Virus record (IMG/VR): IMGVR_UViG_3300033545_000002
Span: 1-64,000 of that record
DNA from: a virus
Reading direction: 5' to 3' (one strand)
DNA length: 64,000 nt
Positions 1 through 64,000 of the stretch are shown here, piece by piece. The first letter of the stretch is position 1; the number at the start of each line of letters is the position of its first letter. Made by a program: the position numbers and the translations under genes. The notes below the pieces were generated by a model, which made no database searches, was not told the origin of the DNA, and saw only the letters and a program-made list of their open reading frames with translations.

Positions 1-94
1 CGAAATGTTTCGGCATCTTAGGGGGCAGTCCGCCGCGATGGATCTCATTATCTATAGCCTGCTTTATATCAATCCGCTTTATTTCGTTGTTCAT
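1..94 (-). CDS. Leftward gene, 5' part only (cut by window edge)
   Basis: An ATG at 94 opens a leftward reading frame that runs off the window after 31 codons without a stop. The peptide begins MNNEIKRIDIKQAIDNE and is charged, with no motif I recognise. It is divergent from the nuclease gene at 183, and the 88 bases between them hold promoter-like repeats. Function unknown. Confidence 0.5.
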   Translation of the reverse strand, partial: MNNEIKRIDIKQAIDNEIHRGGLPPKMPKHF

Positions 95-135
95 GGCTTT
101 GGTTTTATTTAATTAGAGAGAGGGGGGAGTAAATA

Positions 136-180
136 ATTCGTAATTTATTTGGTTGTTGGCGTTATTCGTAATACATTTGA
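136..180 (+). promoter_or_regulatory. Early promoter with tandem 17-bp motif
   Basis: ATTCGTAATTTATTTGG lies at 136-152 and a degenerate copy, ATTCGTAATACATTTGA, at 164-180. Read as a Bacteroidetes promoter, TTTG at 148-151 is 20 bases from TACATTTG at 172-179, which fits the known TTTG / TAnnTTTG layout. The same 17-mer recurs exactly at 778-794. The -7 box abuts the ATGs at 180 and 183, so the transcript would be nearly leaderless unless another start is used. Confidence 0.55.
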
Positions 181-182
181 TG

Positions 183-578
183 ATGAGCACGTACACTATT
201 TATTGTCTTATTGATCCCAGAACCAATCAGCCATATTACGTTGGCGCGTCATGGAATAAATACAGCTTGGCTAATCGGCTGGCGCGTCATGTGGGCCACG
301 CCAATTCGGACAAGCATGTTAGATATAAGTACAATAACATCACATCGCATCGGCATGAAATAGTTTATCAATTGCAAGAGCAAAGCATGCAGCCAATTAT
401 AAAAGCATTATTTGTGACAACGGCCGAAAATGTAGATACTAGTGAGGAATCGGCCTACAATCATTTAATAAAATTAGGCTTTGCTTTGCTTCAAGACAAA
501 TATAGGTTTTGTTACAATAAGAGATTTAAACATGGAACAACTGATCGAAAATTGGACCACGCCGCAGGCATTAGCTAA
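183..578 (+). CDS. GIY-YIG-like nuclease domain protein
   Basis: The 131-residue protein starts with the IYC...YYVG pattern of the GIY-YIG nuclease fold (residues ~5-20), followed by an R-L-A-R-H stretch where the family has its conserved Arg. GIY-YIG proteins cut DNA with a metal ion and in phages are often stand-alone homing or repair nucleases. The ATG at 183 is preferred because it just precedes the domain; the ATG at 180 is equivalent. The C-terminal half matches nothing I know. The gene overlaps the following HTH gene, suggesting coupled translation. The domain call is good, the biological role is not established. Confidence 0.6.
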   Translation: MSTYTIYCLIDPRTNQPYYVGASWNKYSLANRLARHVGHANSDKHVRYKYNNITSHRHEIVYQLQEQSMQPIIKALFVTTAENVDTSEESAYNHLIKLGFALLQDKYRFCYNKRFKHGTTDRKLDHAAGIS

Positions 579-735
579 AGAATTGAATATTAACCCATCT
601 GTGATATACGGCTGGATTAAAAAGAAACAGATCGTATCAAAGCAATTGCCGGGCGGAATAAATACGCTCAAGGTTAGGTATTTGGTGGATAAGTCCAGTC
701 AGCCGCCCATTCGTACACGCGGGAGAGTTTGGTAA
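532..735 (+). CDS. Small helix-turn-helix DNA-binding protein
   Basis: A 67-residue protein starting MEQLIENWTT. Residues ~8-35 (TPQALAKELNINPSVIYGWI) form a helix-turn-helix of the excisionase/MerR-like type, where the second helix reads DNA. A Lys-rich turn and a short basic tail follow. The start at 532 lies inside the end of the nuclease gene, giving a 47-base overlap. A role as an early regulator or excisionase-like factor is inferred from fold and size only. Confidence 0.6.
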   Translation: MEQLIENWTTPQALAKELNINPSVIYGWIKKKQIVSKQLPGGINTLKVRYLVDKSSQPPIRTRGRVW

Positions 736-777
736 ACTAAGTAGTTCCCCTTACTAAAATAAAATACCCATAACATT

Positions 778-821
778 ATTCGTAATTTATTTGGAATTAA
801 AGAAACCTCGCCATATCTTTA
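778..821 (+). promoter_or_regulatory. Second early promoter with the same 17-bp motif
   Basis: ATTCGTAATTTATTTGG at 778-794 is an exact repeat of 136-152. TTTG at 790-793 is followed after exactly 20 bases by TATCTTTA at 814-821, one base from the TAnnTTTG consensus. The predicted start near 825 leaves a leader of about 45 bases before the gene at 870. Same spacing and same upstream block as the first site suggest co-regulation. Confidence 0.55.
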
Positions 822-869
822 TATCAGAAACGAAAACAGAAAGATTAATAACCACTAAAACAGTTTACC

Positions 870-1121
870 ATGAAAGTATCATCAGACCATCTTGAAACGC
901 TTAGGGGTTGGGCTCTGCAACAAATGAAGGACGACAACATTTCTAAGGAAGATTGGGAGACGCTGTATTCTGGCTACACGGATCAGCGGAAAATAATGGA
1001 TTTTTACTGGTTTGCAACAAAGTCGGCCATTGCGTCAATGACCGTTCGCCCACTATTCTACCGATACGATGACAGTCATATCGAAACCGCCGTCCGCAAG
1101 TTGTACAAAGAAATTCAATAA
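870..1121 (+). CDS. Hypothetical early protein (83 aa)
   Basis: A soluble acidic protein starting MKVSSDHLETLRGWALQ, rich in Trp, Tyr and Asp, with a helix-forming pattern and no recognised motif. It is the first gene behind the promoter at 778-821 and so probably leads the early operon. Function unknown. Confidence 0.6.
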   Translation: MKVSSDHLETLRGWALQQMKDDNISKEDWETLYSGYTDQRKIMDFYWFATKSAIASMTVRPLFYRYDDSHIETAVRKLYKEIQ

Positions 1122-1157
1122 CCATTTTAAATAACGAATTAAAAACTAAGAGACACA

Positions 1158-1388
1158 ATGGATAATTGGGTAAACATCAAAGCCAGAAGGCCAGATAAAG
1201 GGCAGATGGTTCTTATATATGAACCTTCCCCAAGCGGAGAATTGTACGAGGGTACTATGTTTGTATCGCATTGGGAGAAAACAGACGGACTTAGTGATCG
1301 GAAGTGGGCATTCCCCGATTTTCAGGACGAACAGCCAAGCTACTATTACCCTACCCATTGGATGCCGCTACCACCTAAGCCCCTTTAA
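1158..1388 (+). CDS. DUF551 family protein
   Basis: The 76-residue protein shows the DUF551 signature: an N-terminal W-V-N/S block (DNWVNIKARRPDKGQMVLIY), a central SHW segment, and the C-terminal THWMPLPPKPL. DUF551 proteins are small and common in phages and prophages, with no known function. The family match is clear from the C-terminal HWMPLP motif. It lies in the early array in the same orientation as its neighbours. Confidence 0.8.
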   Translation: MDNWVNIKARRPDKGQMVLIYEPSPSGELYEGTMFVSHWEKTDGLSDRKWAFPDFQDEQPSYYYPTHWMPLPPKPL

Positions 1389-1425
1389 CACTAACCTCTA
1401 ATTATTAATTATAAATCAATCTGTT

Positions 1426-1476
1426 ATGAATAATGATCTTGTGTCTTGGTCAACTGGATCGACTGGCCCTAATTAA
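1426..1476 (+). CDS. Possible 16-codon leader peptide
   Basis: ATG at 1426 opens a 16-codon frame (MNNDLVSWSTGSTGPN) preceded by the same AT-rich leader type seen before other genes here. It sits in a 136-base gap with no larger gene. It could be a leader peptide, a real microprotein or chance; conservation in related phages would decide. Confidence 0.2.
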   Translation: MNNDLVSWSTGSTGPN

Positions 1477-1524
1477 TCTCTCTCTTTATTTAATCAAAAA
1501 TAAGACCTATAAATTAAAATAGTT

Positions 1525-1734
1525 ATGAACACCAAACAGCAAGATAGATTTTTTGTTGCCTTCGATCACCAAGCAAAAGCAGAAGGTAACGAATATCAAT
1601 GGCAACTGCGCAGACGTCAGGTTGGCCGATCTTCCAAATTGATTATGTCACTTATCTCTGAAGAAGAAGCCATTAAAGAGTGCGCACATTGGAATAAAAA
1701 TCACTCTGATGATATAGAAGTCCTGAGTACCTAA
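1525..1734 (+). CDS. Hypothetical early protein (69 aa)
   Basis: A small charged protein starting MNTKQQDRFFVAFDHQAKAEG, with alternating beta-type segments and an acidic tail. The N-terminal half (FFVAFDHQ...WQLRRRQVGRSSKLI...SEEEAIKECA) looks like a compact alpha/beta domain in which a lysine/arginine-rich strand precedes a helix. No family recognised. Same direction as its neighbours. Confidence 0.55.
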   Translation: MNTKQQDRFFVAFDHQAKAEGNEYQWQLRRRQVGRSSKLIMSLISEEEAIKECAHWNKNHSDDIEVLST

Positions 1735-1789
1735 CCTTCTGCTTTTGGAAGGATTGAAAAGCGAGAGCATTGAAGTTTATCAAAACAAT

Positions 1790-1873
1790 ATGAAAGAGCT
1801 TCGCCGAATGGCTCAATTGGCAGATGCTTATAACAAACGAATTAAAGCCGACCAAGCATGTCAAAAATCTTAG
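1790..1873 (+). CDS. Possible 27-aa helical peptide
   Basis: ATG at 1790 opens a frame (MKELRRMAQLADAYNKRIKA...) ending at TAG 1871-1873, overlapping the next gene by 16 bases. The frame stays open upstream to about 1730 with coding-like residues but no ATG, so a TTG start near 1745 is possible. The peptide would be one basic amphipathic helix. Weak support. Confidence 0.3.
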   Translation: MKELRRMAQLADAYNKRIKADQACQKS

Positions 1874-2463
1874 TGGCCTGCGAAGAATCTCAAGTCGTTT
1901 GTTCAGCGTTCCGCGCTAAAGGAGATGAGGCTTATAGCTGTGATATATCCCCGTGTTCCGGAGGACATCCGGAATGGCATATTCAAAAAGATGTTCGAGA
2001 TGTATTGCGCCATGATATTATCAGTCCATTTAATTGTGAATGGGAGATGGTGATTTGTTTTCCGCCGTGTACGGATTTAGCTGTAAGTGGCGCACGCTGG
2101 TTCAAAGAAAAGATTGAAGACGGACGCCAACAAATAAGTATACGTTTCTTCAACTTCTTTACTAACCTGCAGAATCCAAAGGTAGCTATAGAAAACCCTA
2201 TAGGCATCATGTCAACTCTTTACCGTAAGCCTGATCAAATCATACAACCGTGGCAATTCGGACATGGAGAAACAAAAGCTACTTGCTTATGGTTAAAAGG
2301 ATTGCCACTCCTAAACCCTACCAACATCGTCGAAGGACGAGAGGGCAAAGTATGGCGAATGGCTCCATCAGAACATCGTGCTAAAATGCGTTCTAAGGCT
2401 TGGCTTAAACGAGCATTTGATGTGGTATCTGTTAAATTCATTTCTCCTGCCGATATTAACTAA
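1858..2463 (+). CDS. Phage DNA methylase-like protein
   Basis: The 201-residue protein begins KILVACEESQVVCSAFRAKG and continues with SCDISPCSGG, then WEMVICFPPCTDLAVSGARWF, NPKVAIENPIGI, and IIQPWQFGHGETKATCLWLKGLP. This is a well-known phage family usually annotated as a DNA (cytosine-5) methylase-like protein: a Rossmann-type start, a PPC motif like the catalytic loop of C5 methylases, and an ENP motif. True methyltransferase activity is unproven for many members. It probably protects phage DNA or acts in nucleotide modification. It directly precedes the DUF4326 gene with 2 bases between them. Confidence 0.7.
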   Translation: MSKILVACEESQVVCSAFRAKGDEAYSCDISPCSGGHPEWHIQKDVRDVLRHDIISPFNCEWEMVICFPPCTDLAVSGARWFKEKIEDGRQQISIRFFNFFTNLQNPKVAIENPIGIMSTLYRKPDQIIQPWQFGHGETKATCLWLKGLPLLNPTNIVEGREGKVWRMAPSEHRAKMRSKAWLKRAFDVVSVKFISPADIN

Positions 2464-2465
2464 TC

Positions 2466-2765
2466 ATGAATACAACTATTGTTAACATCAAACACGACCA
2501 ACATTGGGATGTATATATCGGTAGAGCGGGTAAGGGCCAAGATGGTTATTTTGGCAATCCATTTAGACTAGGCAAAGATGAATCAAGAGGTGCTACATTA
2601 GAAAGATATAGAGAATACTTTCATAATCGTATTGCTACTGATCCTGAATTTAAGCACCGTATACACAATCTTAAAGGAAGAGTATTAGGATGTTTCTGTA
2701 AGCCTCATCCTTGTCACGGCGATATAATCATTGAATATCTTAATAATCTGAAGGACAATCAATAA
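2466..2765 (+). CDS. DUF4326 family protein
   Basis: The 99-residue protein carries the DUF4326 pattern: IGRAGKGQDGYFGNPF near residue 18, then RYREYF, and the C-terminal LKGRVLGCFCKPHPCHGDIIIEYL with three conserved Cys and His. DUF4326 proteins are frequent in phages; the Cys/His cluster suggests metal binding or a catalytic pocket, but the function is unknown. It follows the methylase-like gene with a 2-base gap, so the two are probably co-translated. Confidence 0.8.
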   Translation: MNTTIVNIKHDQHWDVYIGRAGKGQDGYFGNPFRLGKDESRGATLERYREYFHNRIATDPEFKHRIHNLKGRVLGCFCKPHPCHGDIIIEYLNNLKDNQ

Positions 2766-2792
2766 TCACCCTTATTTTAAATACGGTTTAAT

Positions 2793-3005
2793 ATGAGACA
2801 GAAAACAGCATACGCAGTATTTACCCTTACAAATTCAGGATTGGATTACATGGTAAAGGGCAACTTTGGGAACGATAAGCCAGCCGCCAATAATTGGGCC
2901 GATTTCCACAAAAACGATACAGGTTATACTGAATGGCGATGCACTCCTGAATCGGAGGTTCCCAAATATCCACACGGATTATTTGTCAAAGAAGTAAAAT
3001 ATTAG
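2793..3005 (+). CDS. Hypothetical early protein (70 aa)
   Basis: A small basic/aromatic protein starting MRQKTAYAVFTLTNSGLDYM. The order of beta-prone segments followed by KYPHGLFVKEVKY suggests a compact all-beta fold, but no family is recognised. Its stop is 3 bases before the next start. Confidence 0.55.
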   Translation: MRQKTAYAVFTLTNSGLDYMVKGNFGNDKPAANNWADFHKNDTGYTEWRCTPESEVPKYPHGLFVKEVKY

Positions 3006-3008
3006 GTT

Positions 3009-3215
3009 ATGAAGAATAAAGGCAGGAGACACAAAGCCGCCTACCGTGAAGACATGGCCGGAGTGCTGAATTGCAAGGGCGCTCTAACACATATCACAAG
3101 ACCTATCACTAGCATATCTCCAAAGGGTCGTGCGATAGGCAAGTTCCTCAAAAAGAAGTGGTCTAAGAGGGTTAGAGGATATTTCAAATCACAAACAAAA
3201 GACATAATATGTTAA
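3009..3215 (+). CDS. Hypothetical very basic protein (68 aa)
   Basis: A strongly basic protein (MKNKGRRHKAAYREDMAG...KFLKKKWSKRVRGYFKSQ) with Lys/Arg clusters at both ends, consistent with nucleic-acid binding. No family recognised. It overlaps the next gene by 7 bases. Confidence 0.5.
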   Translation: MKNKGRRHKAAYREDMAGVLNCKGALTHITRPITSISPKGRAIGKFLKKKWSKRVRGYFKSQTKDIIC

Positions 3216-3409
3216 ACCCCGAATGTGTTGACTACAGTCAAGGCAAAATTAAGATAGTCTTTACGGATGATGCCGTAGACCATGCCTTGACTGTTTATCT
3301 TACCGAGGATGATGCGTTTAGGCTTGCACAGATGCTAATCAACAAAACAAATTGGCCTGCCAGAAAAGCCAGACAAGGCCGTCACGATCCATTTGTCATC
3401 CACTTCTAA
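3209..3409 (+). CDS. Hypothetical early protein (66 aa)
   Basis: A mostly beta/alpha protein (GKIKIVFTDDAVDHALTVYL TEDDAFRLAQMLINK). The DHALTVYLTEDDAFRLA segment looks like a strand-turn-helix unit with an acidic surface. No family recognised. Its start lies inside the end of the basic gene before it, so the pair may be coupled. Confidence 0.5.
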   Translation: MLNPECVDYSQGKIKIVFTDDAVDHALTVYLTEDDAFRLAQMLINKTNWPARKARQGRHDPFVIHF

Positions 3410-3463
3410 CCCTCAGTAAAAATACTCTCCTTACAATTAATTTTTTAAAACACTACAGTATTT

Positions 3464-3892
3464 ATGAGCGATAATAAAATGACGCCGGGTCCGTGGGTAG
3501 CGGGCGGTTCTTTTCCATACAAAGGAAATGAAGGGTATATATTTTCTACTGCTTCTCGGCCTGAAGTATTGGTTTGCAAGACATTTGGTAACAAAGACGA
3601 AAACTCTCCGCCATTAGATGAGCAGTTTGAAAATTCAAAGGCCATAACATCCGCCATCAATTCCACCTACGGCAAAAACATTAACCCTGAGAGTGTACCT
3701 GATTTGCTCGAAGCGTTAAAGGGTATTGTGGCAAGAGAAGAAAAGGCATACGCGGGGCGGAAACAATCTGCTGATCATTTCAATAATAACACTCCGGGAG
3801 TAGGGATAAAATTCGATTACGAGACCCCTGCTGCAATGCCACAATGGATTTATGAAGCCAAAGCAGCTATAGCTAAAGCTCAATTACATTAA
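3464..3892 (+). CDS. Phage protein with TPGPW / PDLLEALK motifs
   Basis: The 142-residue protein starts MSDNKMTPGPWVAGGSF and later has SVPDLLEALKGIVAREE. The TPGPW opening combined with a PDLLEAL helix is typical of a widespread family of small early phage proteins of unknown function. A Lys-rich spacer and an IYEAKAAIAKA helix end it. Family membership is by motif only. Confidence 0.6.
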   Translation: MSDNKMTPGPWVAGGSFPYKGNEGYIFSTASRPEVLVCKTFGNKDENSPPLDEQFENSKAITSAINSTYGKNINPESVPDLLEALKGIVAREEKAYAGRKQSADHFNNNTPGVGIKFDYETPAAMPQWIYEAKAAIAKAQLH

Positions 3893-3918
3893 ATCATCCA
3901 CTATTTAAATATGATATT

Positions 3919-4104
3919 ATGACAAAAAGGGAATTGCTCATCATCTTTGATACGCTTAGTTGGGCAACGGATCAAATAGATGATATTATAGGGCAAGGGC
4001 CAGATGATGAGAAATATTGGAAAAAAATAATGAGAAGAGCCCAAAAGTCTTTCGATATTGTCGCCAAAGAAATCCAAAAACGAAATAGGAAACGAAATCA
4101 ATAA
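3919..4104 (+). CDS. Hypothetical early protein (61 aa)
   Basis: A short helical protein (MTKRELLIIFDTLSWATDQID...) with an acidic middle and a very basic C-terminal tail (KEIQKRNRKRNQ) that could bind nucleic acid. No family recognised. Confidence 0.5.
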   Translation: MTKRELLIIFDTLSWATDQIDDIIGQGPDDEKYWKKIMRRAQKSFDIVAKEIQKRNRKRNQ

Positions 4105-4126
4105 AACAGTAAAATAAACGTTTATT

Positions 4127-4399
4127 ATGGATAATTTAAAATCATCGGCGTATCGGTTGCATTGCGGCTGCATACCGGATGCGTCAGGTTACGGATATTG
4201 CCCTGAATGCGAGCTAAAACTAAAGGAAAAGATTTGGAGGCAGATGAGCCATGAAAAGCGCCAATACGATAGGCATTTCGCACCAGCGCAAAGCGCGGTA
4301 TTGGATAAATCAATACGCTATGGTGAGCCGTCTGGTTGCTCCTGTCACATTAATCCACCGTGCAGTTATTGCACAAATAAAACCGACGAAGATGAATAA
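4127..4399 (+). CDS. Small Cys-rich, probably zinc-binding protein
   Basis: Ninety residues with Cys pairs: HCGCIP and YCPECE in the N-terminal third, and GCSCHINPPCSYC near the C terminus. Two CxxC-type pairs suggest a zinc ribbon or knuckle for binding nucleic acid or protein. The stop overlaps the start of the next gene. Function unknown. Confidence 0.55.
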   Translation: MDNLKSSAYRLHCGCIPDASGYGYCPECELKLKEKIWRQMSHEKRQYDRHFAPAQSAVLDKSIRYGEPSGCSCHINPPCSYCTNKTDEDE

Positions 4400-4643
4400 A
4401 AGCACCACTTGGGATAAAGTAGAAGCCTACGCCAGATATGAATTAAAGCTATTGCTGGATCAATGTACAGAACAGCAATTGCTTACATTCAAACGAATGT
4501 ACTCACACACGGACTCATCGCTGGAAATATATAAGATAGTAGACGCAATGACATGGGACAAAATAAAACACGCCATGTACCAATGCGAAAATTCTATAAA
4601 ATCAAATAAGGCTAAAGCCGTACTCGAAGAAGCCAATAAATAA
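4392..4643 (+). CDS. Hypothetical early protein (83 aa)
   Basis: I use the ATG at 4392 (MNKSTTWDKVEAYARYELK), which overlaps the end of the zinc-binding gene; a longer upstream frame is an out-of-context extension. The protein is helical with two W-D-K-(V/I)-(E/K) repeats, at the start and near residue 57, hinting at an internal duplication. No family recognised. Confidence 0.5.
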   Translation: MNKSTTWDKVEAYARYELKLLLDQCTEQQLLTFKRMYSHTDSSLEIYKIVDAMTWDKIKHAMYQCENSIKSNKAKAVLEEANK

Positions 4644-4663
4644 CCTCTTAAATATAAATCGTT

Positions 4664-4915
4664 ATGAAGATTGAATTAAGCAAAGAAACCTCGGTGAACA
4701 AAAAGACTGGCGATCCATCCATTTACTATTGGGTTAGAGCCTTTGAGGGGGATGACCCTATCTTCAGGAAAGACTACGTTACAGAATGCTTTTGGGAGGA
4801 AGATGCCGCCAAAAGATTCTATGAAGGTTGCAAAAAGCACCTTGAAAAGTACGGTACATACGCCAGCCAGACCGAAACGCTATTGTCCGAAACCATTGAA
4901 CTTACCACAGCATGA
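4664..4915 (+). CDS. Hypothetical early protein (83 aa)
   Basis: A charged protein (MKIELSKETSVNKKTGDPSI...) with beta-strand pattern followed by a Lys-rich helix. No family recognised. Its stop overlaps the start of the next small gene as ATGA at 4912-4915, a sign of translational coupling. Confidence 0.55.
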   Translation: MKIELSKETSVNKKTGDPSIYYWVRAFEGDDPIFRKDYVTECFWEEDAAKRFYEGCKKHLEKYGTYASQTETLLSETIELTTA

Positions 4916-5052
4916 CACGCGCTCAAACACTCGAAAAGAAGATAGCCAGAAGTGCCACTATCGTAAAATGGTCTTTTATCGGCCTGATGGCAGTATTAGC
5001 AGGAGAGATTGGATACTTGGCTTATGTGTGCTATATCCTGGTAAAGCATTAA
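4912..5052 (+). CDS. 46-aa single-span membrane protein
   Basis: ATG at 4912 shares ATGA with the stop of the preceding gene. The frame reads MTRAQTLEKKIARSATIVKW, then a hydrophobic segment from about residue 21 to 44 and a Lys-His end. This fits a small inner-membrane protein with a basic cytoplasmic N terminus. A longer frame overlapping here in another phase lacks such context and is discarded. Possible roles include superinfection exclusion or a lysis accessory, not shown. Confidence 0.6.
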   Translation: MTRAQTLEKKIARSATIVKWSFIGLMAVLAGEIGYLAYVCYILVKH

Positions 5053-5077
5053 TCCTCATCAAACAAATCTATAAGAA

Positions 5078-5296
5078 ATGACTAAGGAAGCATTGCAGGA
5101 GCAACACCGAATGATTATCAGCCTTAGCGACGGGTCAAGCGAAGACCCTACAAAACTAAGCATTGAATACGCTATTAGTGTGCTGAAAGAACTGGAGAAT
5201 GCCGATTACCAGATTATTACAGAGGATGGAGTTATATGCATTCCGCAAGGCACGATTTCCGATAAGATAAAACATCTCAAAGTTCTCCTTAAATAG
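5078..5296 (+). CDS. Hypothetical early protein (72 aa)
   Basis: The last rightward gene of the early array. The protein (MTKEALQEQHRMIISLSDGS...) is acidic and helical with a short beta hairpin (YQIITEDGVICIPQG). No family recognised. A strong terminator follows within 30 bases. Confidence 0.55.
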   Translation: MTKEALQEQHRMIISLSDGSSEDPTKLSIEYAISVLKELENADYQIITEDGVICIPQGTISDKIKHLKVLLK

Positions 5297-5323
5297 CGAC
5301 GGTTTGATGGCTTTGGTTATAGG

Positions 5324-5346
5324 CCCTCCTTATTGGAGGGTTTTTT
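5324..5346 (+). terminator. Intrinsic terminator closing the early operon
   Basis: A perfect 6-bp stem (CCCTCC / GGAGGG) with a TTATT loop is followed at once by TTTTTT. It ends rightward transcription from the early genes. It lies between convergent genes: the stop codon of the leftward gene at 5330 falls inside the loop/stem. Confidence 0.85.
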
Positions 5347-5524
5347 CTTTTGTCGTCAAGCATTTGCATAGTTCTATCAGGTTCTTGTCAAATAGTTCAC
5401 TGCCGCCATTTGGGGGGCCATACTTCTTACAGAATAGCGAAATGAGGGTATCGCAGCATTTAACATGAAAAGAGCTTGTAGAGGTTTCTATGGCCTTCAA
5501 AACCCAGTTAAATGATTCGTTCAT
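5330..5524 (-). CDS. Hypothetical protein (64 aa)
   Basis: A leftward gene starting MNESFNWVLKAIETSTS, with four Cys including CC and CKC, ending inside the early-operon terminator. It is the last gene of the leftward operon begun at 8146. Cys spacing does not match a zinc motif I know. Function unknown. Confidence 0.45.
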   Translation of the reverse strand: MNESFNWVLKAIETSTSSFHVKCCDTLISLFCKKYGPPNGGSELFDKNLIELCKCLTTKEKTLQ

Positions 5525-5555
5525 GGAGTTGTATTTAGTAGTTTATGTGGCTTTT

Positions 5556-6059
5556 CTATTTACAGTACAGTATTTTTCGCAGTTGCTTGATTTCATTGGG
5601 GGTGAGTGGGCAAACATCACCAGCGGATCGGTTTAAAAGAGTTATATCTACAGCTTCGACGCCGCCGCCGCGCACCGCCATCCACTTGTCGTAAATATGA
5701 AAGCTTTCAATGAAAAATTGGTTAGGAGTACCGTCAAATCCGTATCCCACCCGATCCCCTACCGTAAATACTTCTCCATCTGAAAGACGCTTGACGGAGT
5801 GGATAGGCCAATTGGACACCACGGCGATATTCCAAAAGTGATGTCGGCGGTCCACCCGACCAATAGGCATGTCGGACATCGATCGCCGATCTTCGTAGGA
5901 AAGAATCTCCCATTCTGGCTTTGGCCGGTGCATATGTGCCCAATAGTCTTTGTATTCAGATATGAATCTGTCAAGTTCTGGATGAACTTGGGAACCCGGG
6001 GCATAAGCAAACCAGCAAAAATCTTTCACAGTTTTATCATCCCATTTAAATTCACTCAT
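5556..6059 (-). CDS. Hypothetical protein (167 aa), KOW/SH3-like beta content
   Basis: The start is placed at the ATG at 6059 (MSEFKWDDKTVKDFCWFAY); the frame is open further upstream but crosses a terminator there. The centre reads SVKRLSDGEVFTVGDRVGYG, a pattern seen in small phage proteins that carry a KOW- or SH3-like beta barrel. The C-terminal PLTPNEIKQLRKIL is helical. No specific family recognised. It follows a terminator, so expression may need read-through or its own promoter. Confidence 0.55.
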   Translation of the reverse strand: MSEFKWDDKTVKDFCWFAYAPGSQVHPELDRFISEYKDYWAHMHRPKPEWEILSYEDRRSMSDMPIGRVDRRHHFWNIAVVSNWPIHSVKRLSDGEVFTVGDRVGYGFDGTPNQFFIESFHIYDKWMAVRGGGVEAVDITLLNRSAGDVCPLTPNEIKQLRKILYCK

Positions 6060-6084
6060 ACAACTGGTGTATTTTAAGATTAGT

Positions 6085-6118
6085 AAAAAGAGGGGCCAAC
6101 TATGAAGATAGTAGCCCC
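6085..6118 (-). terminator. Leftward intrinsic terminator
   Basis: Read leftward, GGGGC at 6118-6114 and GCCCC at 6096-6092 close a hairpin that also contains a 5-bp ACTAT/ATAGT pair, and a T-rich tract follows at 6089-6085. It lies just upstream of the gene starting at 6059, so it may limit read-through from genes to the right. Confidence 0.6.
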
Positions 6119-6510
6119 GTTCCATTAAACCTTATCCTATGAAAAAATTGCCGTGTTTAAAGAGGGAGAGGCCACCATTCAGCCCCTCCCAGAAATCAAC
6201 GATTGCTTGCCGGACCCAGATAAGGATCACTCCTATTCCGGGTCTTTGTGAGCCTGCTGTCAGGGTATGAAGTTGCAACTTCACATGGTCCGCACGTACC
6301 TTCATCAGCATAGGCAGATTTACGGATACCACTCACATAAGGCTGGATGATCAGTCCTCTGGCCTTATAAGTTTTAAAAATAGCGTCCGGGAGCGGTGTG
6401 CTTACGTATGATTTCTCACTTAGGGTTTACACCAGACCTACCCCCTCTCCTGACCACCATTTTTGCAGGAACTCGCAGGGCTGTTACCTCCCCAAGCTCT
6501 CCTACGATCT
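6119..6510. other. About 390-base stretch with no convincing gene
   Basis: No frame here has a good start and a recognisable product. Leftward, one frame gives a plausible peptide (YKARGLIIQPYVSGIRKSAY and on to a stop near 6192) but lacks an ATG and is cut by TAA upstream; another frame (6132-6332) starts with GTG only. This may be a decayed gene or an untranslated RNA segment. I see no tRNA. Confidence 0.4.
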
Positions 6511-6636
6511 TTAATATCCCGAATACCTACCTGAAGTTGCCGGGCATCCCATTCGCCTGCCGCTGCTGCATCCGGTAAAAATAATCGATATAATGAGAAG
6601 AAATAAAATCCCTACGGCCATTGATGTACGTTTCAT
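6511..6636 (-). CDS. 41-aa lipoprotein
   Basis: ATG at 6636 opens MKRTSMAVGILFLLIISIIF followed by T-G-C: a basic start, a ~15-residue hydrophobic core and a lipobox whose Cys is residue 23. The mature part (CSSGRRMGCPATSGRYSGY) is only 19 residues with a second Cys. It would be exported by Sec and lipid-modified. Very short lipoproteins like this are common in Bacteroidetes and in phage lysis modules (Rz1-type outer-membrane spanin subunits), but it is not next to the lysis cassette. Confidence 0.7.
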   Translation of the reverse strand: MKRTSMAVGILFLLIISIIFTGCSSGRRMGCPATSGRYSGY

Positions 6637-6660
6637 TTATGAGGGGTTTTAGTGTACGGT

Positions 6661-7509
6661 TTAGTTCTGATTTTGATTAATTACCAATTCGTCAGTTCCT
6701 TCGATACCCCATGCAGTTACAATGAGATAGCCATCTCTTACAGGCTGTAACACCACAGGATCGTAGACAAGGATATAGCCTTCTTTTACAACGTAGCCAG
6801 ATGTATTGAAGTCCGTCTGTGGAGCGCAAATCTTGAAATCTGGTCGAATTTTTTCGACCTTCTTTTCTGGTTTTTTTTGATCTTTGGCCTCTTCAAAACT
6901 TCCCCACGGGTCGAAGCCTAACATGGAGACGCTTTTAAACATTTGTTTGTACTGCGCCATCCTATCATTCGGTACAATCTGGCGTGGCCTCGAAGATACG
7001 ACGCCCAGAAAAGGACTTTCATATACCGGCGGCGGCTCCAGCATAGGGAGGCCCATATATGTGGAAAGAAGCTTCGTAAACGTAGATTCATATGTCACCT
7101 GTTCGATGTAATCCTCTTTGCGAAGGTTGAACGCTTCGATCTCGAAGAGATTTTTTTCAGGAATGTCCCCAAGATACTTGCCTGCTTCACCAAGCACCAA
7201 ACAGTATTTTTCGCAAATCTTTTTTACTTCCACCTCTGTTATGAACTTGTAGTTAGGATAGTGAATACGCCAATATTCAATAGCCTTTATGAGTTTGTTG
7301 GCGTCAGTTACTTTTTCTGGATGACCAGCAACTTCTTTCACCAGCTTGGCGGCTCCGAAACCTAGCTTCTTAATCCGTTCGGCTTTCTTGGCCTTATCTT
7401 CCTGCGGAAAGTTCAAAAGGTCTTTAGCTTCCTGCAATAGCCTTTCATCGGCGGAATAGAATGCGTCGTGAATTTCAGCAACGAGTTCATCGTTTGTTTT
7501 TGTATTCAT
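6661..7509 (-). CDS. Hypothetical protein (282 aa)
   Basis: An acidic N-terminal helical half (MNTKTNDELVAEIHDAFYSA...), a Pro-rich linker (PMLEPPPVYESPF), and a C-terminal beta domain ending YILVYDPVVLQPVRDGYLIV TAWGIEG. Similar VYDPVVL...GYLIVTAWG endings recur in Bacteroidetes phage proteins of unknown function. No catalytic motif seen. It is co-directional with the small TM gene to its right. Confidence 0.55.
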   Translation of the reverse strand: MNTKTNDELVAEIHDAFYSADERLLQEAKDLLNFPQEDKAKKAERIKKLGFGAAKLVKEVAGHPEKVTDANKLIKAIEYWRIHYPNYKFITEVEVKKICEKYCLVLGEAGKYLGDIPEKNLFEIEAFNLRKEDYIEQVTYESTFTKLLSTYMGLPMLEPPPVYESPFLGVVSSRPRQIVPNDRMAQYKQMFKSVSMLGFDPWGSFEEAKDQKKPEKKVEKIRPDFKICAPQTDFNTSGYVVKEGYILVYDPVVLQPVRDGYLIVTAWGIEGTDELVINQNQN

Positions 7510-7530
7510 TATTGTAAATTTTAAATGTGA

Positions 7531-7722
7531 TTATTTTACTTTCTTCAATTTGTTCTTGTAGTGAATGCGCCCACGATCATCCACGAAGTCAATAATCTCT
7601 CGTGCTTCTTCTACCGGGTCTTTCTTCCTTGAGAAAATAAATAACAACGTCAATCCTACAACACACACAATCAACCCAGCAATAGAGACCTGAAAGAAAC
7701 GGGACATTAATAGAATATACAT
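7531..7722 (-). CDS. Small single-span membrane protein (63 aa)
   Basis: Residues ~10-30 (VSIAGLIVCVVGLTLLFIFS) form one membrane span, followed by RKK and an acidic/basic soluble tail. The positive-inside rule puts the C-terminal tail in the cytoplasm. A second in-frame ATG lies at 7707. Function unknown. Confidence 0.55.
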   Translation of the reverse strand: MYILLMSRFFQVSIAGLIVCVVGLTLLFIFSRKKDPVEEAREIIDFVDDRGRIHYKNKLKKVK

Positions 7723-7778
7723 GGCAATTATGGATTTTTAGCGGTTAATTGATTGAATGGGTAAGGTTTAAAAACACG

Positions 7779-7970
7779 TTATTGACGTTCGTGCTTGGTT
7801 TGTGAAGCGTAGATCATTCTGCCTTTTTGATTCTTGCCAACGGGCCATTTTTCTACTGTCTGCTTGAACAAATCCGTTCCCAATTCTCTTTTCAGATGTT
7901 TGCCTGTATAGTGGTATTCGGCTGGATAACGGGGCTTGGTTGATTTGCTGATGGTTTGGGTGGTATTCAT
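7779..7970 (-). CDS. Hypothetical basic protein (63 aa)
   Basis: I start it at the ATG at 7970 (MNTTQTISKSTKPRYPAEYH), 11 bases downstream of the stop of the ribbon-helix-helix gene; the frame begins a little earlier without need. It is basic, with a central helix (KRELGTDLFKQTVEKW) that could bind nucleic acid. No family recognised. Confidence 0.5.
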   Translation of the reverse strand: MNTTQTISKSTKPRYPAEYHYTGKHLKRELGTDLFKQTVEKWPVGKNQKGRMIYASQTKHERQ

Positions 7971-7981
7971 AATTTGGGGGT

Positions 7982-8146
7982 TTATTTTATCCAAACGATT
8001 TTTAATTCGCGTACGGCATATTCCACGGTTTCCGATTCAGACAGCTTCAGTTTCTTAGCCAACCTCGCAATATCGGCTATCGTTCCTTCATCCAATCGGT
8101 ACGTTTTGGGGAGGCGTGGCCCGTTTTCGTTGTCTTTTGCCTTCAT
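7982..8146 (-). CDS. Ribbon-helix-helix regulator (54 aa)
   Basis: The ATG at 8146 gives MKAKDNENGPRLPKTYRLDE and on to the end of the gene. PKTYRLDEGTIADIARLAKK...SESETVEYAVREL is the strand-helix-helix pattern of MetJ/Arc-type regulators, where paired N-terminal strands enter the DNA major groove. The long upstream extension crosses a terminator and a promoter and is rejected. An 8-bp palindrome, CGTATACG, lies between the -33 and -7 boxes of its promoter, so it may repress itself. First gene of the 5.3-8.15 kb operon. Confidence 0.65.
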   Translation of the reverse strand: MKAKDNENGPRLPKTYRLDEGTIADIARLAKKLKLSESETVEYAVRELKIVWIK

Positions 8147-8151
8147 GACTG

Positions 8152-8183
8152 CTAAAATAGTACACGTATACGACAATTCCAAA
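8152..8183 (-). promoter_or_regulatory. Leftward promoter with palindromic operator
   Basis: Leftward, TTTG (8183-8180) is followed after exactly 20 bases by TATTTTAG (8159-8152), near the TAnnTTTG consensus. The block TTTATTTGGAATT around the -33 box also occurs at the 778-821 promoter. CGTATACG at 8165-8172 is a perfect palindrome between the two boxes. The ATG at 8146 falls about where transcription should start, so the message may be almost leaderless. Confidence 0.5.
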
Positions 8184-8216
8184 TAAAAAATGGCCGCACA
8201 CCTATGAACGGCCATT
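8184..8216 (-). terminator. Terminator ending the lysis/late operon
   Basis: Leftward, AATGGCCG at 8216-8209 pairs perfectly with CGGCCATT at 8196-8189 around a 12-base loop, followed by TTTTTT at 8190-8185. It stops transcripts coming from the lysis genes. The T tract runs straight into the -33 box of the next promoter, so terminator and promoter are fused. Confidence 0.8.
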
Positions 8217-8249
8217 GAACCATCTAAAACCCCTATGAATATGAACGGA

Positions 8250-8885
8250 TTAACTATTGAATAAAAGACTTGGTAAATCGCCAAGTAAGTCGGCTGAAAT
8301 CGTGTCCGGGCCGTACGAAATCCCATTTAGGACTTTGTCTGTGTGCTGTTTAATCTGGAATCCGCGCGTAGGGATATTCTGATCAGTATTGTACGAAGCC
8401 CAATAACTTTTGAATTTCAGATTAACGAACAATTGGGTGTTCGATAAATTTGTACCGAAGCCGACGTATATTCCTGGCGTGTAGCCTCCGCTGTTGACTT
8501 CTTCCCACCACGCATTGCAATATGCGATGACATCTAAATCACTTGCAGATGTTGCCACTCCTTCAAGGTCAAGAAAAGTACTTACTAATGGCGGCGCTCC
8601 AATTCCTTTTAAATAGGTTACTGCGTATGCGCCCCACTGTTTACCTAATGCTGCCGTCGGTAGCCAATTCGGTAGAGGGCAATGCTGAACGAAATACAAG
8701 GAGAGATATTCAAGGATAGCCTGCATTTCCGGCTGTGTAACATTCCCCGCTGCTAACGCTGGCTCTCTCGGGATATACCTTGAAATACCCAATATGCCAT
8801 TGTCGGAAATCTCCTTTGCTTGGGCACCACTCAGAACTTGGTTAATATCCGCATACGCTCCCGGTATAGCTTGCTTAACTACCAT
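8250..8885 (-). CDS. DUF1906-type glycoside hydrolase-like endolysin
   Basis: A 211-residue single-domain protein with the fold signature of DUF1906 / GH25-like barrels: early GAYADINQV, then a strand ending FLDLEGVA (acidic pair of the active site) near residue 125, IAYCNAWWEEV, GIYVGFG, and YWASYN followed by a Q-H-T strand. Members cleave glycan or are predicted to cut peptidoglycan. It lacks a signal peptide and lies at the end of the lysis cassette behind membrane proteins, so I infer the main lysin role. An alternative is a cell-surface glycan hydrolase. Confidence 0.65.
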   Translation of the reverse strand: MVVKQAIPGAYADINQVLSGAQAKEISDNGILGISRYIPREPALAAGNVTQPEMQAILEYLSLYFVQHCPLPNWLPTAALGKQWGAYAVTYLKGIGAPPLVSTFLDLEGVATSASDLDVIAYCNAWWEEVNSGGYTPGIYVGFGTNLSNTQLFVNLKFKSYWASYNTDQNIPTRGFQIKQHTDKVLNGISYGPDTISADLLGDLPSLLFNS

Positions 8886-8894
8886 AAAATAAAT

Positions 8895-8996
8895 TTATTC
8901 GGACCAAGGTGATAAAACAAAAATCCAGAAAACTGTCGCTGCTATAGCAAAGGCTACGCATAGAGCAATTAAAAAGTATCGATCTTTCTTAGGCAT
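8895..8996 (-). CDS. 33-aa single-span membrane protein
   Basis: Start MPKKDRYFLIALCVAFAIAA, then a hydrophobic stretch to FVLSP and WSE-stop. The start codon directly abuts the stop of the papain-like gene, and the lysin gene follows 9 bases after the stop. A basic N terminus plus one span suggests a small inner-membrane protein, perhaps a holin partner or pinholin-like peptide; this is inferred from position only. Confidence 0.65.
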   Translation of the reverse strand: MPKKDRYFLIALCVAFAIAATVFWIFVLSPWSE

Positions 8997-9743
8997 TTAC
9001 AATTTGATTACCCAGAAGTCCGAGCAAAGATTAGAGAAAAAATAAGCGTAATCCATGTAAAAATACCCGTTGAGACCCCACGATGTCCCCCAACTATTCC
9101 TGACTTTGAAGGCTTGTTTGCTATCATCGTGACCGGCCAACATTACGCAATGGCCGCCTAGTAATTGTTCTGATGCCGTTGGTCTATGCAAAATTCCTGT
9201 TTTTGCCACTTCATCCGATTCAAAGGCGGTGTACACATCGAATCCGAACACAATACCGCGTCCATGCGCCAGTGTCAATTTAAAGCTATCCGCCGGGGCT
9301 CCATCCATGTTGGCGTACGTTCCGATTTCGTTTCCTTTAGCGGACAAATAGGCGGCAGGGGATGGCTGGGTGAGCAACATAGATCGGTCGAACGGCCAAT
9401 CCGTTTCAGGACAGTACCCCCACTTGTGAAGGCCAGAAAGTCCATCGTGGATCATCGCCCCGCCGTCTTGGTTTACATCCCCTTCGAGAACCCGTTCATT
9501 GTAGTAAAGAAAAAGTCTCGAAGGCATGACCAACGGAACTTTAGCATAGCTCATCGATGAAAGTAAAGCCCCTGCAATTCCGTTTCCGGTGCACGAGCTT
9601 GTATCTCCTTGATCAAAACATGGAGGTAACACTGGTTCCAAATCCGAAGTAGCTGGTATCGTAACATCATAAGGGGCTACCATTCCGAACTTTAAATCTT
9701 CGAAATGTTTTGGAGATCGTTTCCAGTTATATACTCTTGGCAT
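8997..9743 (-). CDS. Papain-like (C1A) cysteine protease
   Basis: All the papain landmarks are present in 248 residues: Gln45 and Cys51 in PCFDQGDTSSCTGNG, His198 in GGHCVMLAGHDD, and Asn216 in VRNSWGTSWGLNGYFYM. There is no signal peptide or propeptide of the usual length, so it is the mature core. Phage C1A proteases are uncommon; here it lies within the lysis cassette, 1 base-tight with a mini membrane gene. It could degrade host protein, release virions from glycoprotein layers, or process virion proteins. Domain call is strong; role is inferred. Confidence 0.85.
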   Translation of the reverse strand: MPRVYNWKRSPKHFEDLKFGMVAPYDVTIPATSDLEPVLPPCFDQGDTSSCTGNGIAGALLSSMSYAKVPLVMPSRLFLYYNERVLEGDVNQDGGAMIHDGLSGLHKWGYCPETDWPFDRSMLLTQPSPAAYLSAKGNEIGTYANMDGAPADSFKLTLAHGRGIVFGFDVYTAFESDEVAKTGILHRPTASEQLLGGHCVMLAGHDDSKQAFKVRNSWGTSWGLNGYFYMDYAYFFSNLCSDFWVIKL

Positions 9744-9749
9744 GGCGGG

Positions 9750-10235
9750 TTAGTTTAGCAGGATGCCTATCGTAGCCAGAATGCCGAATTGCTGGTTTTT
9801 GGGCGCATTCGGGTTAAAGGACGGACCGATCTGAATCTCGCTGTTTCCCACCGGGAAAGGATTATGGAAACCGAAAGTCAGACCCAACGTCTCGAACGAT
9901 TGCAGTCCGGATATCGGCAGTGCGCTGTTGATCGGAAACCACGCCGCATTGACTGACCAAATCACGGTCAGGGTTTGGGTAGCATAGTTGTAAGACTGAT
10001 GCTCATACCCAAATTCACCGCCGGAAAGTGCGGATGACGTTCCGTTGAAGGAATAACCGTAGGCCGCAAAGTTCGCCGTAAACCGCCAGGCATTGACAAT
10101 GCTATCCGGTTGAACGGTAGCCCCAAGTTTCAATCCGTGCGAAACTCCCGGTTTCGGTTCCGATTTGAATGGAGATTGAGCACTTGCGCACAATCCGATA
10201 AATAAAGTAAAAAGAGCAATTAAGAGGTATCGCAT
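9750..10235 (-). CDS. Secreted, probably beta-rich protein (161 aa)
   Basis: I start it at the ATG at 10235 (MRYLLIALFTLFIGLCASAQ), a clear Sec signal peptide with cleavage before Gln. The mature part alternates beta strands rich in Gly, Phe and Asn (FTANFAAYGYSFNG, SVNAAWFP, LGLTFGFHNPF, FGILATIGILLN), consistent with a small outer-membrane barrel. It lies between two membrane-protein genes and the papain gene. It may act in outer-membrane disruption or exclusion; no family recognised. Confidence 0.55.
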   Translation of the reverse strand: MRYLLIALFTLFIGLCASAQSPFKSEPKPGVSHGLKLGATVQPDSIVNAWRFTANFAAYGYSFNGTSSALSGGEFGYEHQSYNYATQTLTVIWSVNAAWFPINSALPISGLQSFETLGLTFGFHNPFPVGNSEIQIGPSFNPNAPKNQQFGILATIGILLN

Positions 10236-10246
10236 AAAATTTGTTT

Positions 10247-10903
10247 TTAGTTGATTTCTCCTTCCGGGTGATTTAGTTTTCCTTCCTTTCTCGCTTCTGC
10301 AACAACCCAATTATGGAAATCTTCTTTTTCTTTTTTACTCTTTAATTTCAAATCCACTACTGTCCTCCAATACTCATATCGATTTAGAAGTGTATCGAAT
10401 CTTTCTTTTGAAAATTGTGTTCTACCATTCATCATATCCAATACAGCAAAATAGGAGCTTTTGGCCGCTTCTTTTAATTCAGGCACCGACCAATACCAAA
10501 TACCGGAAGTAATATACTTAGTCGAATCGGCTGGATTCAGATCACAGGCGGTCTGAGCTTTTGCCATGCAACTGACAAAAAGCAATGCAAGTACCAAAGA
10601 TGCCTTACTTGTAAATGGCAATTTCGCCTGTAATTTGGCCGGTGGATTGGCTTGCGGAGGGGTCTGTACAGTCATGAGAGACATAAAAAACGCCACCGAT
10701 GCAGCAATACCAACTGTTTTACTTTCCATCACAGTCAAGGCAGGGGGAAGCGTTACATTCAATGCCGTTAAAAGGGCTGGCAATCCAGAAACGGCTACAA
10801 CTGCCCCGCTGATCCATTGCCATATTTGGAAAAACTTAGGAGACTTAGCCGAAATGCGACCGAATATTTCGATCAAAAAGGCGACTAGAGGATTACTTTG
10901 CAT
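10247..10903 (-). CDS. Multi-span membrane protein with internal lipobox-like segment
   Basis: Two hydrophobic segments occur in the first ~85 residues (WQWISGAVVAVSGLPALLTA and VGIAASVAFFMSLMTV), then a Pro/Ala linker and a third hydrophobic segment ending LVLALLFVSCMAKAQ at ~115. A helical, Lys/Glu-rich domain follows (to residue 218). The first part resembles phage holins. The third segment resembles a lipoprotein or Sec signal, so the gene may join a holin to a spanin-like periplasmic helix. That fusion is an inference. Confidence 0.5.
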   Translation of the reverse strand: MQSNPLVAFLIEIFGRISAKSPKFFQIWQWISGAVVAVSGLPALLTALNVTLPPALTVMESKTVGIAASVAFFMSLMTVQTPPQANPPAKLQAKLPFTSKASLVLALLFVSCMAKAQTACDLNPADSTKYITSGIWYWSVPELKEAAKSSYFAVLDMMNGRTQFSKERFDTLLNRYEYWRTVVDLKLKSKKEKEDFHNWVVAEARKEGKLNHPEGEIN

Positions 10904-10907
10904 AAAA

Positions 10908-11195
10908 TTATTGTTTTGTTGATAGATGATCAGCGGCCATTGTTTCCAGTTTCGTTAACCGGGTAGATAAGTCGTCAATTTTCCTGGATTGTTCAGCGTC
11001 TACTTTATTCACATCTAAAATTGCGCTGGAATTAGCATTGATCAGGGGGATCATTCCAGCGATTTTCTCATCCAGTTGGTTGATGCTAAAAAGTACCCAC
11101 CCGGATAGGGTCATACAAACCGTTAATAGGATAGTATTCAAGTTTAATTGCACGTTCCCGTTCTTTTTTGTCGTCCCGTTTGTAAGTGGTTCCAT
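10908..11195 (-). CDS. Holin-like protein with TM and coiled coil (95 aa)
   Basis: Start at the ATG at 11195 (MEPLTNGTTKKNGNVQLNLN); the frame is open further right but that part belongs to the end of the inserted IS element. One membrane span (NTILLTVCMTLSGWVLFSI) is followed by a coiled-coil tail (EQSRKIDDLSTRLTKLETMA). Single-TM proteins with a heptad tail (XhlA type) occur in many lysis cassettes. The order TM-protein, membrane protein, lysin supports a lysis role. Confidence 0.55.
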   Translation of the reverse strand: MEPLTNGTTKKNGNVQLNLNTILLTVCMTLSGWVLFSINQLDEKIAGMIPLINANSSAILDVNKVDAEQSRKIDDLSTRLTKLETMAADHLSTKQ

Positions 11196-11233
11196 TGTTA
11201 AAGATAGGTATTTTTTATACATGTGCCGTAAAA

Positions 11234-11256
11234 CCCCTATCCCTTTAGGGTAGGGG
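11234..11256. repeat. Left-end subterminal hairpin of the IS element
   Basis: CCCCTA-T-CCC, loop TTTA, GGGTAGGGG: a 9-bp stem with a single bulged T. IS200/IS605 transposases recognise such hairpins in single-stranded DNA, and the bulge is a known specificity feature. Confidence 0.75.
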
Positions 11257-11270
11257 ATGTAAGGCACGTT

Positions 11271-11675
11271 TTAGCCCTGTTCTTCAATATATTTTCGTAT
11301 CGTTTCAGTTGAAGCGTCGCCGGTCGAACAAACAAAATAACCATCCGACCAAAATGTACGCTCCTTCCAAAAATGTTTTTTCAATTCCGTTGCATATTTT
11401 TTCCAGATTCTAAAAGTAGAAAGTTGCTTTAGCTGGTGAACGATTTGAAAAGCGGAAAGCGTTGGCGGAATATCTACTAAAATGTGGATATGGTCAATAT
11501 CGCTCTGCATCGTATCAATCGTAAACCCTTTCTCCTGACTAATTTCAAATAACAACTGCTTCATGTCTTCGTCCAAACTATCTACCAGCAACTTCTTTCT
11601 GTACTTGACTGCAAAAACTATATGCAACTTAATCAAGTATTTGGAATGACTGCTATGGTGGTATTTGGCCTTCAC
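11271..11675 (-). CDS. tnpA: IS200/IS605 Y1 transposase TnpA
   Basis: A 134-residue protein (start GTG at 11675) with the TnpA layout: YHHSSHSKYLIKLHIVFAVKYRK at the start, the HUH motif as DHIHILVDIPP around residue 66, and the catalytic Tyr in DGYFVCSTGDAS near residue 112. It nicks and rejoins single-stranded DNA at the element ends. All key residues are present, so it looks active. A TATATTTG box on the leftward strand at 11687-11680 stands just before the GTG. A longer frame would begin with TTG. Confidence 0.9.
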   Translation of the reverse strand: MKAKYHHSSHSKYLIKLHIVFAVKYRKKLLVDSLDEDMKQLLFEISQEKGFTIDTMQSDIDHIHILVDIPPTLSAFQIVHQLKQLSTFRIWKKYATELKKHFWKERTFWSDGYFVCSTGDASTETIRKYIEEQG

Positions 11676-11679
11676 AAAA

Positions 11680-11727
11680 CAAATATACAATATTTACAGA
11701 AATATATTGAAATGTTTTATATCTTTG
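11680..11727. promoter_or_regulatory. Divergent promoter pair inside the IS element
   Basis: Leftward TATATTTG (11687-11680) and rightward TATCTTTG (11720-11727) both match TAnnTTTG exactly, facing tnpA and the HNH gene. The leftward box ends 4 bases before the GTG of tnpA. No good rightward -33 TTTG is seen; the leftward -33 would be TTTC at 11712-11709. Confidence 0.45.
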
Positions 11728-11760
11728 TAAAAGTGTTTTTTAAAACATTTGGCAATAATA

Positions 11761-12456
11761 ATGATAACGGCACAAAGCGAAATTTCAATAAAGGATAGCT
11801 ACTTGCGAAAAGCAATGTATTCCATATACGATGGTAAATGCTTTTATACTGGTAGAGCAATTCCATTCGATGATATTCATATTGACCATATAATCCCCAA
11901 AGCAAAAGGCGGTAAAGATTGCGTTGAGAATTATGTTTTGTGTTGTGGGTACATAAATTGTAAAAAAAACGATAAGTTAGATTCTCTTTTTGTTGAAAGA
12001 ATTTCTCTAATAAATAAACTCTTGTTTGTAGAAAAGGTGGTTTCTGAATACAATAATATTTGTTTAAATGGAGCAATAGAGGCGAGCATGATAAATATAA
12101 ATGACTTTTTAAGAAATTATAAACTACATACTCATCCAAAAAGAACCTCCTTTGTACAGGGGGCAAAAAGAAACTTGCCGTACATTGAATATAGACCAAT
12201 GGCATCTCCACAAAACGGCAAAAAGGGCTTATCAACGAAAAAGAGGTTCTATTTTGATAAAGATTCATTACAGCAGTATTTTAATAAATTCAAATCGCCA
12301 GAAGAATGGCGTAATACATTAGAGCAATCATGCGGCACGCATCACGAAAGAGATGTAAATGCCGCTCAAAATATTAAGAGCTTCGGGCTTCGGAACAAGC
12401 CTACAGGTGCTAAGCCAGCAATAGTTGGTTTGCCTGCGAAGCCGCTACACCTTTAG
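11761..12456 (+). CDS. HNH nuclease fused to a TnpB C-terminal remnant
   Basis: Start at ATG 11761 (MITAQSEISIKDSYLRKAMY), 231 residues. Residues ~25-70 are an HNH domain: GKCFYTG, then IHIDHIIPKAKGGKDCVENY and CCGYINCKKND. A helical middle (70-188) matches nothing I know. The end, from about residue 190 (SCGTHHERDVNAAQNIKSFG), is the end of a TnpB: the last Cys-Gly of its zinc ribbon and the RuvC-III motif with Asp198. The RuvC-I and -II motifs and the rest of TnpB are missing. So the usual RNA-guided nuclease has been replaced by an HNH enzyme joined to the TnpB tail. The stop lies in the right-end hairpin. Confidence 0.8.
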   Translation: MITAQSEISIKDSYLRKAMYSIYDGKCFYTGRAIPFDDIHIDHIIPKAKGGKDCVENYVLCCGYINCKKNDKLDSLFVERISLINKLLFVEKVVSEYNNICLNGAIEASMININDFLRNYKLHTHPKRTSFVQGAKRNLPYIEYRPMASPQNGKKGLSTKKRFYFDKDSLQQYFNKFKSPEEWRNTLEQSCGTHHERDVNAAQNIKSFGLRNKPTGAKPAIVGLPAKPLHL

Positions 12457-12468
12457 GTTAGCGGTAGT
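12340..12468 (+). ncRNA. Candidate omega-RNA-like right-end transcript
   Basis: In TnpB elements a guide RNA overlaps the tnpB 3' end and right end. Here GGCTTCG at 12386-12392 can pair with CGAAGCC at 12437-12443, next to the right-end hairpin at 12442-12464. The retained TnpB tail covers exactly this DNA. Whether an RNA is made is not known. Confidence 0.3.
12442..12464. repeat. Right-end subterminal hairpin of the IS element
   Basis: CCGCTA-C-ACC, loop TTTA, GGTTAGCGG: a 9-bp stem with one bulged C, matching the left-end hairpin in loop and architecture. The TAG stop of the HNH-TnpB' gene is at 12454-12456, inside it. Confidence 0.75.
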
Positions 12469-14610
12469 TCACAAAGGTGCTATTCGTTGATCCCTCATTA
12501 TGTGCCATCTTATAGGCGAACTTACATTGAATCCAGATACTTGAACTAATACAAGATTTGGTGTACCCTGTATCGAGTATCCGGATTGATGCGTTGATAG
12601 TCCGCTAGAAACATAGGGACTGTTATAGGAAATATATGGCGACCCATACGCATTACCGAATCTGGATAGCATGACTGTTTGCTGACCAACTCCGGTAAAA
12701 TGTTGAACGGTATCGTATGAAAAATAAGATAGGTTAAAAACTCCTGAACTATTTGGGGGCAATGCAAGCGTATCGGCTGTAACGTACGCGGCGGTGGTTG
12801 CTAATATTGAGTGAGAGTATATACTATCCAGTACTACCTTGCCGCCGCTCCCCGGAGAGATTGGTCCGATTGGGATAGACCCACCTACCGTAATGGTAGC
12901 CGTGACAGTTGTTTGTTTGTACTGATCATCCGTTGCGATGATCTGGATAGTATGCGTCCCGGTAGTGAGCCCTGAAATGGTTGTGGTCGCACTATAGGGT
13001 TGAGCGATCGTCGAAGTGGGGCAACCGTGAAGGGTCGTTTCCGATACCCGGATGTTGTTGACCGTGTGGCCACCGGCTGCTGTTATAGTGGGGCTGAAAC
13101 TGGTAGATGTACTCGTTATCGTCTGATTCGACCATCCGGTGACGGTTGGGGGCGCTTCCGAATAGTAGGTATAGGAGCTGCAATAGGTAGCCGTAGGAAG
13201 GGTATCGCAATAGGGGGAGTGACGCGCTACTCCCGCTACATCATTGAAGGGAAAGATCATATCGAGCCCCAGATGACTGCGAGAAGCCGTGTCGTAACTG
13301 TTAGGATAGATACTCTCCGGATTGCCGGAGATATACTGTTGATCATAGACGCCATTAGCCTGAACGCCAGCCTTGTTTCTGCCCAGAGAATGGAGGACAT
13401 GGTTAATATCTTCGGCGATCGTATAACAACCGAAGGTATGTCCAGCATAAACAGCCAGATAAGTGTGGCAGGAATCAAGTAATTTAGCTTGCACAACCCC
13501 GCTTTCCAATGGAACGGGTGTTTGGTCCTGATCCCATGCCCAAGGTGTTTTAGAGGCCCCGTAAAGCGGTGGACTTCCATAGGTATTCCAATGCGGTTTC
13601 GGGTTGATGCCTAAACTGGAACAAACATCATCTCCCCACCCATACAGATAACCGGTATTGAGGATAGCGTAGGTGCAAATATCCCCAAATCCAAAGGAGG
13701 ATATCGATCCGGCCGTCAGGCCTATGTTCGTCATCACATTGGTTGGAGTTGTCGGAGAGCTACCCAGTGTTCCGCACCACGTCTGGTAATTGAATCCCCA
13801 TCCGTATAAATTTCCGTCTGTCCCGAGATAGGCGAACCAGTAGACGCCGAGATCGATTTGTTTAGGAGTGGCGGCCAGCCCGGTCAATTTGTGGAGCGTC
13901 AGGTCCGAAGTCCCATTACCAGTGAAGGAAGAACTATTGCCAGAGGTATAGATTTTCCTTACCCCCGTTCCGTTTTTGGTCAGCACCATCAGGATGGCAT
14001 CCCCCTTGGCGTCGATGATGGTATCCCCTGCATCAAACCCCGTAATCGGAACAAAATAGCCGTTGTCTGTGGTAGGGTTCGAACCATTTCCGCGAATGCC
14101 GCCTTCAAGCAATCCTGCCGCCCATAGGGTGTCGCCCTGCGCCCCGGATTTCCATGCTAGACAAAATGATCCGAACGTATTGGCAGAAGCAAAACACCCT
14201 GTAATGTTGTTGAAGACATGGCCCATACTGTCTTGTGTGACTGCGGTAAACTGACTTTGATTGCCGGCCGATCCACCCAGCCCCAGAGAATGGTTGTCGT
14301 TGATGCCCGTTCCGTATAAAATACCTTTTCGAATGGCAAACTGACTATGCAGGCACGACGACCCTCCGGTCACGCTATCCAGTGTCGCACCAGAACCTGC
14401 AATCTGTCCCGGACAAAGAAGGCCCGGCTTTCCATTGGTTCCAGGGGAGCTATTTCCAACTGCTCCGCCGATGTTGCCGCTTCCGAATCGCATGTTCACG
14501 ATATCGGCGTATCCGCACTGATATTCACCGGGCCAGACGATATATTGAGGGGATTGGGCAGACACGCAAGTTGCCAGAAAGATCAACGCGATGGTCAATA
14601 GTTTTCTCAT
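12469..14610 (-). CDS. Sec-exported RCC1-like propeller and Ig-like protein (713 aa)
   Basis: The start at 14610 (MRKLLTIALIFLATCVSAQ) shares ATGA with the stop of the preceding gene and gives a clean signal peptide. Residues ~95-350 contain RCC1-type units (GILYGTGINDNHSLGLGG, NLYGWGFNYQTWCGTLG, GYLYGWGDDVCSSLG), suggesting a beta propeller. An Ig/FN3-like domain lies at ~490-570 (PPTVTGWSNQTITS...TGTHTIQIIATDD). The C terminus is beta-rich. It is probably a receptor- or surface-binding fibre protein, but the signal peptide would send it out of the cell. Its stop lies at the IS right end. Confidence 0.65.
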   Translation of the reverse strand: MRKLLTIALIFLATCVSAQSPQYIVWPGEYQCGYADIVNMRFGSGNIGGAVGNSSPGTNGKPGLLCPGQIAGSGATLDSVTGGSSCLHSQFAIRKGILYGTGINDNHSLGLGGSAGNQSQFTAVTQDSMGHVFNNITGCFASANTFGSFCLAWKSGAQGDTLWAAGLLEGGIRGNGSNPTTDNGYFVPITGFDAGDTIIDAKGDAILMVLTKNGTGVRKIYTSGNSSSFTGNGTSDLTLHKLTGLAATPKQIDLGVYWFAYLGTDGNLYGWGFNYQTWCGTLGSSPTTPTNVMTNIGLTAGSISSFGFGDICTYAILNTGYLYGWGDDVCSSLGINPKPHWNTYGSPPLYGASKTPWAWDQDQTPVPLESGVVQAKLLDSCHTYLAVYAGHTFGCYTIAEDINHVLHSLGRNKAGVQANGVYDQQYISGNPESIYPNSYDTASRSHLGLDMIFPFNDVAGVARHSPYCDTLPTATYCSSYTYYSEAPPTVTGWSNQTITSTSTSFSPTITAAGGHTVNNIRVSETTLHGCPTSTIAQPYSATTTISGLTTGTHTIQIIATDDQYKQTTVTATITVGGSIPIGPISPGSGGKVVLDSIYSHSILATTAAYVTADTLALPPNSSGVFNLSYFSYDTVQHFTGVGQQTVMLSRFGNAYGSPYISYNSPYVSSGLSTHQSGYSIQGTPNLVLVQVSGFNVSSPIRWHIMRDQRIAPL

Positions 14611-14915
14611 TGGCAGGGACATTTAAAGTACTTGTTTGGGTTCATGAACCTGAGATTCCGCTTCTGTTTTTTGGCGTCATACCTCTGCGGATCCCATTGC
14701 TGATAATACTCGAAAGCCATCTCCCTGAAATGTCTGGCTCGCCCATCGTAGAAGACAAAACTGTCTATTTCTCCAGCGTTCCGTGCGCAGATAGCCCGGC
14801 AGCGGTTAATGAAGAAGCTGTCTGTGGTCCGGTGCAGATTACACTGGACGCTATCAGTTTTCTGCGCCATCGCAGCCAGCGGGAGGAAAAAGAATATAGT
14901 TATAACGTATTTCAT
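14607..14915 (-). CDS. Secreted Cys-containing protein (102 aa)
   Basis: MKYVITIFFFLPLAAMAQ is a Sec signal peptide. The mature part has six Cys, including CRAIC in the middle and CPC at the end, which may form disulfides in the periplasm, and a charged C-terminal half (RYDAKKQKRNLRF). ATGA overlap couples it to the RCC1-like gene. No family recognised; perhaps a partner or chaperone of the fibre proteins. Confidence 0.55.
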   Translation of the reverse strand: MKYVITIFFFLPLAAMAQKTDSVQCNLHRTTDSFFINRCRAICARNAGEIDSFVFYDGRARHFREMAFEYYQQWDPQRYDAKKQKRNLRFMNPNKYFKCPCQ

Positions 14916-14927
14916 TTTTGAATATCT

Positions 14928-17900
14928 CTAAAATCCTGTGATAGAATAGTACCAACTGTATTGTGTTGCAGGGGTAAGGGCCGTTGTTCCGGCATTAATT
15001 GTCCAACTTAAGGGTGAGGCTGTGCTGGCATAGACCATTGTTACACCAGACAATAGGGCTGTAGCTGAATTTGCCGGGGTAAGGGTAATGAAGGGTTGGT
15101 TGGTATATCCAGAACTACCAGCAAATGTAATGGTAGCAATAATAGCGTTCGATCCAGAAGGCGTCGTCCCTATGGTAACAAACACTTGCCCCCCAACATT
15201 TGTACCATTAATTGAAATAGTAGGGGATGTTCCAGCTCCACCACCAGCGGCAATTCCGGGAACAGAAGAATTACCGAAAATCAAATTGATGCCAGTTCCG
15301 TTGGCAGTGAAACTCCATATCCCAGTTGCCGTTTTGGTTCCTGCAATCGTTTGTGTTCCGGTGGACAGAATACCCGGATTACTTCCGGTGGCATACCCTA
15401 GCGTTAATGTGTTTCCTGAAATAGTAGCTCCATTGGTATAAGAGGTAGACGGCGAACCTATTGTTGTAACGCCGCCCCCAATTGCTGATACCGGCACTTC
15501 ATCCCAAGCACTATCTGTACGATGAACCAGTATTTGATATCCTGTTCCCGGAGCCCCCGATAGATTATTCAAATATTGTGGAACGGTGAAGTAATTTATT
15601 CGGTTGGTGAAGGCGAAATTGTAGGGATTTCCGGTTAAAAATCCGGCTAAATTAAGGCTATCGCCAACCGGCCAGATGTCTCCCGGTCGTATCACATCAG
15701 GGATGGTCTTTCCGACAATCGTTCCGGCCACCGTCATCGTTCCTGTTGTCGAGGATGAGAAAGTAACTGACGACCGGGTGCAGACCGTTATTACATAAGT
15801 GCCGTTGTAGCCAGATGGGGCAACTCCTGCAATAATGACCTTTGAACCGACTTTGAATGGCGGGATATCCTGCTGGGCGAAAAAGATCGTCACCGCGCTT
15901 CCGGTCGCTGTTATGGATGTGATCGTCAGGTTGTACCAGGTGATGTGAAGGGATGGGAAGCTGTCGAGATTGTTCCCCTGCGGTATGTCCACCATAGCGT
16001 AAGGCGTCTTCATCGAGAACCCCACGCGTTCGGCATCAGCACCGTTGCCTGCAATTATGGCACAACCAGAACATCCGACCTGAGCGTTCTGCCCCAAAGC
16101 CGTGGAATTGGACAGGTTCGCCGTGCTGTCTGCACTGCCGATATTTCCGGCACTATACCCTATATAGGTATTGAATGAGCCGGATGTATTTGCCGTTCCT
16201 GCCGTGTAACCCACTCCCACATTCCCAGTGCCGGTCGTATTTTGAAAAACTGATCGACCTAACCCACTATTGTAATTTCCGTTCGTTGTATAGAAGGCAA
16301 ATTGCCCTATGCCCATATTATAAAGGCCGCTCGTCAAAGTGAAAAGAGACTGCGATCCTTCTGCACTATTACCGCTGCCGGTCGTCAAATGATTTAGGGC
16401 TTGATATCCGTTGGCTGTGTTTTGAGTGGCAGATGAAGTAGTGGCGGAAGCGAGAGCCTGATAACCGACCGCCACGCTTTCAAGACAACCACTACAAGCG
16501 TCCAATGCCTGATTCCCGATAGCCACGTTATCTAGCGAAGTAAGTGCATTTTGCATGGCATTATTCCCGATGGCCGTATTGCCGGTAAAAGATGCTGATG
16601 CTAAACCTTGACCATAAAGTGCGTATCTTCCAAGGGCGGTATTATCTGTGGGGGTGACACCTATACCCCCCGCATAAAAGCCAATATAATTGTCATACAA
16701 ACCAGTCCGATAGTTGACAGGAGAGGCCGGATAACAAAAACACAATCCTTCCGTATCCACAATAACAGGTCCTCGCCCAAGTTCATAATTGTTTACTAGC
16801 AAATCCCCAGTGGCAAAAGTGGCTATGTATGGGCTATTGGATTGGGTCAATTTACTCGGATAGGGGATAAAGCTCCCCACCGTAAGATCATTAGCGATTA
16901 CCCCAAACCCCTGTACCTCCAAACCCCCTACTCTTTGTAGAGAAGGGATAGCGGCCAATATAGCGTTCTTTATGTTGTAATGACCCGAACCGTTCGGATG
17001 TAAACTGTCGGACCAAACAGCAGCGTAACCGTCTCTGGCCTGCGTGTAGGCGTAGGCATTTGCGAATAAAGTCCCGAGCGAAGTCGCTGTCGTTTGCATT
17101 TGTGTGACGTAGGGAAGAAAAAGGGCATTATTCGTTGAGCCGGAGTAAGGTGCGCCGATCCAAATAATCTGATTGAGCGACCAGCCTCTGGCAACGCAGG
17201 TATCGGTCACGGTAACCATCGCTGCCGCGAAAGTTGTTGTAGTAATCGGCGCGTCTCTGGCGTCATTGGCGAGATATTCGAAAGTGATATATCTGTAGTT
17301 GCTATTCCAGCGGGGGATATCGGCGATACGATCGATCATTGAACTGTCACCCGTCGACCGTTTAACGAGGGTTGTTCCTGATATTCCTCTATTCATGCCT
17401 ATAGTTCCCAAATCGTGATTCAGTTGATAGGCAAACCCCAACGAGAGATAAATATTAGCAGTTGCTACGGATGTATGAGGAAGCCCTTGTCCCGATGCGG
17501 TTCCAGCTGTGATAGATGTACCGAAATTCCAAGTTGTATCTACCTGCGAGAATACGGAATCCCCCACTTGATTAACTCGATGCGTAAGATGGTTATTCGC
17601 ATACGCGCTGTCAAATGCTTTAGGACCGCTGAAAGTTTGAGCCGCATTATTGACCATTCCCGGAACGGTTGTCGATGCGCTTTGGGCATAAATACTTGAC
17701 CCATTAATCCTAAGACCATTGGGCAATCCCGCCGCACTGTCGATGGGACCGACGAGCGTCACTCCGCTACCACCCCCACCGCCTCCTGAAGGAATAGGCA
17801 ATTTGTATAATTGCCCTGCAATCGTTTCGATCAATACGCTATCGGTAGACAGGGCCGTGCCCTTTCCTGGTAGCCCAGTAATAAAGAATGGAAATCCTGC

Positions 17901-19397
17901 TGTAAAAATCGTATCCGGTTGGTAAAATGTCCCGTAAGATGTCCCCAATTGAATAGAATCCCCATGAGTTCCGGCAGGTCCGGTCCCCTCAACAGCATAT
18001 ATAAAAAACGGTTGTCCCCACTTCCACCCTATTTTCCCTGTTGCCGGATCAATGGTTACTAGACTATCGTTTACCGTCCCGGTGAACCCGCTTCCGGTAT
18101 AATTATTAAACTCCGCTTGCCCTGTTGACAATAGGGTTATCCCGGAAGTAGCCCCAATAGCTAAAGATGCGGAATTGCCCGTCGTACTGGACAGGGTGGC
18201 GGCAGCATCGGAATTGAACGTCCGGCCCCACACATGAGAAGCAGCGTCTGAAGAACTTCCAATGGCATACGTGTTGTTTGCCGCAAAACTGATGCTAGAC
18301 CCCATTGCTATTCCACCATTGAATGTATTGGTGGCCGTGAACGTTTGAACAGACCCCAATAGCGCAATAGAGCCGCTTGCCCATCCGTTAAGTATAGAAA
18401 TTGATGGAACGGAGAATGCAGCCGGAGCGGAAGATCCGGTGTTATTCATGAATACCGAGTTGGCCGCTGCATTAACTGCTGTAAACGTCAGAGTAGACCC
18501 AGACACCCCATTGGTGAACAAAGGAGAGAAGCCACCACCGCCTGTCAAAGATCCGCCGCCTGAGCCGCTGGAAGCCACCGTTATTTGCCCTGCCGCATTA
18601 TATGTAAGAGCGCAATTGGTACAAGTTCCTGCCGTAATAACAGAGAGTAATGTCGGGTTAGGATAAGTCCCGGCCAATGCCCCACCTGCCCCTATCCCTG
18701 TAATCCCAGTTATATATCCAGGACCATTGGTGAATGATGAAAGATTAGTAGGGAAAGTAGCCAACGATAGGTCTCCCCTAAAATATTGTGAGGTAGATCC
18801 GAGGGTTATAGTCCCTTGTTTGGACGCCAAATCGGAAGTGAGATTTGTTACTTGGCTTTCAGCTATCTGAATAGGAATTGAGCCAGCTATGGTGATCAAT
18901 CCCTTCCCGTTGACTGTAAAATCGGCAACATGAGCCGCATCTCCAAAAGACCCAACGTTTGTATTAACGGTTGCGAGAGTGAACGCCTGACTTCCAGACC
19001 CCGGTCCCGCTGTTCCATCGCCCGTAAGTTGAGTGATACCGCCTCCAACCGCGCAGGTCGGACATAGTATGCTGTCATTCCTGAAAACTATGGGAGAAAC
19101 TCCCGTCAAAGAAGCTATTCCACCCCCTTTGCCTATTTCCTCCCATGTCGCTCCTGTCCATAACCATAATGCGGTATCAATGCCAGTATGTACATATCCG
19201 ACGACGGTGAAAGGAAATTTAGGGGTAAAAGTTGGAGTCCTGTTGGGAAATATATGTCCACTATCATCCTGCATCCAACCAATTCTGTAGTATCCAGTTG
19301 AATACGGGGAGGGAAATCCGGATGGGGCCGGAAGCTGCGCTTTAGCTCCAAAAAATGTCATCAACAAAAGAGACCATATAAGTATTTTAGTTCGCAT
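14928..19397 (-). CDS. Giant Sec-exported tail-fibre-like protein with SGNH hydrolase
   Basis: 1489 residues. A signal peptide (MRTKILIWSLLLMTFFGAKAQ) is followed by Gly/Ser/Thr-rich beta repeats. Residues ~620-810 form an SGNH/GDSL esterase: FGTSITAGTASGQG (Ser block), a central GISGTTL, EYLANDARD (Asn block) and SDSLHPNGSGHYN (Asp-His dyad). Such domains remove O-acetyl groups from glycans. Residues ~910-1100 show ~14-residue repeats (TALGRYALYG, NTAIGNNAMQ, NVAIGNQALD) of the YadA-head type that form trimeric coils. The architecture fits a receptor-binding depolymerase or deacetylase. Overlaps the upstream gene by 11 bases. Confidence 0.7.
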   Translation of the reverse strand: MRTKILIWSLLLMTFFGAKAQLPAPSGFPSPYSTGYYRIGWMQDDSGHIFPNRTPTFTPKFPFTVVGYVHTGIDTALWLWTGATWEEIGKGGGIASLTGVSPIVFRNDSILCPTCAVGGGITQLTGDGTAGPGSGSQAFTLATVNTNVGSFGDAAHVADFTVNGKGLITIAGSIPIQIAESQVTNLTSDLASKQGTITLGSTSQYFRGDLSLATFPTNLSSFTNGPGYITGITGIGAGGALAGTYPNPTLLSVITAGTCTNCALTYNAAGQITVASSGSGGGSLTGGGGFSPLFTNGVSGSTLTFTAVNAAANSVFMNNTGSSAPAAFSVPSISILNGWASGSIALLGSVQTFTATNTFNGGIAMGSSISFAANNTYAIGSSSDAASHVWGRTFNSDAAATLSSTTGNSASLAIGATSGITLLSTGQAEFNNYTGSGFTGTVNDSLVTIDPATGKIGWKWGQPFFIYAVEGTGPAGTHGDSIQLGTSYGTFYQPDTIFTAGFPFFITGLPGKGTALSTDSVLIETIAGQLYKLPIPSGGGGGGSGVTLVGPIDSAAGLPNGLRINGSSIYAQSASTTVPGMVNNAAQTFSGPKAFDSAYANNHLTHRVNQVGDSVFSQVDTTWNFGTSITAGTASGQGLPHTSVATANIYLSLGFAYQLNHDLGTIGMNRGISGTTLVKRSTGDSSMIDRIADIPRWNSNYRYITFEYLANDARDAPITTTTFAAAMVTVTDTCVARGWSLNQIIWIGAPYSGSTNNALFLPYVTQMQTTATSLGTLFANAYAYTQARDGYAAVWSDSLHPNGSGHYNIKNAILAAIPSLQRVGGLEVQGFGVIANDLTVGSFIPYPSKLTQSNSPYIATFATGDLLVNNYELGRGPVIVDTEGLCFCYPASPVNYRTGLYDNYIGFYAGGIGVTPTDNTALGRYALYGQGLASASFTGNTAIGNNAMQNALTSLDNVAIGNQALDACSGCLESVAVGYQALASATTSSATQNTANGYQALNHLTTGSGNSAEGSQSLFTLTSGLYNMGIGQFAFYTTNGNYNSGLGRSVFQNTTGTGNVGVGYTAGTANTSGSFNTYIGYSAGNIGSADSTANLSNSTALGQNAQVGCSGCAIIAGNGADAERVGFSMKTPYAMVDIPQGNNLDSFPSLHITWYNLTITSITATGSAVTIFFAQQDIPPFKVGSKVIIAGVAPSGYNGTYVITVCTRSSVTFSSSTTGTMTVAGTIVGKTIPDVIRPGDIWPVGDSLNLAGFLTGNPYNFAFTNRINYFTVPQYLNNLSGAPGTGYQILVHRTDSAWDEVPVSAIGGGVTTIGSPSTSYTNGATISGNTLTLGYATGSNPGILSTGTQTIAGTKTATGIWSFTANGTGINLIFGNSSVPGIAAGGGAGTSPTISINGTNVGGQVFVTIGTTPSGSNAIIATITFAGSSGYTNQPFITLTPANSATALLSGVTMVYASTASPLSWTINAGTTALTPATQYSWYYSITGF

Positions 19398-19821
19398 AAC
19401 TGTACATTATTATATATGTCTGCCCGGCTTGTACCGCCTGATTGAAAGTTATTGTCATGCTTGTATTACCGGTGTACGAAACCGTGTAGCTTACCTGAGT
19501 GTCATCATCCCGATCTAAAACAACACCGCCCAAAATTACGTTCACGCTGTCTTGTATGATATTGGCCTGATTAATCGGCAATACCGTTTGCCCTGCCGTC
19601 ATCGGCGAACCAACATCCCCTATAGTAAACTGTAATGGAACAAAGACAATGCTATTCAGGAAGCAAGTAATAAGGCTTCCCATTGTCCTATGAGCATAGC
19701 CAACCGTATAGTTTCCGTTAGCATCCAATCCGCCTATCGCGTTGGCAACCACTATCAATTCATTTGGTCCGGGACATCCGGTCAATATGGGGTATGAGAT
19801 TTCGTCGATAGTACACGCCAT
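19387..19821 (-). CDS. Beta-rich virion-associated protein (144 aa)
   Basis: A small beta protein (MACTIDEISYPILTGCPGPN...) with VNVILGGVVLDRDDDTQVSY TVSY and a C-terminal TYIIMYSYAN, resembling the carbohydrate-binding or Ig-like adaptor proteins near phage tails. It precedes and overlaps the giant fibre gene, so it may be the fibre's adaptor. Family not recognised. Confidence 0.5.
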   Translation of the reverse strand: MACTIDEISYPILTGCPGPNELIVVANAIGGLDANGNYTVGYAHRTMGSLITCFLNSIVFVPLQFTIGDVGSPMTAGQTVLPINQANIIQDSVNVILGGVVLDRDDDTQVSYTVSYTGNTSMTITFNQAVQAGQTYIIMYSYAN

Positions 19822-19831
19822 AGTTTTAAAA

Positions 19832-20236
19832 TTAATTCCTCACAACCTGACAACCGAATCTTGTCACACCACACCCGAATCTCGTTACATTGTAGCCGCC
19901 AGAGCAATTATTGAAAATAGTTACGTTACATCCATACCGTTGCACAAGGCAATTGTTTCTTGTCACAATCGCCGGAGCGCAAACGATCTTACAAGCATTA
20001 TTCATGTACTGTGTAAATTGGAATACTCCTGTAAATTGAGTACTCCCAAAGACTTGACCTGCATAATAGATTAGAAAAACCTTTTTGGCGACAATACACT
20101 CTGTCTTTGTGTACTGCCGGATGATATCGCATCCTAATGGTTTTACTAAGTCACACCTAAGATTGAAGACCTTTGGAAATTCAAGAATTTTACCGTCAAC
20201 CGTGTCGGCCAAAAAGATAAAAGTCTTGTATGCCAT
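19832..20236 (-). CDS. Cys-rich protein with GC.VTRFGC repeats (134 aa)
   Basis: The N-terminal half is an ordinary beta/alpha segment (MAYKTFIFLADTVDGKILEF). The C-terminal 35 residues repeat a ~7-residue unit: RYGCNVTIFNNC, YNVTRFGCGVTRFGCQVVRN. The regular Cys placement suggests a disulfide ladder or metal site on a small beta-solenoid. It lies between a CHAP-like protein and fibre genes, so a virion role is inferred. Confidence 0.5.
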   Translation of the reverse strand: MAYKTFIFLADTVDGKILEFPKVFNLRCDLVKPLGCDIIRQYTKTECIVAKKVFLIYYAGQVFGSTQFTGVFQFTQYMNNACKIVCAPAIVTRNNCLVQRYGCNVTIFNNCSGGYNVTRFGCGVTRFGCQVVRN

Positions 20237-20237
20237 G

Positions 20238-20777
20238 TCATGCTATTTCTCGATTGGGGGGATAAATGAACCCCTTAAGATTTAATTTCTCTCTACTGAA
20301 AGGCTGATCAATTGATTTGCCTTTCGATTCCTTTACCTGAATAAAATGTCCATCGCTTCCCGTTAAAATCCTTCCTTCTATGATATCGAATGAATCCTTA
20401 TTTGGCGACACATCCGAAACGATGCCCAAATGACCCTGCCAGGATTGACCCCGTACCCATACGGCTATCGCCCCTTTTTGAGGAAGATTCCCCGTCTGAT
20501 ATTCCCGGCATCCCCGGAAATTGGCATGGGTGGCAACTGGCGAAGGACAGAACAACCGATCCAATCGCTGACGTTCCGTGGTAGTCTCGCGGCCTATCGC
20601 TATCTGCCAAACTAATTCAACAAAAACGGTGGCGGCTGCAAATTGCAACTCCCATCCGAAGTGAATTAATTTGGCCTGATACATCGGCTCCCTAAATTCT
20701 CTTGAATCGTTGAAGTTTTTGTCGCCTAGAAATTCTTTTGCTGTAACTACGACCTTTTCCCATAACATCGTTGGCAT
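20238..20777 (-). CDS. CHAP/NlpC-like fold protein without a catalytic Cys
   Basis: The 179-residue protein has the back half of a CHAP-type amidase/peptidase: PQKGAIAVWVRGQSWQGHLGIVSDV with the catalytic-type His, followed by FDIIEGR. In the helix where the family has its nucleophile (WCAxxV-type), this protein reads WELQFAAATVFVELVWQ with no Cys; the only two Cys lie ~25 residues later. It may be an inactive, glycan-binding relative or use another residue. It starts downstream of two direct repeats (20829-20869). Confidence 0.55.
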   Translation of the reverse strand: MPTMLWEKVVVTAKEFLGDKNFNDSREFREPMYQAKLIHFGWELQFAAATVFVELVWQIAIGRETTTERQRLDRLFCPSPVATHANFRGCREYQTGNLPQKGAIAVWVRGQSWQGHLGIVSDVSPNKDSFDIIEGRILTGSDGHFIQVKESKGKSIDQPFSREKLNLKGFIYPPNREIA

Positions 20778-20828
20778 GAAATGACCTTTGGGAATGAAAA
20801 TTAGGTCTATAGAGCGAGTAAATAGGTG

Positions 20829-20869
20829 CTTTGTCCCTACAAATGAAGATATTCTTTGTCCCTACAAAT
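20829..20869. repeat. Two 16-bp direct repeats, each a small inverted repeat
   Basis: CTTTGTCCCTACAAAT occurs at 20829-20844 and 20854-20869, 25 bases apart. Each copy contains TTTGT-CCCT-ACAAA, a 5-bp inverted repeat. They lie right after the stop of the ATP-grasp gene and before the CHAP-like gene, where they could be an operator, an RNA element or a recombination scar. Confidence 0.8.
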
Positions 20870-22272
20870 CAGAAATCGCCTGATATTAGTTTCTTGTCTT
20901 TCAGAAATTGAAGTCTATTTAGCACGCACTTTTCATTTTCCTTAGACAGAAAATCCGATTTAGGACGATAGTAAATCCCTTTCAAGGAAAAGTAATGAAG
21001 ACTGTTGTATAAAGAGGTCACGGCCTCCTTAACGGTTTGGCCTCTACCAACCACATATCCCAATGGGGCCGAGCTAAACCATCTGTACCCTATATTTACC
21101 ATAGCATCTTTATCGGGATGCCTTTTGATTTGATATAAGAAGAAATCCTGTTCGTTCTCGGAAATCGTCATGGGAATGTCACCTTGTGGTAATCCCGGCG
21201 CTTTATGATCGGCATCCAATGTATAAAGGGCCAGCGAAGCCCCAACATCATAATTATACGGATTACCGCCTTCTTTTAGCCTTATAAAGTAATACCCAAT
21301 GTTCCCGTTTTCGTCCATAGAGGCCGATAATTCAGAAAATATTCCACCCCATCCCCATCTACATCCAGCGAATTCCGTAAAATACAAATCAGTTCCATCA
21401 CTTAAAATTCCAGCATCCCTGATATAAATTCCTTTTCTTTTTTTAGCCTCTTTATACACTACTTCCGGGAATATTATTTTATTGATGGCGTCATCCAAAG
21501 GGATATTGATAACTATATTTTCATTCCCTCCGGTCTGAGGTCCAATATCGAGAGGGCCGAACATCCTGGTTTCGATCTCAATTTGAGAATAGATCGGTTC
21601 GCCATCGTAAAATACCATTTGAGGGGTGAATTCTATAGGGTTCATTATTTTTTCTTCCGCCATAATTTTACCCTTCTCGAAGTCCTTCCTGTTTTCTTCA
21701 AGCTCTGATATGACTTGATTGCGGCCCATCTCCAAATCATCCTTGTCGGGCACAAGCGTTTCTGCAAAATTACCGTCGCTCTTGATGACCCATAATTTAT
21801 CTGACTCTTTTACAAACTTAATAACGTCGTCAACCCTCTTAAACTCCTGTGTCTCTTTTAGTTTTACGCCTTTATAATGTTTTTTCAGAAAGTCCTTTGC
21901 CATCTTTCGGTCCTTCTCCATTAAATAATCGTACTCCATAGGGAAAAGACCATGCTCATAGCCCATTTTTAAAACTTGTTCGGATATCTTATACTGATTG
22001 TTGTAATCAAATACGATAAACCAATCGTCCTTATTTTTCTGATATTTTAAAAATGTCAGCGTAGATTCTAATGAATACTTTTCAATGAACCCGTCGTATA
22101 TTGACAGCCTTCTTTTTCTGCATTCCATCGCCTCGGCGTCATTAATCCAAGATGAAACACCGAGAGATGATGCATTGCGTATTTGGCAAACTCTTACTTC
22201 GTACCCTTCCAGCAATAGTTTTCTGGCAACACTTAGTATTGCGCAGTCGTAAGTAAAGAAGCAAAAACGCAT
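20869..22272 (-). CDS. ATP-grasp ligase, PurD-like
   Basis: A 467-residue protein with an N-terminal Rossmann-type part (MRFCFFTYDCAILSVARKLL) and an ATP-grasp region: LWVIKSDGNFAET, GKIMAEEKIMNPIEFTPQMV, and DLYFTEFAGCRWGWGGIFSE near residue 315. It most resembles phosphoribosylamine-glycine ligase. ATP-grasp enzymes join a carboxylate to an amine through an acyl phosphate. The E-x-N-x-R metal motif of PurD is changed to EFAGCR, so the substrate probably differs. No other purine genes are nearby. The next genes, an S51 peptidase and an Asp/Glu racemase, suggest peptide or amino-acid ligation. Confidence 0.6.
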   Translation of the reverse strand: MRFCFFTYDCAILSVARKLLLEGYEVRVCQIRNASSLGVSSWINDAEAMECRKRRLSIYDGFIEKYSLESTLTFLKYQKNKDDWFIVFDYNNQYKISEQVLKMGYEHGLFPMEYDYLMEKDRKMAKDFLKKHYKGVKLKETQEFKRVDDVIKFVKESDKLWVIKSDGNFAETLVPDKDDLEMGRNQVISELEENRKDFEKGKIMAEEKIMNPIEFTPQMVFYDGEPIYSQIEIETRMFGPLDIGPQTGGNENIVINIPLDDAINKIIFPEVVYKEAKKRKGIYIRDAGILSDGTDLYFTEFAGCRWGWGGIFSELSASMDENGNIGYYFIRLKEGGNPYNYDVGASLALYTLDADHKAPGLPQGDIPMTISENEQDFFLYQIKRHPDKDAMVNIGYRWFSSAPLGYVVGRGQTVKEAVTSLYNSLHYFSLKGIYYRPKSDFLSKENEKCVLNRLQFLKDKKLISGDF

Positions 22273-22277
22273 GATTT

Positions 22278-22901
22278 TTAATTTTGAAGTAATTCAATCT
22301 TTTTACCCTCAAACCACAATGCCATATTATCATTCAAAAAAAGTATTGGCAGTTTATTTCTCGGTAATTTATCCATATTTCTTTTTGTGGACGGAATATA
22401 GTCTTTTTCCTGAGCATGGCACATAATATAAAAGGGGGACAACCCAATTCCATCCATATCCTTTAACTTTCCTACCATTCCGGCCTCTTGTTCATCTTCA
22501 TCATCGCAGGCAAATGAGATATTTGGAGCCATAATCATAGACCCTGCACTTGTGCCTGTATAAATGATCTGATTATTATTAATAGCGTTTTTAATCACCA
22601 TAAACATTTTTTTATCCTTCAACAGTTTTAGGATATATAAAGCACTCCCGCCACAAATGTGTAAAATATCGAATTCTTTCATTCTTTTCTTAAACTCAAC
22701 GCTCGTTATTCTCCTAAAATCGACATCCTCTACCTCAAAACCGTGAGACAAAAATGCTTTTCTATCCTTATTTACCCATCTTTTACTTTTAAATGGATCA
22801 GCAGGGTTAGCAACAAATAACACCCTCGAATTATTTATACCTGCTCTTAGCACGAACAAATCAATAGTATCAGATAGCGTTGAGGCTAGGAACATTCTCA
22901 T
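22278..22901 (-). CDS. Peptidase S51 family (PepE/cyanophycinase-like)
   Basis: The 207-residue protein has the S51 nucleophile elbow YTGTSAGSM (Ser118), HICGGSALYIL before it, acidic residues at ~132-139, and His162 in FYIMCHAQEKD. The S51 family contains alpha-aspartyl dipeptidase and cyanophycinase, both of which cut bonds next to Asp. All catalytic residues appear intact. It overlaps the racemase gene by 32 bases and is followed by the ATP-grasp gene 5 bases later, so the three act together. Confidence 0.75.
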   Translation of the reverse strand: MRMFLASTLSDTIDLFVLRAGINNSRVLFVANPADPFKSKRWVNKDRKAFLSHGFEVEDVDFRRITSVEFKKRMKEFDILHICGGSALYILKLLKDKKMFMVIKNAINNNQIIYTGTSAGSMIMAPNISFACDDEDEQEAGMVGKLKDMDGIGLSPFYIMCHAQEKDYIPSTKRNMDKLPRNKLPILFLNDNMALWFEGKKIELLQN

Positions 22902-23598
22902 ATAGAAAATCAGTTACCTTGTTTAATAAAATGAACCCAGGATCGATAATTGGTATGTCTACATCCTTCTGCTTAATTACCAGAGGCAATTCGGTACAGC
23001 CCAACACAATAGCTTGCGCCCCGTTGCTTTTGAGAGATTTAATGAAAAACTCCATTGTTTCCCTTTCTTCTTTACCAGACTTACCGCTTTGAACAGACAA
23101 GATTATTTCGTTAATTAATCCCTGCTCATACGGAATCCCAAGAGAATGACACTTAACCCCATTTTCTTCAAACCTATTCTTATAAATCTCAGACCTGTTA
23201 GTGCTTTCAGTACTTATCAGCCCAATGGAATGATACCCTGCGTTTTTGACATGATCGACGCATTCATTTATCAGGTTTAGTATAGGTATGAAAGTATTGA
23301 ATTGTAAATACTCATACACAATATGAGCCGTGTTGCAAGCTATGACTATGTAATCAACCTTTAAATATTCCATGTTTCTGATCGCATCCAACAAACTTTT
23401 CTTAACGGCTTCTTTATCCTCAATGCCCCTTTCGCTCCATCCTCCCATTGATAAACTATGGATATACATTTCTGGGTATTGCTCATCTTGGGTCAGTTGA
23501 TATTTCTTTTCAAGGATATTCAATATCATCCTGTACCAATTGCAACTGGCTGACGGACCCATTCCTCCTAAAATCCCCAATTTTTTAACATTGTTCAT
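22870..23598 (-). CDS. Aspartate/glutamate racemase family
   Basis: 242 residues starting MNNVKKLGILGGMGPSASCN. The two catalytic Cys of the family are both present: VIACNTAH (Cys88) and VLGCTELPLV (Cys201). These enzymes interconvert L- and D-Asp or D-Glu without a cofactor by a two-base mechanism. Which amino acid is used cannot be told. Its ATG overlaps the stop of the upstream virion-type gene (23595-23598), and it precedes an S51 peptidase and an ATP-grasp ligase. A phage racemase could supply D-amino acids to modify peptides or cell wall. Confidence 0.8.
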   Translation of the reverse strand: MNNVKKLGILGGMGPSASCNWYRMILNILEKKYQLTQDEQYPEMYIHSLSMGGWSERGIEDKEAVKKSLLDAIRNMEYLKVDYIVIACNTAHIVYEYLQFNTFIPILNLINECVDHVKNAGYHSIGLISTESTNRSEIYKNRFEENGVKCHSLGIPYEQGLINEIILSVQSGKSGKEERETMEFFIKSLKSNGAQAIVLGCTELPLVIKQKDVDIPIIDPGFILLNKVTDFLYENVPSLNAI

Positions 23599-24152
23599 TG
23601 AGTGGATTTAATCTTATACTTATCCGACAAGGATTTATCATTTAATGATCTAACGTATGATTCGATGTCAACTCCAAAATCGTAAGACCCTTCTGTGTTA
23701 GTGCCTCTGTGCGCTGTAGGATAGTACTCTCTCGAAGTTAGCGAACCGAGCCAGTTATCAACTTCGCTTATTGGCCTTGTCATATAAGCCGGGTTGAGAC
23801 CTTTCCTGACGTAAGCCAATTCTTCCGGCTTCATTGTTCCGAATGAATCTCCTTTTCTAAGTTGGTATTGCTCGTATTGTATATCATCGATTAACTTTGG
23901 ATCAATGGATTTGTCAGGATTTTCTTTATTGTATTTTGATAGGTATTGAAGCCCTAAAGTCTGATCCCGTTTGTCCAAGTCTGCCGATCCGCCAACGCCC
24001 TCCTTTTGGAGGTAGTCGAGGAAATCGTTCCAATTTTTTCGCTGTACCAAAGTTAAGGGAGTGTAATCTTTTGGGGCATCGACTTTTTTAGCCGGTGTTT
24101 CTCCGCCCCCTTCGCTGTCATCAGTTGGGTAGTATAGTTTACAAAATATCAT
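23595..24152 (-). CDS. Hypothetical, probably virion-associated protein (185 aa)
   Basis: An acidic, soluble protein with a Pro-rich start and helical pattern (LTLVQRKNWNDFLDYLQKEG) and a C-terminal Y-D-F-G-V-D-I-E segment. Its sequence style resembles the giant protein upstream, suggesting a common virion function. Start ATG 24152 overlaps the 31-aa gene by 14 bases. It ends by coupling to the racemase gene. Function unknown. Confidence 0.5.
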   Translation of the reverse strand: MIFCKLYYPTDDSEGGGETPAKKVDAPKDYTPLTLVQRKNWNDFLDYLQKEGVGGSADLDKRDQTLGLQYLSKYNKENPDKSIDPKLIDDIQYEQYQLRKGDSFGTMKPEELAYVRKGLNPAYMTRPISEVDNWLGSLTSREYYPTAHRGTNTEGSYDFGVDIESYVRSLNDKSLSDKYKIKSTQ

Positions 24153-24234
24153 CTGGCCATTTTGGTGTGTGCTTTCCTCTCGTTCCCATATAAACGATAA
24201 ATAACACGAATAATATAATTACTAAAGTTATCAT
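24139..24234 (-). CDS. 31-aa membrane micropeptide
   Basis: ATG at 24234 shares ATGA with the stop of the giant protein gene. The peptide starts MITLVIILFVLFIVYMGTRG and ends DDIL-stop: a single strong membrane span with a basic tail. Its stop lies 11 bases inside the next gene, so the three genes are coupled. A role as an ejection-pore or membrane-insertion helper is possible but unproven. Confidence 0.65.
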   Translation of the reverse strand: MITLVIILFVLFIVYMGTRGKHTPKWPDDIL

Positions 24235-27200
24235 TTTTGATTTTTTTCGTAATAAGGATCATTTTCTCTTCGCTCATCTACCCTTTGCTGGCTGGCATCT
24301 ATTTTGTCGGCCCTGTCTTCCTCAGCCTGTTCTTTCGTCGGAACAAAGCCTCTGCCTCCTACCCTGAGTAGGATATTTTGCCAAGGATTCTCGCCTTTTC
24401 TTTCGATCAATTTACCGTCCGCATCCGTATCGAAATACTCAGATATGTTTTTACCTGCCATTTGAGTAGTAAAGCTATTGAATAAATTGGCAGGAGACTG
24501 AGCAATATCTCCAAGGCTCTTTAAAGCGGATTCTTCCCATGCCGTCCGAACCACTTCGGAAAGTCCGTCAAAGGCTGCGGTTCCCTTGTCCGCCTCATCC
24601 TTGTAGTCTCCACGTTCATCCTTGTACTTTTGAACGTAGGTAGCCCCCATGACGGCAGGCATCAAGGGGGGCAAGTGCATAATTACCGCTGACCAAAACT
24701 TACCTACCTTGTGCCCGTTTATGGCTATTTCGCCGTAATTCAATTCTTCCAACTCCCCGGTATCGGCATTCAGGAACTTTCTTTTCTTTTTACCCTCCCC
24801 ATAAGCTCCCCCGAATACCAAATTACCTTTGGCAGCCATTGATCCTGCCACCATAGCCAATCCTAGACCTATAGCGCCCTTATTAAAGTATTGAATGATA
24901 CTATCCCGCTTTTCGGCTGGTAGGCTTTGCATGTGCTCCCTGATAGCGTCCATTGTGCCGTTAAAGTCTTTGATTCCATCTTTTATGGTCAGATCGTTAG
25001 CGTTGAGGGCCATCCCTATCTCATAGAAGGTTTTGCCAATAGCAACAGGGATACCAGCCGTGTATTTGAATAAGCCCTCCGCCTCAATATTCAACGGAAC
25101 TTTCAAAACAGGGGTTACCGATTGCAGCCAGAAAGCGAACGCCTTCCCCAAAAATCCCCCTTCTGACGCCTTGGCTTCGGCTCCCCGGATCGCTTCGGCT
25201 ACTGGATTCTTATTCTGGAATTTGCCGCCTAAAAAGTCGTTATAAGATTGTAAAGCGATACCCTCCAATTTTGAAGGCGTCAATTGCTCTCCGGCCTTGA
25301 TCCTTTCGGATGCTCTTTTCAGAAACCCTTCGACAAATGCTTGACGGGCTGAAATATCTTTTTCGGCTCCGTGGGTACGGCCAAATATTTCGAGTGTATG
25401 AATGATCCGGTTTATGCCCGTTCCGATAGCATGTTTACTCTTTTCATCAGCCCATGTGGTGCCTCGATACCCGCCCATGCTTTCTTCAAAAGTGGATACA
25501 CCTGATTGTAGAATTTTCAACCGTTCAGCCCATGAATTAGGAGCAATAAAATCATACATGGCAGCAGCGGCCCATTCGTATTGAGCGGACTGATAATCGT
25601 TGACTGCCTTGGTATATTCGTCGTCTTTGTATGGTTGGTATTCAGGTGTTCCTTTGAGTGAATTTAATTGATCGTTTGCGGCCTGTAAATTAGTAGTAGC
25701 TGTTTCGAGTGCCTTTGTCGTAGTGCCTCGTTTTTCGGCTGCCTGCCGTTGCGTCATACCCTTGAAAGAATCCTCAAAAGAACGGATTGTAGCATCATTG
25801 TTCAATACTTCCCGCTCTCCTTTTAGCCCTAACATTCTAAGTGCCGGGGTCGTTACTGTGCCAACCGTCCGCCTTACCAATGCATCCGAAACGGGCTTAA
25901 CGACCGTAGCAACCAATACTTTCCCGTTGGTCATAATACCGGAAATTAGGTTGGCTCGTTGTAAACGTTGCAGACGGGTAATTTGCCGTTGCCAAAATCC
26001 TTGATTCTGTTTATGGTACTTGTCTATTTGGTAGGCTAAATCGTGTTCAGCCTTTTTTCGGTCGCGGGTTAGTTTCATCAATTCCTCATCCTTTTTATAG
26101 TCGGATAGTTTGTGGGCGTCTTCAAAATCACCGGCGGCCAACTTACGTTCAGCCTGTTCTTTACGCGTAATCTCTCTATTCTTGACTTGCTCTAACTGAA
26201 TATCCTGAAGGGAGGAGTTGTTATCTTTTTTAAGTTGAGTGCTGAGATTTTTAAGATCGGAAAGAATTTCGGCCTTTCGCCCGGTCAGCAGGTTAGTGAT
26301 ATTAGTCGTATGCAACCGACTTGCGGCGGCTTGTGCCTTTTTGATCTTATCATCCAACTCTCCGGCGTCAATTTTCACACCCATTTTATTCAACTCGCTT
26401 TGGACAGAACGGAGGGCCTTTTTATCTTCATCAGAAACGGTATCATCATTCAAGAGATCGGATATTTTATCCTTCAAATTACCGACGCGTTCGTTATGCG
26501 CTTCAATAACTTTTTCTTTGGCGGCGCGTGAATCTTTGCTTCCGGTTTCCAACTTAACCCCGTTCTTAATAAGCGCCTTCCTTAATTCCTCTCGCTTGGC
26601 GGCCAAGTCCTTATCAACGCCTTTACCTTTCTTGGCTTTCTCCCATACTTTTTGATGATTGTCTAAATCGGCAATACGTTTATCGTATTCGGCCAATCTT
26701 TCGGCCTTCTTTTGCGCGTCTTTTATGTCACGGGCCGCGCGACCACGTTCTTTCAATAACTGGGCCTTTTCGTCGCGTAGCTTTTGTTCATAATCGGAAA
26801 TGATCTTGGATTTTTTTTCCTTGTCAGCACCATAAAGATCACTACCGGCTTCCAATGCTCCGATATCTCTTTGCAGAACGGTAATGTCATGGAATGTCTG
26901 TGCGGACTTTTTTACCTGATCTTCTAAGTCTTTACTTTTCTCAGGAGTAAACTTGCCTTCTTTCAAATAGGCATCCCGTAGGGTCTTAGCGTCCAATCCT
27001 GGGAAGGCTTTACCCAATTCCTCCACTCCCTTGTCGAGAATCTTTTCCGGGTCCGTTTGGCCTCTTTTAGCTATATCATGGAGATAATCACGGACCAATC
27101 CATTATCCACCATTTTTTGAGTAATGGCCTTAACGTCTGAATTTTTGGCAATCTCTTTCATCTTGCCCAAAATGCCTTCCCGGTTGGTTTTGGCATTCAG

Positions 27201-30200
27201 GGTCTTGTCGTCCAAACCGGCATCTTTCAGACTACTTTTTATGTTTTCGGAAAGATCATCTTCGCTTAGATCCTTGTCTTTAAAGCGTTCGATAGCCTCA
27301 GAAATTAATTCAGGGATCTTTAAATCACCATTGGCTATTTTTTCGGCAATCCACCGGATAGCATCGGCGATTTTCTTTTGAATGTCAGGGCCGAATCCGG
27401 CCTTTTGGGTGCCTTCTGGCAAGTCGGCGCGTCCAAATTTCTCAAATTTATCAGCAAAATCTTTTAGCTTACCGGCTATCTTCTGCGAACTTTCTTTGGT
27501 AACTCTCGTTCCCTTTTCAGGAGTTTTACCCTTCAGTGCCTCAGCGACGGCAGCCTTAATACGCTTATCGAATTCCTCCTTAGAAAATTTCTCATCCAGA
27601 CTATTACGGGCTTTGTTTTCTTTTTGGTATTCCTCCTTCCACTTATTGAAAGCATCGTAGATCGGCTTAACTTTTTCCTGATCCGATTTACTCAGTTGTT
27701 TAAACTGCTCTTCGTTTTCTGGAATCTTTACGCCTACAGATGCGGAGGTAGCTTTACGCATGATCTGAACCTTTCCGTCAACCCCCATCTTCAAAAGAGA
27801 CTGACGGAATTGGAAGGCCCGACCAGCTTCGCCGAAACTTAACAACCGCTCGGCCTTCATTTGCTCATTTTCCAAAAAAGCAGTACGGGCGGTCTGTTGA
27901 TCATCGGCGGGGTTGAATTCATTTACAGCAGCTTCGCCATTAATATCCATCAATCGAATTCCGATTAATGCGAGCTGTTCGGTTGTAGGGTTAAACGCTT
28001 GCTTGATCGTCCCATCATCATTGAAAAACTCATTATGTAAAGCGTTCGTTTCAAACTCAGCCTGAGTCTGCCACGTCCTGCCATTCTTAGCGGCATCTTG
28101 GCTTAATCTACCAATCACCCTATCAACCGTCTCCCGGTTAGTTTCAGTGAAGGCATTTTCTTTTTGCACTCGCTCCGAAAGATCCTTTTTTTGGATGGAC
28201 ACCCATTCATTGTCATGAGGATGCAATCCATCCTCCGCAGGTCCGACGACCGGAGGCGGAGGTACAGAAGGGGGAGGTTCGTCACCTTTCACCGTAGATT
28301 TATCCTCCCCCTCTTTTTCGTTTAGCAGGGCTTCCCGCCCTTCGGCTTCTTTGGATTTTTCATCGCTTTCTGTTTTTATTGGTGAAGAAATAGTTTCTGG
28401 ACTGACGACATTCGGTGGTTTAAGTTCCCCCGGCTGAATGACAGATATTTTAGACGGGTCTCTTTCTGTTGGAATAACATTCGGCGGCTTTAATTCGCCG
28501 GGTTGGATAACAGATATGCCGGACTTTTCTTTTAACTCCGCCCGCTTATCGTCGATCATTTTATCCTGTCCGGCTTCGTCAAGTGTGGCGAACTTTTCTT
28601 TTTCTTCCGGCGTAAAGAAATCGGCTTTGGCGAAATAGTCATCACGAATATTTTTCTTATACTCCCCGGTAGGCTCCTTTTGTTCGTCCGACCCCGATGC
28701 CGGTTTTTCTGCTTCTGGCTTTACTTCTTCTGGGTACATTACTTTAGCCAAATCAACAATATCATTACCATACTGATCTCTTACGGCCTGTTCTGCATTG
28801 GGTTGATTGGATGGACTGCCATCTGAATTTCTTCCAGCGGCTTGATCGGCGACGGCCTTATAGAAGGACTCCGGGTTTTCTTTCGCTACCCCGTAAAAAG
28901 TGCCCAACTTATCCTTATTTTCTTCGATAAGACCCTTGGCGTGGTCCATGATATCCTTTCCCTCTACGGTAGATTCGTCCTTTGCTGTGACAAATTCTTT
29001 ATACCGTTGTGCAAATTCAGGATCATCACTTTTGTGAACGCCTTCGATAGTACCATCCTTTTGCCACTTAGCAATCGTTCCTTCCTGTTCCAATGTTTTG
29101 AATGACCGATCCGACATGAATATAGGATGCCCTTCACCGTTGACTAGATAAGTGAATTTCGCCTGATCTCCTGCCGCTGCCTCCGCTTGGCTCCGATAAT
29201 CTTTGGCCTTATTCTTATAAATATCCGATAGATTCTTGTTGTCTTTTGAGGATTGTTCTGCAAGATAATCATGTTGATCTGCTAGTGCTAAGTTGTGTGC
29301 CTGATAAAGTTCTGTAATGTTTTTCGGGTCAAGGTTGGCTTGTCGGATATTCCTTTCAAGGTTGGTACTATACAACAATCCGGCTTTCAAGTCAGCTAAG
29401 TTTCTACGACCTTCCTCGTTCAATCCTTCGGGGTCTACATTGAAGATATGAAGTTTCAAAGCGTCCCGTAGAGCATTACCGTTACCGGCGAACTCTTGCC
29501 CGAGTGCGTAGTTCTGCGGGATCAAGTTCTTAAACTCCCCTTCGGACATATGGACCATTTTTGTCCAATTGTCCACGCTTTTCATATACTGTCCGGGCGC
29601 GTGTAAAAGAGAAAGGCCGCCGCCAACAATCATTCCGTTGATAAGATTATCCTTGAAGTCTTTCGACTGCATGTAATCCCAAAAATCTGTTTTCTTTCCT
29701 TGTGCCTCTTGAGCGGTGGAATAGTCGTTATATCCAGACCATGTAAAGAAGGGTTGCGCCTCTGCCGTTCCTAAAAGTGCTTTTCTAACCGCCCCGCCTA
29801 TAGTTGGCTTAACGATGTTTTTTGCTTTGAATAAAGTGCCGGACGTAACGGCCATCATCAACACGTTGGGTAAGAAGTCCTCACTCATTTGATTGGACAT
29901 ATAATGCGACGCATCGGCTTCTGTCAGCAAATTGCCCTGAGCGTCCCGCGTGTTTAGCATTTGACTATACGTCGAAAGGCCGCTTTGTGCTGTGAATAGA
30001 CCAGCGCTAGCCAACCAGCCGATATATTCCGGCATCCCTGCGCCATCTGTAGCCAATCCTACCGCACTTGCCCCTGCGATGACAGGAACCATTGACCCGG
30101 CTTTTGATAGCCAGAAATCAGGGTCTTTTAGCGATTCCAGACCCTTCCAATTCCATGAGGCCGCTACCTTAGATTGTTCGATTTGAGGGGATGAAATATC

Positions 30201-31757
30201 TTGAGCCTCGTAATATTGAACGTTCTTTTGGCCCCACTGAGTTTTGTTGAAGACATACTTAGACATGGCCCCGGATAGGTCGCTCATGGCCCCGCCAACC
30301 GATCCCCAAAACGCCCCGACGGATTTAGCTTTCTTATCGGCTTCTTTCTGCCACGCCTCATTGGAATCAATACCCATCCCGATAGCTATAGCATTCAGCC
30401 CGCCTTCATATCGTTTAACTAAGTTTTTGTACTTGTCTTCGTCCATCCCGGACAGCCCTACCGTACCGTCTTTGTAGATGGTGAACTTAGGTTTGTCTTT
30501 TTTAAGCCCGGCGACAATGTATCCCTCAAAATCCTTTTGCGTTTTTTCGGTTATCTTTCGAATCTCCGTTTCGTAGTTGTCATTCAGTGATTTGAGCGCC
30601 GGATTCTGCTTTAACTCTGCCTCGACTTGCTTTCTCGCCACCTCATCGGTCATCTTTCCCTCACCTACTAATTTGGCGTATTTTTCCTGAATGTCAACAA
30701 AGTCTTTATTCTGATAAGCTAATCCACCTTTACCGAAATATTTATGTTGCGTAGTGAGAATATCCTTATCTCTGTCTATGTTTACTTTGGCGTTAAGATC
30801 GGATATTTTATCCTTCGAAAAATATTCGTTAACCTCTTTATTCGCATTGAAGGCGTCCCTAAGTTCCGGGTGCCTTCTAGTGAATTCGTCGGTATACTCT
30901 TTCTGCTTTTTCTGGACAGGAATAGTATTCAGGTAATCAACAACCGATTTTGATACGTCCTGATAGGTACGATCCTTTTTATCCAAATCACCTGAAACTT
31001 GTGCATTAATAGCCGCGTCCCCTTTTTTGTTCATAAAGTCATCGACGTGCTTAATAACCCATTCCGTAGACTGTGGCGTTAACTTGTGGGTATCGGCATT
31101 CCATTGAAGGGGGCTTTTCATTTTGATACCCAATACATCCTGATCCGGTTTGTTATAGGCATCTACCCAATCGGATACACCTACGACATTTTTTAAATGA
31201 TCGACAATTTCAGGTACGGCCTTCCTTTTGCTTTCATCGTATGATTTTTGTATCTGCCCCCTGTAGTATTTTTCGCTATCCTGCAACTTGTCCAGACCGC
31301 CCGGATTGTTTGCGTTGTATATAGCCGTGTTTTTAGCACTTGCCGTTACCTGATTGATTTGTTCCTGGACAGCCTTATGCTGATCGACCAATGACTTTAC
31401 GTAGTTGTCAGAAGAAGATTTTGACCAATCCGAAAGATTCTTACCCTTGTTGTTGAGTGCGCTTGAAATCTGTTCGAGAGGCGGACCAACGGGCATAGGG
31501 GCTGACCCTACGTCTTTTGGCGTGAGAACATTATTCTTGTAGTTCGCCGTTACTTGTTTCGGATTTGAACCCCCAGTATCTACGTGTGGTTCCGTCTGCG
31601 AAGGTATCGGTAAAGAATCCGAAGGAGAAGGAGAGCCATCGGAGCCTTTTTTTTTTGGAACTGGCAATCCATCTTCGTCCAAAATAGAGGTATCCTTTTG
31701 AGAAGCTACCGGAATTGGAAGCCCTTCGTTATCATATCTGGTAGTAGTTCCGCCCAT
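24231..31757 (-). CDS. Giant virion/ejection-type protein (2508 aa)
   Basis: A very long protein with low-complexity charged stretches, extensive Lys/Glu/Gln-rich coiled-coil segments (about residues 1350-1950), two hydrophobic segments near residues 555-605 and 2255-2290 (for example PVIAGASAVGLATDG and GLGLAMVAGSMAA), and a linker with the motif ISVIQPGELKPPNV repeated twice (~1085-1125). Such giant proteins among tail genes are usually carried in the virion and injected with DNA; some hold polymerase or peptidoglycan-cutting domains, but I recognise no catalytic motif here. Encoded just after the 554-aa gene (1-base overlap). Confidence 0.6.
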   Translation of the reverse strand: MGGTTTRYDNEGLPIPVASQKDTSILDEDGLPVPKKKGSDGSPSPSDSLPIPSQTEPHVDTGGSNPKQVTANYKNNVLTPKDVGSAPMPVGPPLEQISSALNNKGKNLSDWSKSSSDNYVKSLVDQHKAVQEQINQVTASAKNTAIYNANNPGGLDKLQDSEKYYRGQIQKSYDESKRKAVPEIVDHLKNVVGVSDWVDAYNKPDQDVLGIKMKSPLQWNADTHKLTPQSTEWVIKHVDDFMNKKGDAAINAQVSGDLDKKDRTYQDVSKSVVDYLNTIPVQKKQKEYTDEFTRRHPELRDAFNANKEVNEYFSKDKISDLNAKVNIDRDKDILTTQHKYFGKGGLAYQNKDFVDIQEKYAKLVGEGKMTDEVARKQVEAELKQNPALKSLNDNYETEIRKITEKTQKDFEGYIVAGLKKDKPKFTIYKDGTVGLSGMDEDKYKNLVKRYEGGLNAIAIGMGIDSNEAWQKEADKKAKSVGAFWGSVGGAMSDLSGAMSKYVFNKTQWGQKNVQYYEAQDISSPQIEQSKVAASWNWKGLESLKDPDFWLSKAGSMVPVIAGASAVGLATDGAGMPEYIGWLASAGLFTAQSGLSTYSQMLNTRDAQGNLLTEADASHYMSNQMSEDFLPNVLMMAVTSGTLFKAKNIVKPTIGGAVRKALLGTAEAQPFFTWSGYNDYSTAQEAQGKKTDFWDYMQSKDFKDNLINGMIVGGGLSLLHAPGQYMKSVDNWTKMVHMSEGEFKNLIPQNYALGQEFAGNGNALRDALKLHIFNVDPEGLNEEGRRNLADLKAGLLYSTNLERNIRQANLDPKNITELYQAHNLALADQHDYLAEQSSKDNKNLSDIYKNKAKDYRSQAEAAAGDQAKFTYLVNGEGHPIFMSDRSFKTLEQEGTIAKWQKDGTIEGVHKSDDPEFAQRYKEFVTAKDESTVEGKDIMDHAKGLIEENKDKLGTFYGVAKENPESFYKAVADQAAGRNSDGSPSNQPNAEQAVRDQYGNDIVDLAKVMYPEEVKPEAEKPASGSDEQKEPTGEYKKNIRDDYFAKADFFTPEEKEKFATLDEAGQDKMIDDKRAELKEKSGISVIQPGELKPPNVIPTERDPSKISVIQPGELKPPNVVSPETISSPIKTESDEKSKEAEGREALLNEKEGEDKSTVKGDEPPPSVPPPPVVGPAEDGLHPHDNEWVSIQKKDLSERVQKENAFTETNRETVDRVIGRLSQDAAKNGRTWQTQAEFETNALHNEFFNDDGTIKQAFNPTTEQLALIGIRLMDINGEAAVNEFNPADDQQTARTAFLENEQMKAERLLSFGEAGRAFQFRQSLLKMGVDGKVQIMRKATSASVGVKIPENEEQFKQLSKSDQEKVKPIYDAFNKWKEEYQKENKARNSLDEKFSKEEFDKRIKAAVAEALKGKTPEKGTRVTKESSQKIAGKLKDFADKFEKFGRADLPEGTQKAGFGPDIQKKIADAIRWIAEKIANGDLKIPELISEAIERFKDKDLSEDDLSENIKSSLKDAGLDDKTLNAKTNREGILGKMKEIAKNSDVKAITQKMVDNGLVRDYLHDIAKRGQTDPEKILDKGVEELGKAFPGLDAKTLRDAYLKEGKFTPEKSKDLEDQVKKSAQTFHDITVLQRDIGALEAGSDLYGADKEKKSKIISDYEQKLRDEKAQLLKERGRAARDIKDAQKKAERLAEYDKRIADLDNHQKVWEKAKKGKGVDKDLAAKREELRKALIKNGVKLETGSKDSRAAKEKVIEAHNERVGNLKDKISDLLNDDTVSDEDKKALRSVQSELNKMGVKIDAGELDDKIKKAQAAASRLHTTNITNLLTGRKAEILSDLKNLSTQLKKDNNSSLQDIQLEQVKNREITRKEQAERKLAAGDFEDAHKLSDYKKDEELMKLTRDRKKAEHDLAYQIDKYHKQNQGFWQRQITRLQRLQRANLISGIMTNGKVLVATVVKPVSDALVRRTVGTVTTPALRMLGLKGEREVLNNDATIRSFEDSFKGMTQRQAAEKRGTTTKALETATTNLQAANDQLNSLKGTPEYQPYKDDEYTKAVNDYQSAQYEWAAAAMYDFIAPNSWAERLKILQSGVSTFEESMGGYRGTTWADEKSKHAIGTGINRIIHTLEIFGRTHGAEKDISARQAFVEGFLKRASERIKAGEQLTPSKLEGIALQSYNDFLGGKFQNKNPVAEAIRGAEAKASEGGFLGKAFAFWLQSVTPVLKVPLNIEAEGLFKYTAGIPVAIGKTFYEIGMALNANDLTIKDGIKDFNGTMDAIREHMQSLPAEKRDSIIQYFNKGAIGLGLAMVAGSMAAKGNLVFGGAYGEGKKKRKFLNADTGELEELNYGEIAINGHKVGKFWSAVIMHLPPLMPAVMGATYVQKYKDERGDYKDEADKGTAAFDGLSEVVRTAWEESALKSLGDIAQSPANLFNSFTTQMAGKNISEYFDTDADGKLIERKGENPWQNILLRVGGRGFVPTKEQAEEDRADKIDASQQRVDERRENDPYYEKNQK

Positions 31758-33421
31758 TATTGCATACCCGTTTGTTTGAGATAATCCGCGACACTCATTT
31801 TATATTTCTTAGCGCCTTTTTCGACTTGATCCTGAGTGAATTTTTTACCGTTCAGGGTGTACGTCTTACCGACAGCCGGTTTTTTATCCTGATGGGTTTG
31901 ATCTATCGCCGTTCCGTCATCTTCCCCGGCATTGATCTTGTCGATAACATCATTCCCCTTTCCTTGTAAAGCCTTATCGGCTACATCAATGGCGTAAGAT
32001 AGGATTTTAGTCTCTACCACTCCTTTACCCATTGTAGCAAGTAAATTTCTTCTCGGCACAACGCTAAACTTATCAATTATTGGATTGCCATTTGAATCCA
32101 GCATCACATCTCCCGGCTTTACCCCCGGTGGCCTTTTATGTGATTCGTCATACCTTTTGTAAACAGACAATCGTAAATTTCCATCCGCCGTACGAGTGAC
32201 CAAATCGGGATTGTTCCCTCTCAAAATCGTTTCCATGACAGGGCTAAAAGACTGGCCCTCTTTCAGCGTCTGCTTTTCTCCTTCGGCGTAGTTTTTCAAG
32301 ATCGTTTGAGGCACATCTACCACATCTTCATTCTCAATTCTCCCTCCACCGATCTCTACAGGCTTTTTTTCCCCTGTCGTATTGCCCAACACGTTCGCAT
32401 ATTGACGGACTAAGAAATTAGCATTCTGCGGAGCGCCTTGCAATCTCAAATTCTCATGAACGGCCGCCAGCTTTTCCCGATTGCCTTCCCTGATGGCTTC
32501 CATGTACAAGTTAGCATTTTCTCTCATCCCTAATAAGGAATAAGGATTCGCTGTACGGGTTGCGGATTTTTCACCTACAATGTCTTTATCGGACCCGTAC
32601 ATCATTTTGCCTAAGTTCTCATAAAATTCTTGTGGGTCTTTCGGATTGCCGAACTTTTGCATTTGCGACGGATCGCCTTTAATTTTTTCAAACTGTTCTG
32701 TAGCCCATCTTTTTATAGGCTGATTGTTTTCATCGGTGCCGGTTTCGTATCCTTGATTCCACATTCCTAAAGCGGAATTTCTATCATACCTTGTACCGGT
32801 CTCTTTGACCACCCATTCACTATGCGGCCCCTCGAAGGTTGAATTAGCAAAAGGTACTTCTACTTGTTTTTGCTTCAATATATTCCCCATTGCCGCTTCT
32901 GGGTCAAATTTCACCGGCGTGTCTAAAATAAACTTTTGACGCTGTCCTAAGGGAGTGGCATTGAATGTAGCCACTTTTTGTTTATTGTCATTGGTTGCTA
33001 AAGACGGATCTGATTCTAATATTTTTTCATGAGCATCGTTATAAATATTATCCTGCTTGCTCGTGGTAGCGAGTGTTCTTAATTGACCAATCGACCTTTG
33101 GATTTCATTGAATCCGGGGCCTCCTAATGCGGCGTGAGGATCTTTAGCTATGACATTCAATACGTCCCCCATCATTTTATTCAGTTTCGGTCGATCTTGT
33201 TGCATCACCGGCGTTTCCTGAATGGCTCCCAAGTCTTGATAAATCCCCTTCAGCATTTCTAATTGCTGCGCATACCTTTTTTGCTTCATTTCCGCGTTAA
33301 ACTGAGCGGATTGGTTGAGTTCATGTACCGCGTCGCGGCTATCAAGGATGACCCCCGGATTGACCGTCGCTTCCGGTTTTATATTGGTAAATTCACTTAA
33401 AGAAGGTGCTTGTGCTGCCAT
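31757..33421 (-). CDS. Hypothetical virion-type protein (554 aa)
   Basis: Mostly helical, Gln/Lys-rich N-terminal half (MAAQAPSLSEFTNIKPEATV...), a middle with repeated M/L-rich helices, and a basic C terminus (KKYKMSVADYLKQTGMQ) that resembles a LysM/peptidoglycan-binding-like end. It lies between the 267-aa and giant ejection genes and is directly coupled to both, which fits an internal virion protein. Function unproven. Confidence 0.5.
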   Translation of the reverse strand: MAAQAPSLSEFTNIKPEATVNPGVILDSRDAVHELNQSAQFNAEMKQKRYAQQLEMLKGIYQDLGAIQETPVMQQDRPKLNKMMGDVLNVIAKDPHAALGGPGFNEIQRSIGQLRTLATTSKQDNIYNDAHEKILESDPSLATNDNKQKVATFNATPLGQRQKFILDTPVKFDPEAAMGNILKQKQVEVPFANSTFEGPHSEWVVKETGTRYDRNSALGMWNQGYETGTDENNQPIKRWATEQFEKIKGDPSQMQKFGNPKDPQEFYENLGKMMYGSDKDIVGEKSATRTANPYSLLGMRENANLYMEAIREGNREKLAAVHENLRLQGAPQNANFLVRQYANVLGNTTGEKKPVEIGGGRIENEDVVDVPQTILKNYAEGEKQTLKEGQSFSPVMETILRGNNPDLVTRTADGNLRLSVYKRYDESHKRPPGVKPGDVMLDSNGNPIIDKFSVVPRRNLLATMGKGVVETKILSYAIDVADKALQGKGNDVIDKINAGEDDGTAIDQTHQDKKPAVGKTYTLNGKKFTQDQVEKGAKKYKMSVADYLKQTGMQ

Positions 33422-33422
33422 T

Positions 33423-34226
33423 TTATTCTAAGGTAGAAATGTCTTGATCGGTATTCCAATAATTAGGCAACTGCCCAACTTTTGTTATATCTGGTGCCTT
33501 TGGATCGATATAATTTATATTGGCGGCCGGACTTCCAGCCGTTCCGCCCCCCGTATCCGACAAGCCAAACGTCCGATTATACGGTGTCACCTTGCTGTAA
33601 TCCGGTTGGGCAGGTGTCCCCGGATTTGTTTTCATATAACTGTTTACTCCCGTTGCCGCCGCGCTTAGTGATCCTATCCCCTCATTCACCGCGTTATTTT
33701 CATTTGTCTTTGCTGCAATACGGCGGTCCTGAATTTCTTTTAGTTTACTTTCATACGGCTGTAGTTCATTGATACCGAATTGTATTCCTTTTTGTGCGGA
33801 TATTTCACTGTTAGCTTTTGTGAACATATCAATATTCTGCTTATGCTCTTGCGCGTCCAATGCGGATTGACTTTTTAAACTATCGGCAAATACCTGATTC
33901 AATTCACCAAACTGATTAACCCCTGCTCCTGTTTCACTGAGCGCATGCGTAGATGTTGCAAGGCCGCGCTCTCGTTGCTCACCGGAGTATTGTTTTTCGC
34001 CAGAAGTGAGCCCTTGCGTTGCGAGATTTCCATAAATATTTCTGTTGATTATGTCCTCGCTTGGAATGGAGTAGAACGGCCGCTTCATGGCCGCACCCTC
34101 ACGGGCCGCCTTCTTATCTTGACTTTCGGCATGAAGCCCCTTGTATATTGAAAGCCCGGCGCTGACACCTGCGACGCCAACGGAAACCCAAGTTCTCTGA
34201 AAGCTATCTCCGAAATTAAGTCTCAT
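33423..34226 (-). CDS. Hypothetical virion-type protein with N-terminal hydrophobic helix (267 aa)
   Basis: Residues ~12-30 (WVSVGVAGVSAGLSIYKGLH) are a Gly/Ala/Val-rich hydrophobic helix, as in phage internal proteins that insert into the host membrane; the rest is Gln/Asn-rich helices with a Pro/Gly/Thr C-terminal part. Gene order (adjacent to the ejection-type proteins) supports a virion core role. No family recognised. Confidence 0.5.
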   Translation of the reverse strand: MRLNFGDSFQRTWVSVGVAGVSAGLSIYKGLHAESQDKKAAREGAAMKRPFYSIPSEDIINRNIYGNLATQGLTSGEKQYSGEQRERGLATSTHALSETGAGVNQFGELNQVFADSLKSQSALDAQEHKQNIDMFTKANSEISAQKGIQFGINELQPYESKLKEIQDRRIAAKTNENNAVNEGIGSLSAAATGVNSYMKTNPGTPAQPDYSKVTPYNRTFGLSDTGGGTAGSPAANINYIDPKAPDITKVGQLPNYWNTDQDISTLE

Positions 34227-34650
34227 TTGTCAAAAGATTATTCGTATGATGCTCGATTATTCTGGCCTCGATTTCTTCCAAATCTTCAGTATCATCAGGA
34301 TTGCTGTGGATAGTTATCCAATTACAATCTTCTATTACATCCAACACTCGGCGCGTTCCTGGTTCTGTTATTCCACAATGAGGGGCTTCTATCAACTCCC
34401 ACCCTTTACCATCCTGCCACACTCTAACCTTACCCCTCAATACAAAGAATGGATGACGAAATTTATGTATCCGGCTGGTGATCTTGCTTCCGGCTGCCAT
34501 GAAAATCTCTCTCATATACATGCCCGGCATGAAGGTATGGGCCAGTGGGAAATCAGCCTTCTGGTAACGATCCAATAGCGCCCCTTCCAAAGCATCTATG
34601 CAATCGTTAACCTCTGGCCTTACCAATGATTCGGTATTAGTATAACACAT
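34216..34650 (-). CDS. Cupin-fold protein (144 aa)
   Basis: A single cupin barrel: FPLAHTFMPGMYMREIFMAAGS, then HKFRHPFFVLRGKVRVWQD and ELIEAPHCGITEPGTRRVL, ending in CNWITIHSN. The HP...G...P-H...TEPGTRRV spacing places His residues where cupins bind metal. Cupins can be enzymes, sugar binders or structural proteins; in phages they occur next to tail genes. It overlaps both neighbours slightly. Activity unknown. Confidence 0.6.
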   Translation of the reverse strand: MCYTNTESLVRPEVNDCIDALEGALLDRYQKADFPLAHTFMPGMYMREIFMAAGSKITSRIHKFRHPFFVLRGKVRVWQDGKGWELIEAPHCGITEPGTRRVLDVIEDCNWITIHSNPDDTEDLEEIEARIIEHHTNNLLTNET

Positions 34651-34936
34651 CTTTAGGGTTTATTTTTATCGTTACCGGACCATCGGTAGCAGGACCTTTG
34701 AATGTCTTAATATCACATGAATCATATTCTGCCCAATAAAATTCTGTAGTCTTCATTTGTGTAAACAATGGGAACAAGGCTTGCATTTGCCAAAACAGAG
34801 TAGTGCTGTTATCAAAGGGAATTGCAGGTGGGCCAACTACCGGTTCCTGCTTTTGGATGGCTTTTAATACGGAGCCGGGTACTATTGCCGCTCCTATTGC
34901 GAATAAAGCTCTTTTGAAGAATGATTTTCTGTCCAT
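34637..34936 (-). CDS. Small protein with capsid-like fragment (99 aa)
   Basis: The N terminus (MDRKSFFKRALFAIGAAIVPG) looks like a Tat-type or membrane anchor signal. Residues 47-79 (LFWQMQALF...EFYWAEYDSCDIKTF) resemble residues 64-97 of the capsid protein encoded at 47856-49304 (LFSQMMAAF...QFYWLEYDSYDTLTF). It may be a duplicated capsid piece adapted to a small accessory protein. Its stop overlaps the cupin gene. Confidence 0.55.
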   Translation of the reverse strand: MDRKSFFKRALFAIGAAIVPGSVLKAIQKQEPVVGPPAIPFDNSTTLFWQMQALFPLFTQMKTTEFYWAEYDSCDIKTFKGPATDGPVTIKINPKDVLY

Positions 34937-34942
34937 ATCGGG

Positions 34943-35290
34943 TCAATAAAGAATATCTTGTAAAAAAGTGTTTTGCTGTATAAATGTATTGATTATCTGT
35001 GATATTCCGCTAGAAAAAGGGACAGCAGCGGGACGGAGGACCGTAAAAACTATCCCTACCGCCCCTGGATTCGTGTTTATAGCTACGATTCCGCCCAAAT
35101 TTCCGTTCAAAGTCTCAATCCGGTATAGGATAACCCCCGGCAACATCTCCTGAATTAAACTCTGAGAATAGGCATAAACAGCCTGCCCGGTGGCATTCGA
35201 CCCCAATGAAGGTATGACCGACCGACTATCGTTGACAACGGCCATTATGAGCCTTTGGGTATCGATCTCATATTTTAGGCTATAAGTCAT
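34943..35290 (-). CDS. Hypothetical protein (115 aa)
   Basis: A beta/alpha protein rich in Val, Ile and Gly with alternating hydrophobic strands (GNLGGIVAINTNPGAVGIVF). Stop and start of neighbours overlap as ATGA at 35287-35290. It probably belongs to the tail operon. No family recognised. Confidence 0.5.
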   Translation of the reverse strand: MTYSLKYEIDTQRLIMAVVNDSRSVIPSLGSNATGQAVYAYSQSLIQEMLPGVILYRIETLNGNLGGIVAINTNPGAVGIVFTVLRPAAVPFSSGISQIINTFIQQNTFLQDILY

Positions 35291-38200
35291 TTCTTTTGAT
35301 TCACCGTATCTGCCACAAGGTTATAAATAGTTTTCAGTTCAAAATACTTTCCCCGGTTGTTCGGATCGCCAATCAACCGGAACAAGAGGTAAAGGTTATA
35401 GATTCGTTTCCCGTCGATCAGCGTGGACCTGAAGGCATCCTGAATGCCAGGGGGGAAGAAAGACCACATATTTCTTTGCAGGGTAAGGTAGTACTTATTC
35501 TCAATCTTTTTAACTAGGTTCATGGGCACATAAGAAAAACTATTCGGGTCGTTGGTCCGTAAAAAGTCGATATACATGCCCGGTCCGTTGGTGTCCAAAA
35601 CTAAGTTAGCGAATACTTTACTGACCTCCTGATTTTGGTTGAATACCCCTATTATCGAAACGTCGTACTGGATTCCGTAGAACTGGTTGAAAGAAGTATT
35701 ACCACTATTGTGAAGATACGGCACCCCGGCAGCAAAAGTCACCAATTGAATGCCTGTAGTCTTCCCTTTCATTTTTCCATAGGCTTCCGGTGTGAAGTTT
35801 TCGAACCTAACGAATCTTCCTGTTATGGTATTATATACTAATGTTTCCTGATGATTGAGGTCAATATTTTCACGCGTTGACCCGTAAGACGTTGGATCAT
35901 TACTATTATTCCGGCGGGGGCGGAAGGTCAGGTACAGATTCCCCCTTTCTGTATCCACTCCCCCGATTACATCGAACCGGCTTGAATTTGGAGCCGTTGC
36001 ATTCCAGTTTGATATAGCCCTTGTTTTGCTATTGAGGTATGAACTCATACCTCCCGTTACACCTTCTTTCGGATTGAACAAACTAATGTCCTTTGCCTGT
36101 CGGTAGTCCGATATGACCCATGCCTGATTTTTAAGGTCGAACCATGAAATCATATCTTCGTAGATAACTACAGATCCCGTGTCCTCCTGCCTCATCCCGT
36201 AGTTGCTTCCGATTTTGGGATGCGCAGATCCTAATGCCTCATCTAAGTTCGCTACTTGTACCCCTTGTTCGTTCGCGTAGATATACTGAAAATTATAGTC
36301 GGTGACAAAGAAATCATTTTCACAAAGGAAGAACACTACGTTACGAACGGCGATAACCATAACTATCGCGCCGGACTTGAAATCTATAAACCGTTTTGCA
36401 TTCGAAATCATAAAAGTTCCTACTCCGTTCAAAGTTCCGTTGCTGATAAAATTATCTGATTTAGCGGCCTCATCAGTATACCACATCTGTTTGGCCAGAT
36501 TATTATTGAAATTTACCCGTCCTCCGCTGGCTAGATCATACCCGAACGTATCGCTGATGTTCTGGCTTTCGAAAGGATGAGAAAAATACTTATCCCCTAT
36601 TAACGGAATGGTTATGTTCCTTTGAAATAAATAGGTATCCCAAAATGTAATATCAATTTCAGTCGGATAACTATAAGTCGGAACGCCATTTTCGTACCCT
36701 TCAAATTCTGCCACTTCGCCGTTAATGATCGGATAGAATCCTTGCGTTTCTGAAAACTGTAAAATACTGGATTGATCGGCAGGGGTCCAAAGCTCTATCC
36801 ACATCCCTTTGGCATTAATAAGTGGAGTCAATCTTGGATCGTATAGGACATATATGGTGATAGCCTGAGTATTTTGAACCGTCTGAAGGGATACGGTTGT
36901 TCCCGTCGTTCCTGATCCGTCCGTTACACTAGTAGTGACGGATTGGGTATTACTTAGATTATTGTTGATAATCGGGACCGTGCTGGTGCTCGGAATCAGG
37001 CCGGATGTTTGTGCCGCCTGATTGTAGTTAGATCCCAATATCTTTAAATCAATAGGATTGCCGGTTAGTAAATTTCCGTTCCCGTCGTCCATGATGATAA
37101 CTCTGTCTCCCGGTGTAAACTGATAGGTAGCCAGTGTGGAAAAGTTCCTTGCAACATTGTAATTATACAAACTCGTAATGCTTATAGAACAATATACCGC
37201 ACTTGATGCGTCACTGACCACATTACCGTTATTGTCAATGTACTCGATATAATCTCCCACCCATTCCGTATAGGCCGATTCTCTCAGGTTTTTGCTGACT
37301 CCCGGTGCTATCCATTTCCAATCTGGGTTAACTTGGTTTAGATTCAACGGCCCATTAATTAACCACTGAAAATACGTAGCCAATGTATTCCCCCTTTCGG
37401 TAAATGACGGGACAGGATTTTTACTGATGATATTCATAAAGGAAAGCCTGCCTGCCAAGTCTCCGACCACAACCGAATTAACATAAATACCCCCTGACTT
37501 TAGCGATTGTTCACTAGTATTCTGAATGTATATAGCCAACTTTAATAGTATAGGATAATTCCTGATATTGCACGGGATGCAAGGAACTAATGCCTCATTG
37601 TATTGAGTAATAGGAATATTTCCGCAATCAGATATTGTAATGACAAAATTACCGCCCGAATTAACATAAACATTACTCACTCTTGGAGTTGGAAATCCGT
37701 TGTGAATGATGAGGGTAAATTGTCCGTTTTCATTTGTCAAAACAGTCGCGCCGTCTTTTATTGAAACTGCGATATTGGAATACGGTATAGTTCCATCCAG
37801 TGAAGTGATTGTCCCGGATAAAAGAACCCTATTACAATCTCCTATAATCCCTGCGTTGTGGTCGGACAGATAAGCAGTAGGGTTTTGTTTCCACCCTGTT
37901 CCGCCCTGAGCGGTTTTTATATCAAAGTTGACCTGAACGCAATTGATATTCCCGATGATGTGAACGTCTGAAATACCGGCACTTGAACTAACGATATAAG
38001 CCCAATAAAAACCGTTTTTGTCTGTATACTTCCCCCAATCACTACCGCCTATTGATCCTCCTGTTTGTGTTTGATAGGAGTATAACTCCATGCCTAACGG
38101 ACTATTTTGCGACTCCTGAAAATATCCTTCTATGAATCTGAAATTATAAATGCTCACATACGGACAATAAATATAGAAAAGGTCAGCCCCGTTTCCCCAT

Positions 38201-40095
38201 ACATCTACATTCCCGGCAGTGCAATCAATCTCTATTTCCTTAGAATAAGTGACGATAGCGTTCGGTCTTATGGTATTCGTTTGAGAATTGACCGGGCTGG
38301 TTGACCTGGAATTCGCTATCCCGTAAATGTAAGTGCTTGTATCCTGAAAATCTCCGGCGCTGGGTACACTATGCCTCCCAATAGTAGCTATATATCTTCC
38401 GGCAGGTATGGTGAAGGTAAACACACAAACAAAAAAACCTCCCGATATAAAGACGTTTCTAGCTAATGTCAACACATCTGGATTGCTAAAATCAAGCAAA
38501 GCGGGTAGCGGAACCAAACTAAAATCCTGGTTCACTTGATACCATTGCCCATCCGTGTAATAAGGAGTGCCTTTCATGTAACACCTGAAAGCATCCTTGT
38601 CTGCGAAGTTGAGTCCGAAGTCTTTGCTTATATTAAAATCTATTCCGGCTTCCGTTGGCGATCCGCCTGTTCCTCCATAATTCAAGCCGCCAAATCTCAT
38701 TGTCGTATCCGCTCCGTTATAATACCCAACTTGTGAAATATACCATGCTGAATCTGTCGCCATCCCGATATACGCATAAAGCTGAACAGTTCGAGTTGGA
38801 ACTAAGCACCCGACTTGCGGCTGTTCGGCCACATTAATACTCATGTTGCCCAAAACGGAACTGCTTAGGTTATCATAATTCCTACGGTTATTAACCAGCA
38901 ATTCCCCGTCTCCTAAATCGCTGAGTCCGATACTGATCTGAGGAATATCATTTTGCAACCTGACAAAATCAGTCTGATCTACTAATTGCAATACATTCGA
39001 ATTATCGAAGGTGTATTGAATCTGATTCAGATTTGAATTGTAGTTATAGTTAGACCAAGGATTTGTTCTTGTCCAATAAGGTGTTCCTAAGACCGACGAA
39101 TCGCTGGTTGATGATCCAGAAAATTTATAAATCGTATCATACAAATACCAATCTGACCATTCCGTTTCCGGTGGAATATTATTAACAGCGTTGGTATTCT
39201 TTCTGATAAAAATATCTATACTTTCCACCATGCAAGACCCGGCGAACAAAGTAAACAGGGCCGTCTTTGGTAAGATATTAGGATTACTAAGATAATCTTC
39301 TGACTTTATGATGAGAGGTAAGGAGTAAGGGCTTGCAGTCGTCTGCCGTCCGTCTGTATAATTGAATCGATACGCTACCTGAAAAGCCGTATCTATTAAC
39401 CGATTTACTTGATTAATGAGCGCCGGGGTATTAGCTATCGTCGCCACCAAAGGGGAATACATGGGTGGACGCATGGGCCATTCCAGCAACTCCCTACGGT
39501 CAAAATGCGGAGGAGTAAGCTGCCAGTAAGGGAATAGAGCAGGATTAAACCCGCTGGTTGCAATAGCCGCATTGACGTTTATAAATCCCTGCCAGCCTTT
39601 GCCGTTCGTATAGACAAGAAACTTTTCGACTATCTGCTTATTGGCATTCAAGACAAACCGAATCGACCACCGATGATCGGCCATGAACGCTTCCTGGTCT
39701 TCCGAAAAAGGCAAATTCGGGTCAACCACAATAGTACTCACTGCCCCAGTATCACAATTGACCACATATAAGCCGTGATTACCGTTTTGGTTGATATTCG
39801 CCCAGTAAAGTTCGTTGGTTTCTACGCTAAAGAAACTACCTCCGTTTTTATTCCATCCTGCCGGGTAAAAGTTTGCTGGGATACCGGAAAGAATTTGATT
39901 ACTTCGGATCGGGCTTTGCACAAGGGCATTATATCCGGTTTGCGTTCCGTCTTTTGTCCCGGCTTCTTCCGAAGGATTACCATGCTGATCGAAGCCGACG
40001 CCCTTCAAGAAAATTGTCTCTTGCGGAGTGAGGCGCTCGACGGCATTATCAGTGTTTAGGAAAATTGGTAGTATTTGTTCTTCCTTTTGCGCCAT
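35287..40095 (-). CDS. Large tail/nozzle-type structural protein (1602 aa)
   Basis: A long beta-rich protein with Tyr/Asn repeats, a carboxypeptidase-regulatory-like domain near residue 760 (SGTITSLDGTIPYSNIAVSI...TNENGQFTLII), and a C-terminal part (VGGVDTERGNLYLTFRPRR, NMWSFFPPGIQDAFRSTLID) resembling the propeller-like nozzle and stabilisation proteins of podovirus tails. crAss-type phages carry a long protein of this kind next to connector genes; similarity here is by position and pattern, not proven. It lies directly after the Cys-rich connector-type gene. Confidence 0.55.
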   Translation of the reverse strand: MAQKEEQILPIFLNTDNAVERLTPQETIFLKGVGFDQHGNPSEEAGTKDGTQTGYNALVQSPIRSNQILSGIPANFYPAGWNKNGGSFFSVETNELYWANINQNGNHGLYVVNCDTGAVSTIVVDPNLPFSEDQEAFMADHRWSIRFVLNANKQIVEKFLVYTNGKGWQGFINVNAAIATSGFNPALFPYWQLTPPHFDRRELLEWPMRPPMYSPLVATIANTPALINQVNRLIDTAFQVAYRFNYTDGRQTTASPYSLPLIIKSEDYLSNPNILPKTALFTLFAGSCMVESIDIFIRKNTNAVNNIPPETEWSDWYLYDTIYKFSGSSTSDSSVLGTPYWTRTNPWSNYNYNSNLNQIQYTFDNSNVLQLVDQTDFVRLQNDIPQISIGLSDLGDGELLVNNRRNYDNLSSSVLGNMSINVAEQPQVGCLVPTRTVQLYAYIGMATDSAWYISQVGYYNGADTTMRFGGLNYGGTGGSPTEAGIDFNISKDFGLNFADKDAFRCYMKGTPYYTDGQWYQVNQDFSLVPLPALLDFSNPDVLTLARNVFISGGFFVCVFTFTIPAGRYIATIGRHSVPSAGDFQDTSTYIYGIANSRSTSPVNSQTNTIRPNAIVTYSKEIEIDCTAGNVDVWGNGADLFYIYCPYVSIYNFRFIEGYFQESQNSPLGMELYSYQTQTGGSIGGSDWGKYTDKNGFYWAYIVSSSAGISDVHIIGNINCVQVNFDIKTAQGGTGWKQNPTAYLSDHNAGIIGDCNRVLLSGTITSLDGTIPYSNIAVSIKDGATVLTNENGQFTLIIHNGFPTPRVSNVYVNSGGNFVITISDCGNIPITQYNEALVPCIPCNIRNYPILLKLAIYIQNTSEQSLKSGGIYVNSVVVGDLAGRLSFMNIISKNPVPSFTERGNTLATYFQWLINGPLNLNQVNPDWKWIAPGVSKNLRESAYTEWVGDYIEYIDNNGNVVSDASSAVYCSISITSLYNYNVARNFSTLATYQFTPGDRVIIMDDGNGNLLTGNPIDLKILGSNYNQAAQTSGLIPSTSTVPIINNNLSNTQSVTTSVTDGSGTTGTTVSLQTVQNTQAITIYVLYDPRLTPLINAKGMWIELWTPADQSSILQFSETQGFYPIINGEVAEFEGYENGVPTYSYPTEIDITFWDTYLFQRNITIPLIGDKYFSHPFESQNISDTFGYDLASGGRVNFNNNLAKQMWYTDEAAKSDNFISNGTLNGVGTFMISNAKRFIDFKSGAIVMVIAVRNVVFFLCENDFFVTDYNFQYIYANEQGVQVANLDEALGSAHPKIGSNYGMRQEDTGSVVIYEDMISWFDLKNQAWVISDYRQAKDISLFNPKEGVTGGMSSYLNSKTRAISNWNATAPNSSRFDVIGGVDTERGNLYLTFRPRRNNSNDPTSYGSTRENIDLNHQETLVYNTITGRFVRFENFTPEAYGKMKGKTTGIQLVTFAAGVPYLHNSGNTSFNQFYGIQYDVSIIGVFNQNQEVSKVFANLVLDTNGPGMYIDFLRTNDPNSFSYVPMNLVKKIENKYYLTLQRNMWSFFPPGIQDAFRSTLIDGKRIYNLYLLFRLIGDPNNRGKYFELKTIYNLVADTVNQKK

Positions 40096-40097
40096 GA

Positions 40098-41288
40098 TTA
40101 ATAGTAATATCCATAATAACGATCTTCCCGATGATCCATATAGCTAGGTACGAATGCTCTGGGAGCAATTGTCTTTCCTAATTCCGCTATCCTCATCTTA
40201 TTTAATTCCAAAAACAGACCCCACTTTTCCCTAGAATATTGCTGGCCAAATGACCCGGCCATATCTCTTAATTCAGGATTTTGCTTCATAGAAAAATATT
40301 GCACCCCTGTCATGAATGTATCCTTTGCGATATAAGGAATCAGTAAATTTTTCAGATCAATATCTTCATAAAATCTTACCAATGCTTTTTCAAATCCGAA
40401 GTCATGTGGGAATACCAATCGGTTTCCGTTTTCACTGATATTATATACGTTCCGGTATTCTCTCCTGAATCTTCCCGGTTCACATCCGCACTGAATGGAA
40501 AACCAATCCATTTTATTATCGCAGTAATAAACCCATTCGTTATCATTTGGACTGGGCGGACACATGGCCGTACCGCCAACCGCATAAGGTTCGGTAACGG
40601 TTGTTAAATTTCCGGGGTTGATGTTGTTCTGAAAATTACGAATACCACAACTTTCGCAAAGAAGGTTCACATTCTGTTCCGTATCGCAGATACAACCGTT
40701 GGCGTCCGTTTCACATTGACACATCTGGGTTGAGGTCGTTACCAAAATCGTATCCGTCCAAACGCTATTTGTATAAACCCTTTGAATGCCCTGGCTCTCT
40801 TGATAGACCACTCCGTTTTCTCCAACTGCCAACCGGCTAATGGCATTAAAAGAAATAGGATTTCCATTCGGCAAAAAGTCGGATACCGTAGTCTGTACGG
40901 CTACATACCCTTTTATCGTGTTGCAGAGATTATATCCGCACTTTTTTTCGCAAGCGCAATTTTTTTCGGCGGGGACTTCTACAATATCGTCAGAAATTTG
41001 TACGTTACGGTAAATAACATGCATGACCCCTCTTTCGTCAATAACATTGACCGAACTAACTCTATTTGAATTGCATGGCAGGTCCAAAGAATTAGTTCTC
41101 TTGTTGACGGAGAATTCTTTTCGTATTGGTATTTTTAGCCTTTTGGCTATTTTTAAAGTTGTTTCGTTCAGATCATTCCACACATCTTTGGAGCAAGACA
41201 GATAAACCCCTTTTTTTCGACGCAATAAATCGCCGCTCCGCAAGCAGAGGTCATCAATTACATCCATACAAGGTTGAAATCTGGCCAT
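40098..41288 (-). CDS. Cys-rich connector-type virion protein (396 aa)
   Basis: The middle has several Cys clusters (CACEKKCGYNLC, CQCETDANGCIC, CESC, CGCEPG), implying disulfides or zinc sites, unusual for a phage tail protein. The ends are normal alpha/beta. The C-terminal half (HDFGFEKALVRFYEDIDLKN, LLIPYIAKDTFMTG) looks like a ring-type connector. It is coupled by 1-base overlap to the preceding gene and follows the capsid block, fitting a head-tail connector. Confidence 0.5.
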   Translation of the reverse strand: MARFQPCMDVIDDLCLRSGDLLRRKKGVYLSCSKDVWNDLNETTLKIAKRLKIPIRKEFSVNKRTNSLDLPCNSNRVSSVNVIDERGVMHVIYRNVQISDDIVEVPAEKNCACEKKCGYNLCNTIKGYVAVQTTVSDFLPNGNPISFNAISRLAVGENGVVYQESQGIQRVYTNSVWTDTILVTTSTQMCQCETDANGCICDTEQNVNLLCESCGIRNFQNNINPGNLTTVTEPYAVGGTAMCPPSPNDNEWVYYCDNKMDWFSIQCGCEPGRFRREYRNVYNISENGNRLVFPHDFGFEKALVRFYEDIDLKNLLIPYIAKDTFMTGVQYFSMKQNPELRDMAGSFGQQYSREKWGLFLELNKMRIAELGKTIAPRAFVPSYMDHREDRYYGYYY

Positions 41289-41962
41289 TATTGAACTTCT
41301 GTTTGTTGATTAGGTATTCTTTGCTTTAACTCCTTTTGTTGAGGGGTATAGCTATTATCAATTCCCTTATTCATAAATTCCGGCATCCCCAACATCTTTC
41401 CCAGAACCAAGTTAGATGCGTCGAATGCTACATCCCTGGATATATCCGGATCGATTCCGGGAGCGTCAAAACTAGATTCCACATCCAATTTAGTAACACA
41501 TGGAGGGAGATTATACGTGTTTAACCCAGTTCCTTTTATTACAGCGAATTTGAAAAAATTGTATTCCGCCTTCCCCTCGTAAAAATATTCTTCTCCGGCT
41601 TCAACCAAATCTATTGACTTGCAATCCCCTCCATCATTGCACCCAATAGGATACATACTTACGATATGGGCATCGTGCGGCATCCGGAACATATCAAATC
41701 CGGTCATGTCCGCCCGTCTCATTCCTATTAGATTAGCTTCGCCCAGTTTAAACGGAAGAATAGACAGCAACGGAGATATAAAGTAAAAGGCGTTCCCGTC
41801 TTTATTTCTTTTGCTGGCGTTGTAGTATATCCTGAAAACTTCCGCCACAGATAATTTTAAAAATTCAAGCACATCTTCTTTACTAAAGCTCCTACTAGTT
41901 GCTTTAGCTCTGCCAGAATTGTACATCTGCCAGTTAAGTTCGGAAAGAGTGCTTAATAACAT
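41288..41962 (-). CDS. Connector-type structural protein (224 aa)
   Basis: A helical start (MLLSTLSELNWQMYNSGRAK), a middle with hydrophobic strands (ISPLLSILPFKLGEANLIGM), and a Pro/Gln-rich tail (TPQQKELKQRIPNQQTEVQ). Overlaps both neighbours by 1 base (TAATG). Its position between the head and tail blocks suggests a head-completion or tail-connector protein. No family recognised. Confidence 0.5.
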   Translation of the reverse strand: MLLSTLSELNWQMYNSGRAKATSRSFSKEDVLEFLKLSVAEVFRIYYNASKRNKDGNAFYFISPLLSILPFKLGEANLIGMRRADMTGFDMFRMPHDAHIVSMYPIGCNDGGDCKSIDLVEAGEEYFYEGKAEYNFFKFAVIKGTGLNTYNLPPCVTKLDVESSFDAPGIDPDISRDVAFDASNLVLGKMLGMPEFMNKGIDNSYTPQQKELKQRIPNQQTEVQ

Positions 41963-42261
41963 TATATTTTCTTAAAAAGATAAAAATTTACATAAACTAA
42001 AACAAAAATGTCAAATACCCATGCAAATAATTCTATGGGCCTCCATCCAAAAGCGTACAAAGCAGAAGGCCAAAAAGTAATTGTTCCGCCGACCGACGCA
42101 CTACATTTTATGCACAACCCCATCGGATTCGAAAACCATAATTTCTGTTTCTTCAACCATTTTTTATAGCCTTCCAAAATCATTCCGTCGCCCATCGCCT
42201 GTTGAAATCCATTTATAGCCAATCCTTGAAAAATAACAAATATCAATATTTCTAACATCAT
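41962..42261 (-). CDS. Integral membrane protein with CxxC (99 aa)
   Basis: Start ATG at 42261 shares ATGA with the upstream stop, giving MMLEILIFVIFQGLAINGFQ as the first span. Two more hydrophobic segments follow (GGTITFWPSALYAFGW and AWVFDIFVLVYVNFYLF). CIKC near residue 50 is a conserved CxxC-type pair seen in small phage membrane proteins. It sits oddly between two connector genes. Function unknown. Confidence 0.55.
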   Translation of the reverse strand: MMLEILIFVIFQGLAINGFQQAMGDGMILEGYKKWLKKQKLWFSNPMGLCIKCSASVGGTITFWPSALYAFGWRPIELFAWVFDIFVLVYVNFYLFKKI

Positions 42262-43013
42262 ACTATACTTATTTGGCTTAATGCTTGCGCCCAATCTGAA
42301 AACTGTTTATCTCTTGCGTAAATTCCAAACAAATGATTCAGCGCCTTAAAAAGAGGCTGAAAGGCCGCGTTACCCCACTCCGTATCCACGGTTGTAGTGG
42401 CACTTATTGTCCAGGTATCATCCGGATTCATATCGTAACCCACCGTATAAACCAACTCCTGTCGTACATATAGGATGAAAACTTTGCTCAAATCCGCTGG
42501 GCATATACGTATCTGCACCTGTCCTGTTTCTGCATTCTGACCGGTATTGAAACCAATCGGATTCCAGTATGTTGGAGCCTTGTAAGAACTTGTTGTAAGG
42601 TAATCAAATTCTGATTGCGGGACAATAGCAATCGGTCGGCGCTGGCATCCTCCTTTTAAAGTAGCGGTTAAGAATTGTTGCGCTGTGGAAATTGGAACAA
42701 CAACCTCCCCGCATTCACCCGCTTTATTTACGATAACGCTAGGCGCTCCTAATATATTCCGGTAGTTGGTCGGCAAGGATATTAACCCTCCGGATGGTGG
42801 AATGCAGGCCACTTGCACAAAGGGAGCAATAATATCTAAAAGCTGAGCATTGTCTGGATATAGTGCTACGCATTTGTCAATCAAAAAAGAGGTGGCCGTG
42901 TTAATCATCGAACTGAATACCCATGGGGGTAGGAAAAAATTCTGAGAACCGTTGCTGACCGAAATGAGCGCGGTATATAGATTTTGAAGAGATGATTTGC
43001 TACTGTTAAGCAC
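42258..43013 (-). CDS. Connector-type structural protein (251 aa)
   Basis: A helical N terminus (MLNSSKSSLQNLYTALISVS), a beta/alpha middle (PPSGGLISLPTNYRNILGAP) with Cys residues, and a C-terminal helix (AQALSQISIV). It follows the 1019-aa gene with a 23-base gap. Position between head and tail suggests a head-tail joining role. No family recognised. Confidence 0.5.
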   Translation of the reverse strand: MLNSSKSSLQNLYTALISVSNGSQNFFLPPWVFSSMINTATSFLIDKCVALYPDNAQLLDIIAPFVQVACIPPSGGLISLPTNYRNILGAPSVIVNKAGECGEVVVPISTAQQFLTATLKGGCQRRPIAIVPQSEFDYLTTSSYKAPTYWNPIGFNTGQNAETGQVQIRICPADLSKVFILYVRQELVYTVGYDMNPDDTWTISATTTVDTEWGNAAFQPLFKALNHLFGIYARDKQFSDWAQALSQISIV

Positions 43014-43036
43014 ATTTTTTTATTTTAAACATCTTA

Positions 43037-46000
43037 TTAGCATCCGGAACCATTAGCGCCAACGAAAATCTGATCCGTGGCTAGGTAGGTCCTGGATGGG
43101 AAAGTATACGTACCTGCTGATGTAATCGCAATACAGCTTATTTCAGTCCCGTTCACTTCCAATACCACACTGGACGGAATAACACTAGGCGTTCCGCTGA
43201 TCGTTATTGAAATAGACCCGGTGAAAGCCGAATGCGTTCCCGTTACTTCGCCGCCAGGATTGACAGGGAAGCTACCCCCAGTAATTGCAAATCCTACAAT
43301 GCCGTTAACGGATGTAATTTGAGATCCTACCATATCGCTCGTAACCTGAACTGTATTGCCGGTGCAAGACGATCCGGTGTATGATCCCACGACGCCAGTG
43401 GACGAATTCAAATTAAATATTTCAGTACTTGCAGACTGAACAACATAAGTATCTCCTGTGACAGGAGTAGTCAAAGCGCTATCCAGATAAAGAACTTGTC
43501 CTACTCCGAAGGCTCCGTTTGTATAGAGCGTTACCGTAGAACCAGAGCAAATCGTTCCGGGGTTAGTTCCTAAAATATAGGTTCCTGCTGTACCGGATGT
43601 ACAATTGCTTCCTGTTGCACTTCCTACTACTCCGGTTGTGGAATTAAGATTGTAAATGGCTCCGTTTAATGTGTTCGCAATCAAAGTGTAGCCAGTTACA
43701 GGAGTGGTCAAACCGGAATTGGTATACATAGTCGTTCCCGGACCGAAAGCAACATTCGAGTAAAGGATAACTGGAGAATCCCCGCATATAGCATAAATCA
43801 CATTATCCAATAAGAAATTACCGCTAAGAACCCCACCGGCTTGCGTGGTGACTTGGGAAATGAATGGCGTTCCGCCGCAATTATTCCCTACCGAAACGTC
43901 ATAAGTCGTTCCGGGAGTCAATCCTGTAATAAGATACGGAGTAGTCCCGTTTATATTTCCATTCGGGAAAAGATTTATGCCGCTATTGGCTGTGATCCAT
44001 GTAGTCGTTCCGTGTATCCGGTATTGCAGGGTAACGATCTGGTTGGCCGTAGGGACGGGCGAAAAGGTAACGCCATAAAACCCAATCGTACTTGTGCTTG
44101 TAGATGAAAAGTTGACCGCAGAAATACCCGGACAAGTCCCCGGAGCAGTGCAGACTATAGCGCAAAAAGCCTGTTTTACTGCTGTGTTAGCATTAACGGC
44201 ATTAATGAACGCCATGGCTGCCTGGCTTGAAGTCAAGGTTGTACAAGCTCCGCCTACGATGGACAAAAACCGGTCGCTGGCATAGTTGAAGGTAGCATTA
44301 GGATTGTCTGAGAAAAGGGCCTGCAATTTTGCGCAAGTGAATGCCACAAGCGTATTGATCCTGTTGCAAATATTGCAAATCGCGTTTGTCAAGGCTCCAT
44401 TGTATGACTGCTGAGTGGTATTGGCTTGATAAGTGGTTTGGACGACATTGTTATTGTAATCCAAGGTGCAAAGTGTGAGTGCATTACCTAATGCCACTTG
44501 AAGGGCTGTTAAGTTGCACAAGAAATTGATGATAGCTTGCAAGACTTGAACCAAAGTAACGCTAGTGGCCTGGAATGCCTGCGTAACATTCGGACTGCTG
44601 AAGGTCATGGTGGCGGCCACGTTGGTATTATTAACCGATAAGATCGTCAGGGTGCCGCTGGTCACCGTTGCGCTGAAAGTTCCCAATGTGAGGCTATTCA
44701 ACCAAGCAGCGACCGCCGTAGGATTGTTCCCGAACAGATTAGCAGGAGCGGCATAGGTATTCCCGTTTATAACCACATTGACCAAAAGAGTAGACCCGGT
44801 CACCGCCTGAGAAAGGGAATAGTTTACTTCAGAGGTATTGATAACGCACAAGCCGTTTAATCCCAAAATACTCCCCGCTGCCGTTACCAATGAATTCAAC
44901 TGAGCTAACAACGTAGGATCATCTGCAATGGCTGTCAGGATATACCCGGCCATTGTATCATAATTGAAGGTTATGATGTACTGAACGGTGTTTGAAATGG
45001 CGGTATTTATCTGAATGGTAAATGCCAAATCCCCAGTATTCCCCTTTACTATTTGATAAACGTTAGAGGCAATATCATAAATTAGGGTATCTCCGGCAGC
45101 CGTTGGCGACGGTACGGTTGTTCCCCCCACTCCATTCAAAACGATGGAGGTAACCGCCGGATTGATTGGGGTAAATTCACTTTGAGTAAGAGAAGATGAC
45201 CCGCAATCACAAGAAAGATATTTTTTAATATAATCAACTTCAAATTGGGCATCCTGTCCGCTGGACTGTTTCATAAATCCACTAAGGACAAACATGGAAA
45301 TATCGGCAATCTGCTGTTTTGCGTTGGCCCCTATAGCATTATTGCATTCCCGGATGGCCGTCTGCTGAATTTTTTGGATGCAACAAAGGATCTGAGACAT
45401 TTTATTGTTGCAGGTCACAGGAAAGACTCCCGGCCCGTTGGCTCCTATGATGTACGATACTAGCACATAAACATCCTGCCCAATGGCATAGGTTGCCACG
45501 GATGTACATTGTATACTATATTGACCCGTGTAGACGACGTTATTTGTGATTGGGGTTCTGGTGAAACTTAGAGGCCCGAGTGTGCCCACTGGATAGTACA
45601 AAGTACCGGTTTTTGTGACCGACTGCGGCTGAAGGCCGTTGTAAACCATTGGTGTAACCTCTTTAACGGTCAGAACGGAATTAATACAATCAGGAGTTAA
45701 GGAAAATATTCCGGTAACATAACCGCTGTCCGTTAAATTGGTCGGCTGGCAAATAGTGCTATAGATAATGTTCGTTTGGTAAATCTGCCCTCCCGTATCT
45801 TGTATGGCCGCGTAGATAGCATACGTCTGAAATAAGAAAGCGAAATTGACACTCGACAAATCCAACACCCATGAAGTAGTTGTTCCGGCATTTGGTATCT
45901 GAGGCGTTGTAAAATTGATAGATGCTAACGTAACACCATCCTGATCAATAACACTAAATGAAACAGGGCGGTTGGCTAAGTTCGGCCCTACGGTGAAGGG

Positions 46001-46096
46001 AAGTAAATTGAAGGTCATCCTCCGATTGTAGATATCAATATTGACACTCCAACCGAAGCTCGTAATTGTCCCACTATTCACCGATATTTGAGGCAT
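43037..46096 (-). CDS. Large Ig/FN3-containing virion protein (1019 aa)
   Basis: Beta-rich, Thr/Asn/Gly-rich protein. Residues ~655-750 form a fibronectin-III-like domain (VTLQYRIHGTTTWI, LITGLTPGTTYDVSVGNNCG). Two ~75-residue repeats follow (~762-838 and ~838-912), both with ...(V/A)FG.G..(M/L)Y..S.LTTPVTG...(I)(Y/F)NLNS(T/S)TGVVGS. The C terminus is a third, different beta domain. Cys-rich spots (CCIQKIQQ, SCDCGSSS) occur before. Such proteins decorate heads or tails and may bind host glycans. A terminator-like hairpin lies upstream at 46117-46146. Confidence 0.6.
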   Translation of the reverse strand: MPQISVNSGTITSFGWSVNIDIYNRRMTFNLLPFTVGPNLANRPVSFSVIDQDGVTLASINFTTPQIPNAGTTTSWVLDLSSVNFAFLFQTYAIYAAIQDTGGQIYQTNIIYSTICQPTNLTDSGYVTGIFSLTPDCINSVLTVKEVTPMVYNGLQPQSVTKTGTLYYPVGTLGPLSFTRTPITNNVVYTGQYSIQCTSVATYAIGQDVYVLVSYIIGANGPGVFPVTCNNKMSQILCCIQKIQQTAIRECNNAIGANAKQQIADISMFVLSGFMKQSSGQDAQFEVDYIKKYLSCDCGSSSLTQSEFTPINPAVTSIVLNGVGGTTVPSPTAAGDTLIYDIASNVYQIVKGNTGDLAFTIQINTAISNTVQYIITFNYDTMAGYILTAIADDPTLLAQLNSLVTAAGSILGLNGLCVINTSEVNYSLSQAVTGSTLLVNVVINGNTYAAPANLFGNNPTAVAAWLNSLTLGTFSATVTSGTLTILSVNNTNVAATMTFSSPNVTQAFQATSVTLVQVLQAIINFLCNLTALQVALGNALTLCTLDYNNNVVQTTYQANTTQQSYNGALTNAICNICNRINTLVAFTCAKLQALFSDNPNATFNYASDRFLSIVGGACTTLTSSQAAMAFINAVNANTAVKQAFCAIVCTAPGTCPGISAVNFSSTSTSTIGFYGVTFSPVPTANQIVTLQYRIHGTTTWITANSGINLFPNGNINGTTPYLITGLTPGTTYDVSVGNNCGGTPFISQVTTQAGGVLSGNFLLDNVIYAICGDSPVILYSNVAFGPGTTMYTNSGLTTPVTGYTLIANTLNGAIYNLNSTTGVVGSATGSNCTSGTAGTYILGTNPGTICSGSTVTLYTNGAFGVGQVLYLDSALTTPVTGDTYVVQSASTEIFNLNSSTGVVGSYTGSSCTGNTVQVTSDMVGSQITSVNGIVGFAITGGSFPVNPGGEVTGTHSAFTGSISITISGTPSVIPSSVVLEVNGTEISCIAITSAGTYTFPSRTYLATDQIFVGANGSGC

Positions 46097-46116
46097 CTAC
46101 TATTTTTTATTCTTAT

Positions 46117-46146
46117 TAAAAAAGGCCGTCCTGTGATGAACGGCCC
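46117..46146 (-). terminator. Leftward terminator inside the structural operon
   Basis: Leftward, GGCCGT at 46145-46140 pairs with ACGGCC at 46129-46124, followed by TTTTTT at 46123-46118. It lies between the 203-aa and 1019-aa genes. It probably lowers expression of genes further left relative to the capsid genes. Confidence 0.7.
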
Positions 46147-46186
46147 TTGACCTGTCTTTACAGGATATAATTTACTAACCCAATCC

Positions 46187-46798
46187 CTAAGACGTACACG
46201 AACCAGCCGTAATTTGGTCAAGGCTCCAACTAGTGCTAGGCACCCCCGGCTGCGGGCAAAGTTGAGCAATCGGGAAAGTATAAGAGAATACGATGTAATG
46301 CGATACGGAACTTATGTTCGATCTTAAACGCACGTTGCCTATATACTGACCCACATAAGCCTGAGAAATTAATCCATGTGCATCTGCGGACCCGTTGTCG
46401 GCGCGAGATATACAATAAGCAAGCGCGGTCGGTGTCACAAAAAGTGGAATGCCTCCGGGCTGACCGATATAGGTTGTAGTAAGGCTTCCGGTTCCGTTAA
46501 AGGCTGCTTCTGCATTGGCTACGGAGATACAATCAATGACCACTCCCTGGCCATTCTGTTCGACGTACACACCGGTTAAGATGTTTGGATCTGCAAGGTC
46601 TGCGGATGACGGCTCAAAGGTTACCAGATATTGAATCTGGTTTTGGCCAGGCACCAAATACCGCTTAATCCAGGCTGGTCGGGGCGTAAAAGCTCCGATC
46701 AAGTCCGCATTAATCGATATCTGATTATTGCTATCGTACCCGGTAAAATGCGGGGCCTTATAGAGCGCGTATGCCGCTGTTAAAATCGTGTTTGCCAT
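46187..46798 (-). CDS. Probable head-associated protein (203 aa)
   Basis: A beta-type protein (MANTILTAAYALYKAPHFTG...) with three Cys and no known catalytic motif. It directly follows the 332-aa gene (5-base gap) in the capsid operon, with a terminator after it, so it belongs to the capsid expression unit. It may be a capsid decoration or head-fibre protein. No family recognised. Confidence 0.5.
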   Translation of the reverse strand: MANTILTAAYALYKAPHFTGYDSNNQISINADLIGAFTPRPAWIKRYLVPGQNQIQYLVTFEPSSADLADPNILTGVYVEQNGQGVVIDCISVANAEAAFNGTGSLTTTYIGQPGGIPLFVTPTALAYCISRADNGSADAHGLISQAYVGQYIGNVRLRSNISSVSHYIVFSYTFPIAQLCPQPGVPSTSWSLDQITAGSCTS

Positions 46799-46803
46799 TT
46801 AGC

Positions 46804-47802
46804 TTATTTTAGCTTTGAAACCAATTCTTTAAATGATTGCGTTGCCATGAAAACCTGGTCCTCGATATAATGATCTAACATCCACTGAATCATTCCCTCT
46901 CCTTTTGCCTTGATGTCTGACATGATCAAGTTCTTTTTACCATTCACTTCCAAGGCAATGTGTCCGTCTTTTGTCAGATCCAATGCTTTGTAGGATTCTG
47001 CCTTTCTGAAAGCGTCCTCTACCCCTGCTTTGTACTGACCGATCAGGTAGAAAAAATCTACAGGTTCGGCATTGGCGTACTCTAAAAGAACTTTATAAAT
47101 CTGAAGGTCTCCTGACAACAGATTTGTGTCTCCGAATTCAGGCCTGTCCCCCATGATTTTGAACAAGTTCTTTATCTCGCTGGGCTTGTTCGAAAGGGTC
47201 TTAACGAATATGCCTGCATCGATACTGCTCTCAATCCTCTTTATCGAACCCTGATCAACGTGTTCATCCGTAATCTCGTAATATCTGTACCCTTTTATGG
47301 CCGGGTCCGGATTCTTTGATTTACTGTCCCTGCTTGAAGGATGAACCCGCAAGAAGGTGATAAACAACTCATCTTTTTTCGGATCAAACTTATTTTCACC
47401 GGCCGAAAGAACAATGGACGCTCCTTTTACATGATTCCCTTCCTGATTATCTCTTACGACGATCTTTTGAACATTCTGCTGGTATTCGAAATCCAATGAG
47501 CGGCTTTGGGGAAGATACCGAATTTCAATCGCATACCCTCCATTCGTTCCCCAATCCATGAATTCGATCTCTCCTTTGTATCCAGGCGTGTTAAACTCAA
47601 TCTCTGTCCCGTCAGCTTTAGGTTTTCCCGCAATCACTCTCCGTCCCCACACCCTGGCCTGATTGATGATCAAGTGACTCCCCACGGGAATATACCTTTT
47701 CATCTGTGGCCCCGTAGGCTCTCCTGTTTTCTTGTTTACCTGAGCAACGATTGCCTCTCCCGGCCTTTCGTTACCTACCTGGATAACATAACCTCCTGCC
47801 AT
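46804..47802 (-). CDS. Hypothetical protein next to capsid gene (332 aa)
   Basis: A charged, mixed alpha/beta protein. The N-terminal half has beta strands (YVIQVGNERPGEAIVAQVNK, KGEIEFMDWGTNGGYAIEIR); the C-terminal half is helical and Lys/Glu-rich (MIQWMLDHYIEDQVFMATQS). It has no Cys and resembles an assembly or capsid accessory protein. It lies 53 bases downstream of the capsid gene. No family recognised. Confidence 0.5.
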   Translation of the reverse strand: MAGGYVIQVGNERPGEAIVAQVNKKTGEPTGPQMKRYIPVGSHLIINQARVWGRRVIAGKPKADGTEIEFNTPGYKGEIEFMDWGTNGGYAIEIRYLPQSRSLDFEYQQNVQKIVVRDNQEGNHVKGASIVLSAGENKFDPKKDELFITFLRVHPSSRDSKSKNPDPAIKGYRYYEITDEHVDQGSIKRIESSIDAGIFVKTLSNKPSEIKNLFKIMGDRPEFGDTNLLSGDLQIYKVLLEYANAEPVDFFYLIGQYKAGVEDAFRKAESYKALDLTKDGHIALEVNGKKNLIMSDIKAKGEGMIQWMLDHYIEDQVFMATQSFKELVSKLK

Positions 47803-47855
47803 AAAACACCTTTTTAAAATTTCATCAAATGTTCGACCTCATATAAAGACTACCC

Positions 47856-49304
47856 TTAGTTGGTAGACTGTTTCGTCAAAAGGCCCAGTGCGGTCGGGCG
47901 GTGGAATTCGATTCCGTAGGTAGTGGAAACGTACACATTCAACGTACGGCCACCCTGTTTCCTGAAATCGAACTGCCAGATATTGTCTACCATTGCGGGT
48001 TCGGCACCTTCCAGATAGCAGAAGGTAATGAACGGAATGGTATTCCCGGCCTGATCCTTGAATTTGGCCAAAGGCATCATCAGGGCGAAATATTCCAGGA
48101 TATTACCATACCGACGGTGATCCAGAATGTCGATCATGTACGGGGTAAACTTGTATCCGAAGGCTTCGAAGTTCTTGAAGTCGAAGTAGGTGAAATCCCT
48201 TGCTCCTGTTCCGCCGGGGCCAAACAGTTCATAGACATAGTTCTGACCGGATGCGGCAATCATCAAACCGATGCTTTCCGACCAATCTTCCCAAAAGCCA
48301 AAGTCGTGAATCAGCATGTATTCGTTACAGCCATTCACCCGGCGAAGGGTCTTGATCATCCCGAAAAGGATCTGTTTCAGAGAAACGCTGGAAAAAATAT
48401 CATACCCGGCATTGAACATGCCGTAAGTTGTAGCTATAGGAACAAGTCCGTCCATGCCCTTCGCGTTGCCGTAGTCCCTTTGACCAAACAGCAAGTTGAT
48501 GTTCATGTTATCCTTGATGAACGCTTCGCATTGGCCATGAAGAGCAGGGATGTAGAAGAAATCCACCGCTTCCCCACGCGTATTCAGACCCTTGATGACT
48601 TTGAAGTCCCGGTCATACACGTAGTTGTTGATTTCCGACTGATCCACGAAGAACCCTTTTTCAAAGGTCTGGGCATACGCCTTGTACATCGTCGGAGGGT
48701 TCAAAACGAGACCTTCCGTAATGATATTGTTCGTATCCAGCATGGTATAATGCCGGAGCGGATCGATGATGATTGTGTATCGGGAATAAGCGGAAAAGTT
48801 GATCGATTGGCCGTTGATCGGCGTGAAGGTGACGACGTTGGTCGTCTTATTGACGGCAGTGATAAAGACTTTCTGCCGGTTAAGTTCCTTGATATAAGCG
48901 TAATAACCTTCTATGGGTTTGGTGTAGTTTCCAACTTGGCTAGACGAAAGCGCATCAATAGTGCCGGTCACCGGAGCGCCGGGAGCGCCTACATTGCTAT
49001 TCCCGTCTATTACAAAGGTCAGCGTATCGTAGGAATCGTATTCCAGCCAATAAAACTGATTGGCCGGAACGGTCCGATTTTCGGAACCAAACGCGGCCAT
49101 CATCTGCGAAAACAACGCTTCCGGGCTTCTCTCATCGTAGGGCATGATTACCTGAGCGCCAGAACCGCCCCTCAACTGCCGGATGGCAGGTAATAGAGCG
49201 GCTTGCTTTAGGGAGTCATACATGACTAGCGGTGTTTGACCCGCGATTACCTGATCTATCGAAAAGTTCCCAGCATCGCACTGGAAAGTGTTAAGATTCG
49301 CCAT
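47856..49304 (-). CDS. Major capsid protein (probable)
   Basis: 482 residues, directly after the scaffold-type gene (19-base gap), within the size range of HK97-fold capsid proteins. The N terminus is not a signal peptide. Strand/helix patterns such as QFYWLEYDSYDTLTFVIDG, TKPIEGYYAYIKELNRQKVF and a long helix-rich middle are consistent with the fold. The gene order portal, scaffold, this protein is the usual head operon. A long open frame on the opposite strand here is only an antisense shadow. Not proven by family match. Confidence 0.65.
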   Translation of the reverse strand: MANLNTFQCDAGNFSIDQVIAGQTPLVMYDSLKQAALLPAIRQLRGGSGAQVIMPYDERSPEALFSQMMAAFGSENRTVPANQFYWLEYDSYDTLTFVIDGNSNVGAPGAPVTGTIDALSSSQVGNYTKPIEGYYAYIKELNRQKVFITAVNKTTNVVTFTPINGQSINFSAYSRYTIIIDPLRHYTMLDTNNIITEGLVLNPPTMYKAYAQTFEKGFFVDQSEINNYVYDRDFKVIKGLNTRGEAVDFFYIPALHGQCEAFIKDNMNINLLFGQRDYGNAKGMDGLVPIATTYGMFNAGYDIFSSVSLKQILFGMIKTLRRVNGCNEYMLIHDFGFWEDWSESIGLMIAASGQNYVYELFGPGGTGARDFTYFDFKNFEAFGYKFTPYMIDILDHRRYGNILEYFALMMPLAKFKDQAGNTIPFITFCYLEGAEPAMVDNIWQFDFRKQGGRTLNVYVSTTYGIEFHRPTALGLLTKQSTN

Positions 49305-49323
49305 AAATTGTTTTATTTAAAAA

Positions 49324-50400
49324 CTACTTCTTTCCTTGTAAAGAATCCATCACTTGCTGCTGTGCGCTTCCTTTGTCTGCCCCGCCGGTTACTTTCGGAT
49401 CTTGTAACAATGGGAATGGATTTTTAGCCCCGACCGATCCTCTTTTGTAACCTTTTTCATCACCTCTTTTCAGGAACGTTTCAGCTATTTTTTGCAGTCC
49501 GGTTTCTCGTTGTGTAGACCAAATTTCGGCTTCCGCTTCTCTTTTGGCTATCTCTCCCAACTGCTTCAAATCACCCTTTTTGTATAACTGGAAGGTGCTG
49601 GCGTTCCTCATTTTCTTATCGACCTTCGCGTAAATTTCTTTGCGCTGGTCGTCCGTCAAGTCAATTTCCACCGGCACTGTATCCTCTCCGTCTTTGGTTT
49701 CGAACAGCTTGACTTTAGCCGGGATGTTCTCCTGAATGAATCCGGCCATCTTTTTGTTGTAGTCCGGGAGGTCATTCTTTATCGACCGATCTTCGTCAAA
49801 TTCTGTTTTTACCCTTGTATAAGAACTTTCCAGCGGGGAGCGCATTTCAGTCGCCTCTTTCGTTATTTTTGCTAGTCCCCTAGCCTTTGTTTTTTCGTTC
49901 GTGCTGTTCAGATGATACTCGGACTCAAAATCTTCTTTTGCCCTTGTTTCCACATCTGCCGGATCAACATCCGGATTTTCTGCTTTCCAGGCCGGGAGCC
50001 AGCTTTCGTAAACGGCGGTCCTGTCATCCTTTTGTTTCAGCGTTTCCAGTTTCGTAAATTCGTCGGGTTTCATCAGACCTTGCTCCACAGCGTATTTCTG
50101 CATTTCTACCCGGTATAGGTTTTCCCTTTTTTCTATTTCTTCTGAGCTTTCTAACTTGTCCTCTTTGGGCTTCAAACGCTCCTTCAGGGCGTCCAAGCTC
50201 TCTAATCCCAACTCTTCGAGTAATCCCTTGTATGGGTCAACTACGGGAGCATCTTCTTTCTTCTCGGTATTCGCGCCGCCTGCGGGAGCTACTACTGGTT
50301 CGACCTTCTTTTCTTCTGGATTTTTGACCTCGGTAGTTTCTTTTATTTTGGCGGCATGTTGGGTGACTATATCGTTCACCGTTAAAGTTTCATCTGCCAT
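49324..50400 (-). CDS. Scaffold-like head assembly protein (358 aa)
   Basis: I start it at the ATG at 50400 (MADETLTVNDIVTQHAAKIK); upstream extension crosses a promoter region. The protein is highly charged, Lys/Glu-rich and coiled-coil-like, with Ala/Pro-rich spacers and no Cys, typical of phage scaffolds. The C-terminal DPKVTGGADKGSAQQQVMDS could be the capsid-binding hook. It precedes the capsid gene. Confidence 0.6.
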   Translation of the reverse strand: MADETLTVNDIVTQHAAKIKETTEVKNPEEKKVEPVVAPAGGANTEKKEDAPVVDPYKGLLEELGLESLDALKERLKPKEDKLESSEEIEKRENLYRVEMQKYAVEQGLMKPDEFTKLETLKQKDDRTAVYESWLPAWKAENPDVDPADVETRAKEDFESEYHLNSTNEKTKARGLAKITKEATEMRSPLESSYTRVKTEFDEDRSIKNDLPDYNKKMAGFIQENIPAKVKLFETKDGEDTVPVEIDLTDDQRKEIYAKVDKKMRNASTFQLYKKGDLKQLGEIAKREAEAEIWSTQRETGLQKIAETFLKRGDEKGYKRGSVGAKNPFPLLQDPKVTGGADKGSAQQQVMDSLQGKK

Positions 50401-50449
50401 GTAAAACGCTTTATAGTAGTAAAATAAAGGGTGTTTTATTAATAATTTG

Positions 50450-50457
50450 TATGTTTG
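50450..50457 (+). promoter_or_regulatory. Candidate -7 box of a rightward promoter
   Basis: TATGTTTG matches TAnnTTTG exactly, 43 bases upstream of the rightward gene at 50501, in a 100-base gap between divergent genes. No clear -33 TTTG at the usual distance, so support is partial. Confidence 0.3.
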
Positions 50458-50500
50458 TGGCAACAAAACCCATTATTTTTAATTTCAACTCCAAAAATCT

Positions 50501-50809
50501 ATGCCTAGAAACAACCGTATTGTTGAAATTTATAAAGGCATTATCATCCGAGAAAGCAATATTTACAGTCAACGTTTCAATGCGGTGCAGTACAAAATGC
50601 TAATACTGGACTCGGAAAGGACCGGTTTGCCAATAAGCCAAATTTTATCACTAAGCTCTAAGCCATGTGAAAAATGCGTTAATATAGATGTGATAGCCTA
50701 TAATCAAGATTCACAAAAAGTATCTATCAAAAGAGGGATATTATACGACAACGGAAAGCAGCGAAGTGGAGTTTCAATCATAAAACAAGCTCATGCAAAA
50801 ACCAAATGA
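50501..50809 (+). CDS. Hypothetical rightward protein in the head region (102 aa)
   Basis: A basic beta/alpha protein (MPRNNRIVEIYKGIIIRESN...) with a CEKC pair near residue 57. It is one of only two rightward genes between 5.3 and 64 kb and sits between scaffold and portal. The opposite orientation suggests independent control or later insertion. Its end overlaps the next gene by 17 bases. No family recognised. Confidence 0.5.
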   Translation: MPRNNRIVEIYKGIIIRESNIYSQRFNAVQYKMLILDSERTGLPISQILSLSSKPCEKCVNIDVIAYNQDSQKVSIKRGILYDNGKQRSGVSIIKQAHAKTK

Positions 50810-51512
50810 TTCAATTATTCTCGCCCAAAAGATGCTTCTTGATTTGGAGAAAAATTATCTTCCTGATCTAGAACTTATAAACCTTCACACAATCTTTCGT
50901 CCTGTATACAAACATAATCTTACCATATTAAATCAGAATGCTATTGTCGCTTTCGTAATATTCGCATATTCTGAAGAAAGTCCTTGGTTAAACCCCCGTC
51001 AAGATCGTTTGGCGAATAAGAAATACATTTTATCGGGTATCAGCGTAGATCCCTCCCATAGGATTTACAAAGAAATTATCGAATATCAAAATGACGCCAT
51101 ACAGGAAGTCATTCTTAATTACTTACTTTTCTGCACCGATTCCAGATGGCGGGAAATTATTTCTTTATTGGAGTACCATGATAAAATGTTCCTATTCTGT
51201 AATCAACGAACTTCCGACAAGCAAAAAACCGGCACTTCTGTAGCCGAGGGAGGGGCGATAACTGAAACTTTTGAATATATCGATCAAATAGATGTAGCCA
51301 AAATAAATAAAGAGAAAGGAGAGTTGATGATTAAAGCCATTGAAGCCAGGCAAAAAGCTGAAACACTTCTCAAGACATTAGAAAGTGATTATCAAAAAAC
51401 CGATTCGGCAACGCAGTCTGATTTTGGTTTTCAATTTTCCGATGTCCGCAAGTACGATCCCCTAAAATGGGAAGATCGTATCCGTCGTAGACATCAGGAA
51501 AATAAATCTTAG
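50793..51512 (+). CDS. Hypothetical rightward protein (239 aa)
   Basis: An acidic/helical protein (MQKPNDSIILAQKMLLDLEK...). The middle shows a beta/alpha pattern and residues 165-200 are a Lys/Glu coiled helix (KINKEKGELMIKAIEARQKA). It is coupled to the 102-aa gene and its end overlaps the portal gene's end by 4 bases (convergent). Function unknown; perhaps a head accessory. Confidence 0.5.
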   Translation: MQKPNDSIILAQKMLLDLEKNYLPDLELINLHTIFRPVYKHNLTILNQNAIVAFVIFAYSEESPWLNPRQDRLANKKYILSGISVDPSHRIYKEIIEYQNDAIQEVILNYLLFCTDSRWREIISLLEYHDKMFLFCNQRTSDKQKTGTSVAEGGAITETFEYIDQIDVAKINKEKGELMIKAIEARQKAETLLKTLESDYQKTDSATQSDFGFQFSDVRKYDPLKWEDRIRRRHQENKS

Positions 51513-54031
51513 ACCGACGCCGGTTGCAATGCATCAGCCGTCTCGTTCTGTCGCTGTAATTGGGCCTTGTTGTTATCTGCGGAAATTTTATTATTCTTAA
51601 GTTGTTCTTTCTGAGTGGCCATTGTCTGAGCCTTTAATTTATTTTCCAGATCCAACAACCTAGCATCTATACTTCCCTGATTGTTTTGGTTTTGGTCCTT
51701 TCCGTCTGCTTTTGCTTTTTGAAGGGCTTGTGCTATTTTTAGATCAGCATCTTTCTGCTCCATTATCTGTTGGTGCTGTAGCTCGGCTTGTGCCGCGGCC
51801 TCCTTCTTTTTCTTAGTGAGCGACATTCTCATCAGACAGAACGATTCCTTCCAGTTGTCAGCCCCCAATAGCAAATATAAAATATCTTCATCTAACTTTC
51901 CTTGTGCTACTAAGTTTTCGGCTAACTTCATAACAAATTCTTTTTTACCAGAATTGTCCACATAGTTTATGGACAACCCAACCGACTCGGGAGGCACATC
52001 CTCCATCCCTTCAATTAATAATCCGTCTGTCACCCCGAGTATATTTCTAAACTCATCGTAACGATCAGTTATTCCCAATTCCTTCGATTCTTCGCCACAC
52101 ATCAAAATGTATCGAACAAATCTTTCAGCGGTGGCCTTCACGATAAATTCATAAGCCTTCTGTAAGAACCATTTAGAATTGTCGCTACCTTTAACGGCCT
52201 CTTGAATTCCGGTTGTAGTTACGCGAGGCTTTGCCGCGTTGGGATCATTCCCGAGTGCAATATTAAGTTGACTATAAAGATTTACTATTTGTCCGAGAAA
52301 TTTATCCGCCCTGTCTAACCACCCATTCTTATAAACCAATATCAATTTTTGAGGGTCTATAATCTGCTTGCCCTGCTTGTCAACCATTTTTAAAAATCCT
52401 TTCCCAGACTGTTTTATCATCCTGAATTGTTCTTGAGCGGCCTCTACTTCGTTCCCACCTGTCGGTTCTGTTCCTTCACCAGGATTAATGGCGTTTTCCT
52501 CATCGACTGAGGCCAATAATCCACCCATCAATTCATCTGAAAGTATTGTAGCGTCAATATCGTTAACTAAACAGTTTTGATAAGAATTCCATGCGAAATT
52601 TATCTTTCCCATGTACGCCTGTACAATATCGGTAGTGGATGCCTGTTTAGAGTTGTCGTAAATAACAAGTGGACATTTCGAGTATCGCCCATCCTCTCCG
52701 GTCCTAAATTGATCTTGATTTTTTCTTATATCGAAAATAAAGTTAGCCTGCCATGCATAGTCAGCATTGGATAACTGGGCATCGGTCGGGGGTATATAAT
52801 AAAAACTACGCCAAACGTTGTAATTTTTTTCTTTTCGCTGTATTTCATATTGATTTTTGACATAGACATCCCATGTCATTCCCGTTCGTTCGTAGTTTGG
52901 CCAATTGGCAACCACCTCATCCATGTTTATTTCATAGTCCTGAGACAAAACACCACATCTGCCTATTCTAATCATAGCATCATCTCTTATTCGATTGGGT
53001 CTTTCTACGTTTTCAATCCAATCAATACCATGACTAGTCCCTTGACTTTTATTCCAAAGGAAAACTTCTTTTAGCTTTTCCGGCTTCAATCCGAATCCGC
53101 ATGTTTTTACAAAGTCAGCAAAAGTTATCTCATATTCAATGAAATAATACTGAATATCTTCACCATCTTTTCTTCGAAATGGGCTGATAAATAAAATGGC
53201 CGGATCAAATCCCTCTATCACTGGCCGTCCGGTTATCCTGTCGGTATACCATTCTAAACATTCTTTATTAAAGTGCCTGAGATTATCAAAGACTTCATCC
53301 GCCCATCGATCATCCCAGCGGTTGAGTTTGAACATATAGTAATCGATGCCTTTTTCAATAGCCTGTTCATAATCCCCCTTATAGACCATTTCGTTATAAA
53401 GCATCAAATCTTCATTGCTCTCGATTTTGTTTTTTATTAGGTCGGAAAATTTTGAAACTACGTCGTTACCCATCTCCTTTCCGTCGTTTCCTTTTTGTTG
53501 GTGTTCTGAAAAGTTTTTGATCCACTTGTATGGATCTTGACTTTCGGAGATGCCTGGGATACCCAACTCTTTACAAAAGTCATTGATGATCCAACGAACT
53601 TGACGGCTATAAAGGGCCTTATAGCTGTCTCTCATCTTACGTGTCTTAGAGTATTTATCGGTAAAATTGGCTTCTATCTGTTTGCCCATGCGCTGAATTT
53701 CGGCCCGCATGTTATTGAGTAAGTGAATATAGACCGGATTGGCTTTTCGATCAGCGGTTACATAGGTGGCAAGTCCGCCGCCGCCTTCGGGAGTTATGGG
53801 ATCAAACATTTGATCCATTTCTTTTTCATCAATCTCTAGCAAATCTGTCTTTCTGTATTTTATCGCCCGCTTGGGATCAAGAAACCTCTTACAATTTTTC
53901 TTTGCAAAATAAATTACCTGAGCCGCCCAGACCTCATTCTTAAGGTCAATCGGGAAATACGATAAATCACTGAAAAAATTGGTCCTATCTTTAAGGGAGG
54001 GCTTTTTCGAGTCTTTTTTCTCCTTGGCCAT
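51509..54031 (-). CDS. Portal protein (probable)
   Basis: 840 residues, longer than most portals but in the range seen in large Bacteroidetes podovirus-type phages. Trp/Asp-rich alpha/beta core (PVYIHLLNNMRAEIQRMGKQ, FNKECLEWYTDRITGRPVIE, RNQDQFRTGEDGRYSKCPLV) and a long C-terminal Lys/Gln-rich helical tail (KKKKEAAAQAELQHQQIMEQ) as in portal barrels. Position between terminase/GroES genes and scaffold/capsid is the normal portal slot. No direct family match is possible here. Confidence 0.6.
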   Translation of the reverse strand: MAKEKKDSKKPSLKDRTNFFSDLSYFPIDLKNEVWAAQVIYFAKKNCKRFLDPKRAIKYRKTDLLEIDEKEMDQMFDPITPEGGGGLATYVTADRKANPVYIHLLNNMRAEIQRMGKQIEANFTDKYSKTRKMRDSYKALYSRQVRWIINDFCKELGIPGISESQDPYKWIKNFSEHQQKGNDGKEMGNDVVSKFSDLIKNKIESNEDLMLYNEMVYKGDYEQAIEKGIDYYMFKLNRWDDRWADEVFDNLRHFNKECLEWYTDRITGRPVIEGFDPAILFISPFRRKDGEDIQYYFIEYEITFADFVKTCGFGLKPEKLKEVFLWNKSQGTSHGIDWIENVERPNRIRDDAMIRIGRCGVLSQDYEINMDEVVANWPNYERTGMTWDVYVKNQYEIQRKEKNYNVWRSFYYIPPTDAQLSNADYAWQANFIFDIRKNQDQFRTGEDGRYSKCPLVIYDNSKQASTTDIVQAYMGKINFAWNSYQNCLVNDIDATILSDELMGGLLASVDEENAINPGEGTEPTGGNEVEAAQEQFRMIKQSGKGFLKMVDKQGKQIIDPQKLILVYKNGWLDRADKFLGQIVNLYSQLNIALGNDPNAAKPRVTTTGIQEAVKGSDNSKWFLQKAYEFIVKATAERFVRYILMCGEESKELGITDRYDEFRNILGVTDGLLIEGMEDVPPESVGLSINYVDNSGKKEFVMKLAENLVAQGKLDEDILYLLLGADNWKESFCLMRMSLTKKKKEAAAQAELQHQQIMEQKDADLKIAQALQKAKADGKDQNQNNQGSIDARLLDLENKLKAQTMATQKEQLKNNKISADNNKAQLQRQNETADALQPASV

Positions 54032-54082
54032 TTACAGAATTTCTATAAAACTAGCAAATATTTCTATTTTCTGCGGAAAAAT

Positions 54083-54499
54083 TCAGTTTAGCAGCAACCC
54101 AGCGTTTTCTACAAGAAGGAGTTCGGCGGCATCGTAGTTGTTGGAGTAGTGGTCTTTTAGCCGTTCAAAAAGCTGCATAAACCAGTTGAAATAGTAGGAG
54201 CCATACCAATTTTCTTGAATGAACTTCGCGGCATCTAAGGCAAGATCATTATCGTTTCGCAGGTCATAAAATCGCATCAGCCATGACTTGTAATCCTTTG
54301 ATACTTCTATATACGTGATGTATCGACCGCAGACGCATATCTGGATAGCATAGGGCAAATTTCCGTTCTCCAATTCAACCATAAAGCCGTCAAAATAAGA
54401 TTGACTTATCAGCATTAGATTATGAGAGACGGAACGAGAATCGGTCGCCTCACCAATTAATCCGCTTTCGTTGATCTTATTTACAAGAAATTTCGTCAT
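54083..54499 (-). CDS. Hypothetical protein (138 aa)
   Basis: An alpha/beta protein with many aromatic residues (SYFDGFMVELENGNLPYAIQ, YGSYYFNWFMQLFERLKDHY). It overlaps the GroES-like gene by 23 bases and precedes the portal gene. It may help head assembly; no family recognised. Confidence 0.5.
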   Translation of the reverse strand: MTKFLVNKINESGLIGEATDSRSVSHNLMLISQSYFDGFMVELENGNLPYAIQICVCGRYITYIEVSKDYKSWLMRFYDLRNDNDLALDAAKFIQENWYGSYYFNWFMQLFERLKDHYSNNYDAAELLLVENAGLLLN

Positions 54500-55220
54500 C
54501 AGCTAAAAGTATATCCCCTTTAAATGCGACGGCAATACGATACGCCGCTATTTCTCTGTCGAACCAATCGTCCTTTTTCAAAAAAATTGCCTGCCCGCAT
54601 TTGAAAATACAATCTTCAGGAACGGCAATCACTTTTCTGACTACGACTGGATTTGTTTCCCTCATTGCTTCCCCTCTTGCACTTACTATTTTTAGGTAAT
54701 CTGGTTTGTACTCCATAAAAACATATGGGTCGAACGGAATCAATTCCTCCCCTCTCACAATCCCCAATATCCTGGATATATGATTATAATCTCCTTTTAC
54801 CCATGCTCTCCTTCCATTAATAAGGGGTGAGTTTGTATCATGGTAGGTCGTGTGCGCCACTATAGAAATCAATTGGTCCTTTTTTACAAAACCTATGCAG
54901 TCGTCGGTCAAATTAGACACGAGATAATCCAGAATAAGTGTGTCCCCTACTTCTACATCATGCACACTTATCCCCACAGCTATGCACTCTCCTACACAAA
55001 CGTTTTGTTGAAATCTTCGCTCGTACCCCTCCTCAAAATGGATCGGCTCGAAGAATAATCTTTTCTTCGTCCCATCTTCTAGGACAATTTCCTTGCTGAT
55101 CAAATCCTGAATCTGCTGTTGTGTGATCCGGATAAGTACACGGTCTGGAGCCGGGATGATAGATAGCCGATCATAGAAATGGTTAACCCTATCGAATACG
55201 CTTCTTTTATTTTTTCCCAT
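54477..55220 (-). CDS. GroES-like protein, long form (247 aa)
   Basis: A GroES-type barrel is readable at residues ~18-115: SIIPAPDRVLIRITQQQI, NVCVGECIAVGISVHDVEVG, DTLILDYLV, then KKDQLISIVA. The second half (GEELIPFDPYVFMEYKPDYL to GDILLADDEI) repeats similar barrel features, so it may be a double or extended co-chaperonin. The 98-aa GroES-like gene is directly upstream with a 14-base overlap. Phage GroES proteins (such as T4 gp31) replace host GroES to fold large capsid proteins. The extended half is of unknown function. Confidence 0.6.
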   Translation of the reverse strand: MGKNKRSVFDRVNHFYDRLSIIPAPDRVLIRITQQQIQDLISKEIVLEDGTKKRLFFEPIHFEEGYERRFQQNVCVGECIAVGISVHDVEVGDTLILDYLVSNLTDDCIGFVKKDQLISIVAHTTYHDTNSPLINGRRAWVKGDYNHISRILGIVRGEELIPFDPYVFMEYKPDYLKIVSARGEAMRETNPVVVRKVIAVPEDCIFKCGQAIFLKKDDWFDREIAAYRIAVAFKGDILLADDEISCK

Positions 55221-55503
55221 CTGTCACGAATTTGCAAAGAATGTTCTGATGATTTATGGTAAAATAAACCTTCCCATCCTCTTCTATTTTAGTGCTTGCG
55301 GCCCGATAAAATGACACAAAGTCCCCCTTTTTCCAGAACTTCACATCGTCGCCGACCGCAAATATAGTTCCCCGATTCTGGGCTTTTTTTTCGTTCTCTT
55401 TTTGAATATCCGACTTGACTATTTTTGTTTCTCCTAAATCAATTTCATCCTCTAATTTTTCAGGGATGATTAACACTAAGTCTAAGTTTGGAACCGGGAT
55501 CAT
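55207..55503 (-). CDS. GroES-like co-chaperonin (98 aa)
   Basis: Same length as bacterial GroES (about 97 aa). Matches: PVPNLDLVLIIPEKLEDEID at the start, GTIFAVGDDVKFWKKGDFVS with the roof-loop/turn, FYRAASTKIEEDGKVYFTIN, and NHQNILCKFV at the end, in the GroES order. A mobile loop is represented by ETKIVKSDIQKENEKKAQ. It would cap GroEL to help fold capsid protein. It lies just after the terminase gene in the head operon. Confidence 0.7.
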   Translation of the reverse strand: MIPVPNLDLVLIIPEKLEDEIDLGETKIVKSDIQKENEKKAQNRGTIFAVGDDVKFWKKGDFVSFYRAASTKIEEDGKVYFTINHQNILCKFVTDGKK

Positions 55504-55527
55504 ATATTTATTTTTGTTTTTTATTTA

Positions 55528-57534
55528 TCATCTGACCGGAGGGAACACAGATTGAGACGCTTTTAGCATCCGTTGTACGCTGTTGTCTGTAGTGTTTGTA
55601 AATACAAGTTGATCGGCTCCATATTCACACATGATTGTCGCCATCGTTACGTGGGAATTTTGAGAATTGGCAATGTCAAAGTTAATGAAATCCAAAAGCC
55701 CATCTTCAAAAGGATAGCACTCTACCTGATCTTTATCTTCCTCCGGATTTTTTGGAGCGGCAAATTTAGTGGCCAACCGCTGAACGCCATTCTCGGTTGT
55801 CTTATCTGTCGTGTGCATCCCGAAAATTCCTTTCTTGTCAGTCAATAAGAAATCTTCCATCCCGTTATCTATAAAGACATCATCGGTATCCCCTACGTTT
55901 CTTTCCACTTTTATCGGAGCGCCGTAATACCTACAGGCTTTTACCGCTTCGAAGTGTGCGTCTTTTGGATCATCTGGCCTATGCAACATCAACGCACAAT
56001 ACTCATTTACAACTCCACTGCCAAAATAATCAAACTTTTTCCAGACAACCAAGCAGGCTAATGACAAGTTTTTGCTTGTAGTGTTTTTCTTCTTAAACTT
56101 TATGGGGTCGTACCCAATTACAAATTCAGGATTGGTAGGTTTCAAATACTGACCTTTTACACTGCTCCGCCATCTATTTCTAGTATCAATATTCCGTTCT
56201 GCCGAAAAAAATGGGTGGATAGCGATCAACCATATCCCACCTTCATCTGGTTCAAATGAAACTCGCCCTTTCATATCCGGCATACTAAAGTTGCCTCTTA
56301 CATACGGTTTTTTGTCTCTCGGCAAAAGGTTCAGTGCGTCAAGTCTATCTTGCATCCTTAATGCCGGTAGATAATCCTTGCTCGTCGCTGCCAGCAATCC
56401 GTGTTTCCTTATCAATGGCAACCGGCGCATTTCAAAGATTCTCGCTTTGGAATTAGCCGGATGTTTATTAACTTCCCCTTTTACATAGGCTTCGGCGCTA
56501 TCCTTGTTTATTTTTCCGAACTTTGTATAAGCTGGGTCGCGGTGTTCCTCTGGAATATCCGCTGAATGAATGGCGCTAATAAACCATTCGTAAAGTCCGC
56601 TAGTCGTTCTACCGTTGGCATCCCTTATCTTTGGATTACTATCATAGACTATTTTGCACCCTTCTTTAACGGACTGGGCAACGTCGTCTGAATCTCCCAT
56701 CGTGGAAAGCACATCGACCTTTCCTTTGATCCCATATTCCACCACGCATTTTTTGTTGACCCCAAGCGTTTCTTCAATGGATGCCTCCGTCCATTTAAAG
56801 GCTTCGTCCATTATAATCAGCTTCTTCTTGTAGGTGTCTACCGCATGGGCAACGGTGGGATAGGCCATAACAGTACCCTTCAAATAATCGTCAGGCACAT
56901 CGTTTAAAACATCAACCTTATTATTGACAAGCTCTAAGGCATTCCTCGGCTTTTTCCCGTTGGGCGCATAGAACATCCCTCGCATCCAGCGGGGCCTTTC
57001 CATGTACGAATCAATGATTGGTCGCAAAAGCGATTGGATGCATTTCGGGTGATCAGTGCTTTGTAGTGCAATCTTGTGGTTTTCATCTTCAATAAGGGTA
57101 TATATTGCTTCCTCTAATTCCTCCGTTGTGATTCCGCACCGCCTGCACTTTAAAATCGCTTTGCCGTAACAATAAGGGTCTTTCCGCACCAAGTCCCGGA
57201 AGTAAAAGTCAAACCGCTGCTGCTCCAAATATTGAGCATACCCAAACTCCCATTTAGACATCTGCATGAAGTCCCAATGCATTCCTGTTATCCAAATCAA
57301 CTCACCGCCAATGAACATCCACATCCCGTTATAGAAGTAGTCGTCCATTTTTTCGATGTACTCTCCCCTCTCTCTTACCGTCATCCTCTTTACGTCTCTT
57401 ATCTCCGGCCGCCGCCATATCTGGTCCTCTTTTTTCTTATCGTAGTTCAGAATTAGCTTTTCGTCTCTGGGCTCAGGCGGCAAAGAATATTCGTATAAGC
57501 CGTCCATTAACTGTATAATATTCCCTTTAGCCAT
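55528..57534 (-). CDS. terL: Terminase large subunit
   Basis: Start ATG at 57534 (MAKGNIIQLMDGLYEYSLPP), 668 residues. ATPase motifs: a deviant Walker A (LKCRRCGITTEE) near 130 and Walker B (KKLIIMDEAFKW) near 235. The nuclease part starts with FVIGYDPIKF (first Asp of the RNase H-like centre) and ends with conserved Asp-containing segments. It packages DNA into the head and cuts it. Preceded by zinc-ribbon and winged-helix genes, followed by GroES-like genes. Overlaps the zinc-ribbon gene by 8 bases. Confidence 0.8.
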   Translation of the reverse strand: MAKGNIIQLMDGLYEYSLPPEPRDEKLILNYDKKKEDQIWRRPEIRDVKRMTVRERGEYIEKMDDYFYNGMWMFIGGELIWITGMHWDFMQMSKWEFGYAQYLEQQRFDFYFRDLVRKDPYCYGKAILKCRRCGITTEELEEAIYTLIEDENHKIALQSTDHPKCIQSLLRPIIDSYMERPRWMRGMFYAPNGKKPRNALELVNNKVDVLNDVPDDYLKGTVMAYPTVAHAVDTYKKKLIIMDEAFKWTEASIEETLGVNKKCVVEYGIKGKVDVLSTMGDSDDVAQSVKEGCKIVYDSNPKIRDANGRTTSGLYEWFISAIHSADIPEEHRDPAYTKFGKINKDSAEAYVKGEVNKHPANSKARIFEMRRLPLIRKHGLLAATSKDYLPALRMQDRLDALNLLPRDKKPYVRGNFSMPDMKGRVSFEPDEGGIWLIAIHPFFSAERNIDTRNRWRSSVKGQYLKPTNPEFVIGYDPIKFKKKNTTSKNLSLACLVVWKKFDYFGSGVVNEYCALMLHRPDDPKDAHFEAVKACRYYGAPIKVERNVGDTDDVFIDNGMEDFLLTDKKGIFGMHTTDKTTENGVQRLATKFAAPKNPEEDKDQVECYPFEDGLLDFINFDIANSQNSHVTMATIMCEYGADQLVFTNTTDNSVQRMLKASQSVFPPVR

Positions 57535-57721
57535 TATGCAATTTATAGAATTCAAGGGCTTTCCCAATCAATTCCCTTCTATTAGAATGCCAGTTAGCCA
57601 TGTACTCTGATTTGCAGGTCCGGCAATAAGCCTGTTTTTTAGCCAATAACTCAGGTTCTATAGGATGCCCGCAGTTAGAGCAATCAGCTTTCCGATGTCC
57701 TTTTTTTGACCTGATTATCAT
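57527..57721 (-). CDS. Small zinc-ribbon protein (64 aa)
   Basis: Start ATG at 57721 (MIIRSKKGHRKADCSNCGHP). CSNC at ~14-17 and CRTC at ~33-36 form a four-Cys zinc ribbon, followed by KSEYMANWHSNRRELIGKAL, as in small phage zinc proteins next to terminases. It overlaps the terminase start. It may bind DNA or the terminase. The frame extends further upstream but that part is the operator region. Confidence 0.6.
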   Translation of the reverse strand: MIIRSKKGHRKADCSNCGHPIEPELLAKKQAYCRTCKSEYMANWHSNRRELIGKALEFYKLHNG

Positions 57722-57745
57722 TTTAACTTCTACTAGACGTTCTTT

Positions 57746-57797
57746 GTGGAACATCCGTGGAACCAAATATACGAAATCGTGGAACTTTTCGTGAAAC
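57746..57797. repeat. Phased GTGGAAC array flanking a promoter
   Basis: GTGGAAC occurs at 57746-57752, 57757-57763 and 57779-57785, with a near copy GTGAAAC at 57791-57797. The first three starts are spaced by 11 and 22 bases, one and two helical turns. A leftward TATATTTG (-7 box) lies at 57771-57764, in the empty 11-base register, and a TTTC at 57796-57793 could be its -33. The array lies between the winged-helix gene and the terminase pair. Candidate pac/terminase binding site or operator. Confidence 0.7.
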
Positions 57798-57819
57798 ACC
57801 AAAACAGACAGAATAAAAT

Positions 57820-58614
57820 TCAGCAATTAACGGCATACTTCGAAATAATGTCGTTCGCCATAGCTATCCCCAATGCTGTAATTCTGAGTTTAACGCCCTT
57901 GCTTCGCCCGATCTTATCCACCAATCCTTTCCTTTGCAGGCTGCCGAAGGCTAGTCTTATTTGAGTGCCGCTGGCGTTGTAAGCGTACTTGTAAACCTCT
58001 TTATATATCTGACTGCTAACCATTTCCCGGCCGTGGTAGAGGAAAATAAGGACTAGGAATTCGGGCATTCCGATGCCTATGCTCATTACCCACTTCTTCT
58101 TTTGGGATTCGTAAAAGGATAAAAATCGGCAGATATACTCCATTTGCGTCTTATATTCGCCAATCTTTGTATTTTTTTGATTTTTATTCTGAATTAAAAA
58201 GTTGTATGCTGGGCTAACTGATAAGGAATTCATCCTCCCATACGTATCCATCAATTCTTTTCCCGCCAAACAGAAATCTCCGTGCGAAATTAGCTTTCCA
58301 GCTTCCTCAACGGTATTCCCTCCTTTCTTTAAAGACGCCTTCCAAGCCAGAAACTCGCCCTCAGTCATGCCCTCCTTCTCGTCCTCTACCATCAAAATCC
58401 AGCGTTTATTTAACGCTTTTAGCAGCACATACATCTTCCCAGCTAAACCAAGTTTGTTAGAAGATTTGGCATCATACACGGCCCCGCGCCGGAACATTTT
58501 AAACATTAATTCTTTGGGCAACTGGCTCTTTTCCAAAGGCCCCATGTTCTCGGCCAACTTAGCGAACAAGAGGTCGAAATTGTCGTTTTCGATATCGAAT
58601 CTAAGTTTCGGCAC
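57820..58614 (-). CDS. Protein with C-terminal winged helix (264 aa), possible TerS or regulator
   Basis: Starts with GTG at 58614, which overlaps the TAG of the upstream gene by 1 base. Residues ~185-262 (MPEFLVLIFLYHGREMVSSQ, AYNASGTQIRLAFGSLQRKG, LVDKIGRSKGVKLRITALGI) are a MarR-like winged helix: three helices then a strand-turn-strand wing. The N-terminal part is helical and unknown. Being just upstream of the terminase and next to the phased repeats, it is a candidate small terminase subunit or a repressor. Confidence 0.6.
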   Translation of the reverse strand: MPKLRFDIENDNFDLLFAKLAENMGPLEKSQLPKELMFKMFRRGAVYDAKSSNKLGLAGKMYVLLKALNKRWILMVEDEKEGMTEGEFLAWKASLKKGGNTVEEAGKLISHGDFCLAGKELMDTYGRMNSLSVSPAYNFLIQNKNQKNTKIGEYKTQMEYICRFLSFYESQKKKWVMSIGIGMPEFLVLIFLYHGREMVSSQIYKEVYKYAYNASGTQIRLAFGSLQRKGLVDKIGRSKGVKLRITALGIAMANDIISKYAVNC

Positions 58615-59228
58615 TATATGTTGTGGGTATACATTTTAAAGGACTGAGCTTGGTAAGCAGACCAATCTATGTCTCGTTTTTCGATGCTCGAATATCCTGG
58701 GCGCTGGTTACTCAACATTGGCAGAGTGCAAAAACTCTTATTTAACGGCTGAATGAACCGCATGAGCAGAATATCGTAAGCCAGGGTGGGATTCTTTTCA
58801 ATAAGGGGTACGATGAGTTTCATAGCCTCCGAGCTGTAAACTATAGCGTTAGTGGAGTACGATGAACGGATACGTAGAATATTTTGTGATACTCTTTCAG
58901 GACGCGACAATAAATTACAGGATAAGAAAAGACAGTGGTAGTCTTTCGGAACTTGTGGCCATATTTCGTCCATTGCTGGCCAGAATGGTACAAGGAAATG
59001 ATTGTCATCCTCTAAGACCAAAACATTTTTTTCTTTCTTCGCTACGGTACAAGTAAACAGTCGGTGCATTGTCAGAAGCAACCCAACTACTCCGTTTTCG
59101 TGTTCTGTCGCTTCCCATCTCGCAGACTGAATATCATGCTCCTGAAGCTCAGGCCAAATTACCTCAGTACGCTTCGCCCCAACTTCATTAGGTAGAGAGA
59201 TTACAAATATTTTGTCGAAGTACTTCAT
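58614..59228 (-). CDS. GT25-type glycosyltransferase-like (204 aa)
   Basis: Starts MKYFDKIFVISLPNEVGAKR (usual N-terminal N-L-x-R-R position modified), with NVLVLEDDNHFLVPFWPAMD giving the E-D-D metal motif typical of family GT25. It probably transfers a sugar to LPS or a phage glycan. It is the leftmost gene of the glycan cluster and overlaps the FkbM gene by 4 bases. Confidence 0.6.
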   Translation of the reverse strand: MKYFDKIFVISLPNEVGAKRTEVIWPELQEHDIQSARWEATEHENGVVGLLLTMHRLFTCTVAKKEKNVLVLEDDNHFLVPFWPAMDEIWPQVPKDYHCLFLSCNLLSRPERVSQNILRIRSSYSTNAIVYSSEAMKLIVPLIEKNPTLAYDILLMRFIQPLNKSFCTLPMLSNQRPGYSSIEKRDIDWSAYQAQSFKMYTHNI

Positions 59229-59848
59229 TTTTTGACCAAAAGGGCATCACCCCAATTAGTATTACCGGCCCACATGGTTTCTACCCTCACAAGATCAAAT
59301 TTAGCCAAAAATTCGTCAAGTTCTTCAATGAGAGGACAACCGACATACAGGTGCGCCTTATTGACCTCCAAATAAACCCATTTGAATTGGTTAAGCAACC
59401 CGCCCATCCCTCTCAGGGCAAACAATTCCGCCCCCTGTATATCAATGTTCAGGAAATCAAAATCATTCAACTCGCCGTTCGGAAATAAGGAATCTATCCT
59501 CCATATTTTACAAGGAATGTCCCTTGTATAGAAAACGTCCGGGTGAACGACCTTGTGGGTTCCTAGCTCAAGTATTGAACTTGACTGCCCGGCGTTGTTC
59601 GATTCATGTAGCACAACATCCCCGTTTATATCGCCTATGCAAACATTGTATGCCGTGGCCTCTGGATTAGATGAAATGTTACTGACCAATTTTTTATAGA
59701 TGTCGGGGTTCGGCTCTATCCAAATCTGTTTTTTTACTCCAAGTTCCATATACACGGGAAATTCCTCCCCAATATTTCCGCCAATATGAAGCACTCCTTT
59801 CGGATGAATCTTGTATTTCGGCCAAAGACCTCTGAAATCTATAAGCAT
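59225..59848 (-). CDS. FkbM-family methyltransferase (207 aa)
   Basis: The FkbM pattern is clear: HPKGVLHIGGNIGEEFPVYM (SAM-binding Gly loop), KQIWIEPNPDIYKKL, and FDFLNIDIQGAELFALRGMG with the Asp-x-Gln-Gly-x-Glu block, then WVYLEVN. FkbM enzymes O-methylate sugars or hydroxyl groups in polysaccharides and natural products. It lies 3 bases after a second methyltransferase gene. Confidence 0.8.
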   Translation of the reverse strand: MLIDFRGLWPKYKIHPKGVLHIGGNIGEEFPVYMELGVKKQIWIEPNPDIYKKLVSNISSNPEATAYNVCIGDINGDVVLHESNNAGQSSSILELGTHKVVHPDVFYTRDIPCKIWRIDSLFPNGELNDFDFLNIDIQGAELFALRGMGGLLNQFKWVYLEVNKAHLYVGCPLIEELDEFLAKFDLVRVETMWAGNTNWGDALLVKK

Positions 59849-59851
59849 TTG

Positions 59852-60394
59852 TTACGGTTTACGTACCCAAAAAGAAGCCATTGCCGGTTCTTCATCAGGC
59901 ACTATATTTATTTCAAGACCTTTCTCTTTGAAAAAATCGTTCACCGCCTTGTTTACCCCATAAGATAAGTTCAAATAGTCATGCCCGCTGATAATGCCAC
60001 CTGAAACGACTTTGGGGAAAGATAATACCAGATCGTTCATCACATTGTAGTAGTCGTGCGCCGCGTCGATGTAAATAAGGCCAAATGTATTGTCAGGCAA
60101 TAGTGGAATTTTGTCTTTCGTAAGTCCCCTCAATTCAAAAACTTTATAATCCCACGGCTTAATTCGCTGCATTGCTTCGTAGTGATTATTGTCATGCCAT
60201 GATTGGTTAAACCCTCCGTCGCCAGCTTGACCAGGAATACAAGCCCAGTTGTCGATCATATAGAACACGTCCACATTCCATCCGCATATCTGCTGGCTGA
60301 ATCTTCCTTCGGCGCAACCTAATTCGGCCACAATTCTAGGAAGTTTAAACTCATCCAGCAATTTACCAAGCTCCGATCTGAAATTTATTTGCAT
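59852..60394 (-). CDS. Class I SAM methyltransferase (180 aa)
   Basis: Residues 21-40 (IVAELGCAEGRFSQQICGWN) are motif I for SAM binding; DVFYMIDNWA gives motif II and FGLIYIDAAHDYYNVMNDL the acidic motif after the substrate pocket. Ends with GGIISGHDYL, typical of Methyltransf_24-type sugar or natural-product methylases. Overlaps the next glycosyltransferase gene by 10 bases. Confidence 0.75.
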   Translation of the reverse strand: MQINFRSELGKLLDEFKLPRIVAELGCAEGRFSQQICGWNVDVFYMIDNWACIPGQAGDGGFNQSWHDNNHYEAMQRIKPWDYKVFELRGLTKDKIPLLPDNTFGLIYIDAAHDYYNVMNDLVLSFPKVVSGGIISGHDYLNLSYGVNKAVNDFFKEKGLEINIVPDEEPAMASFWVRKP

Positions 60395-61170
60395 TCTACA
60401 AAGTTAAATGTTGCCGGATCAAAATCTGTTATCTTATCCTGCCACCAATATCTTGAATTTTCAATACTTCCATTCAGCTTACTAAACCCAGAGAAGCGAG
60501 TAATCCCGGTCCCGATGTCAGATAAATTATCAATCTGTTTCACTGCCCCCGGCAAAAGGCAGTACGTCTTTAACATGGGTTGCATTCGGATCATGCTGTA
60601 GTCGATCCCTATTGAAGTCGGGATTTGGCTTTCTAAGGTGCCTAAGACCTGTTCAATGCTATTCTTGTTCACTATATAGGCATACGTGCAGAAGCAAGCC
60701 AAAGTTCTTAATATGCGAGGGTCATCTGTACGGTCTGCATCCCTGCCCAAATCAATACCGGGCAAAAGCGGATTGTGTCCTGTGTACCAATGCGGCGGTC
60801 CGATATGCACGGTAGCTCCAAGCCAAATTATATCCCAATTCTTCCCGTCAAGATATTTTTCAAAGTACTCGATCCTTTCGTGGAAGTCTGAACAAATGTC
60901 CAAATCATCCTCCATCACGAATGCATGTTTATTAACAGACAACGCCTTTTGCATTACTCCCATTTGACTAGCATAGCATCCGCAAGCGCCAGGAGTGCGC
61001 CTTAGCATGGTCCCCCATTTATTATGATCCCATTGATGATCTCGCGTCCTTATCGCATCAAATCGCTCTGCTTTGATCCCTACGCGCTCCAATTCTTTCT
61101 CCATTCGCTCCCGCCTGTCTGTTCGGTGCGCTAAATTTACATAGGCTATATAGCAGTCGTCTAAAAGCAT
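60385..61170 (-). CDS. GT25-type glycosyltransferase (261 aa)
   Basis: Starts with AYVNLAHRTDRRERMEKELE, the family's N-L-x-x-R-x-D-R-R motif, then CGCYASQMGVMQKAL and HAFVMEDDLDICSDF with the E-D-D metal motif. GT25 members add sugars to LPS or, in animals, to collagen. Length (261) fits. It likely decorates a host or virion glycan. Confidence 0.8.
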   Translation of the reverse strand: MLLDDCYIAYVNLAHRTDRRERMEKELERVGIKAERFDAIRTRDHQWDHNKWGTMLRRTPGACGCYASQMGVMQKALSVNKHAFVMEDDLDICSDFHERIEYFEKYLDGKNWDIIWLGATVHIGPPHWYTGHNPLLPGIDLGRDADRTDDPRILRTLACFCTYAYIVNKNSIEQVLGTLESQIPTSIGIDYSMIRMQPMLKTYCLLPGAVKQIDNLSDIGTGITRFSGFSKLNGSIENSRYWWQDKITDFDPATFNFVECK

Positions 61171-61730
61171 GGTACATTGTCGTTTTTAACAACAGACCAG
61201 ACCCCATGCCCGTCCCTTGTGGAAGCGATATAAAGCCGGTCGGCTGGAATTATTTCTCTTACGGCCCTGCCAACTTCCGGATTTTCGGTGGACAGTACAT
61301 CATGTCCCGAAAGTATCCCATCATGGAGTAGCTTTCTGTTCCAAAGAAAAATTTCGGCGCGGGTCTGATTATATTTATGAGAACTGTCGATAAAAATATG
61401 GTGGAAATAGCCGTCTGGGAATTTCGTGGACGCGTCAAGCGAACTCATTTCCAAAAACTCAATCTTATTCCCCAATCCGCTATTCACTAAGTTACTGATT
61501 ATTTCGTTCCGCTGGCTTGCTCCTCCGTAGTCGCAATTATCAACGGCAATGAATCTTTCGATCTCTTTGCCAGCGTTCAGTATGGCTTCTGCCAAAAATA
61601 TGCAACTCTTACCCGTTCCCAATCCCACTTCCACCACCCTTGCAGGTGACGGTATCCGTTCTGCAACGCTCAGGTAATACGATTCGTAATCAAACATACT
61701 TCCGCCTATTTGTGCCGAGTAATTCCGCAT
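61161..61730 (-). CDS. Class I SAM methyltransferase (189 aa)
   Basis: ARVVEVGLGTGKSCIFLAEA is a SAM-binding motif I; FIAVDNCDYGG motif II; GYFHHIFIDSSHKYNQTRAE motif IV-like; LHDGILSGHDVL ends it. It resembles Methyltransf_24-type sugar methylases. It overlaps the downstream GT25 gene by 10 bases, so the two are probably a working pair. Confidence 0.75.
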   Translation of the reverse strand: MRNYSAQIGGSMFDYESYYLSVAERIPSPARVVEVGLGTGKSCIFLAEAILNAGKEIERFIAVDNCDYGGASQRNEIISNLVNSGLGNKIEFLEMSSLDASTKFPDGYFHHIFIDSSHKYNQTRAEIFLWNRKLLHDGILSGHDVLSTENPEVGRAVREIIPADRLYIASTRDGHGVWSVVKNDNVPCF

Positions 61731-61742
61731 AGTTAAATACTT

Positions 61743-62051
61743 TTAATTCATCCCCGTCGATGGCCTTAATCTTGATTGAAGTTGCTCTATAGATTCGGCC
61801 ATGTCTTTTTTATATCTAGGTTCGCAGTTTTCAGCGTATTCCTGTTGACCCGCGTACGTCTCAATAAGAAATCTGTTCATTACTCCCATCTGCATTTCAA
61901 TTGGGATGTCTTCGAATTGCACTCCGTCCCTAAATAGATTTCGCCATACTTCTTTCTTTTGATAGCCGATTATCCATTTTTTGAAAACATCTATAGCGTA
62001 AGGGCATTTTTCCTCCATTTCTTCAAAAAACGCTTTATCCAGTCTTCCCAT
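61743..62051 (-). CDS. Hypothetical protein of the glycan cluster (102 aa)
   Basis: Start at ATG 62051 (MGRLDKAFFEEMEEKCPYAI), just after the glycosyltransferase stop. Helical, with DVFKKWIIGYQKKEVWRNLF. No family recognised; possibly a small partner of the adjacent glycosyltransferase. Confidence 0.5.
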   Translation of the reverse strand: MGRLDKAFFEEMEEKCPYAIDVFKKWIIGYQKKEVWRNLFRDGVQFEDIPIEMQMGVMNRFLIETYAGQQEYAENCEPRYKKDMAESIEQLQSRLRPSTGMN

Positions 62052-62053
62052 TG

Positions 62054-63208
62054 TCAAATATTTTGCTCCCACCTGAATTGAAGTGTTTTTTCGGCTCCGC
62101 ATCCGCAGTCGGACCAAAAACCTTTTAGTCTCTTGCAATCACATTCCTTTACCCCTTCGAATTCATCTCCCGGTTGACCAGGTATCACTCCGTTGATAAC
62201 ATGCGCTCCCGCTTTTAAACAGGCGTCTGCGTAATAGACCTCCACATCTTGCGATTTGATATTTTGGACAACACCCATCATTTCTTTTATCCTTGCTGTC
62301 CATGTGTGGTTTGCTAAAACGTATTGCCTACCCGCTTCGCCGATTCTCTTTGCAGATTCTGGCCTGGCTAAATAATATTCAATCTTTTCCTTTAGGAAAT
62401 GGAAGTCGGGCCACCAATCCAGCACGTCTACATCAAACAACTTTTCTACCCCTTTAAAATGCTTTGTCAGGCAAAGTACTCCGCACATCATAGCCCTCCA
62501 AATTCTATCCGACTGGTAAAGAGTATGATTGAAATTATTGTGACAAACGACGATAGCGGCAGATTGATAAATCTCTACTTCCTCTTTTTGACCGATCATT
62601 TTACTACCATCCCAATTGTTGCCGTATACTTTGAAATCGTCCGGGAACTCTTTCTGCAAAAACTCTACCATTTCAACCCGCTCTTTTGATAACGGGAATT
62701 GATGGTTTGTGTTCATAAAATTGTTTCCGATGAACACAACGCCTTTTCGCTCCTTAGTTTCGTCCGGCTTGTAGATGTCAGGGTCCGCACTGCTCTGTAA
62801 ACACATGACGTTATTGTACCCACGCCTATTGCATTCGTCTACGTCCTCCTGATTTGAAAAACACATTAAACCGATATGAGGAACGAGATTGTACATCCAT
62901 TGTGTTTTCTCGTTGATACGAATATCGAAAGTAAAGTTGACAGTGAAAGCTATTTTTGAAAGAGCCTGCCATGTTTCTAAGTCTATGATGTCGCTCGATT
63001 GTATTTGGGCAAAGATCAGGTCCGGCTTCATCTTCTCGGCCTCATGGATCATCGCACGTTGCATCAAGTCTTTGCCTATCTGGTATCTTTCCAGTTGAAA
63101 ATCGAAACACTTGTAATCCACAAATCCTGCCTGCATAAATCCGTCCATGATACCCTTGTTGGAATATCCGTTCGGAGCAATCAACGCGATATGGAAAACT
63201 TTGGTCAT
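62054..63208 (-). CDS. CgeB/GT-B-type glycosyltransferase (384 aa)
   Basis: ATG at 63208 (MTKVFHIALIAPNGYSNKGI) overlaps the upstream stop as ATGA. The C-terminal half shows the GT-B nucleotide-sugar site: FKVYGNNWDGSKMIGQKEEV, SAAIVVCHNNFNHTLYQSDR, MMCGVLCLTKHFKGVEKLFD. This pattern is typical of CgeB-like group-1 transferases. The last 30 residues are Cys-rich (CDCKRLKGFWSDCGCG), perhaps zinc binding. Sugar donor unknown. Confidence 0.75.
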   Translation of the reverse strand: MTKVFHIALIAPNGYSNKGIMDGFMQAGFVDYKCFDFQLERYQIGKDLMQRAMIHEAEKMKPDLIFAQIQSSDIIDLETWQALSKIAFTVNFTFDIRINEKTQWMYNLVPHIGLMCFSNQEDVDECNRRGYNNVMCLQSSADPDIYKPDETKERKGVVFIGNNFMNTNHQFPLSKERVEMVEFLQKEFPDDFKVYGNNWDGSKMIGQKEEVEIYQSAAIVVCHNNFNHTLYQSDRIWRAMMCGVLCLTKHFKGVEKLFDVDVLDWWPDFHFLKEKIEYYLARPESAKRIGEAGRQYVLANHTWTARIKEMMGVVQNIKSQDVEVYYADACLKAGAHVINGVIPGQPGDEFEGVKECDCKRLKGFWSDCGCGAEKTLQFRWEQNI

Positions 63209-63969
63209 AACTTTATCCATTCTGGTAAAAGAATATCTTTTGTATCAACGTCCCGATTGTATTCGTCTTTCCAAAAATCTTGGAACCATTTTTTTTGAGT
63301 AATGACCAACTTATCCGGATTCCTGTTCAAATACGCTCCCCACCAAGAAAAGGTGCTACTGCTAGAAATATTACAGGCGCAACAACTAATCTCAATCAAA
63401 TCTTCCTCTATACTTTTATTTTCGCTGTATTCGAAATCATAAATATGACCGAACGTCGCCTTGAAGTATGGAATGTCGTCCGAATAAACACGAAACCGTT
63501 TAATGCCCTTTGTTTCCCTTACTAGATCGATAGATGCTCTTATGTATGGCTCGTCGATCAAAATATGTTTTCCAGGTATCGTCCTGAAGTCACCAAACCT
63601 CCCGTGCAAACTACAAACATCTTCAATACATTTCCAAGGATAGTTAAACAGTTCTATAATCTTATCTCTGTACTCATCAAAGAAAAGAGGACTTTGCCAG
63701 TAACCGCGAAGGACAACCTGCAAGCCATCCCATTCTTTCTTGTACTCAATCGGCGCATGATGGAAGTGCTGCTCTACTATTTCAATGTCTTGCCTTCCTT
63801 GAACCCAGTTAGGATTTACTAAGTGTTGCAGGTAAATTGGACAATGGTATTGATCATGCGTCCGATTTGGTACGGTAAACTCTACTCCATTTTTTAATGA
63901 CAGCCCTGCCGCTGTAGCAGTCTGAAATAAAAAATTCCCCATTCGACCACCGTGGATAAACCCGATCAT
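63205..63969 (-). CDS. GT11-type alpha-1,2-fucosyltransferase-like (254 aa)
   Basis: Family GT11 signatures: IGFIHGGRMGNFLFQTATAA at the N terminus, then SLHGRFGDFRTIPGKHILID (HxRxGD-like GDP-fucose motif, here HGRFGD), and ISSSSTFSWWGAYLN plus TQKKWF at the end. GT11 enzymes add alpha-1,2-linked fucose to galactose. It is the first gene of the cluster seen; more may lie beyond the window. Confidence 0.8.
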   Translation of the reverse strand: MIGFIHGGRMGNFLFQTATAAGLSLKNGVEFTVPNRTHDQYHCPIYLQHLVNPNWVQGRQDIEIVEQHFHHAPIEYKKEWDGLQVVLRGYWQSPLFFDEYRDKIIELFNYPWKCIEDVCSLHGRFGDFRTIPGKHILIDEPYIRASIDLVRETKGIKRFRVYSDDIPYFKATFGHIYDFEYSENKSIEEDLIEISCCACNISSSSTFSWWGAYLNRNPDKLVITQKKWFQDFWKDEYNRDVDTKDILLPEWIKL

Positions 63970-64000
63970 TTAGTAAATCTTTTATAATACTCCCCTTCAA
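63970..64000. other. Window-edge sequence, no gene called
   Basis: The last 31 bases are upstream of the leftward fucosyltransferase-like gene. No start or motif is visible; the neighbour to the right is unknown. Confidence 0.6.

What the first reader, a model, noticed from the sequence alone, without database searches (positions are those of the whole stretch)
11221..12468. IS200/IS605 element where TnpB is replaced by an HNH nuclease fused to the TnpB tail
Seen: a complete-looking Y1 TnpA, both end hairpins, and a 231-aa protein with an HNH domain at residues ~25-70 and, from residue ~190, the exact end of a TnpB (SCGTHHERDVNAAQNI, keeping the last zinc-ribbon Cys and the RuvC-III Asp). Known: TnpB is an RNA-guided nuclease of the Cas12 ancestor type, and IscB joins RuvC and HNH. 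Inferred: recombination swapped the TnpB body for an HNH enzyme, and the tail was kept because its DNA also encodes the guide-RNA scaffold and right end. This would be a distinct nuclease layout for this IS family.
Basis: partly seen in the sequence, partly recalled or inferred. Interest (0 to 1): 0.88.

Follow-up and report, generated by a model that had tools for sequence, protein, structure and literature searches.

The report
Phage IS605 with endonuclease replacing TnpB
A small jumping gene in a bacterial virus has lost the body of its usual RNA-guided DNA-cutting enzyme (TnpB) and carries a different DNA-cutting enzyme gene in that place, while keeping the last bit of the old gene that doubles as the guide-RNA scaffold and the element's right end; related virus elements show the same kind of takeover by other DNA cutters.

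Summary
Window 11220-12472 is a complete 1,253-bp IS200/IS605 element in an 86-kb phage of Bacteroidota type, inserted 3' of TTTATA within the last codons of a phage gene. It has a Y1 TnpA, left and right hairpins, and a 231-aa ORF at the tnpB position: an HNH domain (residues 27-72), a middle with no detectable TnpB homology, and a TnpB tail (residues 188-216) whose DNA is 86% identical over 81 nt to the end of intact tnpB genes. A covariance model built only from five TnpB-bearing relatives matches the retained DNA full length (103 bits; 62 without base pairs), so the guide-RNA scaffold plus right end survives.

I found no second copy of this exact fusion, but it is not an isolated oddity. 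Among 90 distinct related phage TnpA elements, four others carry endonuclease genes: HNH-type before tnpB (two), a homing-type nuclease replacing the 5' two-thirds of tnpB, and GIY-YIG inside tnpA.

Best explanation: homing-type endonuclease genes invade phage IS605 elements. Here one took tnpB's start position and deleted its body; the tail stayed as guide-RNA/right-end DNA. An RNA-guided HNH-TnpB enzyme is unlikely. New variant of a known kind.

The parts
11214..11219 (+). TTTATA target motif flanking the left end (would be the TAM of a TnpB)
   Evidence: same motif directly left of the element in L002, L068, L069, L148, L194, L196, L201, L205
11220..12472 (.). whole IS200/IS605 element, 1,253 bp
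   Evidence: boundaries by comparison with relatives; joining the flanks restores a natural gene end ...RIAPFIKNTYL-stop followed by the ATG of the next gene
11221..11269 (.). left-end imperfect hairpin
   Evidence: fold -27 kcal/mol, z -6.3; 72% identical over 149 nt to the left end of L002
11271..11690 (-). tnpA, Y1 (HUH) transposase, 139 aa from TTG
   Evidence: PF01797 E 1.8e-36, NF033573 E 6e-39
11720..11727 (+). TATCTTTG, resembles the Bacteroidota -7 box TAnnTTTG; possible promoter of the HNH ORF
   Evidence: sequence reading; consensus from general knowledge, not tested
11761..12456 (+). 231-aa ORF: HNH endonuclease body fused in frame to the TnpB tail
11839..11976 (+). HNH domain, residues 27-72
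   Evidence: PF13395 E 7.1e-9; PF14279 E 9.6e-9
12322..12408 (+). TnpB-derived tail, residues 188-216 (SCGTHHERDVNAAQNIKSFGLRNKPTG and neighbours)
   Evidence: PF07282 E 3.9e-4; DNA 12325-12405 86% identical to intact tnpB ends in L002 and G512
12331..12472 (+). reRNA (omega RNA) scaffold plus right end
   Evidence: covariance model from five TnpB-bearing relatives without the window: 102.9 bits, E 4.3e-23, positions 1-149 of 149; 62 bits without base pairs
12385..12402 (+). scaffold hairpin P2
12404..12436 (+). scaffold hairpin P3/P4; pairs kept with different bases, but the GUGA/GUGC internal loop seen in the relatives is missing
12438..12470 (+). right-end hairpin
12472..14622 (-). 717-aa phage gene whose last codons are interrupted; its present stop codon lies inside the right end of the element

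Best explanation
This is a TnpA-mobile IS200/IS605 element on a phage in which a free-standing, homing-type HNH endonuclease gene has taken over the tnpB position. The HNH gene came in at or near the tnpB start (as in L121/L201), and recombination or deletion then removed nearly all of tnpB, joining the HNH reading frame to the last 29-44 codons. What stayed is the part of tnpB DNA that also encodes the reRNA scaffold and leads into the right end. Shown: the anatomy, homology of tail and both ends to TnpB-bearing elements, intact scaffold fold, insertion site, and recurrence of endonuclease genes in related elements. Inferred: the HNH protein cuts DNA as an ordinary protein-guided endonuclease; TnpA still moves the element; HNH cutting of element-free DNA during co-infection could copy it by repair, a protein-guided stand-in for TnpB's retention/drive role; the peptide tail itself has no function beyond ending the frame.
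For: Full TnpB beside TnpA in 71 of 90 distinct related phage elements, and an intact tnpB with the same tail DNA and left end in L002/G512. Endonuclease genes in four other elements of the set: L121/L201 HNH + NUMOD1/I-HmuI-like domain overlapping the tnpB start; L092 HNH-like (phrog_1035, phrog_3118) overlapping the tnpB start; L148/L183 a 277-aa zinc-finger/resolvase-type nuclease replacing tnpB up to model position 268 with the rest of TnpB and the right end kept; L205 GIY-YIG + NUMOD3 inside tnpA. The HNH of the window matches phage HNH families (phrog_1035 E 3.6e-15; phrog_2118 E 1.5e-12). GC is 32% in the HNH body and 50% in the tail. Scaffold model matches full length.
Against: No close relative of the HNH body was found in 396 Bacteroidota genomes, IMG/VR, phages or plasmids, so its free-standing origin is by family resemblance only, and its natural end is unknown. 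It has none of the usual NUMOD domains of homing enzymes. Only one copy of this exact fusion is known, from a virus contig. No homing site or activity can be shown from sequence.
Confidence: 0.62

Rival explanations
1. The element is a TnpB-less derivative whose intact reRNA is used in trans by a TnpB of a co-resident element (host chromosome or co-infecting phage), so guide-directed cutting of the empty site persists; the HNH gene is a passenger.
For: The scaffold is intact and the phage flank would supply the guide; bacteria carrying this element family have TnpBs with nearly the same tail; no other TnpB is in the 86-kb phage record.
Against: The GUGA/GUGC internal loop shared by the TnpB-bearing scaffolds is missing in the window; the host and its TnpB are unknown; the right-end hairpin is kept anyway for TnpA.
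Confidence: 0.15
2. The HNH-TnpB-tail protein is a new RNA-guided nuclease that binds its own right-end RNA.
For: Frame is open across the join; reRNA scaffold is encoded in the same transcript; its HNH is also similar to the HNH of Cas9/IscB.
Against: Lacks REC/WED/RuvC-I/II of TnpB and RRXRR/RuvC of IscB; 17-29 retained residues are not an RNA-binding module; related elements show unrelated endonucleases placed in other ways.
Confidence: 0.05
3. Dead or chance product: a decaying element or assembly chimera with no function for the fusion ORF.
For: Single copy, from a virus contig; the structure prediction is uninformative (pLDDT 32).
Against: TnpA open, both ends and target motif intact, clean insertion site, HNH motif intact, scaffold far more stable than shuffles, unlike the TnpB-less remnant in L299 (z -0.3); analogous insertions in other contigs (L148, L121, L092, L205).
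Confidence: 0.15

Closest known systems
IS200/IS605 family elements with tnpA and tnpB (ISDra2, ISHp608 type)
   Same: Y1 TnpA, imperfect end hairpins, insertion 3' of a short T-rich motif, reRNA at the end of tnpB running into the right end (PMC8612924)
   Different: TnpB body absent; HNH endonuclease ORF in its place
OMEGA nucleases TnpB / IscB / IshB
   Same: keeps the last TnpB residues and scaffold; HNH domain similar to that of IscB and Cas9
   Different: no complete RuvC, no RRXRR or PLMP part, no TnpB REC/WED; not a member of any of them
Free-standing phage homing endonuclease genes (HNH, GIY-YIG)
   Same: small HNH ORF of phage type placed inside another mobile element; comparable genes with NUMOD domains sit in related elements
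   Different: no NUMOD domain detected in the window protein; homing activity and target not known
HEG-bearing group I introns and IStrons (PMC4227781)
   Same: precedent for a mobile endonuclease gene invading another mobile element, and for modular chimeras of IS605 elements
   Different: no group I intron here (no Rfam hit); endonuclease sits in the IS itself

Membership tests
IS200/IS605 element | Y1 HUH transposase | tested here: met
   PF01797 E 1.8e-36, NF033573 E 6e-39
IS200/IS605 element | imperfect hairpins at both ends and insertion 3' of a fixed short motif without target duplication | tested here: met
IS200/IS605 element | transposition by TnpA | not testable with these tools
   needs an excision or transposition assay
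TnpB | complete RuvC (I, II, III) with REC/WED | tested here: not met
   only residues 184-216 match the end of the TnpB profile, positions 334-366 of 383
TnpB | reRNA scaffold overlapping the gene end and right end | tested here: met
   covariance model hit 12331-12472, 102.9 bits
IscB / IshB | HNH domain | tested here: met
   PF13395; NF040563 aligns only over the HNH part, 25.8 bits against a cut-off of 175
IscB / IshB | RRXRR/RuvC (IscB) or PLMP part (IscB, IshB) | tested here: not met
   no RRXRR hit in P0001, whereas IscB/IsrB-like partners in L126 and L097 hit it; no PLMP motif in the sequence
Homing endonuclease gene | nuclease domain of a homing superfamily | tested here: met
   HNH
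Homing endonuclease gene | cleavage of the element-free allele and copying by repair | not testable with these tools
   no activity data; no empty-site relative found
IStron | group I intron at the 5' end | tested here: not met
   no Rfam match up to E 1 in 10000-14000

The most novel reading that the evidence does not exclude
The HNH protein has functionally replaced TnpB as the element's retention/drive nuclease, using the kept right-end RNA (either bound by the fusion protein itself or served to a TnpB in trans), so that an IS200/IS605 element has switched nuclease while keeping its guide RNA.
Probability: 0.08. Interest if true: 0.9.

Novelty: new variant of a known kind. Interest (0 to 1): 0.52.

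Why it matters
TnpB is thought to act like a homing endonuclease for its transposon. Phage elements in which real protein-guided endonucleases of several families sit at, or replace, tnpB would be natural tests of that idea: one can ask whether any cutter can do TnpB's job. They also show which part of tnpB the element cannot lose: the DNA that is guide-RNA scaffold and right end. I found no description of this in the open-access papers that could be searched; subscription journals were not covered.

Tried and rejected
A TnpB remnant in the middle of the HNH protein: pairwise scores slightly above shuffles for two of four TnpBs (7 and 11 of 200 shuffles as good), but profile and hhalign gave nothing convincing. 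Structure prediction from a single sequence: pLDDT 32, useless, so no fold search. Exact copies of the fusion in IMG/VR, GTDB contigs, phages, plasmids: only tails or generic HNH. An empty site in a related phage: no relative of the 717-aa gene found. Similarity between the window HNH and the L092 HNH-like insert: none by BLASTP, though both hit phrog_1035. Exact search for the conserved 18-mer in IMG/VR: none. First covariance model attempt failed on string length.

Full report
Observation. TnpA on the minus strand (11271-11690) is a full Y1 transposase. The plus-strand ORF 11761-12456 gives 231 aa with an HNH domain at 27-72 (E 7e-9) and a TnpB end at 188-216. The tail is not a chance resemblance. 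Pfam's TNB domain finds it in a full-library scan (E 3.9e-4, only 17 residues and below the curated cut-off), it is 85% identical over 27 residues to an intact TnpB in a Chitinophagaceae MAG, and the DNA is 86% identical over 81 nt to three intact tnpB copies in two genomes. Residues 75-189 have no convincing TnpB similarity.

Boundaries and host. The window is part of an 86-kb virus record; the large terminase-like protein matches Cellulophaga and Flavobacterium phages, so the host is probably a member of Bacteroidota (inference). Comparison of left and right ends of L002, L068, L069, L148, L194, L196, L201 and L205 puts the left end directly 3' of TTTATA and, where the right end is held, the right end at TTCAC, hence 11220-12472. 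Joining the two flanks restores an uninterrupted end for the 717-aa phage gene (...RIAPFIKNTYL-stop) followed by the ATG of the next gene. The insertion therefore changed only the last few residues of that gene. No related phage with an empty site was found.

Guide-RNA scaffold. In ISDra2 the reRNA is about 150 nt, matching the end of tnpB and the right end, plus about 16 nt of flank (PMC8612924). The DNA kept here from the join to the right end is about 148 nt. Four of the TnpB-bearing relatives and the window each fold into the same series of hairpins between the conserved GGCTT hairpin and the right end, with different bases in the P3 and right-end stems; the fifth relative does so too in most of its parts. 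A covariance model built from the five relatives alone finds the window at 12331-12472 over its full length with 102.9 bits, against 62 bits for the same alignment without base pairs. So the scaffold is kept in fold as well as in sequence. One reservation: the GUGA/GUGC internal loop in P4, present in all the other scaffolds of this type that I read, is absent in the window. Whether the RNA still serves a TnpB is unknown. The right-end hairpin would be kept for TnpA in any case.

Relatives. Three scans of IMG/VR with TnpA gave 166 loci with TnpA in 90 clusters at 97% nucleotide identity; 71 have a full TnpB beside TnpA, and several of the rest are cut by contig ends or have IscB-like partners. 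In four clusters an endonuclease gene lies in the element. L121/L201: 230-aa HNH with NUMOD1 and I-HmuI-like domains, its end overlapping the start of a full tnpB, with a 24-residue copy of the TnpB start upstream. L092: 161-aa HNH-like protein (phrog_1035 E 3.3e-14; no Pfam hit) overlapping the tnpB start. L148/L183: 277-aa protein with zinc-finger-like repeats and a resolvase/endonuclease-type C-terminal part, followed by a TnpB remnant starting at model position 268 and an intact right end. L205: 234-aa GIY-YIG with NUMOD3, splitting tnpA. Together with the window these are five elements and at least three nuclease types. L299 is a different kind of relic: scaffold and right end alone, no tnpA, no tnpB, fold no better than shuffles over the part tested.

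Mechanism. The pattern fits homing-type endonuclease genes invading a phage-borne transposon, as has been argued for endonuclease genes invading group I introns, by cutting within the element or by cutting near its insertion site followed by illegitimate recombination (discussion of PMC4227781). In the window the invader sits where tnpB starts, about 70 nt from the tnpA start, and has displaced all but the end of tnpB. The HNH body has 32% GC and the tail 50%, consistent with two origins. The in-frame tail need not mean anything for the protein: if the HNH stop was lost in the join, translation runs into the tnpB end. What the HNH enzyme cuts, and whether it helps the element spread during co-infection, is inference. 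TnpB has been reported to act as a drive for IS200/605 elements in plasmids (PMC11870625), so a protein-guided nuclease in the same place could in principle do a similar job.

Against an RNA-guided fusion enzyme. The protein has no RuvC-I/II, REC or WED of TnpB and no RRXRR of IscB, and RuvC-III without the other two is not an active site (established knowledge). I give this 5%.

Novelty. IS200/IS605 elements, TnpB tails and phage HNH genes are all known. A TnpB position taken over by a protein-guided endonuclease, with scaffold and right end kept, was not found in nine searches of the open-access library; that library lacks most subscription papers, so absence there is weak evidence. I call it a new variant of a known kind.

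Noticed in passing
L148 1211-2990 (IMGVR_UViG_3300004805_000021): IS605 element in which a 277-aa zinc-finger/resolvase-type endonuclease gene replaces the 5' two-thirds of tnpB; the remnant TnpB and right end are kept. Best independent parallel to the window.
   Followed up: yes
L121 449-2923 and L201 1440-3914 (same contig): HNH endonuclease with NUMOD1/I-HmuI-like domains between tnpA and a complete tnpB, with a short duplicate of the tnpB start before it.
   Followed up: partly
L205 680-1900: GIY-YIG + NUMOD3 endonuclease gene splitting tnpA of a phage IS605 element.
   Followed up: partly
L092 275-2878: HNH-like endonuclease (phrog_1035) overlapping the start of a divergent tnpB.
   Followed up: partly
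L299 4914-5061 (minus): Solo reRNA scaffold plus right end in a phage intergenic region, without tnpA, tnpB or left end; 125 bits with the scaffold model. Probably a relic, but a solo guide RNA is possible.
   Followed up: partly
L194 2384-3372, L196 2836-3405, L204 187-741: Passenger ORFs of different sequence between tnpA and tnpB that share an N-terminal stretch like (L/V)D(L/F)KKYIxxIIxEE; no Pfam hit for those of L194 and L196.
   Followed up: no
L116 1783-2391: Fic/DOC protein (PF02661) between tnpA and tnpB of a phage IS605 element.
   Followed up: no
L126 1098-2504, L130 293-1606, L103 1178-2293, L236 2227-3537, L097 1393-2505: IscB/IsrB-like partners next to a related TnpA in phage contigs instead of TnpB (RRXRR hit checked for L126 and L097; HNH hit in L126, none in L097).
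   Followed up: partly
L238 1155-2096: HNH_3 + NUMOD4 homing-type endonuclease gene abutting the right end of a TnpA-TnpB element on the opposite strand.
   Followed up: no
window 20869-23598 (minus): Phage gene run with Asp/Glu racemase (PF01177 E 3e-34), peptidase S51 (E 2e-23) and a 467-aa protein without Pfam hit that looks like an ATP-grasp ligase by eye; perhaps a D-aspartate or cell-wall module.
   Followed up: no
window 8250-9743 (minus): Rv2525c-like glycoside hydrolase-like protein next to a papain-like protease, probable lysis or host-wall genes of the phage.
   Followed up: no
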